From positions 1 through 64,000 of the forward strand of contig JAOAEE010000027.1 in NCBI GenBank assembly GCA_026416955.1: a stretch of DNA of 64,000 nucleotides, written 5' to 3'. Positions 1 to 64,000 of this stretch are shown here, one piece after another. The position numbers and the translations under genes were made by a program. The stretch's first letter is position 1; each line of letters begins with the position of its first letter. Below the pieces are notes generated by a model. It was not told the DNA's origin. It ran no database searches and saw only the letters and a list, made by a program, of their open reading frames with translations. Source of the stretch: Ignavibacteria bacterium. GTDB taxonomy: Bacteria; Bacteroidota; Ignavibacteria; Kapaibacteriales; UBA2268.

Positions 1-906
1 ATCGAAGGGCATCCTAATATTTTTTGGAATTATTCCATAAATCTCTCGGGGGTCGTAATAAGGTTCCTCGGGTTCCTCCCTCCCTATGTCAAACTTTTCG
101 TTTTTTCCTAAATTCTCGACTATATTTCTTGCAATCTGTAAAGCGTGTTCATCGTTTTGTGCATAATGGTCAGAAACACCAGAAATTTTGCAGTGAACAT
201 CGGCACCACCAAGTTCCTCATCTGTAACAACTTCGCCAGTAGCAGCTTTGACTAATGGGGGACCTCCAATAAAAATTGTCGCTTGATTTCTTACCATTAT
301 TGTCTCGTCGCTCATTGCCGGAACATAAGCACCACCAGCAGTACAGGAACCCATTACAACGGAAATTTGTGGAATATTCATAGCCGACATTCTAGCTTGG
401 TTGTAAAAAATTCGCCCAAAATGTTCTTTATCTGGAAAAGTTTCGGATTGATAAGGAAGGAAAATTCCACCAGAATCAACAAGGTAAATACAAGGCAAGC
501 AATTTTGCATAGCAACTTCTTGGGCGCGTATGTGTTTCTTAATTGTCATTGGGAAGTAAGTCCCACCTTTTACAGTAGCATCATTAGCGATAATCAAACA
601 TTCCCGTCCTTTTACGACACCAATACCAGTAATAATACCCGCAGAAGGAGCCTCGTTTTCATACATATCCCAAGCTGCAAGCGGCGATAATTCAAGAAAA
701 GGTGTATCCGGGTCACACAATTTTTTTATTCGCTCCCGTGGTAACAGCTTACCTCGACTTATATGCTTTTCTTTGGCTTTTTCTGGGCCTCCTTGTTTTA
801 CTTTTTCTAATCTTTCTCTCAGCTCTTTTACCAAGCGAATGGAATTTTCGAAATTTTCCTTATACTCTGGCGATTTTGTATTGATTTTACTAACAAATCG
901 TTCCAT
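1..906 (-). CDS. Acyl-CoA carboxylase carboxyltransferase (beta) subunit, methylcrotonoyl-CoA carboxylase-like, partial
   Basis: This is the carboxyltransferase half of a biotin-dependent acyl-CoA carboxylase; it moves carboxyl from biotin to the acyl-CoA. The ATG at 906 opens a frame of 302 codons that runs without a stop off the left window edge, so roughly the C-terminal 230 residues are missing. The stretch [19 protein letters not shown] and the later [10 protein letters not shown] are very close to what I recall of methylcrotonoyl-CoA carboxylase beta subunits, more than of propionyl-CoA carboxylase; the substrate remains an inference. It is last in the operon with acyl-CoA dehydrogenase, icmF and the DUF6125 gene, starting 6 bases after the latter. 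A biotin carrier gene sits far away at 50852-51373; no biotin carboxylase subunit is in the window. Confidence 0.9.
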
Positions 907-912
907 AGTTTA

Positions 913-1431
913 TCATTCCTTTATAGAAAATTTCCAAATACAATAAAAATCACAATTTGTTCTTTCGGGTGGACAAGAAATAGAACTTGTTTCTATCCTA
1001 TTGTCGATAACTTTTGCAAATAAAGAATACTCAACTAAACCAATACTTTTACAAGGGAAATCGGGTAAACCTTTACGCCGCCTTGCTTCTTGAACTCGAC
1101 ACGTTTTAATATATAATATGAGTGCATTGGGTTCAGCAAAATTTGAATGCTGTTTATTAATATTAGAATATAATCTAAAGTCCAGTGCCTTCTTTAAACC
1201 CCATAAACCAGAATTCTCTTCTAAACCCAAAAACTCTTTTATGCGCCTTGCTTCTATTTGGGTAAATTGTTCCCAAGCGTCACGGTCGAACTCTATTGCC
1301 TTTTCGATGCCAAGTTTTTTCTCTATTGCAAGGAACCAGCAACCATCGTGGGCAAGCCAATTCTTTGCGTAAATTTTTAAAAGTTCCAAAAGTTGTTCAC
1401 GGTTTAACGACTCAATGCTATTTTTTTTCAT
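913..1431 (-). CDS. DUF6125 family protein
   Basis: A 172-residue protein matching the DUF6125 family as I remember it. Visible hallmarks are NWLAHDGCWF near the N-terminus and the Cys-rich C-terminal half with CRVQEARRRKGLPDFPC, then VEYSLFAK and SCPPERTNCDFYC. The biochemical role is not established. The start chosen is the ATG at 1431, whose A is also the last base of the icmF stop (TGATG), with AAGGGG upstream; an upstream ATG at 1497 would lie inside icmF and is unlikely. The position between icmF and an acyl-CoA carboxyltransferase suggests a role in acyl-CoA metabolism. The conserved cysteines could bind metal or be catalytic; that is inference. Confidence 0.8.
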   Translation of the reverse strand: MKKNSIESLNREQLLELLKIYAKNWLAHDGCWFLAIEKKLGIEKAIEFDRDAWEQFTQIEARRIKEFLGLEENSGLWGLKKALDFRLYSNINKQHSNFAEPNALILYIKTCRVQEARRRKGLPDFPCKSIGLVEYSLFAKVIDNRIETSSISCPPERTNCDFYCIWKFSIKE

Positions 1432-4400
1432 CACATTCCCCTTCGATATTTTCCCCCGATTTGATACAATAATTGAGTAATTTCCCCCATTGTGCAATGT
1501 TCAACGGTATTCAGAAGTTCTTCGAAAATATTGCCTTTGGATAGGGCAACATTTCTCAATCGGTCAAGAGCTTCTTGCTTTTTATCTTTATGCCTTTCTT
1601 TAAAATCGGCTACTTGTTGCAATCTCTCTTCCTTTTCTTCGATAGATGCACGTGTCACCTTCATATTATCGTAATAATTAACGGGATTTTCGTTAATAAA
1701 TGTATTTACACCAATGATTGGATACTCTCCTGTTTCTTTTAAAGACTCGTAATAAAGAGACTGTTCTTGAATTTTTGATCTTTGGTATTGCGTTTCCATT
1801 GCTCCAAGAACGCCCCCACGACGGGATAATGCAAGGAATTCATCGAGAACTGCCTCCTCAACCAAATCTGTCAATTCTTCAATAATAAACGAGCCTTGGT
1901 TAGGATTTTCATTTTTTAGTAAACCAAACTCTTTCGAAAGGATTAATTGAATTGCCATTGCCCTACGAACAGACTCTTCGGTTGGGGTTGTTATAGCCTC
2001 GTCATAAGAATTTGTATGTAATGAATTACAATTGTCGTACATTGCCAATAAGCCTTGAAGAGTTGTTCTTATGTCATTAAAATCTATTTCTTGTGCGTGC
2101 AAACTCCGACCAGAAGTTTGAATATGATATTTCAATTTTTGACTTCTTTCGTTAGCACCATAAACATACTTCATTGCTATTGCCCAAATACGGCGAGCAA
2201 CACGGCCAATGACGGAATATTCTGGGTCCATCCCATTGGAGAAGAAGAAGGAAAGGTTTGGAGCAAATTCATCTACGGGAATGCCTCGATTTAAAAAGTA
2301 TTCAACATAAGTAAATCCATTTGCAAGAGTAAAAGCAAGTTGCGTAATAGGATTTGCTCCAGCTTCAGCAATATGATATCCGCTAATGCTCAATGAGTAA
2401 TAATTACGAATTTTATTTTTAGAAAGATATTCTTGGACGTCACCAATTAGTCGCATTGCAAAGTCAATTGAAAAAATGCAAGTGTTTTGTCCTTGGTCTT
2501 CTTTGAGCATATCTGCTTGAACAGTTCCCCGAAGTTTCCTAAAAGTTTCTATTTTTAATTTTTCCTTTTCTTCTTCTGAAAGTTCAATCCCTTGTGATTT
2601 CAATTTTTCCAACTCACGCTTGTATGCAACAAGGAAATAAAAAGCTACCATAATTGGAGCGGGAGCGTTTATTGTCATCGAAACAGAAGTAAGAGGGTCG
2701 GTTTGGTCGAAACCATTCAAGAGGACATCCATATCCTCCACAGTGCAAATAGAAACCCCGCTCTCGCCGATTTTTCCATAAATATCTGGGTCACGGGCTG
2801 GGTCTTCTCCATAAAGAGTTACTCCATCGAAAGCAACAGATAGGCGTTTTGCTTTGTCGTTCTTAGTTAGATAATGAAATCTCTTATTTGTTCTTGCTGG
2901 GCCACCTTCGCCAGCAAACTGCCGTTTCGGGTCCTCGGTGGTTCTTTTGAATGGGAAAACCCCAGCAGTATAAGGAAAATAACCGGGCAAATTCTCAAGA
3001 TAAAGAAACTTTATAAGGTTTCCCCAATCTTCAAATTTCGGTAAAGCAACTTTTGGTAGATAGGTACCACAAATTGATTTATTAAATAACTCAATTTCTA
3101 CTTGTTGGTCCTGAATTTTGTATACTAACTTGTCTTGCTGGTAAAGTCGTTTTCGCTCTTCCCAAGTCAGGAGTAAATCTTGCGAATCTTTCGAAAGTTC
3201 AGCCCATTTTTTTTGAAAAAGTTCATTTAATCTTTTATGCAATTCTCCATTTTGATTTTCAGTTTCAAGAACTTCTAACGATTTTTTCAAAGAGTAAGCC
3301 TCTTCGGCAATTTTGGATTGTTCTTTTACCATTTTCTTGTACTTACGAACAGTTTCGGCAATTTCAGCTAGATAGTTAATTCTTCTATTGTTTATTAATC
3401 CATAATCTCGTTCCAAATTTGTTGGTAGCAATTCAATTACATCTTCTTTTACTCCATAGTCTCCATTTTTTGTTTTACGCAGCAGATTTAATAATGCCTT
3501 GAAAAACTTGTTTACCCCGTGGTTATTAAATTGGTTGCTACTACAAGCAAAAATTGGTAGATCCAACTCTTCGAGAGGAACCCCACGAGGAACTCGAAGC
3601 TGGTGGGTGCGAATGTAGTGGATAATAACTTCGCGTAAAGCATCTTCGGAACCAATTTTTTCGAATTTGTTGATAACAATAAAATCTGCAAGGTCGAGCA
3701 TATCGATTTTTTCCAATTGGCTTGGGGCACCAAATTCCGCTGTCATTACATAAACAGAATAATCTGTTAATGATTTTATTTGACTATCGCCTTGACCAAT
3801 ACCCGGGGTTTCCACAAAAATTAAATCGAAACCACAAGTTTTAAGCAATTTAATAGAGTCTTGAACAAACTGGCCAACATCGCTACCACTATTTCGTGTG
3901 GCAAAACTTCGAAAGAAAACTCTTTTATCATAAATATGATTATAACGAATCCTGTCGCCAAGAAGTGCTCCACCAGTAGTGCTTTTTGTAGGGTCGCTTG
4001 CCAATATAGCAATACTAATATTCGGAGCATATGCAAGAAAGCGTCCAATAATCTCGTCTATTAATGAACTTTTACCACAGCCTCCCGGACCAGTAAAACC
4101 TATAACTAATGATTTTCCTTTATCATATTTTTCGAATAAACTTCGAATAAGATTTGGGTCGGTCTTGGAAGGAAGTTGTTCCTCGATAAAAGTTATTTGT
4201 TTCGAGATCAGATAATGGTTCTCCACATTGTTGTTTGATAAAAGATTATCATCTATATCTTTTAACCATTTGGATTGAATTCTTGGTTTATTTTCATTAA
4301 TCCTACGAATAATATCATCAGCAATTCCATTTATACCTATTCTTTGTCCGTCGACTGCGTGATACAGTTTTGTAACACCATATTCCTCTAATGCTTTAAT

Positions 4401-4697
4401 TTCGGATGGAAGAATAACTCCCCCACCCCCGCCAAAGATTTGCTTTTCTTCTGCCCCGTATTCACGTAGCTGGTCAACAAGAAAGCGAAAATATTCGTTA
4501 TGCCCACCTTGATAGGAACTAATCAAAAGGGCATCGACATCTTCTTGTATAGCAACAGTAACAACCTCGCGAACTGAACGATTATGTCCAAGATGAATAA
4601 CTTCGGCACCACGGCGTTGAAGAAGTCTTCTAAATAGATTTACAGAAACATCGTGTCCATCGAAAAGTGCAGTTGCGGTTAGCAATTTAATACTCAT
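1431..4697 (-). CDS. icmF: Fused isobutyryl-CoA mutase IcmF (B12 domain, G-protein chaperone, mutase)
   Basis: An adenosylcobalamin-dependent carbon-skeleton mutase of 1088 residues, the usual length for IcmF. The order is a B12-binding domain (residues 1-135; DGHD with H15 as likely lower axial ligand, then GGHNEYF and a Gly run), a MeaB-like G domain (P-loop GPGGCGKSS about 203-211, NKFE about 343) and the mutase TIM barrel (about 550-1088). Substrate residues: F581 (YTAGVF) and Q737 (GQNTCIF) sit where methylmalonyl-CoA mutases carry Tyr and Arg, which by family knowledge points to isobutyryl/n-butyryl-CoA rather than methylmalonyl-CoA. It lies 30 bases after an acyl-CoA dehydrogenase gene. 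The G domain would load and protect the cofactor. A related acyl-CoA such as pivalyl- or isovaleryl-CoA is possible. Confidence 0.93.
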   Translation of the reverse strand: MSIKLLTATALFDGHDVSVNLFRRLLQRRGAEVIHLGHNRSVREVVTVAIQEDVDALLISSYQGGHNEYFRFLVDQLREYGAEEKQIFGGGGGVILPSEIKALEEYGVTKLYHAVDGQRIGINGIADDIIRRINENKPRIQSKWLKDIDDNLLSNNNVENHYLISKQITFIEEQLPSKTDPNLIRSLFEKYDKGKSLVIGFTGPGGCGKSSLIDEIIGRFLAYAPNISIAILASDPTKSTTGGALLGDRIRYNHIYDKRVFFRSFATRNSGSDVGQFVQDSIKLLKTCGFDLIFVETPGIGQGDSQIKSLTDYSVYVMTAEFGAPSQLEKIDMLDLADFIVINKFEKIGSEDALREVIIHYIRTHQLRVPRGVPLEELDLPIFACSSNQFNNHGVNKFFKALLNLLRKTKNGDYGVKEDVIELLPTNLERDYGLINNRRINYLAEIAETVRKYKKMVKEQSKIAEEAYSLKKSLEVLETENQNGELHKRLNELFQKKWAELSKDSQDLLLTWEERKRLYQQDKLVYKIQDQQVEIELFNKSICGTYLPKVALPKFEDWGNLIKFLYLENLPGYFPYTAGVFPFKRTTEDPKRQFAGEGGPARTNKRFHYLTKNDKAKRLSVAFDGVTLYGEDPARDPDIYGKIGESGVSICTVEDMDVLLNGFDQTDPLTSVSMTINAPAPIMVAFYFLVAYKRELEKLKSQGIELSEEEKEKLKIETFRKLRGTVQADMLKEDQGQNTCIFSIDFAMRLIGDVQEYLSKNKIRNYYSLSISGYHIAEAGANPITQLAFTLANGFTYVEYFLNRGIPVDEFAPNLSFFFSNGMDPEYSVIGRVARRIWAIAMKYVYGANERSQKLKYHIQTSGRSLHAQEIDFNDIRTTLQGLLAMYDNCNSLHTNSYDEAITTPTEESVRRAMAIQLILSKEFGLLKNENPNQGSFIIEELTDLVEEAVLDEFLALSRRGGVLGAMETQYQRSKIQEQSLYYESLKETGEYPIIGVNTFINENPVNYYDNMKVTRASIEEKEERLQQVADFKERHKDKKQEALDRLRNVALSKGNIFEELLNTVEHCTMGEITQLLYQIGGKYRRGM

Positions 4698-4727
4698 TTC
4701 CTAACTAAATTTTGTTAAACAAATAAA

Positions 4728-5867
4728 TCATTTCAACAAATTTCTTGCAATTACCAATCTTTGAATTTCACTGGTACCTTCGTAAATTTCTGTAATTTTT
4801 GCATCACGATAATATCTTTCTACATTAAAATCTTCTGTATAACCATAGCCACCGTGAATTTGCACTGCTTTGCGTGCAGCGTCCATTGCAACTTCCGAGG
4901 CTTTTAACTTAGCCATAGATGCCTCTGCGGAATAAGGCAAACCACGGTCTTTCATAATAGAAGCACGCCAAGTAAGCAACCACGCTGCATTGTATTCCAT
5001 CCACATATCAGCAAGCATCCATTGAATGGCTTGGAAATTGGCTATCGGTTGGTCGAATTGAACGCGTTCCTTAGAATATTTTACAGAATCTTCGATACAA
5101 GCACGAGCAATTCCAAGTGCTTGAGCTGCAATACCTAACCTTCCACCATCGAGTGTCACCATTGCAACTTTAAATCCTTGATTGAGTTCACCAAGTAAGT
5201 TTTCTTCGGGAACTTCAACATTTTCTAAAATGATTTCTGCGGTCGACGAAGCTCGAATACCTAACTTTCTTTCAATTTTCCCAATCCGATAACCCGGCAT
5301 ATCTTTCTCCACAATAAATGCAGAAACTCCTTTTGTCTTTTTTCCTGGGTCAGTAGATGCTATCAAAACGAAAATATCAGCTTCGGCACCATTTGTTGCA
5401 AACAATTTAGAACCATTTAATATCCATTTATTGCCATCCTTAATTGCAGTCGTTTTAGTGTTCCCAGCATCGGAACCTGCTTGGGCTTCGGTTAAAGAAA
5501 AACTACCAATTTTCCTACCACTTAGTAAATCTGGTAAGTATTTTCTTTTTTGTTCCTCTGTTCCAAATCTATATATTGGGTCGCAAACAAGGGAGGAATG
5601 AGCAGAAATAATAACCCCAGTTGAAGCACACCACCTCGAAATTTCCTCAATAGCAAGAAAATACGACACGAAATCCATCCCAGCCCCACCGTATTCTTGT
5701 GGATAAGCAATTCCCATCAATCCCAGTTCCCCAGCCTCGTGAATTATTTCCCACGGGAATCGGTGATTTCTTTCATTTTCAGAAGCGACCGGAGCAATTT
5801 TCTCTTTTGCGAACTTCGAGACCATATCCCGAAGCATAATCTGTTCTTCCGTCAATAAATACTCCAT
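4728..5867 (-). CDS. Acyl-CoA dehydrogenase, short-chain type
   Basis: An FAD-dependent acyl-CoA dehydrogenase of 379 residues, normal for the family; it makes the 2,3-enoyl-CoA and passes electrons to ETF. Visible are the signature SFSLTEAQAGSDAGN (about 126-140), the C-terminal IHGGYGYTEDFNVERYYRD, and the probable catalytic base E363 in IYEGTSEIQ. The pattern is that of butyryl-CoA/short-chain enzymes; exact chain length or branching cannot be read. The ATG at 5867 is preceded by AGGAGA. This is the first gene of the leftward operon with icmF, the DUF6125 gene and the carboxyltransferase. It is divergent from a second dehydrogenase, with 140 bases between them. Confidence 0.93.
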   Translation of the reverse strand: MEYLLTEEQIMLRDMVSKFAKEKIAPVASENERNHRFPWEIIHEAGELGLMGIAYPQEYGGAGMDFVSYFLAIEEISRWCASTGVIISAHSSLVCDPIYRFGTEEQKRKYLPDLLSGRKIGSFSLTEAQAGSDAGNTKTTAIKDGNKWILNGSKLFATNGAEADIFVLIASTDPGKKTKGVSAFIVEKDMPGYRIGKIERKLGIRASSTAEIILENVEVPEENLLGELNQGFKVAMVTLDGGRLGIAAQALGIARACIEDSVKYSKERVQFDQPIANFQAIQWMLADMWMEYNAAWLLTWRASIMKDRGLPYSAEASMAKLKASEVAMDAARKAVQIHGGYGYTEDFNVERYYRDAKITEIYEGTSEIQRLVIARNLLK

Positions 5868-6007
5868 TTCTTTCTCCTACACAAAAAAACAAAAATAGTT
5901 TGAATAAGTAAAAAAATTTTGTTAATATTATATTTTCAATATATAAAATTTCTTTTTGTTTAAAAAAGGACTTTTTTAAAAATGTATAGAAAAACACTCA
6001 TCAGTGA
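5868..6007. promoter_or_regulatory. Divergent intergenic region between two acyl-CoA dehydrogenase operons
   Basis: A 140-base, very AT-rich gap that must hold the promoters of both acyl-CoA operons. A TATTTTTG element (fits TAnnTTTG) lies on the minus strand at 5890-5897, but I could not pair it with a TTTG at the expected 19-base distance. On the plus strand no clean promoter could be read, and the downstream ATG at 6008 lacks a Shine-Dalgarno sequence. Confidence 0.5.
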
Positions 6008-7168
6008 ATGGAAAATAAATTCAATTTAACAAATGAACAAATTCTGCTCCGCGAAACTGTACGCAATTTCGCCGAAGCAGAAATTAGACCCAAAGCCCGA
6101 GAATTGGACGAGAAAGAAGAGTTTTCGTACGAGTTGGCTTCAAAACTTGCCGAAATGGGTTTTTTCGGTTGTTTCCTTCCAGAAGAATACCGCGGGGCAA
6201 ATCTCGATTACTTATCCTATATTATTGTCGTCGAAGAAATTACACGCGTGGACAGCTCCCAAGGTGTAACAATAGCCGCACATAATTCTCTTGGCGTTGG
6301 TCCAATTTATTATTTTGGAAACGAGGAACAAAAAAAGAAATACCTTCCTAAACTTGCTTCTGGCTATCTTTGGGGGTTTGGTTTAACAGAACCAGAAGCT
6401 GGAAGCGATGCTGGCAACACAAAAACTTTTGCTATTAAATCTGGAAATAAATGGATTATCAACGGCACAAAAATATTTATCACTAACGCTTCAACCGATA
6501 TTACATTGGGTTCAACAATACTTGCGGTAACAGGAACTTTACCCCACGGGAAAAAAGAATATACTTGTTTTTTGGTCGAAAATGGAACAAAAGGATTTAC
6601 TGCTCGACCTATGAAGCACAAGATGATGTGGCGAGCATCCAACACAAGTGAATTAATTCTCGAAGACGTTGAAGTCCCAGAAGAGAATATTTTAGGTAAA
6701 CAAGGAGATGGCTTTAAGCAAATGCTAAAGACACTCGACAATGGTCGACTATCAATTGCTGCAATGGGCTTAGGACTTGCACAAGGAGCCTTCGAATATG
6801 CTTTAAATTATGCTAAAACTCGCAAAACTTTTGGACAACCAATTTCGACTCATCAAGCAATCGCTTTCAAACTTGCAGATATGCAAATGTATATAGACCT
6901 TGCTCGAACATATCTATACAATGTATGTAGAATGCTCGACAACAATCAGAAAATTACAATGGAATCAGCCATCGCAAAACTTTTTTGTTCCGAAGTAGCT
7001 CATATTTGTGCTAATCATTGCGTCCAAATATTAGGTGGCTATGGTCTAATGAAAGAATACGATGCAGAACGATACTACCGAGACCAAAAGATTTTGGAAA
7101 TAGGAGAAGGAACGAGCGAAATTCAAAGGCTTGTTATTGCCCGCTCAATTGGTTGTTTCGATGTATAG
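6008..7168 (+). CDS. Acyl-CoA dehydrogenase
   Basis: A second acyl-CoA dehydrogenase, 386 residues, only partly similar to the one at 4728-5867, so probably of different acyl specificity. Features are GFGLTEPEAGSDAGNTKT in the middle, ILGGYGLMKEYDAERYYRD near the C-terminus, and the probable catalytic base E367 in EIGEGTSEIQ (Gly precedes it where the neighbour has Tyr). It reduces FAD and would feed an ETF; no ETF genes are in the window. It opens the rightward operon with an unknown protein, HMG-CoA synthase, thiolase and DUF35. The start at 6008 has no clear ribosome-binding site, common in this phylum. Confidence 0.93.
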   Translation: MENKFNLTNEQILLRETVRNFAEAEIRPKARELDEKEEFSYELASKLAEMGFFGCFLPEEYRGANLDYLSYIIVVEEITRVDSSQGVTIAAHNSLGVGPIYYFGNEEQKKKYLPKLASGYLWGFGLTEPEAGSDAGNTKTFAIKSGNKWIINGTKIFITNASTDITLGSTILAVTGTLPHGKKEYTCFLVENGTKGFTARPMKHKMMWRASNTSELILEDVEVPEENILGKQGDGFKQMLKTLDNGRLSIAAMGLGLAQGAFEYALNYAKTRKTFGQPISTHQAIAFKLADMQMYIDLARTYLYNVCRMLDNNQKITMESAIAKLFCSEVAHICANHCVQILGGYGLMKEYDAERYYRDQKILEIGEGTSEIQRLVIARSIGCFDV

Positions 7169-7176
7169 GTGTTAAT

Positions 7177-7887
7177 ATGGCATTAGATAAATCTTTTATA
7201 CAAAACTTACCAACCAACCCACTTCTCGGGGAAACTAAAATCATTGAAGAGTTCCGAAAAATATTGGAGGAATCAAACAAAAAATCTACAAGAGAAACAT
7301 ATTACGACGACTTTCTCGATTTGTTCAGTCTTTACCAAGTTTACGCTGCAAAACATTCATTAGACATATTATTTCCACCCCTTACCAACGACAAGAAAAT
7401 TAACACTGGGATTATCATTAACTTCTTCGAAACGAGGCAAAAGGAAATCAACGAACAATTGGAAGATGTTTTGTCGTTGAAAACATTGGCAGAAAAAAAA
7501 TCGACTTTCGAAACTATATTGAGCCAAGACATTACATACAATCTTACCGATAAAGACTTAAATACACTCTACCATAAATTGGATTTAATTATCGACGCGG
7601 TAAACGAAAACTTCGACGTAAAGCGAAGTTTGAAATCAAGGTTGATTAACTTGCTCGGAATTCTTAAACGTGATTTAAAGCCCACTATGCAAAACTTCGA
7701 CAAATTTTGGGCATTGGTTGGCTATACTGGTATTCTATATGGATTATACGAAGACAAGGTTATGAAAATTTTGGACAAAATCAAGGATGTATTAAATTTT
7801 GTTTGGAAAATTCAAGCAAAAGCCGAAGGTTTACCTTCGACAAATCCAGTTATTACAGTTATTTTTAAAGAAATTCATAATAAATGA
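7177..7887 (+). CDS. Protein of unknown function in acyl-CoA operon
   Basis: A 236-residue protein I do not recognise. It starts at the ATG at 7177, eight bases after the dehydrogenase stop; the open frame extends further upstream, but only inside that gene. The sequence is rich in Lys, Asp, Glu, Leu and Ile, looks mostly helical, and has no signal peptide, membrane segment or cysteine; a charged N-terminal half (to about residue 150) is followed by a more hydrophobic stretch around FWALVGYTGILYGLYEDK. It is co-directional with the acyl-CoA dehydrogenase and HMG-CoA synthase with short gaps, so it is very probably translated as part of the operon. A structural or accessory role in acyl-CoA handling is only a guess. 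Confidence 0.75.
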   Translation: MALDKSFIQNLPTNPLLGETKIIEEFRKILEESNKKSTRETYYDDFLDLFSLYQVYAAKHSLDILFPPLTNDKKINTGIIINFFETRQKEINEQLEDVLSLKTLAEKKSTFETILSQDITYNLTDKDLNTLYHKLDLIIDAVNENFDVKRSLKSRLINLLGILKRDLKPTMQNFDKFWALVGYTGILYGLYEDKVMKILDKIKDVLNFVWKIQAKAEGLPSTNPVITVIFKEIHNK

Positions 7888-7912
7888 TATTATTAACAAA
7901 CGAGGATTGACT

Positions 7913-8965
7913 ATGGTTGGAATCGTTGGATATGGGGCATATGTCCCAATTTATCGCATCAAAAGCTCCACAATTGCGAATCAATGGGGTAACGACCCTT
8001 CCTCAATCGAACGAGGTTTGATGCTCATTGAAAAAACTGTTCCCGGGCTGGACGAAGATACAATTACAATATCAATTGCAGCAGCAAAAAACGCTTTAAA
8101 AAGGGCTCGGATTGACCCAAAAAAAATTGGTGCTGTCTATATCGGTTCCGAATCCCATCCCTATGCTGTCAAACCTTCGGGAACAGTGCTAATCGACGCT
8201 CTAGGTATTGGACCAGATGTCCACGTTGCAGATTTTGAATTCGCTTGCAAAGCTGGAACCGAAGCAATGTATGTTGCATACAGCCACGTAAAAAGCGGCG
8301 AAATGGATTATGCGATGGGTATTGGAGCGGATACTTCGCAAGGTGCTCCGGGCGATGCACTTGAATTCAGTGCTTCCGCAGGTGGTTCAGCATTTATCTT
8401 TGGCAAAGAGAATGTCGTTGCCGAAGTTCTTTATACACATTCCTACACAAGCGACACACCCGATTTTTGGCGCAGGGAATACCAAATGTATCCACGCCAC
8501 GGTGGACGTTTCACAGGTGAACCAGCATATTTCAAGCACATACTCGGTTGTGGAAGAGCACTACTTGAAAAATCCGGGATGAAACCAGAAGATTTTCAGT
8601 ATGCTGTCTTCCATATGCCGAATGGTCGCTTTCCACTGAAGGTCGGAAAAGACCTAGGGTTCAAACAAGAACAAATGACCGAAGGTTGGATTGTGAATTT
8701 TATGGGGAACACATATTCTGGTTCGTCCATAACTGGTTTGACTGCTATACTTGATGTTGCCAAACCAGGAGACAAGATTTTCTTAGTATCGTTTGGTTCT
8801 GGTGCTGGTAGTGATGGTTTTATCTTTCAAGTTACCGATAAAATTACCGAGGTTCAAGACCTTGCCCCAAAGACACGCGACATGCTGAACACACCACAAA
8901 AGGTTTATTTAGATTATGGCAAATATGTAGCATATAGAAAGAAAATTCATTTTAATGAATATTAA
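7913..8965 (+). CDS. Hydroxymethylglutaryl-CoA synthase, archaeal type
   Basis: A 350-residue HMG-CoA synthase-family enzyme (thiolase fold) that condenses acetyl-CoA with acetoacetyl-CoA. The nucleophile is C112 in FACKAGTEA, a likely general base is E80 in GSESHPYA, and a conserved His lies in FHMPNGRFP; these patterns match the compact archaeal enzyme rather than the longer eukaryotic one. The ATG at 7913 follows GAGGA; the longer upstream frame begins inside the previous gene. Thiolase and DUF35 genes follow directly, the same trio that forms a substrate-channelling complex in archaea. Whether it serves mevalonate synthesis or acyl-CoA degradation is undecided, as no HMG-CoA reductase or lyase is in view. 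Confidence 0.9.
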   Translation: MVGIVGYGAYVPIYRIKSSTIANQWGNDPSSIERGLMLIEKTVPGLDEDTITISIAAAKNALKRARIDPKKIGAVYIGSESHPYAVKPSGTVLIDALGIGPDVHVADFEFACKAGTEAMYVAYSHVKSGEMDYAMGIGADTSQGAPGDALEFSASAGGSAFIFGKENVVAEVLYTHSYTSDTPDFWRREYQMYPRHGGRFTGEPAYFKHILGCGRALLEKSGMKPEDFQYAVFHMPNGRFPLKVGKDLGFKQEQMTEGWIVNFMGNTYSGSSITGLTAILDVAKPGDKIFLVSFGSGAGSDGFIFQVTDKITEVQDLAPKTRDMLNTPQKVYLDYGKYVAYRKKIHFNEY

Positions 8966-8982
8966 CAAATGTGAGGTAATAG

Positions 8983-10131
8983 ATGCGAGATGTAGCAATT
9001 ATTGGAGTAGGAATGACAAAGTTCGGCGAACTTTGGGAACAAAATATCCGAGATATGTTCGCCGAAGCGGCTTTAAAAGCAATGGAAAATGCAAATGTCG
9101 AGAAAATCGACGCACTGTATGTTGGAGCAATGTCGAGTGGATTATACGCCTTCCAAGAGCATCTTGGCTCGCTGATGGCAGACTACATTGGACAAGTAGG
9201 CGTACCCGCTGTTAGAATAGAATCTGCTTGTTCTTCTGGAGGCCAAGCAGTACGAATGGGTTTCTTAGATGTTGCTTCTGGAATGCACGATATTGTCCTT
9301 GTCGGGGGAGTAGAAAAAATGTGGGATGTCGAAGATGGAACTTTTGTTCTAGCAACTGCATCTGACCAGGAATACGAAGCATACAACGGAGTAACATTCC
9401 CCGGACTATATGCAATGATTGCTCGCGCCTATATGGAAAAATACGGATTAACAAGAGAGGAATTAGCCCAAGTTCCAATAAAAAATCATAAGCACGCCGT
9501 AAACAATCCGAATGCCCAATATCCTTTTGAAATCGACTTAAAAACCGTATTGAATTCATCTATGGTTGCCGACCCATTAAGACTAATGGACTGTTCACCA
9601 ATTACCGACGGGGCTGCGTGTATAATTTTATGTCCCTTAGATAGAGCAAAAGAATTTACTGACAAGTATGTAAAAATTCGTGGGGTTGGTGCTGCATCCG
9701 GACCTATTGCACTTCACGACCACAAAGATTTAACCAGACTCGAAGCTGTTTTTCTTGCCGGGCAAAGAGCCTACAATATGGCCGGTGTTACACCAAACGA
9801 TATAAATTTTGTCGAAGTTCACGATTGCTTCTCAATTGCTGAAATCGTTGTCGCCGAAGAATTGGGTTTCTTCGAGTATGGCAAAGGTGGCAAAGCAATA
9901 GCCGAGGGACAAGGAACCTATGGTGGAAAGATTGTAATCAATCCAAGCGGTGGACTCAAAGCTAAAGGGCACCCAGTAGGTGCAACCGGAGTAGCCCAGA
10001 TAATAGAAGCTTATTATCAACTAACAAATCAAGCAGGCAAGCGACAAGTGCAAAATGCTCGAATTGGAATGACCCAAAATATGGGTGGTTCTGGAGGAAG
10101 TTGTGTTGTTCATATTTTGGAGGGAATGTAA
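8983..10131 (+). CDS. Acetyl-CoA acetyltransferase, SCP2-thiolase type
   Basis: A 382-residue thiolase that would make or cleave acetoacetyl-CoA. The nucleophilic cysteine is C83 in [10 protein letters not shown]; the second active-site region is [11 protein letters not shown], and the C-terminal [14 protein letters not shown] is the conserved HxxxGxTG-type loop. It belongs to the archaeal/SCP2-like thiolase group that lacks the usual C-terminal CxG cysteine. The ATG at 8983 is preceded by GTGAGG. It lies between HMG-CoA synthase (17-base gap) and a DUF35 protein (1-base gap), an order known for the archaeal thiolase-HMG-CoA synthase complex, so direct transfer of acetoacetyl-CoA between the two enzymes is likely. 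Confidence 0.92.
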
Positions 10132-10132
10132 A

Positions 10133-10525
10133 ATGGCAAATAGTCAAAGATATACAAGAGAAATACCTCATCGTTATCGGTTGGAAGCACAAAAATTTCC
10201 AAGTGGCTTTGTTTCGCTTCCACGACGACTTGTCGACCCAATTTCGGGAAAAAAAGAATTCGAAAAGATTAAACTGGCTGGTTTTGGTACAATCCTTACT
10301 TATACAATTATTCACGTCGCAAGCGACCATTTTAAGTTTCAAACTCCATTTGCCGTTGCAATAATCGAAACTGACGAAGGTGCTCGACTTACTGCAATGA
10401 TAACAGACACAAAATTCGAGGATATTAAAATTGGTGCCAAAGTTGAATTGGTTTTCCGAAAGATTATGGAAGAAGGAGCAAGCGGAATAATTAATTATGG
10501 CTACAAAGCGAAAGTAATTGTTTAA
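10133..10525 (+). CDS. DUF35 OB-fold protein lacking the zinc ribbon cysteines
   Basis: A 130-residue DUF35 protein, the small scaffold that bridges thiolase and HMG-CoA synthase in archaeal complexes. The family normally has an N-terminal rubredoxin-like zinc ribbon (two CxxC pairs) followed by an OB fold. Here the ribbon is recognisable as RYRLEAQKFPSGFVSLPRR, then VDPISGKKEFEKIKLAG, but all four cysteine positions are replaced and the whole protein has no cysteine. The OB part (from about residue 45; GFGTILTYTIIH, PFAVAIIE) is intact. The start is the ATG at 10133, one base after the thiolase stop with GGAGGGAATG upstream. It is last in the operon, before a strong terminator. Confidence 0.85.
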   Translation: MANSQRYTREIPHRYRLEAQKFPSGFVSLPRRLVDPISGKKEFEKIKLAGFGTILTYTIIHVASDHFKFQTPFAVAIIETDEGARLTAMITDTKFEDIKIGAKVELVFRKIMEEGASGIINYGYKAKVIV

Positions 10526-10577
10526 ATTTTTTGAACTTAGTTAACATCCCAATTATATCAATTATATTAAAATATTT

Positions 10578-10613
10578 CCCTCTCCTTGAAAATTAAGGAG
10601 AGGGTTTTTATTT
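10578..10613 (+). terminator. Intrinsic terminator after the HMG-CoA synthase/thiolase/DUF35 operon
   Basis: A perfect 10-base-pair stem, CCCTCTCCTT (10578-10587) with AAGGAGAGGG (10595-10604), a 7-base loop, then TTTTTATTT. It lies between two convergent genes; an AT-rich flank on the other side means it might also stop transcription of the leftward C25 peptidase gene. Confidence 0.93.
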
Positions 10614-10636
10614 AATAACTTTTCGCCTTATTGAAG

Positions 10637-13600
10637 TTATCGAATTTTGATAAACTTTCCGAAAACTGGTTCAGAATATATCTCGCCAGTTACATTAATT
10701 TTGTAATAATAAATACCTTGCGAAACTGACCTACCTTCGAAATCTAAGCCATCCCAATACAAGTAGTCCTCATTCAGCGAAATCTGTTTTGTAATTGTTT
10801 TAATTTTGTTACCAACAACATCATAAATATCTACTGTTGCAATTCCACCAGTTTTGGGTGAAATGTAATTTAAATAGAAAGTCAAGCCCTCCTTCGTTGG
10901 ATTTGGCCCGACAGAATAGTTTTGAATTTTGGCTTTTCTTGCAACATAAACAGGAACATCTAATGTATCTCTATTTCCAGTTGGGTCGCTCGTATATATT
11001 GTAAAATGGTTCAATCCATATTCTAACTCATCAGATTCTAAAGTAAAAGTGCATTTCAAGGGAACATTCTTTTCGTAAGAAACATATTGGGCGTTTTGTT
11101 GTAAATCGATTTTTTTAATATTAATCAATAAGGTAGTGTTATTCCTTTCAAAAGGTAATCGTGAATTGTCGAAAATTTCAATATATACTTTTGGCTTTTT
11201 CGAGACATATTCCCCACCTTTTATTTTCATTCCATCGAGATATAGAACAATAACTGGTTTTTCGCTATCTTCTCGAACATAAAAATCAAGCATTTCATTA
11301 TTATTGAACTGGTATAATTCTGGCATTTTTTGTCTTATTGTGAATAAAATTTTTGTTTTTGTATCGAATTTATCAGTAAGAAAACTTCCCCTATTAATAT
11401 ATGACTCATTAGGACTTAATGGTTTAATTCGAATAGAATTCAATTCTATGTCTTGGGAAACAGACTTTTGGTAAACAAAAAGGAAAGTAGAATCGCTTGT
11501 GGTTCTTAAAGAAAGATTGTGAACAGAAGCAATATATTCAACTTCCTCTCCACGCAGTGTATCAATATTCTTACTAAAAGGTTTATCGAGATGGATTGCA
11601 ATTTCGGTTGTGGGAATAAAATTGCATAGAAACTTTCTTATGCTTAGGTCGTTGCTTTCCAAAGAATTTGCAAAAGAAGTTTCAAATTGAAGGTAAGGAA
11701 ACTTCTGCAACTCTGGTGCAGAAATATCAATTTGAGAAACATTTCGAAATTCAGCAATCAACTCCTTCTGATTATCGAATGGAGAGGTAATTCCATAAAT
11801 CTTTGTTAGATATGTGATAGTAGAATCTTTGCTTTCAATTCCAATATCCAAGAATTTCCATTTTTTCGATGGACCTAAAATTGGAGAACTTAGTTTGGCA
11901 TTGAATGGAATTTGATAAAGAAAACCTTGCGACTCAACAGTATCTCCGTCAAGGTCAAATCCTTCGTCGATAAGAAATTTTTTCCCATTGAACAATCTAC
12001 CAACCATAAAAAATGAGTTTCCATACAAATTAATATTCGCACCAAGAGAATCGGCATATTTCGAGCCCCACTCACGAAAAGCTTGCCTAAGTGTATCCAA
12101 TGAACCGGGACTTTTGGGATTTGCAAGTTGATGAGCAATCGGCACACGCAATGCTGAATTATGAGCAACGATGAAAATATAATCTCTATCTGGTACTGAA
12201 TCCCTAAGAAACTTAACCAAATGAATACTACTCGAATCTTTTTCCGGTGGCTCGGTTCCCCAAGTTTCGAAAATTACATATTTTTCGAGCGAAAAGTCTT
12301 TGTGGGAAATAATAATAACGTGGAAGCCAACTATATCCAAGTCCGGAGCCATAGTTACATAAACCTTATTATTCACTGTTATTTCTTTGCCTCTTTCAGA
12401 ACGGCTGTTCCCACTGCACGACATAATTTTATATGGAATTGCCAAAGGGCGAAACCTTATCGCCTTAGTTTTATTATCGTAATCAAGGTTAATAAAAGAG
12501 AAATTGGAACTTTCTATTTCCTCTTTTGTGGAAAACAATAGAGAAACAACTGTATCAATTGGTGCATTTTTTGAATGGAATGGAATAATTAGAGTTTGAT
12601 TTTTCACACCTGGGTCTTTCGAAAACTTTTGAGCTACAAGCAAATAATTATTTTCGGGTAAAGTTATTTCTGGTTTCCAATCTATTCTAATAGTGTTTGC
12701 ATCTATTTCATCACTTTTCGATGAATAGAAAGGAGATGAAATGTTTCCATCTTGCTTATAAATTGAAAATTGGTAAGTATCGGTTTCTGGCTGGAAGTTT
12801 GGGTCGACAAATCGAAAATGAGGATTGCGCACTGAAACGTTCCAATTACTCAATGGTTCCACTGGAAACAAAGAACTGGCAAATACTTCGACATTAATAC
12901 TCAATGAATTATTTGAAAAATCATACTCTTCTACTTTTTTTTCTGGATTAATTAATATTTGGAAATTGTGTATACCAACCCTTCTTGCAATAGGAAATTG
13001 AAATTGAAAGTCCTCGTTTGTACACAAATTATTGATTATTCTTTTCAAAGTATCGGTTTGGTCGTTGAATCTATGAATTACCCAAAGAGTATAATTTGCC
13101 CTTTTAGAAAAGCCAATGTTGCCAATTTCTCCTTTAATAATAAATAGAGAATCTGATTGGCTAAAGTTACTTTTTCCACTTTCGTTCAATATTTCTACTT
13201 TATTGTCGATAAAATACAAATCTGGTTTACGCCGAATTTTCATTCTTAAAAGTGGGTCACCAAGATAAATGTAGTGGTAAATTGTTAAAATATTTTCAAA
13301 ATCAATATAGCCTCGTATCATTTTTGTCTTTGCCAAGTCTATTAGGTCGATAATGTAGTCGGTTTTAACATTACTATCTGCAATAGACTCCAATAGATAA
13401 GTTGCTAAAAGTAATGAATGCAATCGTAGCCCAACACCCCCAGAACCAAATGTTCCAACAAAACCTTTCTCGGGATAAGTTACATATTCTTCGTTCCTAG
13501 AAACCAAGGAGGGTTCAGCAAAATTTGCAGTATTGCAAGAAAAGGAAGCAAAAAATCCATACTTGCCTTTATTGTTCAAAGTCTGAACCTTCCAACCATC

Positions 13601-15922
13601 GGTATCGAAAACTCTTGCAGAACCGTGGCCAGCGAAAATCATAAATTGCACCCCCTCGTTTATCGCTGCACGTATGAAACTTGCATCTGCTTCGCTTCCA
13701 ACAATAGCGTCGCTTTTACGAATTACCTGGGTTCGGACACATATAGGACTTGTATTCAAAATGAAGTCTGCAAAATCTCCTTTTAATCTATCATAAAAGT
13801 ATTCGCGTTCCAATTCATTCGAACCACCACTAAGGAAAAGAAATTTCTTCATCCAAGGTGCAGTAAGTGCCGAATCATATTCTCTAATTTTGTCGAGATA
13901 AGAAAACCCTTCTTGAATGCTTGTAATTGGTATTCTTCCAATGTGAATATCAGGTATAAAATCGTTGCCTTCGAGAAAGGAGTACCACACATCAGTAGCC
14001 GGATATCCAAATGTCGGGACAAAGTCTTTATAAATACTCCCAGAAAGTACATTCCTTGGGTCCCGGCTAGCATCTCCCAATATCACTACATAACTTGGTC
14101 GTGGCTTTTGCCACTTATAATATGCCCAAACCAGAAATCTTTTCACTGCTTCGGGAGATTTTTTCCCATAATTAAACTCTTTAAAAATGTCTTCGACAAA
14201 AGCCAAATAAAATGTCTTTTCGGGATTTGTTGTTTTTCGATATTCTATATACTTATCTGCAATTTCTTTAAACACTCTTGGAGTAATAACAATAACATCG
14301 GCTTGGAGGTTTGTTCCGAATAGATTAGAAATGCTAACACTTCTTAATCTGACAATTTCGAGAGATTTAAGGTCGGAAATATAGTAATGATTATCATTTT
14401 GAATTATGGGTAAATTAATTAATAATGAGTATTGCTTAGAATAATTAGCAGCGAAACTTCCAACCATAGAGACCTTTGCAGTATTCCCATAAGTTTCGAA
14501 TTTGTTCTCCTCGCCAACTTTTTTAGCAAACATCCAAACATAACCATTCATTGCGCGATTTATTTCGATGCTACCTTCGCCCCTGAAAAAATTCGCAACC
14601 TCGTTATTTACCTTACCACCGTTAAAAACGGCAAGATAAACAGAATTGGTCGAAAGATTTCTTAAATCGGAGATTATCTTTGTACTCTCTTCTGGGTAGA
14701 ATAAATAAGTTATTGAATTCGAAATGCTATCGAAAATAGCTAGATGTAAACCCTTTTGATTACTTGTTAATAAGCTATCGGCAAAGTTAATTCTTATCCT
14801 TTTGTTGTAGGACATTGCCCAAAAAGAAATCTCGGGTTTCGCATTCAAAACTATAATCTTTTTGTTAGTAGTATCGGTTACCACCACCTTAGAAGTTCGA
14901 AAATTATGAATTTTTAAAGACTTACTAGAATTGTCTGGAGTAACTCGAAAGGAAACAAAACCATTTTGAGCAAAAGGAATATCTTTTGAATAATATTCAA
15001 GATATTGAAAACCAATAACATCGGGCAAGGCTAAGTTCCCATCGGGTTTTCTTGTTCCTCTGCTAACAATTTCCAGAATGTTACTATCTAAAAGCAATTT
15101 AGCAGATGGATATTTGAAATCAATAAGAATGTTTTTACCTCCGGGGAAAAGTCCGCTTTTTACAGTATCGCCATTTATTATGATTGAGATATTATGTTTA
15201 GTGTTGTTCGAATCGAACTTTGCACTAAAAGCAAAGAAACGGAAAAGCGTTGAATCTGCAAATTCAGAAGGAAAAAACCTTTTCGAAAATGAAAATTTAT
15301 CTTGCTTAATCCAATCATCGCTTGGAGAAAGAAGTTCCCATACCCATCCTTCACCATTAACTGTTTGGGATGAATGCTCGGGTTGCCCAATCGAATATTG
15401 ATGGTGTTCTTCAAAATGATATGAAACATTTATGGAATTTAGAATCCCATCATTACTATTCGGAAAGGAAAGAGTACCAAGCCTTAAACCTTCGAAAGAT
15501 TCATCGTACATCAAAAAATATGGTTCTACCGAGGAATAAGGGTCGAACCAGGTTGTATCGCCGACTGGTCGGCTGCCAATAAAAATAATAGTATCGCCTT
15601 CATCAAGTAAATCATTTTTCGAAATTACATAAATTGGAATTTCACTTCCCTTTTTTAACAAATGAAAATATTTAAGTGGCTTGTTCAAAAAAGAAGGTTC
15701 ATACAAAAAAATACTATCAGACAAAACAAAATATAATTTATCCTCTGTAGTGGTCAATCTAACATACTTTTGTTCTGGTCGATACCATCGAAAATTTTCT
15801 GGAATTTTATAAGATTCAACAAGCCGAGACAATTCTTCTTGTGGTGTTTGACAAAATATATTATAAAAAGATAGCAAAAGAACTGCCCAAAGTAAAGTTA
15901 TTTTATAAAAATCCTCTTTCAT
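10637..15922 (-). CDS. Secreted gingipain-type (C25) cysteine peptidase with T9SS sorting domain, PorU-like
   Basis: A 1761-residue secreted peptidase. After a signal peptide (LLWAVLLLSFYNIFC) comes a long N-terminal beta region, then a C25 domain (about 540-880) with ADVIVITP, VVILGDASRD, the catalytic His in FAGHGS (about H766) and Cys in SFSCNTANF (about C796). Several Ig/CARDB-like segments follow, and the end is a T9SS C-terminal sorting domain (VGPNPTKEG, then a FlgD-like WDGLDFEGR and GIYYYKI). Roles could be a gingipain-like exoprotease or the T9SS sortase PorU, which also belongs to C25 and keeps its own sorting domain; this protein is much longer than PorU. Start: ATG at 15922; a TTG four codons upstream is less likely. 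The gene is divergent from another T9SS substrate. Confidence 0.88.
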   Translation of the reverse strand: MKEDFYKITLLWAVLLLSFYNIFCQTPQEELSRLVESYKIPENFRWYRPEQKYVRLTTTEDKLYFVLSDSIFLYEPSFLNKPLKYFHLLKKGSEIPIYVISKNDLLDEGDTIIFIGSRPVGDTTWFDPYSSVEPYFLMYDESFEGLRLGTLSFPNSNDGILNSINVSYHFEEHHQYSIGQPEHSSQTVNGEGWVWELLSPSDDWIKQDKFSFSKRFFPSEFADSTLFRFFAFSAKFDSNNTKHNISIIINGDTVKSGLFPGGKNILIDFKYPSAKLLLDSNILEIVSRGTRKPDGNLALPDVIGFQYLEYYSKDIPFAQNGFVSFRVTPDNSSKSLKIHNFRTSKVVVTDTTNKKIIVLNAKPEISFWAMSYNKRIRINFADSLLTSNQKGLHLAIFDSISNSITYLFYPEESTKIISDLRNLSTNSVYLAVFNGGKVNNEVANFFRGEGSIEINRAMNGYVWMFAKKVGEENKFETYGNTAKVSMVGSFAANYSKQYSLLINLPIIQNDNHYYISDLKSLEIVRLRSVSISNLFGTNLQADVIVITPRVFKEIADKYIEYRKTTNPEKTFYLAFVEDIFKEFNYGKKSPEAVKRFLVWAYYKWQKPRPSYVVILGDASRDPRNVLSGSIYKDFVPTFGYPATDVWYSFLEGNDFIPDIHIGRIPITSIQEGFSYLDKIREYDSALTAPWMKKFLFLSGGSNELEREYFYDRLKGDFADFILNTSPICVRTQVIRKSDAIVGSEADASFIRAAINEGVQFMIFAGHGSARVFDTDGWKVQTLNNKGKYGFFASFSCNTANFAEPSLVSRNEEYVTYPEKGFVGTFGSGGVGLRLHSLLLATYLLESIADSNVKTDYIIDLIDLAKTKMIRGYIDFENILTIYHYIYLGDPLLRMKIRRKPDLYFIDNKVEILNESGKSNFSQSDSLFIIKGEIGNIGFSKRANYTLWVIHRFNDQTDTLKRIINNLCTNEDFQFQFPIARRVGIHNFQILINPEKKVEEYDFSNNSLSINVEVFASSLFPVEPLSNWNVSVRNPHFRFVDPNFQPETDTYQFSIYKQDGNISSPFYSSKSDEIDANTIRIDWKPEITLPENNYLLVAQKFSKDPGVKNQTLIIPFHSKNAPIDTVVSLLFSTKEEIESSNFSFINLDYDNKTKAIRFRPLAIPYKIMSCSGNSRSERGKEITVNNKVYVTMAPDLDIVGFHVIIISHKDFSLEKYVIFETWGTEPPEKDSSSIHLVKFLRDSVPDRDYIFIVAHNSALRVPIAHQLANPKSPGSLDTLRQAFREWGSKYADSLGANINLYGNSFFMVGRLFNGKKFLIDEGFDLDGDTVESQGFLYQIPFNAKLSSPILGPSKKWKFLDIGIESKDSTITYLTKIYGITSPFDNQKELIAEFRNVSQIDISAPELQKFPYLQFETSFANSLESNDLSIRKFLCNFIPTTEIAIHLDKPFSKNIDTLRGEEVEYIASVHNLSLRTTSDSTFLFVYQKSVSQDIELNSIRIKPLSPNESYINRGSFLTDKFDTKTKILFTIRQKMPELYQFNNNEMLDFYVREDSEKPVIVLYLDGMKIKGGEYVSKKPKVYIEIFDNSRLPFERNNTTLLINIKKIDLQQNAQYVSYEKNVPLKCTFTLESDELEYGLNHFTIYTSDPTGNRDTLDVPVYVARKAKIQNYSVGPNPTKEGLTFYLNYISPKTGGIATVDIYDVVGNKIKTITKQISLNEDYLYWDGLDFEGRSVSQGIYYYKINVTGEIYSEPVFGKFIKIR

Positions 15923-16075
15923 ACTGACTCGCAACTACAAAAGGTAAAGACAAACTAAATTAACAATAATTGCATCCTTTTGTTACTTATACAATTTCCA
16001 AACTTTATTAATTTAGGTTTTGTAACAATTGATAAACATTTTTTGTTAATTTATTTTTATAAATGGAGGTAATGG
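15923..16075. promoter_or_regulatory. Divergent intergenic region between C25 peptidase and beta-propeller genes
   Basis: A 153-base AT-rich gap between two divergent T9SS substrate genes, so promoters for both should lie here. TTTG-containing stretches occur at 16019-16022 and 16042-16045 on the plus strand, but no full TTTG-N19-TAnnTTTG match was found. A GGAGG ribosome-binding site is at 16065-16069. Confidence 0.45.
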
Positions 16076-18067
16076 ATGAAAATAATGTTAACCCCCATTT
16101 TGTTGCTATTAATTTTGTTTAATTTTTCTTTTTCTAATTGGGAACAAGTCAATTCTGGTCTTTTCAAAGGAACTTTTAGATGCTTCGAAATTGTAAACGA
16201 CAAGATTTTAGCTGGAGGTAACGATGTTGGTATGTACATTTCGAGCGACAACGGTTTAACCTGGGAAAAGATGGATAATTTAGTTGTTGGAATACGAGCC
16301 CTTTCGTACAATAAAAATAAAATAGCAGTGGGGACTTGGGGATATGGAGTGTATATATCGACCGATGAAGGAAATTCTTGGAACCAATTCAACAATGGTT
16401 TATCGAATCTTTATGTAATTTCGATACTTGTAAAAGGGGATACAATTTACGCTGGAACTTGGGGCGATGGAATATTTATTTCAACAAATGGTGGATTGGA
16501 TTGGACACCCACCTCGTTAAAAAATGGCCGTATTCAATATATTTACTCAAACAACAATTACATTTGGGCTGCATCGGACAAAGGATTATTCTTATCAACC
16601 GACGGTGGCAATAACTGGAATGTTACAAATTTATCTGATATTGAGTTATTTACAGTTGCAACAAACGACAGTCTTGTTGTGGCTGGGGCAAACGGTTTCG
16701 TTTACCTATCAACGAATTTTGGGGAAAGTTGGCAAAAGAAACAGCTCCCACTTGCTCTGGTGCAAGGTATCGATATCGATGGAAATAATATTTATGCAGC
16801 AACAAATATTGGTTTGTTTGTTTCTTTCGATAAAGGAAAAAATTGGGTTTTAAAAAACCAAGGTATTCAGAACATTAACACAATGAGTGTAAAGGCTGTT
16901 AAAAACAACGTATTACTTGGGACATACGAAAATGGAATATTCTTATCAACCGATAACTGCAATTCTTGGAAACAAGTTGGTGGCAATATAACCTATAAAA
17001 TTTATTCCCTTTCTGGAGAAAAAAATTATCTTTTTGCAGCAACGGATAAAGGGATTCTATTTTCCGATAATTTTGGTGAATCTTGGCAAAATACCAATGT
17101 AACACTTCAAAAAGTGAATGTGGTTCATTTTTGCAATTCATATGTTTTTGCAGGATTAACAAATAAAATCTTTTTCTCTAAAGACTTAGGAATTAATTGG
17201 AAAGAACACGATTTTAGCAATACTTTTTTATACAATATTCTTACATTTGCTTGCAACAAAAATTACGTTTTTGCTTCTGGCGAAGGTATGTTCCTAATGT
17301 ATTCAGATTTTCCAGTTACTAAATTCACACAACTAAATCTTATGTACCCAGTATATTCTTTGCTCGCATATGATAGTTTATTATTTTTCGGTTCACAAAG
17401 TGGTTTCTACAAGGTTCCAATAAACTTTACAAGAGTGGAATTTGTTGGTTTATCCCAAAGAAAAGTTTATTTTCTAACAGAATGCAATGGTTCCTTGATA
17501 GCTGCTACCGACAAAGGTATATTTATTTCAAAGGACTTTGGAAATAATTGGGAACATAAGACTAAAGGAATGCCACCTCAAGAAGTTTTCTCGGTAGGGT
17601 GTTGGAAAAATGTATACTTCGCTGCTACCAATATAGGGATTTATGTTTCAACGGACTACGGTGAAAATTGGGATAGACTAACACTTGGATTACCTATCGA
17701 AAGAGTTAACTCTATTGCAATTCTTGAACCATATGTTTTTGCTGGAACTTTTCTTTCGGGTGTATTTCGTGCAAAGTTAAGCAATTTTGTATCGACTGTT
17801 GACAACACTTCTCAAAATCAACATTTCGTTGTAAATCCTAATCCCACCTACGAGGAAATATTCATTCAATTTTCCGATAATATCGAACCAAGGTCTATTC
17901 AAATTTTCAACACAATTGGAAAGAATCTTTTTCATTTAGAAAATCCCCAATTGCTTACCAATAGAACCATTAGGATTTCAACCTTGGAATTTCCTTTTGG
18001 TTTCTATCTTGTTGTTATAACAGATAAAAGCGGTAAGGTTTATTGTCAAAACTTTCTTAAATATTAG
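16076..18067 (+). CDS. Secreted Asp-box beta-propeller protein with T9SS sorting domain
   Basis: A 663-residue exported protein. An N-terminal signal peptide (TPILLLLILFNFSFS) is followed by about 550 residues with eleven Asp-box-like repeats of the S-x-D-x-G-x-x-W type (for example SSDNGLTW, STDEGNSW, STDGGNNW, STDYGENW), the hallmark of BNR/sialidase-like or YCF48-like beta-propellers. The C-terminus (VNPNPTYEEIFIQF to FPFGFYLVVI) is a T9SS type A sorting domain. No sialidase catalytic set is evident, so binding or surface structure is as likely as enzyme activity. The ATG at 16076 has GGAGG six bases upstream; an ATG at 16072 in another frame is quickly closed. It neighbours two other T9SS substrates. 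Confidence 0.85.
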   Translation: MKIMLTPILLLLILFNFSFSNWEQVNSGLFKGTFRCFEIVNDKILAGGNDVGMYISSDNGLTWEKMDNLVVGIRALSYNKNKIAVGTWGYGVYISTDEGNSWNQFNNGLSNLYVISILVKGDTIYAGTWGDGIFISTNGGLDWTPTSLKNGRIQYIYSNNNYIWAASDKGLFLSTDGGNNWNVTNLSDIELFTVATNDSLVVAGANGFVYLSTNFGESWQKKQLPLALVQGIDIDGNNIYAATNIGLFVSFDKGKNWVLKNQGIQNINTMSVKAVKNNVLLGTYENGIFLSTDNCNSWKQVGGNITYKIYSLSGEKNYLFAATDKGILFSDNFGESWQNTNVTLQKVNVVHFCNSYVFAGLTNKIFFSKDLGINWKEHDFSNTFLYNILTFACNKNYVFASGEGMFLMYSDFPVTKFTQLNLMYPVYSLLAYDSLLFFGSQSGFYKVPINFTRVEFVGLSQRKVYFLTECNGSLIAATDKGIFISKDFGNNWEHKTKGMPPQEVFSVGCWKNVYFAATNIGIYVSTDYGENWDRLTLGLPIERVNSIAILEPYVFAGTFLSGVFRAKLSNFVSTVDNTSQNQHFVVNPNPTYEEIFIQFSDNIEPRSIQIFNTIGKNLFHLENPQLLTNRTIRISTLEFPFGFYLVVITDKSGKVYCQNFLKY

Positions 18068-18161
18068 ACATTTGGATTATTTGGTTGTTTTTTTAATTAA
18101 TAACTACCTTTTTACATAAAAAAAATTATTAATGCCTTGAAACCAAAAAAAGTTAAAATAT

Positions 18162-19301
18162 ATGAGAATTTGTTTGTTAATATTGGCTTTTTTTGTTTTG
18201 AATCAATTAACTTTTAGTCAGCCTCTTCAACATCATATTTTACTGGCGACTTCAAAAGATGGATTGACCTTCGAACGCAAAAATAGAATAATTGTAAATT
18301 CTGGGGATGTTCCAGACGCAGTCGTAGGAACTAATGGCAAAATTTATCTATATTTCCAAGGACTTTGGACCCCTACTATTGATGGAATTATGGTGGGAAT
18401 ATCTTCGGATGGGCTTTACAACTGGGAATTTCACAAAGTCAACATATTTGGTACGGAAAGTTGGTTTGGTAGACCATGCGACCCAGATGTTGTTTTCTTC
18501 AAAGACACTTTTCGTCTTTACTTTACTGGTGACCCCATCAACGACAAAAATCCAGAAACTTATTCAGCAATTTCTACCGATGGAATCAACTTCGTTTTAG
18601 AAAAAGGTATCAGATTTCAAGTTCCCGGAAATAGCGTCTTAGACCCATCGGTTCTTTGGACTGGTAAAACACTGCAATTTTTTGCTGGTGGGGCACCACA
18701 AGGTAAAAATTGGCACGCACATTCAAACGATGGTATTAATTTTGTCAAATTGGAAGATTTTTCTATCGATGGATTAATGATGGCAAATGGAATAGAGGTG
18801 CCTAATGGTTATCGGTTCTATTGCTTCAAGAACTTACAACAAAAAGATATTTTTTCAATATTTTCCACCAATGGGGATAATTGGGAACTTGAATCGGGAA
18901 ATCGTCTTGCTTACGACGGCACTTGTGAATTAGAAAGCAAATACGTAAAAGACCCAGCAATTGTCCGAAAAGATAATCTTTACATAATGTATTATGTCAC
19001 TCGTAAACCAAATGTTAACTCTATTGAAAATTCCAATGAGAACAACAATAAAATTAATATTTACCCAAATCCAGCAACTTATTCCTCATTCCTAACTCTC
19101 GCAAACGATGGACCACAAAAAGTGTTAATTGACATATTCGATACATATGGAAAATACATAGATACAATTCACAATGGTTATTTGCCAGTAGGAAATATCA
19201 GTTTCGAAATTAACACACAAAATTTTGCAAATGGCTTTTACTTAATTAAAGTAAAATCTGCAACCAAATCTTTCGAATGCTGGTTAGTTGTGCTTAGATG
19301 A
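18162..19301 (+). CDS. Secreted five-bladed beta-propeller (glycosidase-like fold) with T9SS sorting domain
   Basis: A 379-residue secreted protein with a signal peptide (LILAFFVLNQLTFSQ). The central 280 residues show repeated blades with S-x-DG motifs (TSKDGLTF, SSDGLYNW, STDGINF, SNDGINF, STNGDNW) and acidic motifs such as GDVPDAVV, RPCDPDVVF and LDPSVLW, resembling GH43/GH32/GH130-like five-bladed propellers. The C-terminus (IYPNPATYSS to FANGFYLIKV) is a T9SS sorting domain. Glycosidase activity is possible because acidic residues sit at blade starts, but I cannot assign a family or substrate. It lies 94 bases after the other propeller gene; both face the same way and may be co-expressed. 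Confidence 0.8.
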   Translation: MRICLLILAFFVLNQLTFSQPLQHHILLATSKDGLTFERKNRIIVNSGDVPDAVVGTNGKIYLYFQGLWTPTIDGIMVGISSDGLYNWEFHKVNIFGTESWFGRPCDPDVVFFKDTFRLYFTGDPINDKNPETYSAISTDGINFVLEKGIRFQVPGNSVLDPSVLWTGKTLQFFAGGAPQGKNWHAHSNDGINFVKLEDFSIDGLMMANGIEVPNGYRFYCFKNLQQKDIFSIFSTNGDNWELESGNRLAYDGTCELESKYVKDPAIVRKDNLYIMYYVTRKPNVNSIENSNENNNKINIYPNPATYSSFLTLANDGPQKVLIDIFDTYGKYIDTIHNGYLPVGNISFEINTQNFANGFYLIKVKSATKSFECWLVVLR

Positions 19302-19349
19302 TAAAACCTAATATTAAGCATACAGAGGACGTTCTTCTATCAAAAAGAA

Positions 19350-20000
19350 TCAAATTGAAAGGGTGAAACGTATAACAACATCGAAACGAACAAATATTAA
19401 AGAAAAATATTTTTTGGGGGAAGTCTGGCCTATAACCTTACCGTATTCAGAAATCAAATAAAAATAAGGCCTATTGCGAACTACTTCCGTCAAAACCTGA
19501 GAAATTTCTGTACTGATGACATAAATGTGGTGTGGTTTTCGATAGAAATCCGAAACATCGACTTGGTTAAACTCGCCTAACAAAAAAGTTGGTAAAGATG
19601 TGTCGGGCTCGAAATCATTTGTATCTCTCGGATTTACAACGTTTGCTTTGGGTTTGGCAAAGACAAGAAGAAACTTTACATTTTCTATAATAAGGGTGTC
19701 TTTATTTGGGTCGAATGGTTGATTATTCCCAAAAACAAGTGAATCAATCCAATAATTAAATTGAACTATTTCTGCTTGCTCCAAGCGCGACTTGTTTTTG
19801 GTAAACTCTTCATATTCATTCAAATTGGCAAAAATTCTTGATGTATCGGGAATCGACTTATCGTAATAATTCACATAAAAGTAAAATGGTATTTGAAAAC
19901 GAAAATTTTGAACAGAACCAATAAAATCCGTATTACAAGATACAAACAGTAGAACAATCAAAACAACAAAAAGGGTAAAATTAGTTATTAATTTCATCAT
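19350..20000 (-). CDS. Predicted lipoprotein of unknown function
   Basis: A 216-residue protein with an N-terminal signal and a lipobox-like LLFVSC followed by NTDFIG, so probably anchored to the outer membrane or periplasmic leaflet. The mature part is rich in Phe, Asn, Asp and Tyr, with repeated short beta-like segments (FRFQIPFYFYVNYYDK, VKFLLVFAKPK, HHIYVISTE, YFYLISEYG). I recognise no family. The ATG at 20000 (or the next at 19997) overlaps the 3' end of the upstream barrel gene by about 20 bases, so the two are translationally coupled and probably act together in the envelope. It is the last gene of the leftward run from dnaE. Confidence 0.75.
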   Translation of the reverse strand: MMKLITNFTLFVVLIVLLFVSCNTDFIGSVQNFRFQIPFYFYVNYYDKSIPDTSRIFANLNEYEEFTKNKSRLEQAEIVQFNYWIDSLVFGNNQPFDPNKDTLIIENVKFLLVFAKPKANVVNPRDTNDFEPDTSLPTFLLGEFNQVDVSDFYRKPHHIYVISTEISQVLTEVVRNRPYFYLISEYGKVIGQTSPKKYFSLIFVRFDVVIRFTLSI

Positions 20001-21030
20001 TCTTCTTTTCGAAAAATAAACCTAAACCAAAAGAAATCATAGGTTGAGTAGCATAACTTAAATCAAAGTTTATAAAACCAAATGAGAATATAAAGGTCAA
20101 TCCTCCTCTTATTTGCCACTTTGTAAAGGTTTTAAGTGATATTTGAACGGGTCGTGCTTCGCGTAATTCACGAAAGGGATTGTTCACAACATCTTGGTTC
20201 AACCCTGTTGTATCTTTTATTGCTTTGAAATGGCCCCAAAGGTCCTCATATTGTATTCCAAAGTAACCGAGAATATTGTTGTTGAACTGATTAGTAGTAT
20301 TCAAGCCAAGAGAAAAACTGGTAAGGTCGAAACTTGTTCCACGATACATTCTATGAAAAGCAAAATGAAGATTTAAGTTTTTGCATCTATCAAAACCAAA
20401 TAAATCAAACCAATGGTCGAACCTTTGGTTCAAACCAATAGTAAAGAAAACAAAACTTTCTTCTTGAACTGGAATTGTAAGGAAACGAAATCTTACCTCG
20501 TTTTTCAAAGGAGTTTCAACAATTAATTGTAAAACTGGCAAACCAACCATCAAGTCTAAATGAAGTCCTTCGGGATATGCAATAGTTTTGTAGAAAGAAT
20601 CGGGATAAAAATGGTTTTGGGGAGCGGCAAAAATTGGAGTAGAACTACCTCCAAATATTGTAGGTTGCTTGTTTGGATTAAAAACACCATTTTGAATTTT
20701 TCCATCTCTTATTTGAGCAGTCAAAGTTACAGATGTATCGTAAAAACCTTCGGGTATTTCAGCATCGAACCATTTATGATCGTCTGGTATCAATAGCGAA
20801 CTAAAAGAAAAATTAATTGTCGCCCGGAACTTCCCATCAAGGTTGCTCAAACCGAAAAGAGAAGAATTGAGACTTTGATTTACCGTGGTAAATAGAGGTT
20901 GAAGATAGCCCTCCAAATTTTTTGAAGTAAATAAAACAAAATTTCTTGTAATGACAATATCCTTTGACCATAAAGAAAAAGAAAATAGAACGAAAAAAAT
21001 CAGATTAATATATTTATTAAAAATTAACAC
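19981..21030 (-). CDS. Predicted outer-membrane beta-barrel protein, DUF6588-like
   Basis: A 349-residue protein with a signal peptide (LIFFVLFSFSLWS) and alternating aromatic beta strands ending in LGLFF, typical of outer-membrane barrels. Motifs LEGYLQPLFTTVNQSLNSSLFG near the N-terminus, PTIFGG, and EGLHLDLMVGLPVL resemble the DUF6588 family, and the protein is a distant paralogue of the one at 24168-25499. The most upstream start is a GTG at 21030 with no clear ribosome-binding site and no Met for many codons, so the start is less certain. Function is unknown; its partner is the lipoprotein gene that overlaps its end. Confidence 0.75.
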   Translation of the reverse strand: MLIFNKYINLIFFVLFSFSLWSKDIVITRNFVLFTSKNLEGYLQPLFTTVNQSLNSSLFGLSNLDGKFRATINFSFSSLLIPDDHKWFDAEIPEGFYDTSVTLTAQIRDGKIQNGVFNPNKQPTIFGGSSTPIFAAPQNHFYPDSFYKTIAYPEGLHLDLMVGLPVLQLIVETPLKNEVRFRFLTIPVQEESFVFFTIGLNQRFDHWFDLFGFDRCKNLNLHFAFHRMYRGTSFDLTSFSLGLNTTNQFNNNILGYFGIQYEDLWGHFKAIKDTTGLNQDVVNNPFRELREARPVQISLKTFTKWQIRGGLTFIFSFGFINFDLSYATQPMISFGLGLFFEKKNDEINN

Positions 21031-21108
21031 TGTAAAAAATAACTATCAAAAAGAAAAATTATATAACAAAGATTAATAAATTTTGTTACTTTTTGCTAAG
21101 TCTCGTTA

Positions 21109-22485
21109 CTATCTTCTCCAACGAAGAATTCGGAATTCAGTTCTCCGATTTTTAGCTCGACCTTCTTCGGTACTATTGTCAGCAATTGGCCGTTTTTCAC
21201 CGTAACCAATAGTAGTTATTCTGTTTGCGTCAATTCCTTCTTTTATCAAGGCTTTTTTAACCTCCTCAGCACGTTTTTGCGACAATCTTATATTATAGTC
21301 GGGGTCTTTGGGAGGTCTAATACTATCCGTATGTCCTGAAATTTCTATTTCCATTGTTGGAAACTTTTTCATCAATCTTGCTATACTTCTTATTGCTACA
21401 AATGATTCTGGTTTAAGAGTGTATTTATCGAAATCAAAGTAGACCTTAAGAGTATAGACTTTACCAGTATCAATTTCATTTTCGATAAGGATAGTATCCT
21501 CAAAAATATAATTATCGTAACAATATTTTAAGACAAAATACTGCTGTCCATAAATAGGAAGTTCAACATCGGCAAAATAATACCTTTCCAACCTTTTAAC
21601 AACATCATTGAAAACTAAATTAAATTCGTATCTTGAATAAATATGTTTGTATATGCCACCAGTTTTCCAAGCATAATACAACATAAATCCCTCGTTAATG
21701 TCGTATCCAAAGTCAATCCCACATATCATTACATTACTTCTTTTTGCGTAATCAATAACTTGAAAAGGTGTGTAAGAGGAGGAATTATCCCAACCGTCGG
21801 TTAAAACAATTATAACCTTTTGATACTTTGGGCTAACTTTATTAAGTTCATTTATTCCTTGAAGAATTGCATCGGATATTGCAGTCCACCCACCAAAATC
21901 ACCTAAACCATTTATTACCAATTGAGATAATGCATAATCGGATGATTGCGTAAACGGAACTTCAAGAGCAATCCTATGGTCGTATTTTATCACTCCAACT
22001 AAATCTTCGGGGTGTTTATTTTTTATGAAATTGTAAACTGCTTCTTGAATTTCGTATGCACGGTCGTCCCCCATAGAACCACTATGGTCAAGAACAAGCA
22101 TAAAAGCATAGGGTTGGCGAATCGTAGTTGTAACTTCTTTCACCTCGAGTTTCGTAACAGGTACGATTTCGTTATCGATAATAAAATATGCTCCACACCA
22201 GCGCTTCTTCAATTCTCCCGTGGTACCATAATAATAAAAAGTTGTATCGTTACCAATTAAATGGAAATAAATTCTTGCAACATCATCTGAAAGCAAAGTC
22301 CACCGAGATATTTCGAGTGCAAGAGTTTGTGGTTTTGATAGTGTTAAATCGCCAAAGTTTTGAATGTGGTTTGGTTTGTAATTTGGTGGAGGAGGTAATT
22401 CTGGTAAAGGATTTTCACCCTTTCTGAAAAGGGAGCAAGAAGTTAATATTGATATTATTGCAATAATCTTGCATATAGTTTTCAT
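21109..22485 (-). CDS. Lipoprotein with von Willebrand A domain and C-terminal OmpA domain
   Basis: A 458-residue envelope protein. After the lipobox (ILTSC) there is a beta-rich region to about 125, then a vWA domain with the MIDAS motif DHSGS (VLDHSGSMGDD) and VIIVLTDGWDNSS, and a C-terminal OmpA peptidoglycan-binding domain (about 345-450; EISGHTDS, RAEEVKKALI, GYGEKRPIADN, KNRRTEFRI). It should tie the outer membrane to peptidoglycan while the vWA domain binds a metal-dependent protein ligand. It is a paralogue of 49389-50804 with the same architecture. The ATG at 22485 follows GAGG. It lies in the dnaE-folD run, next to two barrel genes. Confidence 0.88.
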   Translation of the reverse strand: MKTICKIIAIISILTSCSLFRKGENPLPELPPPPNYKPNHIQNFGDLTLSKPQTLALEISRWTLLSDDVARIYFHLIGNDTTFYYYGTTGELKKRWCGAYFIIDNEIVPVTKLEVKEVTTTIRQPYAFMLVLDHSGSMGDDRAYEIQEAVYNFIKNKHPEDLVGVIKYDHRIALEVPFTQSSDYALSQLVINGLGDFGGWTAISDAILQGINELNKVSPKYQKVIIVLTDGWDNSSSYTPFQVIDYAKRSNVMICGIDFGYDINEGFMLYYAWKTGGIYKHIYSRYEFNLVFNDVVKRLERYYFADVELPIYGQQYFVLKYCYDNYIFEDTILIENEIDTGKVYTLKVYFDFDKYTLKPESFVAIRSIARLMKKFPTMEIEISGHTDSIRPPKDPDYNIRLSQKRAEEVKKALIKEGIDANRITTIGYGEKRPIADNSTEEGRAKNRRTEFRILRWRR

Positions 22486-22517
22486 AAATACCTCAGACTT
22501 TAATATATATATATCCT

Positions 22518-23246
22518 TTATTTTGAGTATTTTCTCAAAACATTAATAAGAGCAGCAAAATCTTTTGGATAAGGAGCAATAAATTCAAGTTTATCTTTTG
22601 TTTTTGGATGGGAAAAAACAATAGAATAGGAATGTAATGTTAGGCGGTCGATAATTGGTTTCTCTTCGTCCCCTTTTTTGAGATTGTATCGTCTTTTGAT
22701 GTGCGAAAGGTAAAAAGAGGAACTTGTTCCATAAATTTCATCAACAAGTAAGGGATTGCCAACTGTTGCACAATGAACACGAATTTGGTGATGTCTACCA
22801 GTTACTAGATTACACTCAATCAATGTAGCAATAGAAAATCGTTCAAGAACACGGACCTTTGTCAATGCTTCTTTACCTCTTGCCGAAGGTATTGTTCTTC
22901 CTTTATTCGATGGGTCAGTCAATAATGGAATGTCTATCTCAAATTCATCTTGTGCCAACCAGCCAGAAACGACAGCGTGGTAAATTTTTTCCACTGTTTG
23001 TTCTTCGAATTGAGTGTTTAACTCTTTGTGACTTTCAGGATTGCGAGCAAAGACCATTATCCCGCTTGTTTCTTTATCCAATCGATGCACAACCCAAATT
23101 CGCCCAAATTTCTCCTCGAGTAACATCCTTAGATTTGGTATATTTTTATCATATCTATCTGGGATAGACAAAACTCCTGCAGCTTTATCGACAACGATAA
23201 TATCTTCATCATAAAACACGACATTGAACAACTTATTGTGCTTCAT
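22518..23246 (-). CDS. RluA-family RNA pseudouridine synthase
   Basis: A 242-residue pseudouridine synthase that isomerises uridine in rRNA or tRNA. The catalytic D57 is in WVVHRLDKETSG; other family segments are VVDKAAGVLSIP, VEKIYHAVVSGW, NLVTGRHHQIRVHC and the C-terminal LTLHSYSI plus FSHPKTKDKLEF. There is no N-terminal S4 domain, so it is the short RluA type; which uridine it modifies cannot be told. The start at 23246 lies 28 bases after the folD stop, in the same leftward run. Confidence 0.9.
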   Translation of the reverse strand: MKHNKLFNVVFYDEDIIVVDKAAGVLSIPDRYDKNIPNLRMLLEEKFGRIWVVHRLDKETSGIMVFARNPESHKELNTQFEEQTVEKIYHAVVSGWLAQDEFEIDIPLLTDPSNKGRTIPSARGKEALTKVRVLERFSIATLIECNLVTGRHHQIRVHCATVGNPLLVDEIYGTSSSFYLSHIKRRYNLKKGDEEKPIIDRLTLHSYSIVFSHPKTKDKLEFIAPYPKDFAALINVLRKYSK

Positions 23247-23274
23247 TTCGAATTAATCTTTCAACTGACTTTTT

Positions 23275-24171
23275 TCATAAGGAACTATAATCGATTTCTC
23301 CCGAAGCAGAAAGAAAGGTATTGTACATAAGCATAGCAATTGTCATCGGTCCAACCCCGCCCGGAACAGGAGTAATTGCATAAGATTTAGGAGCTACTGA
23401 ATCAAAATCCACATCTCCAACAAGTTTATAACCTTTGGAAGATTTTGGGTCCTCAACTCTATTTATCCCAACATCTATTACAACAACACCCTCTTTAATA
23501 AAATCCGAGGTAATAAACTTGGGTCTACCAATTGCAACAATCAAAATATCAGCTTGCTGCGTGTATTTACGAATATCACCACCACCTGTATGACAAATAG
23601 TAACAATAGCATTAGCATAGGGTGCCTTTTGGTACAACAAATTAGCAATTGGTTTACCAACTATATTACTTCTCCCAACAACAACAACGTGCTTGCCACT
23701 TGTATCAATATTGTAATATTTCAAAAGTTCAACGATACCCGCTGGTGTGCAAGGTCTAAAACCCGGCAAACCTATTACAAGCCTACCAAAATTCTCTGGA
23801 TGGAAACCATCAACATCTTTAGAAGGCAAAATTTTCAAAGTAACTTTAAGTTCATTAATATGCTTTGGTAATGGCAACTGCACAAGAATACCGTGAATTC
23901 TATCGTCATTGTTCCATTTATCGATATACTCAAGCACTTTACTTTCCGAGATATCATTGGGTAAATGTTCAACAACGGAATAAAATCCCAATTCTTCGCA
24001 AGCCTTTTTTTTCGAGTTTACGTAAACTTTCGAGGCAGGATTATCTCCTACAAGTAACAAAGCAAGACCCGGCACAATACGACGATTTGCTTTTAAAGAC
24101 TTGGTTTCCTCTTTAATTCTACTTAGTATAGAATTCGAAACTATTTTACCATCGATTAATATCATACTCAT
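23275..24171 (-). CDS. folD: FolD: methylenetetrahydrofolate dehydrogenase/cyclohydrolase
   Basis: A 298-residue bifunctional one-carbon enzyme interconverting methylene-, methenyl- and formyl-tetrahydrofolate. Signatures include VYVNSKKKACEE (catalytic Lys region), GILVQLPLPKHI, PSKDVDGFHPEN, PCTPAGIVELL, the Rossmann VVVGRSNIVGKP and the closing PVPGGVGPMTIAML. Length is normal. The ATG at 24171 overlaps the stop of the upstream barrel gene (ATGA), with a second in-frame ATG two codons later. The product would supply formyl groups and, with ThyX elsewhere in the window, methylene-folate for dTMP synthesis. Confidence 0.97.
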   Translation of the reverse strand: MSMILIDGKIVSNSILSRIKEETKSLKANRRIVPGLALLLVGDNPASKVYVNSKKKACEELGFYSVVEHLPNDISESKVLEYIDKWNNDDRIHGILVQLPLPKHINELKVTLKILPSKDVDGFHPENFGRLVIGLPGFRPCTPAGIVELLKYYNIDTSGKHVVVVGRSNIVGKPIANLLYQKAPYANAIVTICHTGGGDIRKYTQQADILIVAIGRPKFITSDFIKEGVVVIDVGINRVEDPKSSKGYKLVGDVDFDSVAPKSYAITPVPGGVGPMTIAMLMYNTFLSASGEIDYSSL

Positions 24172-25499
24172 TTATTTTTTGTTAAGTCGAAATTGTAAAG
24201 AATTCCAAAAGAAAGTATATCTATTTTCCCGAAATTATAATCAAAGTAGGAAGAAAAATTACCTAAATTAATTATAAAACCAACTGATAGTTTTAAATTT
24301 TTATCATTAACAATAACATTTTTGTTCATAGAACCAAATGGGTCTCCGTTATAACCAAGTTCTGGATTCTTCCTAAAAAAGTCATCAGAAAAATTATCTG
24401 GTGTGCCATTGTCGTCTAACCAAATCAAACCAAGTTGATATTGAACAGTAATGGGCAAATAATAAGTAAAATCTGTATTAATGTGTATATATTCATAACT
24501 TATCCCAGAAAACAACTCGAAAACTTTGGAAAGTTTTTTGCTAAAATGAAAGTTAGCATTGAAGAAATTTGCATTAGCATTTAATTTTGCATTTGTCACA
24601 CCAATTGTGTTTTGAAGGTTAGTTCCTTGATAAGCAATTTGAATTGCAAAGTCCACAAAGGGTTCTCGTATGTATTGCGAAAGAGAATGTTTTAATCCAA
24701 TTCCCCAGAAAGTAAATTTTCCAATGTTGGAACCCAAATCAATGCGAGGAACATAGCGAAGTGTTAATTCGGTGCCAAATAAGGAACCAATTTCAATTTG
24801 AGGCATTCCAGCAATAATTTTTTGAATATTTAAACCTTGGGGTAAATCAAAATTTTCTGGGAAATTCTCTATCGACTTGAATATTGTATCACGTAGATTT
24901 TCTGGAAGAAGGGGAAAAATAGGATTTTCGTTTAAAAGGGACCTAATAGTGTCACGATTAAAATAAAGCGACTTTTTCCCTTCTCCTAAAATCGTTGGGG
25001 CGCTTGCTGGGATTTGAAGTTTCTGTTTTCTTACCCCATCGTACATCAGCAACTTAAACGCCATATAAATCAAACCAGCTGTGTCCCTTACATTAACCTT
25101 TGGTGGATAGGATGAATAGTCTATAGTAATGTATGGAGAAAGTTTAGAAACAAGAGTAGCTAAGTTTTCGGGGTCGTATGGTTCAATCGGAAGTGAAGGA
25201 GAGTACTCTTTTTTACTGTCTGGAACAAAACCAAGCATTCCATTGACACTTAACTTTATGTAAAAATTGTTTTTGGTGTAAGGCACAAAAGCACTCGAAA
25301 AGAAACGAGCATTTGCAGTAGTATTTACAACCTCGACCATTGGTTGAAGGTATGGAACACCGTTAAGTTCAAAAATGTCCTTACTTAAAGAACGAGCTAG
25401 ATGAATAGTCCAATCATTTGCCCGTGGATAATTTACTACTGCATAAGATTTGATGAAGGATAATAGAAAAAGCAACAGAAAAAAAATTGTTTTATTCAC
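24168..25499 (-). CDS. Predicted outer-membrane beta-barrel protein, DUF6588-like, longer paralogue
   Basis: A 443-residue protein with a signal peptide ([17 protein letters not shown]) and a strand-rich body ending LSFGILYNFDL. It shares with 19981-21030 the motifs YLQPMVEVVN, APTILG, and QGLNIQKIIAGMPQIEIGS, so the two are diverged members of one family that resembles DUF6588. An insert of about 100 residues around 110-210 is special to this copy. The start I chose is the GTG at 25499, which has GGAG seven bases upstream (25507-25510); a GTG two codons earlier is too close to that site. Function is unknown. Confidence 0.76.
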   Translation of the reverse strand: MNKTIFFLLLFLLSFIKSYAVVNYPRANDWTIHLARSLSKDIFELNGVPYLQPMVEVVNTTANARFFSSAFVPYTKNNFYIKLSVNGMLGFVPDSKKEYSPSLPIEPYDPENLATLVSKLSPYITIDYSSYPPKVNVRDTAGLIYMAFKLLMYDGVRKQKLQIPASAPTILGEGKKSLYFNRDTIRSLLNENPIFPLLPENLRDTIFKSIENFPENFDLPQGLNIQKIIAGMPQIEIGSLFGTELTLRYVPRIDLGSNIGKFTFWGIGLKHSLSQYIREPFVDFAIQIAYQGTNLQNTIGVTNAKLNANANFFNANFHFSKKLSKVFELFSGISYEYIHINTDFTYYLPITVQYQLGLIWLDDNGTPDNFSDDFFRKNPELGYNGDPFGSMNKNVIVNDKNLKLSVGFIINLGNFSSYFDYNFGKIDILSFGILYNFDLTKNK

Positions 25500-25514
25500 T
25501 ATCACACTCCAATA

Positions 25515-25703
25515 TCATTTAAGTAATTTCTTTTTAATTAAAACATAAAAAGGGAATGCAACTATGAGTATAACTATTATTTGAGCAATCCCGAAAATCA
25601 TCTTTATAGCAATTCCCAACATTGCAAAAAAAGAATAAAAAATAATATAGGAAATTACTATGGACATTAAAAAGGCAATTAATTTTTTCAACCATTCAGG
25701 CAT
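25515..25703 (-). CDS. Small two-helix membrane protein
   Basis: A 62-residue protein with two hydrophobic segments (about 8-28 and 33-55) and a Lys-rich C-terminus (KKKLLK). The ATG at 25703 has GGAGG just upstream, which supports it as a real gene. I recognise no family. It sits between dnaE (34 bases downstream of the dnaE stop) and the barrel gene (15-base gap), all leftward. Confidence 0.68.
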   Translation of the reverse strand: MPEWLKKLIAFLMSIVISYIIFYSFFAMLGIAIKMIFGIAQIIVILIVAFPFYVLIKKKLLK

Positions 25704-25737
25704 AAAACCTCCGAAATAAATTGCAAAATAATAAAAA

Positions 25738-28700
25738 CTATAAATTCTTTGGGATTAACCTTACGAAATCTTCCCCAAAAATTAGAAATAATTTATTAAT
25801 GTTTTCCTCGCTTAAGGAAAAATGAACATTTTCGGCAATAAATGCTTTTCGTTCACCATTATTAATTAAAATAAATAAAATCTTAAGGTTGGAGTTTAGA
25901 GAATTGCACATCGCAGCGAATTTTGTCAACTTTTCGGTAGCATCTTTATCAACTCGTAAGTAAATGTGGATTGAGTCGATGAACTTTTCCAAGGCTTCTT
26001 CGATTTGAATTATTTCGTTTACATAAACTTTCAAAGAATTTTCTTCCTTCAGCTCGCCTCTTCCGACAATTAATACAATGTTATCTTCGTTAAGAAGATG
26101 GTAAAAACGATTATAAGTCTCGCTCCAGATAACAAGTTCAGCTTTGCCATTAAAATCCTCGATGGAAGCAAAAGCAAATTTTTGCTTGTTTTTATCAATT
26201 TTCGTATCAATTTCTGAAAGTGAACCAATAATACGGACAATTGCACCATTTTGAAAATCCGAGGGATTAGACAAATCAACATTAGAAAGCACTTTCATTA
26301 AATTACGATATTTTTCAAGCGGGTGACCACTCAAATAAAAGTTTAAAAATTCCTTTTCGCGGGCCAAACGTTCTCGAAAAGACCATTCTTGCACTTCTGG
26401 AAGTTTGGGTTCGACGATAAATTCCTCTTGATTGGTAACCGACCAAAATAGAAAAGATTTTGTATCGGTTGCTTGTTCTTGAACTTTTCTCGAAAATTCA
26501 AGCGCTACATCAATTGCTTCGAACAAAGCAGCTCGCTTTCCATTTTCGATAGAATCGAAAGCACCAGTACAAACCAATGCCTCCAAAACCTTTTTGTTAA
26601 CTACTTTCGGGTCGACACGCGAAACAAAATTGAAAAAAGAAGTAAAAGGCTTTTCATGTCTTGCCTTTAGAATTGTTTCTTCTACTCTTGTTCCGACATT
26701 TTTTATTCCAGCCAAACCAAAAAGGATGGTTTTGGAATCTAATGCTACAAATTTACAATAGGATTTGTTAACATCGGGAGGCAACACTTTTATTCCAAAA
26801 GATTTGGCTTCTTCTATTAATTTAGGAATTTGCTTGGGGTTGTTTATTTCAGCATTCAAATTTGCAGCAAGGAATTCTGCAGGATAATGTGCCTTCAACC
26901 AAGCAGTTTGATATGCTAAAATAGCATAAGCCAAAGAATGGGATTTATTGAAACCATAATTGGCAAACTTTTCGATTAAATCAAAAATTTCTTCCGCAAT
27001 TTTTTCATCGATTCCATTTGTCCTTTTTGCACCTTCTATAAATGCCGGTTTCATCTTCATCATTTCCTCGACTTTTTTCTTTCCCATTGCCCTACGAAGG
27101 TTATCTGCTTGGGCAAGTGTAAAACCAGCAATATCGCGTGCAAGTTGCATTACTTGCTCTTGGTAAACTATTATCCCGTAGGTAGGTTTCAAAGAATTTT
27201 CCATAAGTGGGTGAATGTATTCAATTTTCCTCCTTCCATATTTCCTATCGATATATTCTGGAATATGCTGTAAAGGTCCGGGTCTATAAAGTGCATTCAT
27301 ATCGCTTAATTCCATAATATTGGAAGGTTTTAATTGTCTTAGATATTCTTGCATTCCAGAGGATTCAAATTGGAAGACACCTAATGTTTTACCTTGTGAG
27401 AATAAATCAAAAGTTTGCGGGTCATTGAAGTCAATTTTGTCTATATCAATTTTTATTTTATGATTCTTTTCGACCATACTAAGAGTTTCGTCGATAATAG
27501 AAAGAGTACGAAGCCCAAGAAAATCCATCTTAACCAAGCCTGCACTTTCGAGTTCGTTCATACTATATTGGGTTACAATTTCTATTTTATCCTCGTTGTC
27601 GACTTTCTGTACAAACAAAGGTACATAATCACTAACATCACCGGGAGCAATTACAACACCAGCAGCGTGAATAGATGTATGCCTATATAAACCTTCAAGA
27701 AGCAATGAAAACTCGATAAGCTGCTTATATTGCGGGTCTTCGTTATTTTTTAAGTCTGCTAAATCTGGGAGTTCAAGAGCATCGCTTAAAGGAGTAACTT
27801 TTCCCAATACCACTGGAATTTTACTAGTAATCCTATTGATTTCTTGATGGGAAAAGCCCAGAATTCTTCCAACATCCTTCAAAACAGCTCGCGAAGAAAG
27901 TTTTCCAAAAGTAATAATTTGTGCAACACAATTTTCGCCATATTTCTTTTTAACATAGTCTATCACCAAATCCCTTTTATCGTCGGAAAAATCTATATCA
28001 ATATCAGGTAAACTAATTCTATCGGGGTTGAGAAAGCGTTCGAACAAAAGACCATACTTAATTGGGTCAATATTTGTAATACCAAGAGCATAAGCAACAA
28101 TACTTCCAGCTGCAGAGCCCCTTCCGGGGCCTACTCGTACACCCATTTTCTTTGCTGCATTAACAAAATCGGCAACTATTAAAAAGTAGCCAGAAAACTT
28201 CATATTGCAAATTACATTCAATTCATAATCAGCTCGTTGTTTTATTTCTTCGGTTATTTCTTGGTACCTTTCCTTTAAACCCTTGTAGGTTAGTTCCCTT
28301 AAGTATTCATCTAAATTTCTGGCTTTGGAATCTGTGGGGATTTGAAATTCGGGCATAAATATCTTCTTCTCGAATTGAAGTTCACACTTGTCCGCAATTT
28401 CTTTTGTGTTTTCGATTGCGTCTGGAAATTCTTTGAACAAAGCAATCATTTCTTCTGTGCTTTTGTAATATAGTTGGTCCGACCTATACCTCAATTCGTG
28501 AATATTGACATTTTGCGCACCTTCGCTTACAGATTTTATACTTAGATAAACATTATGAGCAAGAGAATGCTCTTTCTTTATGTAGTGAACATCATTGGTA
28601 ACAACAAGCTTGATATTAAGTTCTTTAGCGATTTTTGGTGCATAATTCAAGATAACTTCGTCTTCTGGCAAAAAATGATTTTGTAATTCAATGTAAAAAT

Positions 28701-29214
28701 CATCCCCAAATAAGTCTTTGAAATATTTTGCTTCTTTTTTTGCTCTTTCTATATCACCATTAACAATATGGACATTTATAACTCCATTTATGCAACCAGA
28801 ACAAGCAATTATCCCTTCGTGGTATTTTTCCAATAGTTCCTTGTCAATCCTTGGTTTATAATAAAAACCTTCAAGATGTGCTAATGTTGTTAATTTCATT
28901 AAATTTTTGTATCCAATTAAATCCTTTGCTAAAAGAAGTAGATGGTAGTAATTCTTTTTCTTAGTTTTGGATTTACCCGATGTCTTGTCGAAACGACTTC
29001 CAGTTGCAAGATATGCTTCGAAGCCAATAATTGGCTTCAAACCCTTTTTCGACGCTTTTAAATAAAACTCCATTGCACCAAACATAACACCGTGGTCTGT
29101 CAAAGCAACTGCCTTGTGACCATTTACTAATGCAGCCTCGATTAAGTCGTCGACAGTTGCAGCTGCATCGAGCATTGAGTAGTGTGTATGATTATGAAGA
29201 TGAACAAAGTCCAT
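25738..29214 (-). CDS. dnaE: DNA polymerase III subunit alpha
   Basis: The replicative polymerase, 1158 residues, normal for DnaE. The N-terminal PHP domain has HLHNHTHYSMLDAA; the polymerase core shows GPGRGSAAGS, the metal-binding PDIDIDFSDD, and fingers/thumb motifs including MDFLGLRTLSI and YNFNKSHSLAYA-type sequence (NYGFNKSHS). A helix-hairpin-helix and OB-fold region (AIVRIIGSLSEI) lie towards the C-terminus. The ATG at 29214 has no strong ribosome-binding site. A TAATTTTG element on the minus strand at 29244-29251 could be a promoter -7 region. It appears to head the leftward run through folD. Confidence 0.97.
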   Translation of the reverse strand: MDFVHLHNHTHYSMLDAAATVDDLIEAALVNGHKAVALTDHGVMFGAMEFYLKASKKGLKPIIGFEAYLATGSRFDKTSGKSKTKKKNYYHLLLLAKDLIGYKNLMKLTTLAHLEGFYYKPRIDKELLEKYHEGIIACSGCINGVINVHIVNGDIERAKKEAKYFKDLFGDDFYIELQNHFLPEDEVILNYAPKIAKELNIKLVVTNDVHYIKKEHSLAHNVYLSIKSVSEGAQNVNIHELRYRSDQLYYKSTEEMIALFKEFPDAIENTKEIADKCELQFEKKIFMPEFQIPTDSKARNLDEYLRELTYKGLKERYQEITEEIKQRADYELNVICNMKFSGYFLIVADFVNAAKKMGVRVGPGRGSAAGSIVAYALGITNIDPIKYGLLFERFLNPDRISLPDIDIDFSDDKRDLVIDYVKKKYGENCVAQIITFGKLSSRAVLKDVGRILGFSHQEINRITSKIPVVLGKVTPLSDALELPDLADLKNNEDPQYKQLIEFSLLLEGLYRHTSIHAAGVVIAPGDVSDYVPLFVQKVDNEDKIEIVTQYSMNELESAGLVKMDFLGLRTLSIIDETLSMVEKNHKIKIDIDKIDFNDPQTFDLFSQGKTLGVFQFESSGMQEYLRQLKPSNIMELSDMNALYRPGPLQHIPEYIDRKYGRRKIEYIHPLMENSLKPTYGIIVYQEQVMQLARDIAGFTLAQADNLRRAMGKKKVEEMMKMKPAFIEGAKRTNGIDEKIAEEIFDLIEKFANYGFNKSHSLAYAILAYQTAWLKAHYPAEFLAANLNAEINNPKQIPKLIEEAKSFGIKVLPPDVNKSYCKFVALDSKTILFGLAGIKNVGTRVEETILKARHEKPFTSFFNFVSRVDPKVVNKKVLEALVCTGAFDSIENGKRAALFEAIDVALEFSRKVQEQATDTKSFLFWSVTNQEEFIVEPKLPEVQEWSFRERLAREKEFLNFYLSGHPLEKYRNLMKVLSNVDLSNPSDFQNGAIVRIIGSLSEIDTKIDKNKQKFAFASIEDFNGKAELVIWSETYNRFYHLLNEDNIVLIVGRGELKEENSLKVYVNEIIQIEEALEKFIDSIHIYLRVDKDATEKLTKFAAMCNSLNSNLKILFILINNGERKAFIAENVHFSLSEENINKLFLIFGEDFVRLIPKNL

Positions 29215-29308
29215 TTTGATTTTCGATTTTTTTGCTAATCAAACAAAATTAAGAAAAAGATTTTCACAAGTAATTACAAAGAAGAAAATAAATTTTAAAT
29301 AAAATACA

Positions 29309-29348
29309 AAAAATTAACAAAAATAAACAAGGGGTAAAACCCCTTGTT
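29309..29348 (-). terminator. Intrinsic terminator of the POT transporter gene
   Basis: A nine-pair stem, AACAAGGGG (29326-29334) with CCCCTTGTT (29340-29348), and a 5-base loop. Read leftward it is followed by TATTTTTGTTAATTTTTT, 30 bases after the transporter stop. On the plus strand it is also followed by seven further T residues. Confidence 0.9.
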
Positions 29349-29378
29349 TTTTTAGTTTAGTTATTTTTGTGTAGTAAA

Positions 29379-31187
29379 CTAACTTGTAGCTTTTTCTAAT
29401 CGCTTCATTATGCTGAATATAAAAGCAGCGGAAATGAAGCAACAAACTACGAAAACTAACCAAACTTCCCAAAGTTCTATTTTATCCCAAAGAAAACTAC
29501 CAACAAAAAGAAGTTTGTTTCCAACAGCGGTTGCAAGCAACCAGCCGCCTTGCATCAACCCTTGGAATCTTGAAGGGGCAACCTTTGATACAAAGGATAA
29601 GCCCATTGGACTTAGGAATAATTCTGCAATAGTTAATATTAGATAACTTGCAGTTAACCAATGTGGTCCAACACGCTCCCAAGTAGTAATCCCAGAAGTG
29701 TGAATAAAGTTCGGAGAAGGAAGTCCAATTGAACCAATTAACATAATTACAAAAGCAGAAGAAGCAATCAGCATTCCAATACCAATTTTTCGAGGTGTCG
29801 AAGGTTCCATATTTCGTTGTCGAAGATAATTGAAAAATGCCATAACTGGAAAAGTTAGAACAACAATGAACAAAGGATTAAATGCTTGGAACTTCTCCGG
29901 TTCTATTGGGGTTGTTGCAGGTGCGTTGCTAACTTTCAAATAAGTCCAAATACCAAAACCAATAAAAGCGATGAAACTAACAATTTTCTCCCAGGATTTT
30001 TTCAAAGTAAAAGTAAGAACCAAACCTACGATAGAAGCAATCAAAATAAGTAGATTCCCAAGATTAAAGAAAAGTTGGTCAATTTGTCCAACTTCTTTAA
30101 CAGTATAATCTCTTGCAAAAAATGTTAACACAAGCCCATTTTGGTGGAAGGACATCCAGAAAAATATTACCACAAGAAATACAAGCAATAAAGAAACAAC
30201 TCTTGGTTTTTCTTCCTTTGTCGAAGCAAAAAGTATCCAGGTTGCAAAAGCAAAGAACAAACCTACTGCTAACCCCAAAGCAAAGTTGTTGAAAACAAAA
30301 TGGAATATTACAACAACAGCAACAAATACTACAATAGCAAACAAAAGCGGAACCAAATTTTCTTTAGTCAAGAAAGTCGACTTTTGTTCCTTATTAGCCT
30401 CTTTAACAACCTTTATTTTTTCTGGTAAAAATTTCTTGAATGACAAATAAACAACAAGGGAAATTAACATAGCAATTGCCGCAATTGCAAACGCCATATT
30501 ATAACCGAAGGAAAATGCATCAATATATGATTGAGAAAATGTGTTTAAGTCGGTAAAATTAAATCCAACAGAGACCTTGCGAGCTAGATTCTCAAAATGA
30601 GCAATTTGAGTTGGGTCTGTCAACTTTCCACTTAAATAATTATGACAAAAAGCTGGAAGACTTGCATCGTGGAGGAAACCCCGAGTTTCGAGAATGTAAT
30701 TCCTTATCCCAGTTGCAGCAAATGGAGCAAAAAAAGCACCTATGTTTATTCCCATATAAAATATCATATACGCTGTATCACGAAGTGGAGAATATTTCGG
30801 GTCGTCGTACATTTGCCCAACAATAGCTTGAAGATTTCCTTTAAACAAACCATTGCCAAAAGCAATAACAAATAGCCCAAGAACAGTGATTGGTAAGGTC
30901 ATCCCCGGCAATGCAACAAGCACATATCCAATTAGCATTACAATAAGTCCAAACATCACTGTTGTTTTGTATTTACTCGTAAAATCGGCTATCATTCCGC
31001 CAACAAGTGCAAGTGCATAAATTGCAAAGTAGAACCAGCTATAAATATCTCCAGCTTTTTCGGCCGAAAGATTGTACTTTGCTTGAAGAAACAATACGAG
31101 CACTGCCATCATTGTGTAAAAACCAAATCGCTCTCCCATATTGGAGAAAAAGGCAACTACAAGGCCCTTTGGGTGATTTTTAAACAT
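29379..31187 (-). CDS. POT-family peptide transporter (MFS)
   Basis: A 602-residue inner-membrane proton-coupled oligopeptide transporter with about 14 predicted helices. Family signs are NMGERFGFYTMM in helix 1, GGMIADF, FGNGLFKGNLQAIVGQMY, FYMGINIGAFFAPF, WMSFHQNGLVL and the late TIAELFLSPMGLSFVSKVAP. The helix 1 motif is usually ExxERF; here the first Glu is Asn while Glu-Arg-Phe is kept, so proton coupling may differ. It follows the M24 peptidase gene by 28 bases, which suggests uptake plus cleavage of peptides. The start is the ATG at 31187. Confidence 0.9.
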   Translation of the reverse strand: MFKNHPKGLVVAFFSNMGERFGFYTMMAVLVLFLQAKYNLSAEKAGDIYSWFYFAIYALALVGGMIADFTSKYKTTVMFGLIVMLIGYVLVALPGMTLPITVLGLFVIAFGNGLFKGNLQAIVGQMYDDPKYSPLRDTAYMIFYMGINIGAFFAPFAATGIRNYILETRGFLHDASLPAFCHNYLSGKLTDPTQIAHFENLARKVSVGFNFTDLNTFSQSYIDAFSFGYNMAFAIAAIAMLISLVVYLSFKKFLPEKIKVVKEANKEQKSTFLTKENLVPLLFAIVVFVAVVVIFHFVFNNFALGLAVGLFFAFATWILFASTKEEKPRVVSLLLVFLVVIFFWMSFHQNGLVLTFFARDYTVKEVGQIDQLFFNLGNLLILIASIVGLVLTFTLKKSWEKIVSFIAFIGFGIWTYLKVSNAPATTPIEPEKFQAFNPLFIVVLTFPVMAFFNYLRQRNMEPSTPRKIGIGMLIASSAFVIMLIGSIGLPSPNFIHTSGITTWERVGPHWLTASYLILTIAELFLSPMGLSFVSKVAPSRFQGLMQGGWLLATAVGNKLLFVGSFLWDKIELWEVWLVFVVCCFISAAFIFSIMKRLEKATS

Positions 31188-31215
31188 AGAACCCTTTTAT
31201 TTTGTGAAACAATAC

Positions 31216-32406
31216 TTAACCAAGAGTTAAAATAGGTATTATTTCCTCTTGAATGTCTCCGTACACAACAACTTCACCCTTATTTGTTATTACCACATCG
31301 ATTTCGGAACGGAATCCAATCTTTTCTTCGGGTAGATAAATACCGGGTTCAATGGAAAAACAACTGCCCGGAATAATCTTTCTTTCATCCCGAGTTTCTA
31401 AATTATCCATATGTGTGCCGTTGCCGTGGACTTCCTCGCCAATATTATGTCCCGTTCGATGTGTAAAAAACTTGCCATAACCAGCATCGATAATAACTTT
31501 TCTTGCAGCATCATCAACTTCGAAACCAAATAGTGGAATATTCCTTTCAAACCTATCTTGAACAAGTTTTAATGCATTATTTCGTGCTCGAACAACAATA
31601 TTGAAAATTTCAGTAAGCCTTTGTGGAACCGAGGTTCCAATGTATCCCATCCAAGTTATATCGTAGTAAATTGATTTTGGTTGGTCTAGTTTTGCCCAAA
31701 GGTCGAGCAAAACAAGGTCTCCTTCCTTCATAGTGTAACAATTCGTCTCAGTCGGTTCGAAATGAGGGTCGGCCGCGTGTTCATTTATTGCTACAATAGG
31801 TCCATCGTTGGTAATTAAATTAAACTCTTTAAATAACTCTAACATATAACAATGAATTTCGTATTCAGTAGGATTATCGCCATTCCTTATTCTTCGGGCA
31901 ATTTCCATAAAAGCAAAATCTTTGACCTTGTGCATTAACTCCCCAGCGAGAGAATGAGTTTGGATTTCTTTGTCTGTTAAATGGGCTTCGAATAAACTAA
32001 CAAGATTTGCACTTGAAACAACATCAATCCCCATACTTCGAACAAGTTCAACAGTTCCAGCATCAACATTAGAAACATACGGAATTGAATTACGTGGAGA
32101 ATATTGCATAGCAATTCTTTTTGTACCAGACAAAATTTGTCGAAGGTGGCTATGCAATTCCTCCCAAGGTAAATAAACAAACTTTTCACCGGGGAGGTGG
32201 TCTAACTTCCAGGATTCAATTCGATGGACTAACTTTTTGGGAGTTCCATCTGAAGGAATAAAATAGAACCAACGCCGCGAAGTAAATCTTTTGGAATCGA
32301 TTTCAAGAATACGAATTGCAATGGGGTCACGATTATGAAAATCATAAAAGAGCCAACCATCGAGCCCTTCGTTCTTCAGTTCCTTTTGTATTGCCTCTAT
32401 ATTCAT
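31216..32406 (-). CDS. M24-family metallopeptidase (Xaa-Pro aminopeptidase/dipeptidase-like)
   Basis: A 396-residue pita-bread-fold peptidase, probably cytoplasmic, cutting before or after proline in short peptides. An N-terminal creatinase-like domain (1-165) precedes the catalytic domain; the five metal ligands are visible as Asp in LVLLDLWAK, Asp in YYDITWMG, His in HRTGHNIGEEVHG, Glu in FSIEPGIYLP and Glu in FRSEIDV. The start chosen is the ATG at 32406, preceded by GAGGGT; an ATG at 32475 would add 23 residues that do not look like the family. It forms an operon with the POT transporter. A TATTTTTG element at 32412-32419 (minus) touches the ribosome-binding site, so transcript and translation starts may be close. 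Confidence 0.88.
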   Translation of the reverse strand: MNIEAIQKELKNEGLDGWLFYDFHNRDPIAIRILEIDSKRFTSRRWFYFIPSDGTPKKLVHRIESWKLDHLPGEKFVYLPWEELHSHLRQILSGTKRIAMQYSPRNSIPYVSNVDAGTVELVRSMGIDVVSSANLVSLFEAHLTDKEIQTHSLAGELMHKVKDFAFMEIARRIRNGDNPTEYEIHCYMLELFKEFNLITNDGPIVAINEHAADPHFEPTETNCYTMKEGDLVLLDLWAKLDQPKSIYYDITWMGYIGTSVPQRLTEIFNIVVRARNNALKLVQDRFERNIPLFGFEVDDAARKVIIDAGYGKFFTHRTGHNIGEEVHGNGTHMDNLETRDERKIIPGSCFSIEPGIYLPEEKIGFRSEIDVVITNKGEVVVYGDIQEEIIPILTLG

Positions 32407-33054
32407 ACCCTCAAAAATATAATAAATAAAATTACAATTTACTAAATTCAATGTAATTTGAAGTATTTTTTTCATTTTCTCCTTCTAATAACAGTAGTCT
32501 TTAAATAGGTAAAAATTAATCTAATGATTATTTATTCTTAATAATCAAACAACGATTGTTTATTCATAATAACTAACAAAAAATTACACTTTATTTCCCT
32601 ATGTAAAACAAAGAAAAAAACAACTATTTAAGTTATTATCAATTATGAATAAATTAATATTAGATAAAAAATCTATCAAATAAAAAGCAAAGAAAATAAC
32701 CTTTTAAAATTAAAAAGTAATTCTTCAAAGAAATTTTTTTTTGTTCATAAAACATTTAGTCCCTCTAATAATTGAAAAAAGTGGTTATTAATTTAGTTAA
32801 AGAAAATTTTTACTACTCGCTTAAAATTTCAAAAATATTTGAAAAAAAATTTTACAGAATATTTAAGTAATACAATAATAATATATTGAACCCCATCCTT
32901 AATTTCAAAGTAATATTTTCAAAATATATAAAATATTTTCCTAAAAAATTTTTTGAAATAATCTGGACTAAAATATTTGTCTGATTTGACGATTTTACTC
33001 AAAATTATTAAACAACAATTCCGTCAATTTACTTTTTATCGTTAATAAAAAAGT
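32407..33054. other. AT-rich 648-base intergenic region with short inverted repeats
   Basis: No gene is evident in this divergent gap between the M24 peptidase and thyX. It is extremely AT-rich and holds several short inverted repeats: TGATTATT/AATAATCA (32525-32547), AAACAA/TTGTTT (32547-32561) and TTTCAAA/TTTGAAA (32827-32844). TTTG motifs at 32952-32955 and AATATTTG at 32972-32979 resemble a weak Bacteroidota promoter for thyX, but spacing is not ideal. I see no tRNA, no cluster of DnaA boxes and no known riboswitch. Confidence 0.6.
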
Positions 33055-33900
33055 TTGGAAAAAAACGAGATAATCGGTAAGGAATTTAAATGCTTGGACA
33101 AAGGCTTTGTCCGACTTGTTGATATTATGGGTGGAGATGATTCGATTGTCCAGGCTGCTCGTGTGTCCTATGGTAAGGGAACTAAAACCGTTTCCGAAGA
33201 TAGGAATTTAATTCGATATTTAATGCGACATCGTCATACTTCCCCTTTCGAAATGGTTGAATACAAATTCCACATCAAACTCCCAATATTCGTTGCACGA
33301 CAATGGATTCGACACAGAACCGCAAATGTCAACGAATATTCTGGTCGATATTCAATTATGCCCGACGAATTCTACCTTCCTTCGCCCGAAGATGTTCGAA
33401 CACAAAGCAAAACAAACAAACAAGGTCGTTCCGATGAACCAATCCCCGAGGATATTGCAAACAAATTCATCGAAGACTTAAAAGATACACAAAACTTTCT
33501 CTACGAAAAGTACAATAGTTACCTTTCGCAAGAAATTGCCCGCGAACTCGCTCGAATAAATTTACCACTTTCCACCTACACTGAATGGTATTGGAAAATT
33601 GATCTTCACAATCTTTTCCATTTTCTGGAATTGCGACTACACCCTACTGCTCAATTCGAGATAAGAGAATATGCCAAAATTATCGCTCAAATTGTAAAAC
33701 ATACTTGCCCAATTGCATACGAAGCTTTCGAAGATTATAGGCTAAATTCAATAACTTTCTCTGCAAAGGAACTAAAAATTTTAAGTTCTATGATACAAAA
33801 TAAAATACCGACAATCGAAGAGATGTTGGAAATAGGTTTAAGCAAAAGAGAAATCGAGGAATTTTTAATTAAAATTTCATCTATTAACAAACAAAAATAA
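33055..33900 (+). CDS. thyX: Flavin-dependent thymidylate synthase
   Basis: ThyX makes dTMP from dUMP using methylene-tetrahydrofolate and FAD/NADPH. The 281-residue protein shows the N-terminal KGFVRLVDIMGGDDSIVQAA, the ThyX motif RHRTANVNEYSGRYS (R86-S100, standing for RHRxxSxNxxSxRY with Ala in place of the first Ser) and the C-terminal substrate-binding HLFHFLELRLHPTAQFEIR. The only start compatible with the conserved N-terminus is a TTG at 33055: an in-frame TAA lies three codons upstream and the first ATG would remove conserved residues. No classical thyA is in the window. Confidence 0.95.
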   Translation: MEKNEIIGKEFKCLDKGFVRLVDIMGGDDSIVQAARVSYGKGTKTVSEDRNLIRYLMRHRHTSPFEMVEYKFHIKLPIFVARQWIRHRTANVNEYSGRYSIMPDEFYLPSPEDVRTQSKTNKQGRSDEPIPEDIANKFIEDLKDTQNFLYEKYNSYLSQEIARELARINLPLSTYTEWYWKIDLHNLFHFLELRLHPTAQFEIREYAKIIAQIVKHTCPIAYEAFEDYRLNSITFSAKELKILSSMIQNKIPTIEEMLEIGLSKREIEEFLIKISSINKQK

Positions 33901-33912
33901 TTTGGAGGTATT

Positions 33913-34647
33913 ATGTCCAGACTGTCTTATTTTTTGTGTTCTTTTTTTATAATAATATTCACTTCTTGTGCTTTTTCGCAATCCGACGAACAAGTAATCA
34001 CAAAATTCGTAAACAAGCAAAAAGAAATTGCCGACAAATCGAAAATTAAAACTCTTTACCAAGAATTCAAAGTTTCGATGATGGGAATGGAAATTCCTAA
34101 TAAAATTTGGATGAAGGGCGACAATATTCGTTTCGAAACATCATTTATGGGTCAAAACCAAACATTTATAGTTACTAAGGATGCTGGTTGGCAAATCCAG
34201 AATGGAACAACAACCGATTTGCCTACCGAACAACTCGAAGGAATAAAAAAGCAGATTATCAATCAAACTCTTGCTGGCAGCATAAATTTTAACGACGAAG
34301 AATTAGGAAGAGAAAAAAATAAGTATGAATTGCTTGGACTGGAAAAGATAAACAACCTCAGTTGCCATAAATTGAAGATTACACCTAAAGACACCACCGA
34401 AACTGGTAACGAAGGTACTTTTTGGTTCGACACTAAGGATTTTCTAATTCGAAAAATATCCTTCAAAGAAAAATCTATGGGACAAGAACAAAATATTGAC
34501 ATTTTAGTCAAAGATTATCAACAAGTAGGTGGTTTTACTTTCCCAAAGGTCGTTGAAATGAATGTGGGTGAGGGTCAAGATGTTAAAATAGAATTCAATA
34601 CTGTAAAAGTCAACGAACCTATTGACGATAGTTTGTTCAAAAAATAA
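33913..34647 (+). CDS. Periplasmic LolA/LolB-like protein
   Basis: A 244-residue exported protein with a signal peptide (LCSFFIIIFTSCAFSQS; the Cys is a possible but atypical lipobox). The mature part has the strand pattern of the LolA/LolB/outer-membrane-lipoprotein-sorting superfamily: FKVSMMGMEIPNKIWMKGDN, FIVTKDAGW, KYELLGLEKINNLSCHKLKI, GTFWFDTKDFLIRKI and VGGFTFPKVVEM. It would bind a hydrophobic ligand in the periplasm; the ligand is unknown. The ATG at 33913 follows GGAGG. The next gene encodes a related lipoprotein, sharing the motif MGME(I/L)P. Confidence 0.8.
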   Translation: MSRLSYFLCSFFIIIFTSCAFSQSDEQVITKFVNKQKEIADKSKIKTLYQEFKVSMMGMEIPNKIWMKGDNIRFETSFMGQNQTFIVTKDAGWQIQNGTTTDLPTEQLEGIKKQIINQTLAGSINFNDEELGREKNKYELLGLEKINNLSCHKLKITPKDTTETGNEGTFWFDTKDFLIRKISFKEKSMGQEQNIDILVKDYQQVGGFTFPKVVEMNVGEGQDVKIEFNTVKVNEPIDDSLFKK

Positions 34648-34656
34648 TCAATAAAA

Positions 34657-35364
34657 ATGAGAAATGTTTTTTTTATTTTCCTGCTTGTATTATTAATATC
34701 TTGTAAGGAATCCCCAGAATCGATAATCGAAAAAAACATTAAAGTTAGAGGCGGCAAAACCGAATTCGACAAAGTAAAAAACGTGTTTATGATTGTGAAT
34801 ATCAAAACTATGGGAATGGAACTCCCAGTAAAATTCTACATCATTCGCCCATCAACTATGCGAACAGAAGTTGAATTTGCCGGGCAGAAACTTGTTACTT
34901 TATTGCTACCAGATACAATTTTCGCAATTGTAGATGATAACATTACTCCTCTCCCACCCGATGCAAAAATAGAAATGCAAAAAAACCTTGAAAATCAATT
35001 GAATTACTTCCGCTCGGAACTAATGAACTTCACCCAACAAGGTGGAAAACTTGTTAGTGTTACAAAGGAAAAATATAAAGGAAAAGATGCACACAAATTC
35101 AAAATTTCCTATCCCGACGGGACCAACTCGTTCGTCTTTATAGACCAGAACTCATATTTGAATATTGGAACAAAAACACAAAAAATTTTAAATGGCGAGA
35201 AAGTTGAAACCGAAAGTGTATATTCAGACTATCGGAAAATTTCTGGTTTCTTAGTTCCCTACAAAACGGAAGTATTCAGCGGAAAAAATTTACTTGCAAG
35301 TATCCAGATAGACACAATCGCGATCAATGGTAAATTAGACCAAAAATTGTTCAAGTTGAACTAA
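34657..35364 (+). CDS. LolA-like lipoprotein, tandem paralogue
   Basis: A 235-residue lipoprotein; FLLVLLISC gives a good lipobox with Cys at about 16. The mature sequence repeats the pattern of its upstream neighbour: FMIVNIKTMGMELPVKFYI, STMRTEVEFAGQK, YKGKDAHKFKISYPDG, FVFIDQNSYL and ISGFLVPYKTEVF. The two are diverged tandem copies separated by 9 bases, probably a soluble and an anchored member of one lipid- or lipoprotein-handling pair (inference). The ATG at 34657 lacks a strong ribosome-binding site. Confidence 0.8.
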   Translation: MRNVFFIFLLVLLISCKESPESIIEKNIKVRGGKTEFDKVKNVFMIVNIKTMGMELPVKFYIIRPSTMRTEVEFAGQKLVTLLLPDTIFAIVDDNITPLPPDAKIEMQKNLENQLNYFRSELMNFTQQGGKLVSVTKEKYKGKDAHKFKISYPDGTNSFVFIDQNSYLNIGTKTQKILNGEKVETESVYSDYRKISGFLVPYKTEVFSGKNLLASIQIDTIAINGKLDQKLFKLN

Positions 35365-35403
35365 ATTAGTTGGAAATAAGTATTTAATTTACCAATAAAC
35401 TTT

Positions 35404-35434
35404 TTTGCTAATTATTTTTTTCTTCGTATTTTTG
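35404..35434 (+). promoter_or_regulatory. Bacteroidota-type promoter of the rpsD operon
   Basis: TTTG at 35404-35407, a spacer of exactly 19 bases, and TATTTTTG at 35427-35434 match the consensus TTTG-N19-TAnnTTTG of the primary sigma factor in Bacteroidota. It lies 35 bases before the rpsD ATG, leaving a leader of about 30 bases that contains the ribosome-binding site AAGAGGAG. Confidence 0.75.
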
Positions 35435-35469
35435 TAACTCTTTAATTTTGATTTTTATTAAGAGGAGCG

Positions 35470-36072
35470 ATGAATTACACAGGACCAAAAGTAAAACTAT
35501 CGCGAAAACTTGGGTTGAACCTAACACCAAAAGCACAAAAGTATACCCAAAAGAAACCATACCCTCCCGGGCAGCATGGAAAAATGAAAAGAAGGGCAAA
35601 AATGTCGGATTATGCACGACAATTGCTCGAAAAACAGAAACTGCGCTTCCAATATAACGTTTCCGAAAAACAAATGGCAAACTATTTCGAAAAGGCTTCG
35701 CGAATCACTGGTAATACCGGAGAATTCCTACTTCAACTTCTTGAATCCAGGCTTGATGCACTTGTTTATCGTGCCGGTTTTGCACCCACAATTTATGCTG
35801 CAAGGCAATTGGTTACCCACGGACACATTTTGGTGAATGGAAAAGTTGTAAATGTTCCTTCTTATTCCGTAAGACCAAATTCTGTTGTTTCAGTAAAAGA
35901 ATCAAGTAGAAAAATCCCAATGATTTTAGACTCTATACGAAGTGTTCAACCTCCACCATACATCGAGCTTGTAAAAGCTGATTTTACATTTAAGTATTTG
36001 TATGTTCCCCCAAAAGAGGAAATCCCAGTTATGGTCGAGTTGCCTCAAGTCGTAGAATACTATGCAAGGTAA
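35470..36072 (+). CDS. rpsD: 30S ribosomal protein S4
   Basis: Ribosomal protein S4 (200 residues), a primary 16S rRNA binder needed early in 30S assembly. It begins [15 protein letters not shown] and contains the S4 RNA-binding segment [33 protein letters not shown] and the closing QVVEYYAR. The N-terminal zinc-binding cysteines found in some S4 proteins are absent, so it is the cysteine-free form. The ATG at 35470 follows AAGAGGAG. Placement ahead of rplM-rpsI is unusual; S4 is commonly in the rpoA operon. Confidence 0.98.
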
Positions 36073-36101
36073 TTTTTTTGTTTAAGGTTAGGGTGAATAG
36101 T

Positions 36102-36557
36102 ATGGAAATAGAAAATCTTAATAAAACAACACGCTCTGCAAAACAAAATGAAGTAGAAAGAAAATGGGTTGTTGTTGATGCAAGTGGGAAAACTCTTGGT
36201 CGGCTTGCTTCACAAGTGGCAAAATTAATTCGGGGAAAACACAAACCATATTTTACCCCACATATTGATTGCGGAGACTTTGTAATTGTGATTAACGCAG
36301 AAAAAGTATTAGTTGAAGGTAAAAGAGTAGAAAAGAAAGAATATTTTCATTATACTGGTTATCCCGGGGGCGAAGTCTTTCGGAAATTTAAAGATTTGAT
36401 AAAGACAAAACCAGAGTTCGTAATTAGGCATGCAGTATGGGGAATGTTGCCAAAAAACAGATTGGGACGAAAATTAATAAACAAATTGAAAGTATACCGT
36501 GGTGCGCATCATCCACATCAGGCACAAAAACCACAATTTATTGAACTACCTTATTGA
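36102..36557 (+). CDS. rplM: 50S ribosomal protein L13
   Basis: Ribosomal protein L13, 151 residues, one of the first proteins bound to 23S rRNA. Typical segments are [50 protein letters not shown] and [22 protein letters not shown]. The start taken is the ATG at 36102; a TTG 24 bases earlier is open but not needed. It forms the usual pair with rpsI 20 bases downstream. Confidence 0.98.
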
Positions 36558-36577
36558 GAACTAAAGGGTAAAGATAA

Positions 36578-36964
36578 ATGAAAGAAGCAACAGCAACAGG
36601 ACGAAGGAAAACAGCAGTAGCACAAGTGCGGCTTGTTCCCGGCTCGGGAAAAATTCTAGTCAATGAAAGACCATTCGACGATTATTTTACTATTGAGTTT
36701 CACCGAATTCAAATTATCAAACCTTTAGAAGTAACAAATACATTAGGAAAATTTGATGTATTTGTTAAAACAAATGGTGGCGGAATTAGTGGCCAGGCTG
36801 GTGCAACTCAACTCGGAATCGCCCGCGCTTTGGTTGCTTACGAAGAATCTTTTAAACAAACTCTTAAAGAATTTGGGCTACTAACACGCGACCCACGAAT
36901 GGTCGAAAGAAAGAAATATGGTCAGAAAAAAGCACGCAAAAGATTTCAATTTTCTAAACGATAA
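36578..36964 (+). CDS. rpsI: 30S ribosomal protein S9
   Basis: Ribosomal protein S9 of 128 residues; its C-terminal tail reaches the P-site tRNA. The N-terminus [19 protein letters not shown], the central [19 protein letters not shown] and the basic tail [17 protein letters not shown] with the final Lys-Arg are all present. It follows rplM in the universal L13-S9 order, with AAAGGG before the ATG. The 101 bases after it hold a candidate structured leader for rpsB. Confidence 0.98.
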
Positions 36965-36977
36965 ATTTTCAAACTAC

Positions 36978-37044
36978 CATGTTTCGGGATTGCTTGTGTG
37001 TGGAGGCTTTTGCCTTTGAGCAAGCAAGTTGAACGAAACAGATG
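36978..37044 (+). promoter_or_regulatory. Candidate structured mRNA leader upstream of rpsB
   Basis: The rpsI-rpsB spacer can fold into one long hairpin with internal loops. The outer stem is TGTTTCG (36980-36986) with CGAAACA (37034-37040), the middle stem TTGCTTG (36990-36996) with CAAGCAA (37021-37027), and the tip AGGC (37004-37007) with GCCT (37012-37015) around a TTTT loop. It ends about 22 bases before the rpsB ATG and has no run of T after it, so it does not look like a terminator. Autoregulation by S2 is the natural hypothesis. Confidence 0.6.
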
Positions 37045-37065
37045 TTTAACACAAATGGAGTATTT

Positions 37066-37941
37066 ATGACACACTATGTAACTATTGAACAACTTCTTGA
37101 AAGTGGTGCCCACTTTGGACATCTTACCCGCCGATGGAATCCCAAAATGGAAAAATTTATTTTTACCGAAAAAAATGGGATTCACATCATCGACCTTAGA
37201 AAAACCCAAATTTTAATCGATATCGCACGAGAATTTGCTTTCAATATCGCATCACAAGGGAAACATATCTTATTTGTTGGAACAAAACCACAAGCCAAAA
37301 CTACTATCGAACGAGAAGCTCAAAGATGCCAAACCTTTTACGTCGTTGAACGATGGCTCGGTGGAATGCTTACTAATTTTACCACAATTCGACGCAGTAT
37401 CAAAAGATTGAATACCATCGATAAAATGGAAATAGATGGTACTTTTGAAAAATTGACAAAAAAAGAAAGATTGCTTTTGATTCGCGAAAAAGAACGCCTT
37501 CGAAAAGTCTTTGGTGGTATTGAAGAAATGATGACAACACCATCAGCTCTATATATTGTCGATATAAAAAAGGAACATATTGCCGTAAAAGAGGCACGAC
37601 TGTTAAATATTCCAATTATCGCAATTGTCGACACAAATTGCGACCCAGAACCAATTGATTATCCTATCCCCGCAAACGACGATTCAAAACTAACAATAGA
37701 ACTTATTACAAGAGTAATTGCCGATGCAATTATCGAAGGTAAGCAAGTATATGCAGAAAAGACAAGAGAAATAATAGCAGAACCAAAAGTTACTGAAATA
37801 GAAGAAATTCCAGCCGAAACTCCCCCAGTAAAAACCAAACTCCGACCACGCAAAACTAAAAAAGGCGACGTTGGAGTTGGTGTCGGAGGAAAAACTCCAA
37901 AAATTGAATCTCTTGAAGAAGAACAAAGCACAGAAAGTTAA
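37066..37941 (+). CDS. rpsB: 30S ribosomal protein S2
   Basis: Ribosomal protein S2, 291 residues. The conserved core begins [24 protein letters not shown] and includes [39 protein letters not shown] and [24 protein letters not shown]. About 50 residues beyond the core form a charged, low-complexity tail ([15 protein letters not shown], then a Gly/Val stretch and an acidic end), as in several members of this phylum. The ATG at 37066 has GGAG five bases upstream; an earlier TTG-type frame opening is not needed. tsf follows in the classical S2-EF-Ts order. Confidence 0.97.
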
Positions 37942-37968
37942 TTTTTTGTTTTAATATAAAGGATAAAA

Positions 37969-38838
37969 ATGGCAGAGATTACATCAAAAATGGTTGTTGA
38001 ATTGCGTGAAAAAACTGGCGCAGGTATGGGCGATTGCAAAAAAGCACTGCAAGAAGCCGATGGCGATTTCCAACTTGCAATCGAAATACTTAGAAAGAAA
38101 GGAGCAGCCTCGGCAGAAAAGCGGGCAGGAAGAGAAGCAAAAGAAGGTATTATTGCTACCGCTGTTAGCCCCGATAATAAAATTGGCGCAATCGTTGAAG
38201 TTAATTGCGAAACAGATTTCGTTGCCCGTAACGAAAATTTTGTCAATTATTCCGAACTGGTTGCCAAAACTTTACTAAATAACAATGTCACAACTATTGA
38301 AGAATTGTTCCAATGTAAAGTAAACGGAGAAACTTTACAAGACTTCCACAACGAAATATTAGCCAAGTTCCAAGAAAACATTCGTGTTCGTAGAATAAAA
38401 AGAATTGAGACATCTGGATACATTTCTCATTATGTTCACGCAGGTAGTAAACTTGGTGTGCTTGTCGTTTACGACTTTGATAAAAAAGTAGAATTACCAG
38501 ACGATGTTAAGACCTCCTTACGCGATATAGCAATGCAGGTTGCTGCAATGAACCCAATGTTTATCGACAGAGAGTCTGTGCCCCAAGAAGTAATTGACAA
38601 AGAAATTGAAATCTATAAGGAACAAGCAATTAATGAAGGTAAAAAACCCGAAATTGCCGAAAAAATTGCTCAAGGTCGACTTTCAAAGTTTTTCAACGAG
38701 CAATGCTTATTGGAACAAACCTTTATAAAAGATGGCAACCTATCTGTTCGAGAAGTTTTGAACAATGTCGAAAACACACTTGGATGTAAAGTTAAAATTT
38801 CGCAATTTGTTAGATATTACCTTGGTGAAGTAGAATAA
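37969..38838 (+). CDS. tsf: Elongation factor Ts
   Basis: EF-Ts exchanges GDP on EF-Tu. The 289-residue protein has the UBA-like N-terminus with VVELREKTGAGMGDCKKALQEADGD, the EF-Tu-contacting VEVNCETDFVARNENF and DIAMQVAAMNP, and a full C-terminal subdomain ending VRYYLGEVE. The ATG at 37969 is preceded by AAAGGA. It lies 27 bases after rpsB and 5 before pyrH. Confidence 0.98.
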   Translation: MAEITSKMVVELREKTGAGMGDCKKALQEADGDFQLAIEILRKKGAASAEKRAGREAKEGIIATAVSPDNKIGAIVEVNCETDFVARNENFVNYSELVAKTLLNNNVTTIEELFQCKVNGETLQDFHNEILAKFQENIRVRRIKRIETSGYISHYVHAGSKLGVLVVYDFDKKVELPDDVKTSLRDIAMQVAAMNPMFIDRESVPQEVIDKEIEIYKEQAINEGKKPEIAEKIAQGRLSKFFNEQCLLEQTFIKDGNLSVREVLNNVENTLGCKVKISQFVRYYLGEVE

Positions 38839-38843
38839 ATTTT

Positions 38844-39563
38844 ATGGAAATTGAACCAAAGTATCGAAGGGTCCTACTAAAACTTAGCGGTGAAGCTTTA
38901 ATGGGCGAAGGGATGTTTGGAATAGACCCTTCTGCCCTGAAATTTTTTGCTAATGAAGTGTTTGAACTACACAAACTTGGGGTACAAATAGGAATTGTCA
39001 TTGGTGGCGGAAACATTTTTCGTGGACTTCAATCCGCAGCAAAGGGTATCGACAAAGTCTCGGGCGACTATATGGGAATGCTTGCGACAGTTATTAACTG
39101 CTTGGCTTTTCAATGTGCACTTGAAGAATTAGGAATTGAAACTCGCTTACAAACCGCTATTACAATGACAAGCGTTGCCGAACCATATATCCGAAGGAAA
39201 GCAATTCGGCATCTTGAAAAGGGACGCATAGTCTTATTTGGCGGAGGAACTGGACTACCAAATTTTACAACCGACACAACCGCTGTGTTGCGTGCAATTG
39301 ATATCGGTGCAGATATCATTATTAAAGGAACTAAAGTTGATGGAATATTCGACTCCGACCCAATGAAAAATCCAGAAGCAAAACTTTTGAAACTTCTTAC
39401 CTACAACGAGGCAATAATTCACAATCTTGCTATAATGGACCAAACTGCTTTTACTCTTTGTCGTGACCACAATATTCCAATTGTTGTCTTGAATATCAAC
39501 AAGAAGGGGAATCTTGTTCGTCTTATTAAAGGAGAGTCTGTAGGTTCAATTGTTACAAACTAA
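38844..39563 (+). CDS. pyrH: UMP kinase
   Basis: Bacterial uridylate kinase (amino acid kinase fold), 239 residues, forming UDP from UMP and ATP. The N-terminal RRVLLKLSGEALMG, GIVIGGGNIFRG, the UMP-binding DYMGMLATVINCLA, FGGGTGLPNFTTDTTAVLRA and GTKVDGIFDSDP are typical. It starts 5 bases after tsf and is followed by frr, the common tsf-pyrH-frr order. Confidence 0.98.
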   Translation: MEIEPKYRRVLLKLSGEALMGEGMFGIDPSALKFFANEVFELHKLGVQIGIVIGGGNIFRGLQSAAKGIDKVSGDYMGMLATVINCLAFQCALEELGIETRLQTAITMTSVAEPYIRRKAIRHLEKGRIVLFGGGTGLPNFTTDTTAVLRAIDIGADIIIKGTKVDGIFDSDPMKNPEAKLLKLLTYNEAIIHNLAIMDQTAFTLCRDHNIPIVVLNINKKGNLVRLIKGESVGSIVTN

Positions 39564-39578
39564 TATTTCGGGGGAAGT

Positions 39579-40139
39579 ATGGAACTTGATGAAATTATTT
39601 CGAAAACAAAAGAGCAAATGAACAAGTCGTTGGAACATTTTAAACAACAACTTACAAAAGTAAGAACTGGCAGAGCAAATGCTTCTATTCTCGAGAACGT
39701 CAAAGTTGATTACTATGGTACTCCTACTCCCGTAACACAAATTGCAACTATCAACGTCCCCGATGCAAAAACTATTATTATTCAACCTTGGGATACTTCT
39801 ATTATTAACTCAATTGAAAAAGCAATTAAGCAATCCGATTTAGGTTTTAATCCAGTTAACGACGGTAGAGTACTAAGGATTCCTGTTCCCCCACTTACCG
39901 AGGAAAGAAGAAAAGAAATTGTAAAATTCTGTAAAAAATTAACCGAGGACGCTAAAATTGCAATAAGAAATATCCGCCGAGACCAAATCGAAGTAATACG
40001 CAAAGCGGAGAAAGAAAAAGAACTTACAGAAGACGATAAGAAAGTTGGGGAAGAGAAAATCCAAAAAGTAACAGACGAATTTATTAAAAAAATCGACGAA
40101 CTATTTTCTTTAAAAGAAAAGGAAATATTAGAAACTTAG
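39579..40139 (+). CDS. frr: Ribosome recycling factor
   Basis: RRF splits post-termination ribosomes with EF-G. All 186 residues fit the family: LEHFKQQLTKVRTGRANASIL, VDYYGTPTPVTQIATINVPDAKTI (two stretches), PVPPLTEERRKEIVKFCKKL and the helical IRNIRRDQIEVIRKAEKEKEL. GGGGAAG precedes the ATG. It is the last gene of the translation operon, with only 15 bases to the convergent rseC-like gene and no terminator hairpin visible between them. Confidence 0.98.
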   Translation: MELDEIISKTKEQMNKSLEHFKQQLTKVRTGRANASILENVKVDYYGTPTPVTQIATINVPDAKTIIIQPWDTSIINSIEKAIKQSDLGFNPVNDGRVLRIPVPPLTEERRKEIVKFCKKLTEDAKIAIRNIRRDQIEVIRKAEKEKELTEDDKKVGEEKIQKVTDEFIKKIDELFSLKEKEILET

Positions 40140-40154
40140 TTTCTCTGTTCAAAT

Positions 40155-40583
40155 TCATAATATTTCATTATTTGCTTTCTGAATGTTATCAACACGAAAG
40201 ATTTTTGGTTTCGTACGTACAAATTTAGTTCTTCGTAAAACCAGATAATATATACCTAAAAGGGCAAACGAAATCACTACGGAAAAAATTGCATTGTTTG
40301 TTAATCCCATTAAAATAGATATAGAAACAACAAGAATAACCAATGGTAGAAGGTATAGAAAAGTAGTTACTTTTACTAATTGCTTACCAAAAAGTTGGAC
40401 TTCTACAGTTTCTCCGACATTAATATCAATTTCGCTCTCAAGTTCCAAAAGGTTTTCTCCCTTTTGAGTTCTATGACAGAGTAGCGACATACAAGTATCA
40501 CATTCAGGTTTCTTGGGTACTGCAATTTTAATCCGATTTCCCAGTTTCGAAACAACAATTCCTTTTTCAATTAAGACTTCCAT
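40155..40583 (-). CDS. RseC/MucC-family membrane protein
   Basis: A 142-residue inner-membrane protein of the SoxR-reducing-system RseC family. It has an N-terminal cytoplasmic beta domain with CDTCMSLLC cysteines (about 29-37), VGETVEVQLFGKQL, and two membrane helices (about 72-115). In other bacteria RseC works beside Rsx/Rnf complexes. Here it is the last gene of the rnf operon and overlaps rnfB by 17 bases, so a role in Rnf assembly or electron transfer is likely. The cysteine spacing could hold an Fe-S cluster, which I infer only. Confidence 0.85.
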   Translation of the reverse strand: MEVLIEKGIVVSKLGNRIKIAVPKKPECDTCMSLLCHRTQKGENLLELESEIDINVGETVEVQLFGKQLVKVTTFLYLLPLVILVVSISILMGLTNNAIFSVVISFALLGIYYLVLRRTKFVRTKPKIFRVDNIQKANNEIL

Positions 40584-41391
40584 TACCTTTAGCTTTAATT
40601 TTTGTCAAAGCACCAGTTTTGCAAATCTCTACGGGAACAGTTTCGAGGTTTTTAATTTTTTCAATATTAATTCTCGCAAGGTTGTCCAAAATTGTTACTG
40701 CGCCATCAAGTTTTCTTGCACAAACTCCACAACCATTGCAAGCAACTTTACAAACTTGGCTGGATGTTTTGGGGTCGTCTAAATTTTTGCATAAAACTAA
40801 AACATCAACATCGACTGGATATAATTCAATCACATTTCTTGGGCAAGCTTGAACACACATTCCGCAACCAGTACATAACTCTTCTATCACAACTGGTAAT
40901 CCATTGTTATTCATAACTATTCCACCAAATGGGCAAGCTAAAACACAATCTCCACCACCCAAGCACCCATAAAAGCATAGTTTTTCGCCGCCAGAAAGAT
41001 AATGCATTGCTAAGCAAGTCCTAGGACCAAGATATTCAGTATCCTTTTTAACTGCTTCAGCATTCCCTCCTTTGCAAAGCACACGAGCAACCATTTTCGT
41101 AGTGGTTTCCACTTCTATTCCTAACAACTTTCCAATCTCATTTGTATTTTCGGGGTCGTTAACTGGACATTTTGTAGGTTTTACTTTTCCTTCTACCACT
41201 TTAGTTGCAAAATCGTAGCAACCAGCAAAACCACATCCACCACAGTTAGCACCGGGTAGAAGTTCGTTTATCTTGGAAATTAATGGATTCTCTTCGACAC
41301 GAAGCTTCTCATTTGCAATTGCTAAAAAAATAGAAAAGAATAAACCCAAACCACCCATAGTCAAAATTGATAACACAAGTTGACTTTCCAT
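40567..41391 (-). CDS. rnfB: Rnf complex subunit RnfB (ferredoxin-type)
   Basis: RnfB passes electrons between ferredoxin and the membrane part of the Rnf complex. An N-terminal membrane helix is followed by the 4Fe-4S motif CGGCGFAGC with a fourth Cys (residues about 49-74), and then two ferredoxin-like clusters (CYGCLGGGDCVLACP, CTGCGMCVQACP); further cysteines (CKVACNGCGVC) suggest extra clusters, as in RnfB of other anaerobes. The ATG at 41391 is preceded by GGAAGGA. It is separated from rnfA by apbE, an unusual insertion. Confidence 0.95.
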   Translation of the reverse strand: MESQLVLSILTMGGLGLFFSIFLAIANEKLRVEENPLISKINELLPGANCGGCGFAGCYDFATKVVEGKVKPTKCPVNDPENTNEIGKLLGIEVETTTKMVARVLCKGGNAEAVKKDTEYLGPRTCLAMHYLSGGEKLCFYGCLGGGDCVLACPFGGIVMNNNGLPVVIEELCTGCGMCVQACPRNVIELYPVDVDVLVLCKNLDDPKTSSQVCKVACNGCGVCARKLDGAVTILDNLARINIEKIKNLETVPVEICKTGALTKIKAKGNGSLN

Positions 41392-41403
41392 ATTCCTTCC
41401 TCC

Positions 41404-42372
41404 TCAGTTTTTACCAATATCATAAAAAAATTTATTAATACCTTTTGAACGAAATAATTTTCCATTCTTATCGACGATAAGCGCCTCGGCATCATTAATT
41501 TGCTCTATTAATTTCATTCCATCGATTGGGCCTAAAACGAAAACAGCAGTAGCCAAGGCATCTGCGTCAATTGAATTTTTTGTAATAATCGTAACGCTTT
41601 GACACTCATCGGCAACCTTTCCTGTTATAGGGTTGAAAATATGGTGTATTCTTTTGCCATTATTAATCCTATATCTCTCGTAGTCGCCACTTGTTGCTAT
41701 CGAACCATCTCTTAATTTTATTACCCCAAGCAAAGCCTCCTTATTTCTCGGATGTTGGACACCAATTTCCCACTCCTTCCCCGAACACCTAACTTCTCCA
41801 CCAGCGTTGACCAAAATAGAATTGAAACCAAAAGATTTGACAATTTCAAACATCCTATCGACAGCGTAACCTTTTGCAATTGCCCCTAAATTTATTCTCA
41901 AGCTTTTCGGTTTTATTATTTTTTTATCATTAGTAAGTCTAATCAACTTCCAATTATTTTCGGATAGATAACGCCTGATAATATCATCTGGAATATCCTC
42001 TGCGTCTGTACTTTCGAAACCTAATGCCCGAATAATATTACCAATTGCTGGGTCGAATGCCCCATTACTTAATTTGTTGTAAAACTCACACTTTTGAAAT
42101 AGGAAATAGGTTTCATCATCTAATTGAAAAGTATCTGAATTATTGACCAAGTTCAAATAAGAATTAGGTTTATGAACTGTATACTTGTCGTTAATTCTTT
42201 GTACTTCGGAAAAAGCGGAATCGATTGCTTTATCAGCCAAGGATATATCATTGGTTTGAATTTGAATTTCAACAGTAGTCCCCATCGACAAAATAGTGCG
42301 TTTATGTATAGTATCTCTTGAACTACACGAGAAAATTAGAATTAACAATATAAAGAAACACACCGGTCTCAT
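41404..42372 (-). CDS. apbE: FAD:protein FMN transferase (ApbE) lipoprotein
   Basis: ApbE attaches FMN to threonine in RnfG and RnfD. The 322-residue protein has a lipobox (LILIFSC), then the family motifs MGTTVEIQI, NKYTVHKPNS-type (INDKYTVHK), NLGAIAKGYAVDR, ILVNAGGEVRCSG and the metal-binding DADALATAVFVLG. It lies between rnfA and rnfB, so its likely targets are encoded within the same operon: RnfG (TAATISS) and RnfD (TSATP). Confidence 0.95.
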   Translation of the reverse strand: MRPVCFFILLILIFSCSSRDTIHKRTILSMGTTVEIQIQTNDISLADKAIDSAFSEVQRINDKYTVHKPNSYLNLVNNSDTFQLDDETYFLFQKCEFYNKLSNGAFDPAIGNIIRALGFESTDAEDIPDDIIRRYLSENNWKLIRLTNDKKIIKPKSLRINLGAIAKGYAVDRMFEIVKSFGFNSILVNAGGEVRCSGKEWEIGVQHPRNKEALLGVIKLRDGSIATSGDYERYRINNGKRIHHIFNPITGKVADECQSVTIITKNSIDADALATAVFVLGPIDGMKLIEQINDAEALIVDKNGKLFRSKGINKFFYDIGKN

Positions 42373-42379
42373 AACACCA

Positions 42380-42958
42380 CTAAATAGTAATCATACCAGC
42401 AAATCCCATAAAAGCAAGAGCAAGTAAACCAGCAGTAATTAATGTTATAGGAACACCTCTCATAGCTTTGGGTACATCAGCCAAGTCTAATTCTTCGCGA
42501 ATACCAGCCATCAGAACAATAGCAATTGTAAAGCCAATACCAGCCCCGAGGCCGTAGAAAATGCTTTCAAGAAAGTCGTAGTTCTTCATTGCAATGAATA
42601 GTGCTAAACCCATAATCGCACAATTAGTAGTAATCAAAGGTAAATATATCCCCAAGGCTCGGTATAATGGTTGGCTCACCTTTTTGATTACCATCTCGAC
42701 AAATTGCACTAAAGAAGCAATTACTAAAATGAAAGAAACTGTTTGCAAAAAGTCTAAATGGTATGGAATTAGCAAATAGTTGTTGACCAACCAACTAACA
42801 ATAGCAGTTATTGTCATAACAAAAGTAACAGCAATACCCATCGAAAATGCTGATGAAATTTTGTTCGATACCCCAATAAAAGGGCAAATACCTAAAAAAT
42901 AGGATAAAACAAAATTGTTTATAATTGCAGCAGAAAGAAATATCAATATCAAAGTCAT
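42380..42958 (-). CDS. rnfA: Rnf complex subunit RnfA
   Basis: A six-helix membrane subunit of 192 residues homologous to NqrE. Typical stretches are NNFVLSYFLGICPFIGVS (with the Cys that binds the membrane Fe-S cluster shared with RnfE), GIYLPLITTNCAIMGLALF (second Cys) and GAGIGFTIAIVLMAGIREEL. It overlaps rnfE by 4 bases (ATGA) and is followed by apbE. Confidence 0.96.
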   Translation of the reverse strand: MTLILIFLSAAIINNFVLSYFLGICPFIGVSNKISSAFSMGIAVTFVMTITAIVSWLVNNYLLIPYHLDFLQTVSFILVIASLVQFVEMVIKKVSQPLYRALGIYLPLITTNCAIMGLALFIAMKNYDFLESIFYGLGAGIGFTIAIVLMAGIREELDLADVPKAMRGVPITLITAGLLALAFMGFAGMITI

Positions 42959-43623
42959 TCTTTCACCTTCTCTTGGTTATTATCAACATACTTCTTGATA
43001 ATTTTTTCTCTTTTTCTTTGCTCTAATGAAATAGAATAGAAATTAGCAATACCAAATAAGAGACCCAAAGTAATGAAGGCGCCAGCAGGTAAAATCATTA
43101 CCAAAATGGGAGCAAAGCTATCTGGGAGTATTTGAATTCCAAGAATTGTTTTCGAGGCAAGTATTTCCCGAATTCCACTTAAAACCACCAAGGCAATAAA
43201 GAAACCAGTACCCATACCTAAAGCATCCAACAAGGACCTAAAAGGCGAATTTTTTGAAGCAAAAGCTTCGGCTCGTCCAAGAATGATACAATTGACTACT
43301 ATCAAAGGAATAAATGGACCTAGTGCTTTGGATAAATCGGGGTATGACGCTCTCAAAACATAATCTGCTATTGTTACAAAGGTTGCAATAATAACAATAT
43401 ACGAGGCGATACGCACTTGATTTGGAATTATTTTTCTAATTAAAGAAATAATCAAACTAGAAAATACTAAAACGAACGTAGTTGCAAGAGCCATACCAAT
43501 ACCATTAACGACAGAAACAGTTACTGCAAGAGTTGGACACATACCCAGAACTTGCTTCATTACTGGATTTTGGTCCCATAAACCTTTTAAATATTCATAA
43601 GTGAATGTATTTGACTTTGCCAT
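42955..43623 (-). CDS. rnfE: Rnf complex subunit RnfE
   Basis: A six-helix membrane subunit of 222 residues, homologous to NqrD and to RnfA. Features are LWDQNPVMKQVLGMCPTLAV (Cys of the intramembrane Fe-S cluster), FIPLIVVNCIILGRAEAFA (second Cys) and GMGTGFFIALVVLSGIREIL. A charged cytoplasmic tail of about 25 residues closes it. It begins 1 base after rnfG and overlaps rnfA. Confidence 0.96.
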   Translation of the reverse strand: MAKSNTFTYEYLKGLWDQNPVMKQVLGMCPTLAVTVSVVNGIGMALATTFVLVFSSLIISLIRKIIPNQVRIASYIVIIATFVTIADYVLRASYPDLSKALGPFIPLIVVNCIILGRAEAFASKNSPFRSLLDALGMGTGFFIALVVLSGIREILASKTILGIQILPDSFAPILVMILPAGAFITLGLLFGIANFYSISLEQRKREKIIKKYVDNNQEKVKE

Positions 43624-43624
43624 A

Positions 43625-44188
43625 TCAAATGACTCCTTTTTGTTTCAATTCTCGCAGCTTATTAATCCCATTATTAAGAATTTCGACGACCGATTTAGAT
43701 GAAATAGTTGCAGCAGTTATTGTTTGGATTTGATTAGATTTCGTTGGTTTGGACCCCTTTATCCATTCAATTTGTGGAAAAGTAACTAAGTTTTCGAACT
43801 GTTTCAAAAAAGGTTCCTCGGTAATTTTTGTTCCTAAGCCAGGTGTTTCTACTTGTTCAAGTATTTCAACTCGGGAAATCACATTTAATGAATCGTTCAA
43901 ACCAACTATTAATCGAATTTTCCCTTGGAAACCATTTCCTTCGTATGGAAAAGCATAACCAATTGGATTATTATTCTGGTCGAATACTTGATATAATTCA
44001 AAGTCGATATTCTTAATTTGTTTGTAAGATTTTGCTTTCGGTTGGACACGAAAAATTGCTTTTTCGGTCTCTTTTGCTCGATTAATTGCTATCTTTGGAT
44101 TAGCCCACGAAGCTATTTCGGACAAGGCAATCCCAGAAATTACAGCAATTACAGTCAACACAACTATCATTTGGATTACGTTTTTCAT
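43625..44188 (-). CDS. rnfG: Rnf complex subunit RnfG
   Basis: RnfG carries covalent FMN on the outer side of the membrane. The 187-residue protein has an N-terminal membrane helix and an FMN-binding domain with VEILEQVETPGLGTKITEEPF and the attachment region ITAATISSKSVVE. The usual flavinylation motif is SGAT or TGAT; here Gly is replaced by Ala (TAAT), with the Thr kept. It overlaps rnfD by 4 bases. Confidence 0.95.
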   Translation of the reverse strand: MKNVIQMIVVLTVIAVISGIALSEIASWANPKIAINRAKETEKAIFRVQPKAKSYKQIKNIDFELYQVFDQNNNPIGYAFPYEGNGFQGKIRLIVGLNDSLNVISRVEILEQVETPGLGTKITEEPFLKQFENLVTFPQIEWIKGSKPTKSNQIQTITAATISSKSVVEILNNGINKLRELKQKGVI

Positions 44189-45156
44189 TTTGCCTCACCA
44201 AATATTTTGGGTATCGTATATCGATTTATGAGTGGTGTTGCGGCATTCATTAGCAAAATAGCATACATTACCCCTTCGGGAAGGCCACCAAAATTTCGTA
44301 TTACAACAATTAAAAGTGAAATCGCAATTCCATAAAGCCACATTCCTTTTTTAGTTATTGGGGAAGTAACCCAATCGGTTGCCATAAAGAAAGCCCCAAA
44401 AAGAAACCCACCCGAAAGAATATGAAAGAGAGGATTTGCATATTTTGTAGGGTCGATTACCCACAAAATCCCTTGAAAGCAAACCATCCCAATAATCATC
44501 GACAATGGTATTTCCCAATTAGCAACGCGAATTATAATTAAAAATAACCCACCTATTAGGATGGCAAGTGCTGATGTTTCACCTAGTGAACCAGACACAT
44601 TTCCAAAAAACAAATGGGAAACATCGGCAATAACTTTTTCGAACTTAAATTGAGCCAAAGGAGTTGCCGAAGTCACAGTATCGACAGCTAACTTGGGTTT
44701 AACCCAAGTAGTTGTCTCAACCGGAAACGAAGCTTGCAGAAACGCCCTACCAACTAATGCCGGATTGAAGATATTAAAACCTAATCCACCAAATATTTCT
44801 TTTCCTATTCCAATTGCAAAAATTGAACCAAGAGCACAATGAGAAAGTGGATAATTTGGTGGAAGTATCAAACCAAGAAGCAAACCAGTTAAAAATGCAC
44901 TACCATCCATTATTGTTATTTTCTGCTTCCTAAGTTTCTTTATGACATACTCTGTGGCAACGGAAAAGACACAACAAGTACCAATAACAACTAATTGATA
45001 AAAGCCAAAAAATATTACAGAAGAAATGATACAAGGAATCAATGCAATAATGACATAGTACATTGCCTTTTCAGTAGTAAAAGGAGATTTGATATGCGGC
45101 GAACTTCCCAACTTCAATCTTTTTTCCTGCAGACTTTCAACTGTTTGTTGTTCCAT
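44185..45156 (-). CDS. rnfD: Rnf complex subunit RnfD
   Basis: A 323-residue membrane subunit homologous to NqrB, about nine helices, with covalent FMN and part of the ion pathway. Visible are SPHIKSPFTTEKAMYYVIIAL, the flavinylation site region VDTVTSATPLAQF, GSLGETSALAILIGG and FGAFFMATDWVTSPITKKG. It follows rnfC after 19 bases and precedes rnfG. Confidence 0.96.
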   Translation of the reverse strand: MEQQTVESLQEKRLKLGSSPHIKSPFTTEKAMYYVIIALIPCIISSVIFFGFYQLVVIGTCCVFSVATEYVIKKLRKQKITIMDGSAFLTGLLLGLILPPNYPLSHCALGSIFAIGIGKEIFGGLGFNIFNPALVGRAFLQASFPVETTTWVKPKLAVDTVTSATPLAQFKFEKVIADVSHLFFGNVSGSLGETSALAILIGGLFLIIIRVANWEIPLSMIIGMVCFQGILWVIDPTKYANPLFHILSGGFLFGAFFMATDWVTSPITKKGMWLYGIAISLLIVVIRNFGGLPEGVMYAILLMNAATPLINRYTIPKIFGEAK

Positions 45157-45175
45157 AGACCTACAAAACCCCCTG

Positions 45176-46519
45176 TTATGAAATTTTTAAGTTTTTTGCT
45201 TTATTCTTTCCAATCCTAACGAAATGAACAATTGGAACATCCGAAGGACAATTGTATTGGCAAGTTCCACATTCCATACAATTCATTATTCCCAACTTTA
45301 AAGCCTCTTCGAATTTTCCAAATTCAGAAAGGCGAGCTAATTTCGTTGGATATAAATTTATCGGGCACACCTCTATACATTTTCCACATCTAACACAATT
45401 TAGGCTTTCCCCCCTACGGGTCTCTTTTTCAGTAAGAACTAAAATTCCAGAAGTAGCTTTGATAACTGGTGTTCTTAGATCAAAAACGGGAACGCCCATC
45501 ATAGGTCCACCAAAAATAATTCTGGAAGCATCCTGTTTTAGACCCGAGCAGTAATTTAGGATTTCTTGAATTGGCGTTCCAATTTTAACAATTAAATTCT
45601 TGGGCTCGACAACTCCTTTCCCCGAAACTGTTAAAATAGCTTCGATTTGGGGTTTCCCTTCTACAACTGCTTGATAAACCGAAAGAGAAGTTGCAACATT
45701 TTGAACAACTACTCCAACATCAAGAGGTAATTTCCCCGCGGGAACTACTCTTCGCAAAGTTGCATAAATTAACATTTTCTCCGCACCTTGCGGGTATCTT
45801 GTTTTTAAAACATATAGTTTTATTGATGGTTCAGATAAAAGATATTTATTTAGTATTTCTATTGCTTTCGGTTTATTATCCTCTATACCAATTATTGCTT
45901 TTTCTACCTTTAAAGCCTTCATAATTAGTTTAACCCCAGCAAGGAATTCATCTGTTCTTTCTAAAATGATACGGTAATCCCTTGTTAGGTATGGTTCACA
46001 CTCACAAGCATTAATAATTAATGTGTCGATTTGCTTATCCTTCGGTGGAGTAAGTTTAACAAAAGTTGGAAATGAAGCACCACCCATTCCAACAATACCA
46101 GCCTCTTTCACCCTTTCAATAATTTGTTCAGAAGTAATTGTATATGGGTCTAAGGGTTCAAAAAACTGCTTAGTTTCGGAATCTTCTGGGGTAATTATGA
46201 TGGACTTTTTTGGAAAACCAAAAGGTGAAGGCACCGATTTAATATCCTTTACAACACCATTTACAGGACTATGTATTGGTGCGGAAATATACCCAACTGG
46301 TTGAGCGACGATTTGTCCAAGAACAACCTTGTCTTTTTTCTTGACAATAGGAACTGCTTCGTTACCCAAATGCTGTTGCAGCGGTAAGATGATTTCTTTT
46401 GGCAAGGGCATTATTTCCAAAGGCTTAGACTCTGTCAATTCTTTCCATTCTTTCGGATGTACACCGCCTTTGAATGTATCTTTTACTACTACAAATCCAT
46501 TCATCACTTCCATTTTCAT
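45176..46519 (-). CDS. rnfC: Rnf complex subunit RnfC (NADH side)
   Basis: RnfC exchanges electrons with NAD. The 447-residue protein shows the N-terminal FKGGVHPKEW, the NADH/FMN-binding GMGGASFPTFVKL and NACECEPYLTRDYRI, KTRYPQGAEKMLIYA, and two C-terminal 4Fe-4S motifs (CVRCGKCIEVCP, CMECGTCQYNCP). It is the short form without a long repetitive tail. The ATG at 46519 is preceded by AAGAGAG. It is first in the operon; the promoter should lie in the 297 bases upstream. Confidence 0.96.
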   Translation of the reverse strand: MKMEVMNGFVVVKDTFKGGVHPKEWKELTESKPLEIMPLPKEIILPLQQHLGNEAVPIVKKKDKVVLGQIVAQPVGYISAPIHSPVNGVVKDIKSVPSPFGFPKKSIIITPEDSETKQFFEPLDPYTITSEQIIERVKEAGIVGMGGASFPTFVKLTPPKDKQIDTLIINACECEPYLTRDYRIILERTDEFLAGVKLIMKALKVEKAIIGIEDNKPKAIEILNKYLLSEPSIKLYVLKTRYPQGAEKMLIYATLRRVVPAGKLPLDVGVVVQNVATSLSVYQAVVEGKPQIEAILTVSGKGVVEPKNLIVKIGTPIQEILNYCSGLKQDASRIIFGGPMMGVPVFDLRTPVIKATSGILVLTEKETRRGESLNCVRCGKCIEVCPINLYPTKLARLSEFGKFEEALKLGIMNCMECGTCQYNCPSDVPIVHFVRIGKNKAKNLKIS

Positions 46520-46816
46520 AATCTCTCTTATTAATTAACAACAATTTTGTTACAAAAAAAATACTAAATTAAGAATACAAAATTTCTTAAAAGCCTATAT
46601 TGGGCTAGGATTAGTCAATATGTGGTATTTGGTGGACAGGTATTTTCTGTAACTAATTATGAATTTTATACTTAAAAATAAAATATTTGTAATTCTTTTC
46701 CTTAAAACAATTTTGATATTATCCAAAAGAAAATTTATAAGAACTATTACTTTTTTATGAAAATTATTTAGTTACTATTTTCCTGCAAAGTTTAAGAAAA
46801 AGATAATAAAAAAATA
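46520..46816. other. Intergenic region between subtilase gene and rnf operon
   Basis: These 297 bases separate two leftward operons, so they should hold the 3' end of the subtilase transcript and the rnf promoter. The region is AT-rich, with one less AT-rich island at about 46591-46640. I found no convincing terminator hairpin and no complete TTTG-N19-TAnnTTTG match, only a T-rich TATTTTTTTTG on the minus strand close to rnfC. Confidence 0.5.
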
Positions 46817-49012
46817 TTAATACTTAACAAAATGTGCGCGATAATTCTTATTTAATGTCTTAACATTTAAAAGATAAACCCCAGAAGCTATATTATTTAT
46901 TTGCACCATTGGATTGGAGGTTGAAAGAATCAAATTTCCAAAAATGTCGTAAACATTTATTTCAAGAATTGGGTCAGAAGAAGTTACCAATAACCAATCC
47001 GTTGCTGGATTTGGAGTTATTGCAAATTTTGAAGATTCTAACTGTTCATCCACGGAAGTTACTAACTGAAGTAAACGAAGTACATCAAGTTTCCCCCAAC
47101 CAAAATTGTTGTTCGGGACTACACCAGTGTATGAATCCTTCCTTGCAGAAAGCTTCAACAAATTAATAATTTCATCCACTGACAAGTTAGGATTTTGTTC
47201 AAAAAGTAAAGCAATAGCTCCAGCAACTATTGGAGCAGACATACTTGTTCCGGACATACCATAGTAAATTCCGGATGGGTCAATGAAGGAAGAATCAATA
47301 TAATCCGGGCTTGTTGAACTCGATAAAGCAGAAAAGACAAGCATTCCTGGTGCTGTAATAATAGGTAAGATTCTCCCATCTCTACTTGGACCACGACTGC
47401 TGAAACCTGCTAATTCCCAAAGGTGATAAAACTGGCTCCAATCTTCGAATTGGCCTAATATATTTGTGAATTTGTTCTTCGATACATATGCTCCAACACT
47501 TATAATTTTCTTCCCATCAGCAGGAGAGCCAACTGTCATTGCATTGTTGGGTGGAAATCCTGGAAACCGAGCTGGTAATTGCTGCTGACTTTCAATTGGA
47601 ATAGAAGACCAAGAATCAAATTTACCATCTTTCTTAACAACAAAAACAATCGACCAAATATAGTCCTGAATAGGCAAATTCGATATTCCCTCATTAGAAA
47701 TTAATATCAAAATATTTTCGGAGTTGTTATATATTTCATTTGATATAGATACTAAACCTACAAGAGTATTGTTCGTATCGAAAATTTGAGCTTTATCCAC
47801 AACATTTTTTACAGAAAAACCTTTCTCTCCTAAAAATTTCTTACTATTGGGTGAATATATCCCCACATAAACAGAATCAAACACACCTACATCGGACCAA
47901 ATATCGGAACCAAAAAGAAAATAATCGGGGATATCTGGACATAATTCGGGAGCATAATCACAGAGATTATATGGATATAATAGCAATTCGTAACGTTTTC
48001 CTTGTTTTACTTCCCCACCGGTATGTATGAACATTTCACCTTCGTTACCTGCAGAAGCAACGATTGCACGTCCTTTCTTTTCGGAAGCTAAATTCGAAAG
48101 TGCTTTACTTAATAATCCCTCACCATCGTGCGAACCAAACACTAATCCTAAACTTAAATTGATAACGCAAGGTTTACCCAATTCATCAGCCTTGCGAAAA
48201 ATATAATTGCAAGCAGAAAGAATATCGGCATCAGAAAAAGACCCCGATTCATTTTTTTTAACTCCATTGACAATTACAAAATCCGCATTGGGAGCAATTC
48301 CCTTGAATTCGTTTTTTCCTTTTCCATTTCCACCAGCGATTCCAGCAACGTGGGTACCGTGACCATAAATATCCTTTTGTAAAACGCTATCTAAGCTGTT
48401 GTCTATCTCTTTTTTTGTGTATTCCCTACCCCAATCAAATCCATCTGGTGGTTTTGGTGAGACTGTTTCCGACATATCCCATAAATACAAAACCCGTGTC
48501 CCATTCTCATTGTTAAAATCGGGATGAAGCAAATCTATCCCAGTATCTAAAATTCCAATAATTACTCCTTTGCCAGTAAAAGAACGAGGCAAGTTTATTC
48601 CATTATGAGCAAAGCTTGCACGAACATTATTTCGAGCAGAATCAAGAGTAAGTTTATATTTCCTACCAAAAGAAATCCTGCTTACAGATTCGTTTGAAAT
48701 CAGCTCAGGTAATTTATCCAATGGGACTTTGACAGCAAAAATATTTCCACCATTAGATAAGATTTTATAATTTTCAAGGGTAAAGTTGTTCGAAGAACTT
48801 ACTTCAATTAGACAAGTTACAAAGATTTGGTTCATATTAACTTCGAAAGGATATCCAATTTGCTTGGCAACTAACACTGCATCTGTTTGTTTAATATTTT
48901 GAAAATTACTCAACAATTTTTTCGAAAATGCATCGAGTTTGCTAATATTTTCATTAGCAAACAAACTGAATGAGAAAACTATGAAGATAATACAAATAGT
49001 AAATCTTTTCAT
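46817..49012 (-). CDS. Secreted subtilisin-like (S8) peptidase with T9SS sorting domain
   Basis: A 731-residue secreted serine protease. After the signal peptide (ICIIFIVFSFSLFA) comes an inhibitor-I9-like propeptide (about 60-122, with CLIEV, GGNIFAVKV and SRISFGRKYKL), then the S8 domain with catalytic D156 (GILDTGID), H218 (YGHGTHVAGIAGG), oxyanion N323 (ASAGNEGE) and S590 (SGTSMSAP). A long insert lies between N323 and S590. The C-terminus (ITPNPATDW to IASGVYLLNV) is a T9SS sorting domain. It is the last gene of a five-gene leftward operon, 12 bases after a small lipoprotein gene that resembles its propeptide. Confidence 0.93.
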   Translation of the reverse strand: MKRFTICIIFIVFSFSLFANENISKLDAFSKKLLSNFQNIKQTDAVLVAKQIGYPFEVNMNQIFVTCLIEVSSSNNFTLENYKILSNGGNIFAVKVPLDKLPELISNESVSRISFGRKYKLTLDSARNNVRASFAHNGINLPRSFTGKGVIIGILDTGIDLLHPDFNNENGTRVLYLWDMSETVSPKPPDGFDWGREYTKKEIDNSLDSVLQKDIYGHGTHVAGIAGGNGKGKNEFKGIAPNADFVIVNGVKKNESGSFSDADILSACNYIFRKADELGKPCVINLSLGLVFGSHDGEGLLSKALSNLASEKKGRAIVASAGNEGEMFIHTGGEVKQGKRYELLLYPYNLCDYAPELCPDIPDYFLFGSDIWSDVGVFDSVYVGIYSPNSKKFLGEKGFSVKNVVDKAQIFDTNNTLVGLVSISNEIYNNSENILILISNEGISNLPIQDYIWSIVFVVKKDGKFDSWSSIPIESQQQLPARFPGFPPNNAMTVGSPADGKKIISVGAYVSKNKFTNILGQFEDWSQFYHLWELAGFSSRGPSRDGRILPIITAPGMLVFSALSSSTSPDYIDSSFIDPSGIYYGMSGTSMSAPIVAGAIALLFEQNPNLSVDEIINLLKLSARKDSYTGVVPNNNFGWGKLDVLRLLQLVTSVDEQLESSKFAITPNPATDWLLVTSSDPILEINVYDIFGNLILSTSNPMVQINNIASGVYLLNVKTLNKNYRAHFVKY

Positions 49013-49024
49013 ATATCACCTAAA

Positions 49025-49378
49025 TTATTTACTTTCTTTCAATTGATAGTCGTGCGAAAGACTTATCCTATGGATAAAATCGAAACGCGAAGCTTTGTGT
49101 AGCGACTCCACATCTCCTTCAACTATAATAATATTACCAGCGGAGGTAACAACCTTTAAACCAACCCGTTCAAGTTTATCCTTTATAATAAAATCCAAAT
49201 TTTTATACATTTCAATTACGCAGCGAATAGGTTTATTTGTTTTGGAGTATTCCGGACTTTTCATTACTAATTTTAATTTGGCATCAAACTTGTCTTCAAA
49301 AGTTTTCGAAACTTCTTTTTTTACGCAACTAAACAAAAAAAGTGAAACTATTCCTAATATTATATAAAAAAATCTCAT
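49025..49378 (-). CDS. Small lipoprotein resembling a stand-alone subtilase (I9) propeptide
   Basis: A 117-residue lipoprotein: the lipobox LFLFSC puts the lipid on C18, then a Lys-rich linker. Residues 50-113 follow the propeptide of the adjacent subtilase: RCVIEM matches TCLIEV, and the 33-residue block from GNI (81) to YQL (113) aligns without gaps to GNI (89) to YKL (121) of the protease, with ten identities by my count including GNI, RIS, Tyr and Leu. In subtilases such domains fold and inhibit the enzyme. I infer a membrane-anchored inhibitor or folding helper. The gene lies 12 bases upstream of the protease gene, in the same operon. Confidence 0.72.
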   Translation of the reverse strand: MRFFYIILGIVSLFLFSCVKKEVSKTFEDKFDAKLKLVMKSPEYSKTNKPIRCVIEMYKNLDFIIKDKLERVGLKVVTSAGNIIIVEGDVESLHKASRFDFIHRISLSHDYQLKESK

Positions 49379-49388
49379 AAAAAGACCT

Positions 49389-50804
49389 TTATTTTGCCAA
49401 TATTAAAAACTGGGTTCTTCGGTTCAACGCTCTACCTTCTTCTGTGTCGTTCGGAGCAATGGGTTGGGACATCCCAAAGCCACGCCAGCGTAGACGCTTG
49501 GGGTCGACACCTCTTTCAACAAGAGCATCATACACTGCCTTTGCTCTTCTTTCTGATAATCTTTGATTGTATTCAATTGTACCAACATTATCTGTATGAC
49601 CTTGAATTTCGAGCCGGAGTTTTGGTCGGGACATCATTTGGTCGACAATCTCATCGATAATTGCAAAAGATTCCGGTTTGATGTCCCACTTATCGAAATC
49701 AAATAGAATTGGCCTAACAAAAGTATCACCAGAATCTCGCCACAACTCGGAAGTATCGTAGAAGCCTTCTGCCCAAAGTGAGTCTTTGCGCCCGGGAATA
49801 TCCAAGTGGGAAAGAACACGGTGATAGCCCCAAAACTTGGGAGGCTTGTATGTTACAAGATAGTAGTTCCTGAGGCTCATATAAATATCCATAAAAATTC
49901 GCTTTAATTCATCTTTCGAGTATGCTTTGTAAAATTTCCCACCAGTGTTAAATGCTATTTCTTGAAGATTTTCATCTATTGAATAGCCGAATGCAACGGT
50001 AAATATGTGCACATTTAATTTTTTTGCAAGTGAAATTATCTGGCTCACTTTTACCCGGGAATAATTATCGTCTCCGTCCGAAAAAACAACTATTAAACGT
50101 GGAGCAAAGTCATCCGAAAAACTATTAAACATTTCAATGCTTTTGTAAATTGCGTCGAATAAACCGGAATATAAACCAAAACCTTGAGTTCTCTTTAACC
50201 TAAATTGCTCAATTAAAGTATTTTTATTCGTTTCGAAAGGGATTTTAACATCGAAATCTTTATTAAATGTACAAAAGGCAATTCTATCATTAGGATATTT
50301 TAGTGAAATGAACAACTCTGTACCTTCGAAAATTGCGTTTGTCACCCCACTCATCGACCCGCTATAATCAACAGTGAGCACAATATTATATGGAATAGAA
50401 TCAGAAGCCCCAAATTCACGAACCTTGAATTCTTTGATTGGGTTGTGACGAATATTATATACTTTTCCTAAATATTCTTCAAGGAAATTAAAATAAATGT
50501 GTTGTCCTTTTTTATATGGCTCTGCCATTTGAGAAACAAAATATCCACTATCGTCGTAAACTCTGGTATATAATTTAACGGTATCGGGGTACTTACTAAT
50601 GTCAATCCTCCAAATATCATAACGAAGCTTGTTGGGATTGACCGAATCAATAGGCTTAACCCCACCAAGGAAAATTGTAGAATAATTACTATCGGGTGTA
50701 TCCCATACTTCGTTTTGTAAAGCAAAATCTCTTGGTCTTTTTGTTGTTGAACAGGATAGAAAGATGATAATAAAAAAAGTAAAAAGAAACCTTGGTATTT
50801 TCAT
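49389..50804 (-). CDS. Lipoprotein with von Willebrand A domain and C-terminal OmpA domain (second copy)
   Basis: A 471-residue paralogue of 21109-22485. The lipobox is IIIFLSC; a beta-rich region extends to about 145, then the vWA domain has MIDAS DYSGS (LTVDYSGSMSG) and LIVVFSDGDDNYS, and the OmpA domain (about 360-470) shows EIQGHTDNVGTIEYN, RAKAVYDALVERGVD and GFGMSQPIAPNDTEEG. It would bridge outer membrane and peptidoglycan and bind a partner through the vWA metal site. It sits 10 bases upstream of the propeptide-like lipoprotein gene and 47 bases after the biotin carrier gene. Confidence 0.88.
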   Translation of the reverse strand: MKIPRFLFTFFIIIFLSCSTTKRPRDFALQNEVWDTPDSNYSTIFLGGVKPIDSVNPNKLRYDIWRIDISKYPDTVKLYTRVYDDSGYFVSQMAEPYKKGQHIYFNFLEEYLGKVYNIRHNPIKEFKVREFGASDSIPYNIVLTVDYSGSMSGVTNAIFEGTELFISLKYPNDRIAFCTFNKDFDVKIPFETNKNTLIEQFRLKRTQGFGLYSGLFDAIYKSIEMFNSFSDDFAPRLIVVFSDGDDNYSRVKVSQIISLAKKLNVHIFTVAFGYSIDENLQEIAFNTGGKFYKAYSKDELKRIFMDIYMSLRNYYLVTYKPPKFWGYHRVLSHLDIPGRKDSLWAEGFYDTSELWRDSGDTFVRPILFDFDKWDIKPESFAIIDEIVDQMMSRPKLRLEIQGHTDNVGTIEYNQRLSERRAKAVYDALVERGVDPKRLRWRGFGMSQPIAPNDTEEGRALNRRTQFLILAK

Positions 50805-50851
50805 ATCACATAATTTTTTAAGTAAGATTGACGAGTAAGGAGTCCAAAAAT

Positions 50852-51373
50852 TTATTGAGATACAATCTCTACCAAGGTTGCATCTTTTTCCACAGTTTGA
50901 CCTTCTTGAACAAAAACCTTCTGAACAAACCCAGAAATTGGGGAGGCAAGAGCATTTTCCATTTTCATAGCTTCGATAATTACCACTTTATCGCCTTTTT
51001 TCACCTGTGCCCCTTCGCCGACTAATACTTTTACTACCAATCCGGGCATAGGAGCACGCACCTTTACTTGACCTTTTTGTTCACCTTCTTCTTTTGCAGC
51101 AAAGGAACGAAGCAAAAGCAGCTTTTCGTCTAAAACTTCGGTATCAAAAGTGTACCCATCGATTGAAATTTGCGTTAAGCCATTTTCTTTCTTTCTAACT
51201 TCGAAAGTAACAACTCGATTATTGATTTTAGCGGAGTAAACTCCGGGAGATAATGTTTTCAATTGCTCGAAAATATACAACTCGTTATCAACAATTACTT
51301 CGTGGGGATTTGAACCCAATTCACAAGTAAAATCTTTTTCGTCGATTTTTACAAAAAACTTTTCTTTCCCCAT
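50852..51373 (-). CDS. Biotin carboxyl carrier subunit of an acyl-CoA carboxylase
   Basis: A 173-residue protein whose C-terminal 75 residues are a biotinyl domain (VRAPMPGLVVKVLVGEGAQV, then the biotin-Lys motif EAMKMEN and the mirror-image PISGFVQKVFVQEG). The N-terminal 95 residues form a small beta domain typical of BCCP subunits of propionyl/methylcrotonyl-CoA or oxaloacetate-type carboxylases in this phylum. It may serve the carboxyltransferase at 1-906, although the two are 50 kb apart in the window; the biotin carboxylase is not seen. It starts 7 bases after the M28 peptidase stop. Confidence 0.88.
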   Translation of the reverse strand: MGKEKFFVKIDEKDFTCELGSNPHEVIVDNELYIFEQLKTLSPGVYSAKINNRVVTFEVRKKENGLTQISIDGYTFDTEVLDEKLLLLRSFAAKEEGEQKGQVKVRAPMPGLVVKVLVGEGAQVKKGDKVVIIEAMKMENALASPISGFVQKVFVQEGQTVEKDATLVEIVSQ

Positions 51374-51380
51374 AGCCTTC

Positions 51381-52733
51381 CTATAAAATTTCTGAATAAA
51401 GGTAAAGAAACATTGCTATAATAGAAACACAATCATTTAAATCTTTTGGGTCAATTTTGTCGGGAGTATCTTTATGGGAATGGTGAAACCAGAAATACTT
51501 TCCTTTGTCATCTGTTCCTAATGAGCCACCGGGATAACCTAATTTCATCATCGGAGAAATGTCGACCCCACCACCACCTTTTTGTATTTCAACATTTGGA
51601 TAAAACTTGGAGAAATAATTTTTAAAATCAACTATTTTTTCCCAAAGTGTGTCGGGTCCGGTAAATCCTATCCTATTTGGGGGAAAAATTCCCGAATCGA
51701 ACTCGAACAATAATTTATGGTTTTCGTATTTATGTAATTCTGCGTATTTTTTCCCACCTTCTAAACCATTTTCCTCGTTCACCCAAAAAACAAGTCTTAA
51801 TGTCCTTTTGGGTCTAATACCAAGTTCTTTAAATGTTTTCAAAACATACCACGAAGCAACACAACCTCCTGCATCATCGTGTGCACCACTACCAGCATCC
51901 CACGAATCTATATGACCACCAAAAGCAATTATTTCATTTGGAAAAACAGAGCCCCGAATCTGGGCAATTACATTACGCGAAGGAGAAAAACCCTCGTCTC
52001 GTGTCAATATTTTTAAAAACAATTTAGGAACAATCCCTCGCCTTTGAAACCGTTCTAAAAGCAAAGCGTCTTCTTCGGTAATTGAAGCAAAAGGTATTTT
52101 AGTAACAGTATCCTCGTAATGCATTACCCCAGTATGCGGATTATTTAAAGACATTGGAGACACTGGGCGACACAACGCAGCAACAGCACCGTATTGAGCT
52201 GCTTTTACAGCGCCCAACCAACGATATTGAACAGTCTTTCCATAACCTTCGTACGGTGGGTTATACACAACTATTTTCCCCTTGACACTCCCTTTATTTT
52301 TTTCTAAGTCCTCGAAACTATTTACAACAATTACTTCGGCTAAAATTCCAGTATCGGGTGTGGAAACGCTCCCTCCATATGCCATTATTGGTAATACTTT
52401 TCGCCTTGGGTAAACTATTTCGCAATCTTCGTGAACCCTAACCCACTTTGGAACCATTACTTGTTCGGACCAAACACTATCGTATCCTTCCAATCGTAAT
52501 TTATTTTCAATCCAATCCACTGATTTCTCTAAATTCTCGCTTCCGCTCAAACGAGGTCCAAAGTTATCACACAATTCTGCAAGAGTGTTCCAAGCATTGT
52601 AATTTCTATGGGTATGGTCGTATATTCTTTGCAAATTCGAAAGAATAATATCAACAAAATTTCCATCTTTAGAAAAAAGGAAAGTAGAAAAAGCTAAAAA
52701 TAGCACCAAAAATATCTTCAAAAACCTTATCAT
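51381..52733 (-). CDS. Exported M28-family zinc peptidase (carboxypeptidase Q-like)
   Basis: A 450-residue secreted metallopeptidase with a signal peptide (FLVLFLAFSTFLFS). A PA domain insert (about 110-230) precedes the M28 core with zinc ligands His in GGHIDSWDAG, bridging Asp in GAHDDAGG, catalytic Glu in WVNEENG, Asp in FEFDSG and a final His in WFHHSHKDTPD. The match is to aminopeptidase/carboxypeptidase Q-like M28 enzymes that finish the breakdown of peptides. It heads the five-gene leftward operon that ends with the secreted subtilase, and is divergent from the channel gene. Confidence 0.9.
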   Translation of the reverse strand: MIRFLKIFLVLFLAFSTFLFSKDGNFVDIILSNLQRIYDHTHRNYNAWNTLAELCDNFGPRLSGSENLEKSVDWIENKLRLEGYDSVWSEQVMVPKWVRVHEDCEIVYPRRKVLPIMAYGGSVSTPDTGILAEVIVVNSFEDLEKNKGSVKGKIVVYNPPYEGYGKTVQYRWLGAVKAAQYGAVAALCRPVSPMSLNNPHTGVMHYEDTVTKIPFASITEEDALLLERFQRRGIVPKLFLKILTRDEGFSPSRNVIAQIRGSVFPNEIIAFGGHIDSWDAGSGAHDDAGGCVASWYVLKTFKELGIRPKRTLRLVFWVNEENGLEGGKKYAELHKYENHKLLFEFDSGIFPPNRIGFTGPDTLWEKIVDFKNYFSKFYPNVEIQKGGGGVDISPMMKLGYPGGSLGTDDKGKYFWFHHSHKDTPDKIDPKDLNDCVSIIAMFLYLYSEIL

Positions 52734-52874
52734 AAAAAAATTGAAATAAAAATACCAAATTATGAAATTTTAGTCATACTTAAAAAATTACCTATAAACC
52801 CTCGAAAAATTTTTGCCCTCAAAATGGTATCAAATGAAAATTTTTTATAAATTAGTTTTTTTTTATTTATATTT

Positions 52875-54827
52875 ATGAAAAAAATCAAATTAAAGGAGCG
52901 AATTCGCTTCGAGTTTGACAATTTGATGTCCAAAGGTCCTTTACCACCGTTCCTTCTACTTTTAATTTCGGGTTCAATTTTTATTGTAATAATTGCACTA
53001 ATTATTTACACCTTTGATATTGTTCCAACCGAAAAAGGTGTTGTCCTTGGTCTAACGAGTAAAGATAATTACAATTTTTTTGATGTTCTTTGGGTAGTTA
53101 TCCTAAGAACACTCGATGGAGGTGTAATATCCGAAGACCCAATCGACTTTTTCTTCCTTGCTTTTATGCTACTTTCAACTTTGTTCGGTTTATTTATGCT
53201 TGGTGTCTTTATCGGTGTCGTTAGCAGTGTGGTAATGGACAAAATAATGGAATTGAGAAAGGGAAGAAGTTTTGTACTTGCAAAAAACCACACTGTAATT
53301 CTTGGTTGGTCATTCCAAGTGTTCCAAATTATTTCTGAATTGGTAATTGCTAATGAAAACCAAAAGAAATCGACTATTGTTGTGCTTGCCGAAAAAGACA
53401 AAGTCGAGATGGATGATGAAATTAGGTCAAAAGTTGGTAACACTAAAAACACAAAAGTAATTTGTAGGACTGGAAATCCCATTGACTTAAGAGATTTGGA
53501 AGTTGTAAACCTTAACCAAGCAAAATCAATAATTATTATTGCACCCGATGTCCCCGAACCAGATTCTTATGTGATAAAAACAATATTGGCAATTACAAAC
53601 AATCCAAATCGTAAACCATTACCAGAAAAATATCATATCGTCGCAGAAATACGCCATCCCCGGAATGTTCCCATTGCTGAAATTGCTGGGCGCGACGAAG
53701 TACAACTTGTCGTCTTCGATTATGTTGTTTCTCGTATTATCGCGCAAACCTGCCGTCAACCAGGTCTTTCGGTTGTTTTTACCGAACTTCTTGACTTTAA
53801 GGGCGACGAAATTTACTTTGCTTATGAGCCAGCAATCGTTGGAAAAACTTTCGTCGAGGCAATGTTTGCTTATGAAACTTCTACAATCATAGGGCTTCGA
53901 AAGAAAAGCGGCGAAATTGTTATTAAACCACCTTTAAATACAAAAATCGAAGAGGGAGATAAAATCATAGCAATTTCCGAAGATGATGACACAATTATTC
54001 TTTCTGGATTACTCGATTACAAAATAGACCCCGGTGCAATCCGAACCGAACCAGAAACCAAAGAAAGGAGACCCGAAAATACCTTGATTCTAGGTTGGAA
54101 TAGGCGAGCTCCTTTAATAATTAGCGAACTTGATAAATATGTACTTAAAGGTTCTAAACTTGTAGTAGTAACAGATTTGGCATATGTAGAAAGAACAATT
54201 CTCGAAATTAACTATGAACTACAAAATCACGAAATTTCTTTTATCTATGGTGATACAACCGATAGAAGGGTCTTGGATAACCTAATTGTTGAACAATTCG
54301 ACCATATTATAGTGCTAAGCCAGACAGAAATGCTCGATGTTCAATCCGTCGATGCAAGAACTTTAAGTACCCTTTTACATTTGCGCGACATAGCCGACAA
54401 AATCGAGCACAAATTTTCAATCGTAAGTGAAATGCTCGACGACCGTAATCGCGAACTTGCAGAAATTACCCACGCCGATGACTTCATTGTTAGTGTCAAA
54501 CTCGACAGTTTAATGCTTTCACAAATTTCCGAGAACAAGGAACTTAAAACAATTTTCGAGATATTATTTAGCGCAACAAATCCTTCAATTTTCATCAAAC
54601 CTGCTGAATATTATGTAGAATTGGGTCGTCCAGTCAACTTCTACACTGTTATGGAAGCAGCACGGCAACGAAACGAAATCGCAATTGGATACAAACTACA
54701 CGAAGCAAAGCCCCGTTACGCTGGCGACTCAATGCTTGCTTACGGTGTTAGAGTTAATCCTATAAAATCAAATAGGATATTCTTCTCCGAAGGAGATAAA
54801 ATTATCGTTATTGGCGACGAGCAATAA
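52875..54827 (+). CDS. CASTOR/POLLUX-like ion channel with two RCK-type NAD-binding domains
   Basis: A 650-residue membrane protein. The first 130 residues contain two clear helices (about 25-45 and 90-120) around a pore-loop region (VVILRTLDGGVISED). Two Rossmann/RCK-like units follow, beginning HTVILGWSFQVFQII (about 138) and NTLILGWNRRAPLII (about 405), each with a trailing TrkA-C-like segment. This matches the bacterial relatives of the plant nuclear channels CASTOR/POLLUX. The conducted ion is unknown; potassium or calcium are candidates. obg begins 2 bases after its stop, so they are probably co-transcribed. Confidence 0.85.
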   Translation: MKKIKLKERIRFEFDNLMSKGPLPPFLLLLISGSIFIVIIALIIYTFDIVPTEKGVVLGLTSKDNYNFFDVLWVVILRTLDGGVISEDPIDFFFLAFMLLSTLFGLFMLGVFIGVVSSVVMDKIMELRKGRSFVLAKNHTVILGWSFQVFQIISELVIANENQKKSTIVVLAEKDKVEMDDEIRSKVGNTKNTKVICRTGNPIDLRDLEVVNLNQAKSIIIIAPDVPEPDSYVIKTILAITNNPNRKPLPEKYHIVAEIRHPRNVPIAEIAGRDEVQLVVFDYVVSRIIAQTCRQPGLSVVFTELLDFKGDEIYFAYEPAIVGKTFVEAMFAYETSTIIGLRKKSGEIVIKPPLNTKIEEGDKIIAISEDDDTIILSGLLDYKIDPGAIRTEPETKERRPENTLILGWNRRAPLIISELDKYVLKGSKLVVVTDLAYVERTILEINYELQNHEISFIYGDTTDRRVLDNLIVEQFDHIIVLSQTEMLDVQSVDARTLSTLLHLRDIADKIEHKFSIVSEMLDDRNRELAEITHADDFIVSVKLDSLMLSQISENKELKTIFEILFSATNPSIFIKPAEYYVELGRPVNFYTVMEAARQRNEIAIGYKLHEAKPRYAGDSMLAYGVRVNPIKSNRIFFSEGDKIIVIGDEQ

Positions 54828-54829
54828 TT

Positions 54830-55846
54830 ATGAAATTTATCGACATTGCTAAAATTTATGTTAAAGCAGGCAATGGAGGTAATGGTATTGTTAGTTTTCA
54901 CCGCGAAAAATTTGTTCCGAAAGGGGGACCAGATGGAGGTAACGGGGGCCGTGGTGGGCACATTATTTTGCGTACCAACCCAAATTTGACTACATTGCTG
55001 GACTTTAAATACAAATCCCACTTCAAGGCTGAAAATGGAAAACCGGGCGGCCCTAACAATAAAACTGGAAAAAACGGGGAAGACTTAATAATTCAAGTAC
55101 CTTGTGGAACTGTTGTGAAAAATGCCGAAACTGACGAAATCCTAGTAGATTTGGTAGAACCATTCCAAGAATTTATAGTTGCACACGGTGGTAAAGGAGG
55201 ACGCGGAAATGCTGAATTCGCCACTCCAACAAATCAAACCCCAAGATACGCCGAGAAGGGGCAACCCGGGGAAGAATTGACAATTATCCTTGAATTAAAA
55301 GTAATCGCCGATGTTGGAATTGTTGGTTTTCCGAACGTTGGAAAATCCACTTTAATTTCTGTAATTTCCGAGGCTAAACCCAAAATTGCTGATTACCCAT
55401 TTACAACATTAACCCCAAATCTTGGTGTAGTTAAAATCGATATTGGAAAAAATTTCGTTATTGCCGATATTCCCGGGCTTATCGAAGGTGCCTCCGAAGG
55501 AAAAGGATTAGGATTGGAGTTTTTACGTCACGTAGAAAGAACCAAAGTTCTACTTTTCCTTCTCGATGCAACAAGTGCCGACTTAAAGTCGGACTTCAAA
55601 ATTCTTGTAAATGAATTGAAAAAATACAATAAAGAACTGCTGGAAAAAGAAAAAATTATTGCAATTAACAAGCTTGATATAGTCCCACAAGACAAATGGA
55701 AAGATTTACTAAAGATAAATTTTGGGAAAAATTTCCCAAAACCAGTTGGAATTTCCGCTCTAACCCGTTATGGAATTGATAGTTTAGTTTTCTCGTTGTG
55801 GGAAAAAGTCGAAAAGGTAAGAAAAATGGAACTTTCATTAAAATAG
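54830..55846 (+). CDS. obg: GTPase Obg/CgtA
   Basis: An essential 50S-assembly GTPase, 338 residues. The Gly-rich Obg fold (1-158) has KAGNGGNGIVSFHREKFVPK (two parts), PDGGNGGRGG and HGGKGGRGNAEF; the G domain has G1 GFPNVGKS (166-173), PFTTLTPNLG (switch I), DIPGLIEGASEGKGLG (switch II) and NKLD. There is no long acidic C-terminal tail. It follows the channel gene closely. Confidence 0.97.
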   Translation: MKFIDIAKIYVKAGNGGNGIVSFHREKFVPKGGPDGGNGGRGGHIILRTNPNLTTLLDFKYKSHFKAENGKPGGPNNKTGKNGEDLIIQVPCGTVVKNAETDEILVDLVEPFQEFIVAHGGKGGRGNAEFATPTNQTPRYAEKGQPGEELTIILELKVIADVGIVGFPNVGKSTLISVISEAKPKIADYPFTTLTPNLGVVKIDIGKNFVIADIPGLIEGASEGKGLGLEFLRHVERTKVLLFLLDATSADLKSDFKILVNELKKYNKELLEKEKIIAINKLDIVPQDKWKDLLKINFGKNFPKPVGISALTRYGIDSLVFSLWEKVEKVRKMELSLK

Positions 55847-55873
55847 CCAATATTTCGTCAAGATTAATTAATA

Positions 55874-56782
55874 ATGTATGAACAAAATATGTTGAAAGCG
55901 TGTGTTTATGGATTAATTTTTATACTAATTTTTTCCGACTGGGACAATTTGATAGGCAAAGAAGATAGTTTCGTAGAAACTCCCCAAATGTCCAACTTGG
56001 TTCGATATCAATTACCCGAAAGACTTGATTTTTGTGGTGAGCCTATTCCTTTGCACGATGCAATTACTCGTGAAAGAGCAGAACGGGAATTTTTCATAAA
56101 TCTTCAATCCCCCGGACAAATAATTTTATACATAAAAAGGTCCGGTCGCTTTTTTCCTATTTTCGATAGTATTTTCAAAAAATATAATATACCCGACGAT
56201 ATTAAGTATCTTGCTGTTGCGGAAAGTGGCTTGCAAATCGCTATGTCTCCAAAATCTGCTTACGGTATTTGGCAATTTATCCCATCAACTGCCAAAGACT
56301 ACGGTTTACAAGTCGATGACTATATTGATGAAAGACTAAATATATACAAAGCCACACATGCAGCCTGTAAATACTTAAAACGCGCTTACGAAGTCTTTGG
56401 TTCTTGGACACTCGCTGCTGCCGCTTACAATATGGGATTTTCTAATCTTTCAGACAATATTGATTTCCAAAATAATAAGAATTTTTATCAACTTTTTTTA
56501 AACGAAGAAACATCTAGATACATCTTCAGAATTGCAATAATCAAAGAAATTCTTGTCAATCATAGAAAATATGGTTTCGAAATACCTAAAAACGAAATTT
56601 ACCAACCATTTAAAGTAAAGCAAGTAGTTTGGGACGGGGAAATACAAAACCTTGCTGAGTGGGCAAAAGCACAAGGTACTTCGTATTTTTGGGTAAAAAC
56701 ATTAAATCCTTGGATTTTAAAGCGCTCTTTGCCTAAACCAAAACAACCATATGTTATTGATATTCCGTTGGAGAGTAAATGA
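55874..56782 (+). CDS. Lytic transglycosylase, SLT/MltD type
   Basis: A 302-residue exported murein lytic transglycosylase with an N-terminal hydrophobic signal/anchor (VYGLIFILIF). The SLT domain has the catalytic E117 in LAVAESGLQ, then SAYGIWQFIPSTAKDYGL and SWTLAAAAYNMG; a C-terminal stretch (IQNLAEWAKAQGTSYFWVKTLN) resembles the remnant of a peptidoglycan-binding module. It cleaves the glycan strand to anhydro-muropeptides. Its stop overlaps the next start (ATGA). Confidence 0.92.
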   Translation: MYEQNMLKACVYGLIFILIFSDWDNLIGKEDSFVETPQMSNLVRYQLPERLDFCGEPIPLHDAITRERAEREFFINLQSPGQIILYIKRSGRFFPIFDSIFKKYNIPDDIKYLAVAESGLQIAMSPKSAYGIWQFIPSTAKDYGLQVDDYIDERLNIYKATHAACKYLKRAYEVFGSWTLAAAAYNMGFSNLSDNIDFQNNKNFYQLFLNEETSRYIFRIAIIKEILVNHRKYGFEIPKNEIYQPFKVKQVVWDGEIQNLAEWAKAQGTSYFWVKTLNPWILKRSLPKPKQPYVIDIPLESK

Positions 56783-57564
56783 TTGAAGTTATTAACTTAC
56801 ATAAGTCATTCGGCGAGAAAAAAGTTTTAAACGGAATAACACTTACAATACCCGATGGAGTAACTTACTGCATTATTGGGAGGTCTGGTTGTGGCAAAAG
56901 TGTCTTAATTAAAAACATAGTTGGTTTGCTCGACCCAGATGAAGGAGAAGTCATTATTGATGGACAAAATATTCATAACCTCGAAAAAGATGAATTATTC
57001 CGAGTGCGAGAAAAGTTTGGATTTGTTTTCCAAGGATCTGCCCTTTTCGATTCCTACACCGTTTATGAAAATGTAGTAATTGGACTTTACGAACGAGGCA
57101 TTCGCGACGAAAAATTCTTAGTTAAGGAAGCAATAAGAACTCTCTCTGCAGTCGGGTTACTGCCGAAACCAGAAGAAGTCGGAACAAAAGAATTCGAAAG
57201 CGAATGGAAAATCCTAAAGGACAAAATGCCAGCAGATTTATCGGGCGGGATGAAAAAACGTGTTGCCGTTGCTCGTGCTCTGGTTGGGAACCCATCTTAC
57301 ATTTTCTATGACGAACCTACAACTGGTCTAGACCCAGTAACCTCGGAACAAGTAGACAATCTCATAGTTGAACTTGCAAAAAAATTTTCAATTACTTCAA
57401 TTATCATTACCCACGATTTGTTCTCTGTTTTCAAAATTGCAAATTATGTTGCAATGATTGACGATGGCAATCTTGTTTTCGATGGCGAAGTCGAAAAGTT
57501 AAGATATTCACAAGAACCTGTCGTACGGGAATTTTTGGAAAGATACAAAACAAAGGTAGTATGA
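56779..57564 (+). CDS. ABC transporter ATPase, MlaF-like
   Basis: A 261-residue ABC ATPase of the Mla/MCE (lipid transport) type. Walker A is GRSGCGKS (34-41), the signature is LSGGMKKRVAVARAL, Walker B is YIFYDEPTTGLD and the switch His is IITHD. The SGGM signature and the insert of about 20 residues before it (FESEWKILKDKMPADL) fit MlaF-like proteins. The usual permease (MlaE) and MCE protein (MlaD) genes are not adjacent, so its partners must be elsewhere. It overlaps both neighbours by 4 bases. Confidence 0.88.
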   Translation: MIEVINLHKSFGEKKVLNGITLTIPDGVTYCIIGRSGCGKSVLIKNIVGLLDPDEGEVIIDGQNIHNLEKDELFRVREKFGFVFQGSALFDSYTVYENVVIGLYERGIRDEKFLVKEAIRTLSAVGLLPKPEEVGTKEFESEWKILKDKMPADLSGGMKKRVAVARALVGNPSYIFYDEPTTGLDPVTSEQVDNLIVELAKKFSITSIIITHDLFSVFKIANYVAMIDDGNLVFDGEVEKLRYSQEPVVREFLERYKTKVV

Positions 57565-58718
57565 GAAGGATTTGGATTTTCTTTTTTGGGGTTCTTGTTA
57601 CCTTTTTGTCATTAATATTTCAAACTTCTGGAATAGAGCAAAAAAACAAGGTTCAAAAAAAAATAAAAGAAACAAAACACACAGAACAATGGTCTAAGAG
57701 AAAACCTTTGGTTGGTTATTTAAAAGATGGAAAGTGGCATTTCCTCGATAACAAAGGCAATTTACTTTTCGAACCATTAGAACTTTTAGATGTACTTGGA
57801 TATAACGAAGGCTACTTTAGAGTAAATATCGAATTTAATAAAAAACCCAAGTGGGCTATTATTGATTTATTTGGAAATATTACAGTAATAGACGGGATAA
57901 ATTATTTATTCGACTTTTACAACGGTCGAGCACTTGTTGTTAAGTTAATAAAAAAAGTCAAAGAAGGAGATACAAACTCCACCAATGAACAGCTTTTTGG
58001 ATATATTAATTATCAAGGGAAATTGGTAATTCCATTAATTTACGAAGATGCAACAGAATTTAGCGAGGGTTTGGCATTTGTTAAAAACAAAGAAATTCGT
58101 GGGTTTATCGACACAAACAACAATCTTATAATTAAAATGGAAAATTCCGCAGGAAATAAGTTTAAAGAGGGACTTGCAGATATTAATGATAGGCAATTCA
58201 GAATTGGATTTATGAACAAAAAGGGAGAAATTGTTGTTCCGCTTGAATTCGACCTTTTAGAACATTTCTCAGAAGGGCTTGCTTTTGCTATTAAAGGGGA
58301 CAAAGCTGGTTTCATTAACAAAAAGGGCGAATTTGAATTTTTCGTCGATGGCTATACTTCTAAACCTTTTTCCGATAGTATGGCATTCATAGGAAAACTA
58401 ATCAAGCAAAAAATCAAATGGGCTTTAATAAATCGTAAAGGTGAAAAAATAACAGATTTCATTTTCGACGATGTTAGAGAATTTTCGGAAGGTGTCGCTC
58501 CCGTAATGAAAGACGGGAGATATTTTTTTATCGATAAAACCGGTGCCGAAATCCTACACAACGACTATTATTATGTAGACAAGTTTATCGATAGTCTTGC
58601 TTGGGCATCGCTTCGTAATGGGCAACGTGGTTATATTGACCATAGTGGAAAGTTTGTAATCACTGTTCCTGAAGCAGAAAAATATTTCGATTTTCGTTTA
58701 AAACGAAAAGTATATTGA
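57561..58718 (+). CDS. WG-repeat protein
   Basis: A 385-residue exported or membrane-anchored protein (one N-terminal helix, IFFFGVLVTFLSLIF) followed by about seven WG/KWG-type repeats, seen as GYLKDGKWHFLDNKGN, GYINYQGKLVIPLIYEDATEF, GFMNKKGEIVVPLEF and GYIDHSGKFVI, each followed by FSEGLAF-like segments. WG repeats make beta-rich binding surfaces of unknown use, common in Bacteroidota. It overlaps the ATPase by 4 bases and precedes dnaG by 9, so it belongs to this operon, but its job is unknown. Confidence 0.85.
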   Translation: MRRIWIFFFGVLVTFLSLIFQTSGIEQKNKVQKKIKETKHTEQWSKRKPLVGYLKDGKWHFLDNKGNLLFEPLELLDVLGYNEGYFRVNIEFNKKPKWAIIDLFGNITVIDGINYLFDFYNGRALVVKLIKKVKEGDTNSTNEQLFGYINYQGKLVIPLIYEDATEFSEGLAFVKNKEIRGFIDTNNNLIIKMENSAGNKFKEGLADINDRQFRIGFMNKKGEIVVPLEFDLLEHFSEGLAFAIKGDKAGFINKKGEFEFFVDGYTSKPFSDSMAFIGKLIKQKIKWALINRKGEKITDFIFDDVREFSEGVAPVMKDGRYFFIDKTGAEILHNDYYYVDKFIDSLAWASLRNGQRGYIDHSGKFVITVPEAEKYFDFRLKRKVY

Positions 58719-58727
58719 TATTAATTT

Positions 58728-60554
58728 ATGCAAGATATCCGCGAACAAATACTCGACGCAATTGATATTGTCGATTATATTTCCGAAGCAGTAACACTTC
58801 GGCGTCGTGGAGCAAATTATGTTGGTTTGTGTCCTTTCCATCAAGAGAAAACACCATCCTTCACAGTCTCTTCAGATAAAAGAATTTTCAAATGTTTCGG
58901 CTGTGGAAAGTCGGGCAATGTAATTACTTTCGCAGTAGAATACTATGGATTATCTTATCCCGAAGCACTCAAAGAACTTGCTAAACGAGCTGGATTAAGA
59001 TTGGAACCAATTGGGGAGAAAGTCAAAGAAGAAATAACCAAAAGAGAACAAATTTTACAAGCCTTAGAATTTGCAAAAAAGTACTACCAAAAACTTCTTT
59101 TTACACAAAGTGGCAAAGTTGCTTTAACATACCTACTTGGTCGAGGATATACAAGAGCAACCATAGCTGAATTTGAAATTGGCTTCGCTCCTTCTGGGTG
59201 GGACACACTTTACAAAGAGCTAACCAAGGCAGGATTTTCGAAAGAGATTCTCCTTTCTGCTGGTTTGATAAAACCAAAAGAAGGTACAAGTAGCGAATTT
59301 TACGATACTTTCCGCGAAAGAATAATTTTCCCAATTCACAATCACATTGGAAAGGTAGTTGGTTTTGGCGGACGAAGTTTAAAAGAAATAGACAATCAAC
59401 CAAAATATATCAATTCCCCACAAACTGAAGTATTCGATAAAAGCAAACTTCTCTTTGGTTTGTTTAATGGAAGAAACGAAATACGCTCGAAAGAGGCCGT
59501 TGTTTTAGTAGAAGGATATGCCGACGTTGTTGCCTTGCACCAAGCAGGAATAAAAAACGCTGTTGCTTCTTGCGGAACATCTCTTACAGAAGAACAATTG
59601 CACCAAATTTCTCGATATTGTAAAACAATTTACATTGCCTACGATGGGGACGAGGCTGGACAAAAAGCGACCGAAAGGGCAATTCAATTGGCTTTACCGC
59701 TTGGGTTCGAAGTCCTTATTGTAAAACTAATTGAAAACGAAGACCCCGACAGCATTGTGAAAAAATTTGGTCCTAAAGCCTTTGTTAACCTTTTGGATAA
59801 TGCAAAAAACTTTATACAATACTTATTTGAACTTGCCCAGAGTAAATCGATTTTAAGCCGACCAGCACAAAAATCAAAATTCATTCACTACTGTCTAAAC
59901 TTAATTGCTTCTATTCCAGATATACTGCAACATTCCGACTACATTCAAGAGCTTTCAGATCTGCTTGCTTTACCTTATTCTCAACTTGATAAGTTATTTA
60001 AAGAAAAGGCGAAGGCCGAGAAAGAAAAGTCGCCTTCAAAACTCAATAACCAAATAAATGAAATTACCGTGGAACCAAGTAAAAAAGAATTAATTCCGGA
60101 AGAAGAGCATCTTTTATCGATTTGTCTGGAATATCCAAATTCAATTGAGTATTTATCTACCATACACAAATTCAATTCAACACAAATGCTAACCGAAACT
60201 GGAAAGGAATTGTATGAATTGGTTGAACTTCATAGAGGAAAAGATATCCTTAACAAAATCTTAATCGACCCTGTAGTTGAACAAGAAAAAAAGGATTTTT
60301 TTGTAAATTTAGTCTTTTCAAAAGAAAAACTAAGCGAAAATTGGGAAAAGTTCGGACATAGTTTCGAAGATAAAGATTACCAAAAAGTATTAGAAGATGT
60401 TTTTACAAGGTTAAGAGTTCGAAAAATTGATTTTTTGGTCGATGAGATGCGAAAGAAAATAATTGAAGACCCTGAAAATCAAGAGCAATATTTGAAATTT
60501 ATGCAAGAACAATTGAGAACAAAACAAAAACTTTTAAGCAAATTAAGAAGATGA
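58728..60554 (+). CDS. dnaG: DNA primase
   Basis: DnaG makes RNA primers for replication. The 608-residue protein has the zinc-binding domain (C35, H38, C56, C59 in CPFH and CFGC), the RNA polymerase basic region, and the TOPRIM domain with VLVEGYADVVAL and the acidic AYDGDEAGQKA followed by EDPDSIV. A C-terminal helicase-interaction domain of about 200 residues follows. Length is normal. It overlaps the YbbR gene by 4 bases (ATGA). Confidence 0.97.
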   Translation: MQDIREQILDAIDIVDYISEAVTLRRRGANYVGLCPFHQEKTPSFTVSSDKRIFKCFGCGKSGNVITFAVEYYGLSYPEALKELAKRAGLRLEPIGEKVKEEITKREQILQALEFAKKYYQKLLFTQSGKVALTYLLGRGYTRATIAEFEIGFAPSGWDTLYKELTKAGFSKEILLSAGLIKPKEGTSSEFYDTFRERIIFPIHNHIGKVVGFGGRSLKEIDNQPKYINSPQTEVFDKSKLLFGLFNGRNEIRSKEAVVLVEGYADVVALHQAGIKNAVASCGTSLTEEQLHQISRYCKTIYIAYDGDEAGQKATERAIQLALPLGFEVLIVKLIENEDPDSIVKKFGPKAFVNLLDNAKNFIQYLFELAQSKSILSRPAQKSKFIHYCLNLIASIPDILQHSDYIQELSDLLALPYSQLDKLFKEKAKAEKEKSPSKLNNQINEITVEPSKKELIPEEEHLLSICLEYPNSIEYLSTIHKFNSTQMLTETGKELYELVELHRGKDILNKILIDPVVEQEKKDFFVNLVFSKEKLSENWEKFGHSFEDKDYQKVLEDVFTRLRVRKIDFLVDEMRKKIIEDPENQEQYLKFMQEQLRTKQKLLSKLRR

Positions 60555-61501
60555 AAATCGAAAGAAAATCAATTAATGATAAACTTAAAGGAATAATTTT
60601 CGCTTTACTTGTGAGTTTTTCGATTTGGTTCTACTCAATTCTTAATTCTGAATACAGTATAACAATAAAGGTTCCATTAACCATAAATACACCTGAAAGA
60701 TTTTCAATTTCTGGAAGAATCCCCGAGAAAATTGATGTCCTTATCTCTGCCATTGGTTGGCAAATACTTAACTTAACCTTCCTACCTAAAAGTTCTTTTT
60801 GCAACATATCTGTCGATATCTCGGAAAGAACCAGCGACCAATTGATAATTACTAAAAATGACATAATTAGAAACATACACCTTGGAGTAAATGCAAAAAT
60901 TTTAGATGTAAATCCCGGTACTTTAATGATTGAAGTTGGAAAAATGTTCGAAAAAGTTGTTCCAGTTGAACCCAACATAACTATCCATCCTAGAGAAAAC
61001 TTTGTGGTAGTCGGAAAACCCATTGTTAAACCAGAATTCATTACTATTAAGGGCAGAAAAGAAATTATCGAGAAAATCGAAAGTTGGAAAACGGCAAAGG
61101 TTATCCTCGACGATGTAAATAAGCCAATCCAAGTCGAAGTGCCATTGAGCGATACTCTGCATTCCCAAATATCATTCAATGTGTCTAAAGTAATGGTTTA
61201 TGTTGATATTGATTTTGCTGTCGATAAAACAATTTACGACATTCCAGTAAGAATTGAAGGTGGAAGTTTACCCGAAGGACATATAATTGAACCAAAGTAT
61301 GTAACAGCAACAATCCGAAGCGGAGTAAATAAAATGATAGAAAGCGACTTAGTGTTCTTGGATGCAAAAATCGATTATAACCAGATAATGAATGATACAA
61401 TTGGAATACTTATTCCCCATATAGATTTGCCCAACAGTTTTACAATAACATCTTTAGACCCGCCATATATAATACATCGTAGAGTAACTAAAGTTAAGTA
61501 A
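60551..61501 (+). CDS. YbbR-domain membrane protein (CdaR-like)
   Basis: A 316-residue protein with one N-terminal membrane helix (GIIFALLVSFSIWFYSIL) and an extracytoplasmic part made of YbbR-like repeats (for example PLTINTPERFSISGRIPEKIDVLI in two stretches, and ITIHPRENFVVVGKPIVKPEFI likewise). Related CdaR proteins regulate the diadenylate cyclase CdaA in Firmicutes; no cyclase gene is adjacent here, so that function is only possible. Its stop directly abuts the stop of the convergent transporter gene. Confidence 0.8.
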   Translation: MKIERKSINDKLKGIIFALLVSFSIWFYSILNSEYSITIKVPLTINTPERFSISGRIPEKIDVLISAIGWQILNLTFLPKSSFCNISVDISERTSDQLIITKNDIIRNIHLGVNAKILDVNPGTLMIEVGKMFEKVVPVEPNITIHPRENFVVVGKPIVKPEFITIKGRKEIIEKIESWKTAKVILDDVNKPIQVEVPLSDTLHSQISFNVSKVMVYVDIDFAVDKTIYDIPVRIEGGSLPEGHIIEPKYVTATIRSGVNKMIESDLVFLDAKIDYNQIMNDTIGILIPHIDLPNSFTITSLDPPYIIHRRVTKVK

Positions 61502-63280
61502 TTATCCAACATTTATGTGAACTTTGGGCAAAGAATAGTTCAATTCCTTCACTGGTTTAAACAAAGAACTAAAAAATGTCAGAACACCCACCCTACCAAT
61601 AAACATTACCCAAACTAAAACAAATTTACTCCAATCACCAATATAGAAAGTGGTATTTCTCGACAAACCAACAGTTCCAAATGCAGATGTAGTTTCGAAC
61701 AACAAATTCAAGGGGTTTTTATCTGGCTCCAAAATGGTTAGTATTGCAGAACCTAAAAAAATAACAACAATAGAAAGAAAAACTATTACAAGCGATTTCT
61801 TTATTGTTTCAATATCAATTTCTCTATTGTATATTTCCAATCTTTCTTTACCCCTAATATAGTTTATTAAATATAGAATGGTTACAGAAAAAGTAGTAGT
61901 TTTTACTCCACCACCTGTACCACCTGGCGAAGCCCCCACCCACATTAAAAAAATTAAAACTATAGTACTAAAAACTGAAAGTTGCTCTATTGGAACAGTA
62001 TTAAACCCAGCTGTCCTTGCTGTTACCGATTGAAAATAGGAATTGAAGACCCGAGAAAAAGTATCGGAACCTAAAACACCACTTCTTACATCACCTAAAT
62101 AAATAAGAATTGTGCCTCCAAGAATTAGTATGAAAGTCGTAAAAAGTACCAATTTTGTAGTTGGAGTAAGTTGATATTTAATTTTCTGAACCCTTTTCCC
62201 AAAAAACTTCAATGAAGTTAATTCATTTAAAGTAAGGAAACCAATCCCACCAAGAATAATCAAAACAGAAACAGTAAATTTGAATAAATAGTTATTTTGA
62301 AGCAGTGGGCTCATTAAATTTTCAGAGAACAAAGAAAAACCTGCATTGCAAAATGCCGAAATTGAATGAAAAACAGAAATAAAGAACCTTGTATGGTTAC
62401 TCTGGATATTTGAACCAAGTGAAAGGTAAAGAATAACAAAACCGAAAAATTCAATAACAAAGGTATAAAAGACTATTTTTTTCAATAAGGAACCAATCAC
62501 CGAAAAAGTATCGGGACTAAGGAACTCTTTTAGCATTAGTCGCATTCTAATCGTCAACCCCCCACCAACGAAAGTAAAAAAGAAAGTGGTTAACGTCATT
62601 ATCCCCAGTCCACCTAATTGTATTAATATTAGAATTATTATTTGACCAGTTAAAGAGAAGTCTTTTGCTGTATCAAGTACAATTAATCCAGTTACACAGA
62701 CTGCACTTGTAGCAGTGAAAAGAGCATCTATGTATTTTATCGACACACCAGTTGCAGAAGCTTTGGGAAGCACAAGAAATAATGAACCAATCAGTATCAA
62801 AGTCGCAAAACTGATTGAAAGGATGGCGCCGGGTGGAACTTTCAATCTTGTAATAGCAGTACTGTGACGAATAAGCTTAAAAATTCCAGATATAAATATA
62901 GTTAACTGTGTAATAATTAAATAAAGCAAAGTAATTTGGTCGAAAGAAAGAAGTGGGAAAATAGTCCTAATAACTTGTTGGAACGGCTTTTCAAAAATAA
63001 TCTCGATTAACAAAAGAAAAGTAATAATAAGTTCAACCCAACGCTCTTTTAAATGTTCGGCAAAATTTTGTAATGTTAGTAGACGAAGCAATTCTTCGAT
63101 GACAAAGGCATAGATAATAATTTGAATTACAAATCGAACAAAGAATTCCTCGGGTTTGGTAAGATGGAAGCCAATGACAAGAATAAATGTAAACAAAGAG
63201 AAAATGCCAATCAAAAGAAGAAAAATATCGAGAAAAATTTTTAAATTAGTTTTTATTTTTTTTACTGTTGAAAGTTTCAT
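61502..63280 (-). CDS. TrkH/KtrB-type potassium uptake protein
   Basis: A 592-residue membrane protein of the Trk/Ktr/HKT family. All four pore loops are visible with their filter Gly: TSAVCVTGLIVLDT, ISAFCNAGFSLF, TARTAGFNTV and TSAFGTVGLSRN; the gating loop SPGGTGGGVKTTT follows the third repeat. About 150 residues of extra N-terminal membrane helices precede the core. It needs a cytosolic RCK partner (TrkA/KtrA), not found next to it. The ATG at 63280 is divergent from gmhA with 81 bases between. Confidence 0.93.
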   Translation of the reverse strand: MKLSTVKKIKTNLKIFLDIFLLLIGIFSLFTFILVIGFHLTKPEEFFVRFVIQIIIYAFVIEELLRLLTLQNFAEHLKERWVELIITFLLLIEIIFEKPFQQVIRTIFPLLSFDQITLLYLIITQLTIFISGIFKLIRHSTAITRLKVPPGAILSISFATLILIGSLFLVLPKASATGVSIKYIDALFTATSAVCVTGLIVLDTAKDFSLTGQIIILILIQLGGLGIMTLTTFFFTFVGGGLTIRMRLMLKEFLSPDTFSVIGSLLKKIVFYTFVIEFFGFVILYLSLGSNIQSNHTRFFISVFHSISAFCNAGFSLFSENLMSPLLQNNYLFKFTVSVLIILGGIGFLTLNELTSLKFFGKRVQKIKYQLTPTTKLVLFTTFILILGGTILIYLGDVRSGVLGSDTFSRVFNSYFQSVTARTAGFNTVPIEQLSVFSTIVLIFLMWVGASPGGTGGGVKTTTFSVTILYLINYIRGKERLEIYNREIDIETIKKSLVIVFLSIVVIFLGSAILTILEPDKNPLNLLFETTSAFGTVGLSRNTTFYIGDWSKFVLVWVMFIGRVGVLTFFSSLFKPVKELNYSLPKVHINVG

Positions 63281-63361
63281 TTACTTAATAAAATAAATGC
63301 AAAAATAGAAAAATTATTCCATCGGATTTTATTTTGGTTTGTAACACTTTTTATCATTTTT

Positions 63362-63973
63362 ATGGATGTTCAAAATTTTTATTATGATGTTAGTTCAAGG
63401 GTCGAAAAGAGCATAGCCACTAAAAGAAAACTAATAGAAACTGTTACGGATAAAATTTTAGAAACAGGAATAATCATTGCCAAAAGCCTCGAAAAAGGGA
63501 ACAAAGTGCTTTTATGTGGAAATGGTGGTAGCGCAGCTGATAGCCAACATATTGCAGCAGAGCTAGTTATAAGATTTCGGAGCAATGTAAATAGAAAAGG
63601 ACTTCCGGCACTTGCCCTCACTGTCGACCCCTCGATTATGACTGCTGGTGGAAATGACTTTGGTTTCGAAAATGTATTTGCTCGCGAAGTGGAAGCGTAT
63701 GGGAAAGCGGGAGACATTCTAATAGGAATTTCCACAAGTGGAAATTCTCCAAATGTAATTAAAGCGGTGGAAATTGCAAACACATTTGGCTTAACGACTA
63801 TTGGATTGCTTGGGGGTAACGGGGGAAAAATTGCCCCATTGTGCAATTACTCTGTTATAGTTCCAGAAAGCGAGACTGCTCTTATTCAAGAATGTCACAT
63901 TATGATTGGCCATATTTGGTGCGAAATAGTAGAAGAATACCTTTTCCCTGAACTCTTTCGAAGTAGAACTTAA
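63362..63973 (+). CDS. gmhA: Phosphoheptose isomerase (SIS domain)
   Basis: A 203-residue sugar isomerase that converts sedoheptulose 7-phosphate to heptose phosphate for the LPS core. Typical parts are GNKVLLCGNGGSAADSQHIA (SIS phosphate loop), the substrate-facing AELVIRFRSNVNRKGLPALA, ISTSGNSPNVIKAV, GLLGGNGGKIAPLC and the C-terminal IQECHIMIGHIWCEIVEE with the catalytic His. The start is the ATG at 63362. Its stop overlaps a possible next start (TAATG). Confidence 0.95.
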   Translation: MDVQNFYYDVSSRVEKSIATKRKLIETVTDKILETGIIIAKSLEKGNKVLLCGNGGSAADSQHIAAELVIRFRSNVNRKGLPALALTVDPSIMTAGGNDFGFENVFAREVEAYGKAGDILIGISTSGNSPNVIKAVEIANTFGLTTIGLLGGNGGKIAPLCNYSVIVPESETALIQECHIMIGHIWCEIVEEYLFPELFRSRT

Positions 63974-64000
63974 TGGACAAAGTCTCGAAGCGTACTCGTT
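63973..64000 (+). CDS. Possible start of the next gene, cut by the window end
   Basis: An ATG whose A is the last base of the gmhA stop (TAATG) opens a frame reading MDKVSKRTR to the window edge. Coupling to gmhA would suit another LPS-heptose gene, but nine residues cannot identify it. Confidence 0.35.

Follow-up and report, generated by a model that had tools for sequence, protein, structure and literature searches.

We suspect that a 117-aa lipoprotein encoded next to a T9SS subtilase is a lipid-anchored, trans-acting I9-like inhibitor of that protease and guards the envelope against it, a reading to which we assign a probability of about 0.7. The two genes lie in the window, the whole stretch of 64,000 nucleotides that was analysed. 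Counted in support are the homology of the lipoprotein to subtilase prodomains, its predicted fold, a C-terminus at the processing site and a helix-cap position kept in most relatives, together with the conserved pairing of the genes, the recurrent origin of the free copies and the matching of compartments between partners. From the sequence and the models we infer the lipidation of the protein, its location (membrane side), its binding to the protease, the inhibition and its purpose.

Both ORFs of the original prediction are present, and the locus reads as follows.

49025..49378, minus strand: free-standing prodomain-like lipoprotein, 117 aa (ORF with stop; hhalign, AlphaFold, Foldseek)
49325..49378, minus strand: putative lipoprotein signal peptide, residues 1-18, with lipobox LFSC and Cys18 (motif only)
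49058..49228, minus strand: predicted I9-type b-a-b-b-a-b core of the lipoprotein, residues 51-107 (AlphaFold model and PDB matches)
49028..49057, minus strand: C-terminal tail of the lipoprotein, residues 108-117 (pairs with the autoprocessing end of the prodomain in the alignment; modelled at low pLDDT in the free protein)
46817..49012, minus strand: T9SS subtilase, 731 aa, triad D156, H218, S590
48647..48958, minus strand: cis prodomain, subtilase residues about 19-122 (start of the mature enzyme placed by analogy to residue 97 of CspB chain B)
47063..48646, minus strand: S8 catalytic region of the subtilase, about residues 123-650
46820..47020, minus strand: T9SS type A sorting domain of the subtilase (TIGR04183, PF18962)
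49389..50804, minus strand: VWA-OmpA lipoprotein gene (3' end 10 bp before the 117-aa lipoprotein ORF)

The lipoprotein gene lies 12 bp upstream of the co-directional subtilase gene, whose product matches Peptidase_S8 (2.5e-45) and a T9SS sorting tail (8e-7). The lipoprotein has a hydrophobic leader and a lipobox, LFSC at residues 15-18, recognised by motif and not by a trained predictor; position -1 of the lipobox is Phe in one member of the genus (G004). The residues directly after it (CVKKEV), which could bear on the membrane side (periplasm or surface) without deciding it, contain no acidic run, and a short linker of 12 residues leads from Cys18 to a conserved K-x-D motif. The VWA-OmpA gene keeps its place beside the pair in 5 of 5 genus members (L002-L005) and was not seen there in other genera; the three genes probably form an operon with a single transcript in this genus. 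An M28 family peptidase gene, exported-looking, lies a short way upstream on the same strand (51381-52733, minus).

The host, whose named close relatives are Candidatus Kapabacteria (e.g., Candidatus Kapaibacterium sp. Ch6), encodes seven S8 proteins. T9SS secretion is in use, given four PorV-family genes and 88 sorting-domain matches in the genome. Since the lipoprotein profile matches only once, this is the only S8 gene of the host with a recognisable free copy.

It had been proposed that the lipoprotein matches the prodomain of the protease, and that it is a copy of that protease's own propeptide. The match itself stands. Residues 81-113 of the lipoprotein align without gaps to residues 89-121 of the protease, with the ten identities originally counted, and a single-sequence BLASTP search against 13 proteases gave an E value of 5e-4, which is weak by itself. 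When profiles of 12 lipoproteins and 11 prodomains were compared, hhalign aligned them over their length (Prob 95.4, E 1.8e-8). With 47 free copies and 47 prodomains the E value was 1.5e-17 and the score 95.6, whereas 60 column shuffles reached 12.1 at most and the reversed control 12.3; with the more recent and divergent copies left out, 34 free copies and their prodomains gave 6e-16. A lipoprotein-only profile, searched against 123 whole genomes in six frames, matched free copies and subtilase prodomains, and the prodomain profile retrieves free copies in turn. Both also have the K-x-D motif N-terminal to the core (Lys in 46/47 free copies and 35/47 prodomains). At the level of sequence, it is thus confirmed that the lipoprotein is a true relative of the subtilase prodomain, far beyond chance once its relatives are included. 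It is not, however, a fresh copy of the adjacent protease's propeptide: of the 47 prodomains, seven resemble it more closely than the one of that protease, which takes the 8th rank. Pfam Inhibitor_I9 (PF05922) did not match the lipoprotein or ten relatives by hmmscan at E values up to 1, no Pfam or NCBIfam family matches the free copies, and PDB sequence searches with lipoprotein or prodomain profiles returned chance matches only, such as myoglobin.

The predicted I9-type fold was borne out by structure prediction and superposition. The AlphaFold model of the lipoprotein is a confident I9-type fold (pLDDT 87), and the first ten rows of a Foldseek search against 350,542 PDB chains are all S8 propeptides, including the CspB prodomain, pro-subtilisin E, ProN-Tk-SP, Tk-propeptides, the PCSK9 prodomain and the BPN' prosegment. 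The best E value of that search, 1.3e-3, is modest and counts against an inhibitor, as does the appearance of NikR and ribosomal S6 among the structural matches, the fold alone being common. With VIA-align 2, S8 propeptides scored Z values of 7-10 and POIA1, a free inhibitor, 5.9; values of this middling size can mean a common arrangement, and the weight lies on the ranking and the independent homology. The protease model matched CspB chain B (Z 46.7), with its residue 123 opposite CspB residue 97. The two partners thus match chains A and B of a single crystal, 4i0w (CspB), a processed prodomain-protease complex, and this shared match is the sole stand-in for a model of the two together.

Beyond strand 4, free copies extend by only 4-15 residues (median 7) and so end at the prodomain junction, which is the expected cut position; in the alignment the lipoprotein gene product itself ends close to where the prodomain is cleaved. 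In G002, a sister species, the C-terminus of the lipoprotein is HDYQLK, and the prodomain reads RRYRLH and then LDSARS. The tail of the 117-aa lipoprotein goes three residues past the junction and is unlike the cis tail, a point against inhibition. In subtilisin, a Glu (BPN' E69) caps helices of the catalytic domain (PMC6993865). The corresponding position is Glu in 31/47 free copies and 30/47 prodomains versus a background of 7.8%, and Ser in the 117-aa lipoprotein. Within the genus, the free copy has the highest mean identity, 71%, followed by the catalytic domain with 62%; the cis prodomain, at 34%, is fast-evolving and has a shortened helix 1, most of it missing in the alignment. As the best conserved part of the pair, the free copy is the constrained form, and the model predicts that it folds by itself. 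Self-folding propeptides have been reported as stronger inhibitors (PMC10580911).

The co-occurrence of the two genes in related genomes, offered as a check in the original prediction, is supported by a genomic survey in which profiles of free copies found them in 22 genera of Bacteroidota. Of the refuting outcomes named in that prediction, none that could be put to the test came about. Within the order, pairs turned up in nine genera belonging to three families (G000-G004, G009, G011, G021, G026, G035, G043, G059, G064, G087, G114, G115), with two free copies in a row in G115. Among 80 named S8 loci, free copies were found in KSB1, Calditrichota, Ignavibacteriales, Balneolales and Bacteroidetes, and leaderless ones in Streptomyces, Paractinoplanes and Bradyrhizobium; one KSB1 locus (L103) has two complete pairs in tandem. 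Adjacency is biased in this set because the loci were chosen by the protease. For an unbiased test, the free-copy profile alone was searched against 395 Bacteroidota genomes, of which 35 match. All 19 of the newly found small ORFs that were checked, from 13 further genera, lie beside a co-directional S8 gene, the majority 5' of it and several 3'; weak hits outside the checked set are G335, G407, G068 and G478:C9. A rule that the free copy always lies upstream was rejected, with seven checked copies 3' of the protease (e.g., the f12 genomes and L119).

Every checked copy in Bacteroidota adjoins a co-directional S8 gene, except for two orphans in G008 (L007) and G063 (L053), which count against a role as inhibitor. 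In G063 the protease was probably lost, since the orphan keeps its place beside uvrC as in paired relatives. In Bacteroidota, KSB1 and Calditrichota, the copies begin with a lipobox-like N-terminus and their partners are exported; actinobacterial and Bradyrhizobium copies have no leader and partners that are also leaderless. This matching of compartments suits a direct partner. Leaderless copies beside leaderless S8 proteases are found at L144, L151, L152, L127 and L129 (Streptomyces and relatives, Paractinoplanes, Bradyrhizobium); L144 is from Streptomyces xantholiticus and L129 from Bradyrhizobium sp. RP6. In a Sandarakinorhabdus MAG (L124, 3090-3680), a lipoprotein leader (LLPVSC) is possible from an upstream GTG start, and the partner protease shows no leader. 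The only non-co-directional case is in a contig titled Kocuria polaris (L161, 4648-4986, minus), where the free copy is on the strand opposite a nearby S8 gene.

From the perspective of evolution, the free copies have more than one origin. In a joint tree of 94 domains, built on 93 columns only and with many open forks, a single clade of free copies, and thus a single origin, was rejected (AU p 0.0022). The main group holds 34/47 free copies (SH-aLRT 97), some groups pair by lineage, and G011 and L119 look like separate events. The G011 copy is a young duplicate, 34% identical to the prodomain of its own protease (E 7e-15), and a fresh duplication from its own protease is also suggested for the L119 copy. 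As a general rule, such fresh duplication was rejected, given that the own prodomain has a median rank of 5 of 47; the 117-aa lipoprotein belongs to an old family. Distances between free copies correlate with those between catalytic domains (r 0.50, permutation p 2e-4, 47 pairs), which shared ancestry would also explain.

If the lipoprotein is an inhibitor, the protease's own prodomain would provide folding and one-time latency, and the separate copy, folding independently, would sit on a membrane of the envelope. The beta sheet of the free copy would dock on the catalytic domain, with its C-terminal tail in the active-site cleft in a product-like manner. The anchored copy could then restrain protease molecules that mature prematurely or come back to the cell.

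An alternative is that the lipoprotein acts as a steric chaperone in trans, aiding the protease to fold in the periplasm before T9SS export, much as the membrane-anchored foldase Lif folds type II-secreted lipases. Besides inhibiting, subtilase prodomains also act as chaperones (PMC10580911, PMC6993865), and the fast evolution and shortening of the cis prodomain in this genus mean that a second copy could take over folding. In Treponema denticola, where a lipoprotein gene likewise lies upstream of a subtilisin-family gene in the dentilisin operon prcB-prcA-prtP, PrtP requires the lipoprotein PrcB (PMC8167434). However, every paired protease keeps its own prodomain, so that folding help in trans is less needed, and the potempins of Tannerella forsythia, the nearest precedent in organisation, are described as inhibitors. 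We consider a chaperone unlikely. The likeness to dentilisin is also limited, as PrcB, of 23 kDa, is described as lacking homologs beyond the oral treponemes, with no prodomain similarity reported and no T9SS (PMC8167434).

Less probable again is that the lipoprotein is a membrane docking site, which captures the secreted protease, keeps it on the cell surface and inhibits it only secondarily or not at all. The lipid anchor and short linker would suit such a role, and PrcB and PrcA have been proposed as anchors of PrtP, the N-terminal part of which is acylated (PMC8167434). The leaderless pairs of Actinomycetota and Bradyrhizobium argue otherwise, having no membrane anchor. In addition, T9SS type A cargo can already be anchored to the surface via its sorting domain. 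We find it very improbable that the gene is a relic without function, left behind when the 5' end of the protease gene underwent a partial tandem duplication. Partial duplication is indeed its origin, with G011 a young case, but the lipoprotein is intact, with its lipobox, is better conserved in the genus than the rest of the pair, and has been retained beside the protease across phyla. Trans-acting inhibition is thus the reading that we prefer.

The potempins provide a T9SS precedent, with small lipoprotein genes directly upstream of T9SS protease genes, as here (the lipobox in our case by motif only), and reported inhibition of the co-expressed protease (PMC4404884, PMC7296668). This inhibition is given as data to be published (PMC7296668), which weakens the precedent. 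The six potempin genes have no significant similarity to one another (PMC4404884). Each is paired with a KLIKK protease, of the metallo or serine type. The subtilase described here ends in YRAHFVKY, not KLIKK; the comparison with potempins was made on their published description. To our knowledge, the published potempin folds are not I9-like. Among known structures, the Clostridium germination subtilases CspB/CspBA are nearest for both partners (4i0w chain A prodomain, chain B protease), although their prodomain lies within the protease precursor and has no separate gene, no lipid anchor and no T9SS. The stand-alone inhibitors of MEROPS family I9 are, like the lipoprotein, small free proteins with a prodomain fold, and POIA1 is a structural match; they lack a T9SS partner, and the lipoprotein lacks their Pfam signature. 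We know of no eukaryotic stand-alone I9 inhibitor that is lipid-anchored. The propeptide-like inhibitors reviewed in PMC6993865 are all eukaryotic (POIA1, yeast Pbi2, Arabidopsis SPI-1, TgMIC5 and Plasmodium SUB1-ProM), the last of which also adjoins subtilase genes.

It was suggested originally that a membrane-tethered propeptide acting on a T9SS cargo had not been described. Given the potempins (PMC4404884, PMC7296668) and the eukaryotic free inhibitors (PMC6993865) this was too strong, though we did not find the combination described, nor a bacterial stand-alone propeptide family or free I9 inhibitors at T9SS, in the literature searched, which covered few subscription journals. With somewhat less confidence than for the single pair, we consider it probable that these genes represent a bacterial class of protease-regulator pairs, in which a prodomain copy was split off repeatedly by gene duplication, lipid-anchored where the partner is exported and leaderless where the partner is leaderless. 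Such a class would be the first family of stand-alone propeptide inhibitors in bacteria and would serve as an immunity-like safeguard against subtilases in general, and against those exported by the T9SS in particular.

The pair offers a testable answer to the question of how bacteria with a T9SS withstand strong subtilases that pass through the periplasm of the producing cell. The stand-alone propeptide strategy of fungi, plants and apicomplexans may also exist in several bacterial lineages, with a membrane anchor added. Neither Pfam nor NCBIfam names the family, so that many "hypothetical lipoproteins" beside S8 genes may be explained in this way, and the leaderless pairs of Streptomyces and Bradyrhizobium would be handy laboratory systems. 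T9SS subtilases of G028 (L030) and G100 (L055) have a lipobox directly before their own prodomain, and this arrangement is a cis form of the same design, a prodomain with a putative lipid anchor.
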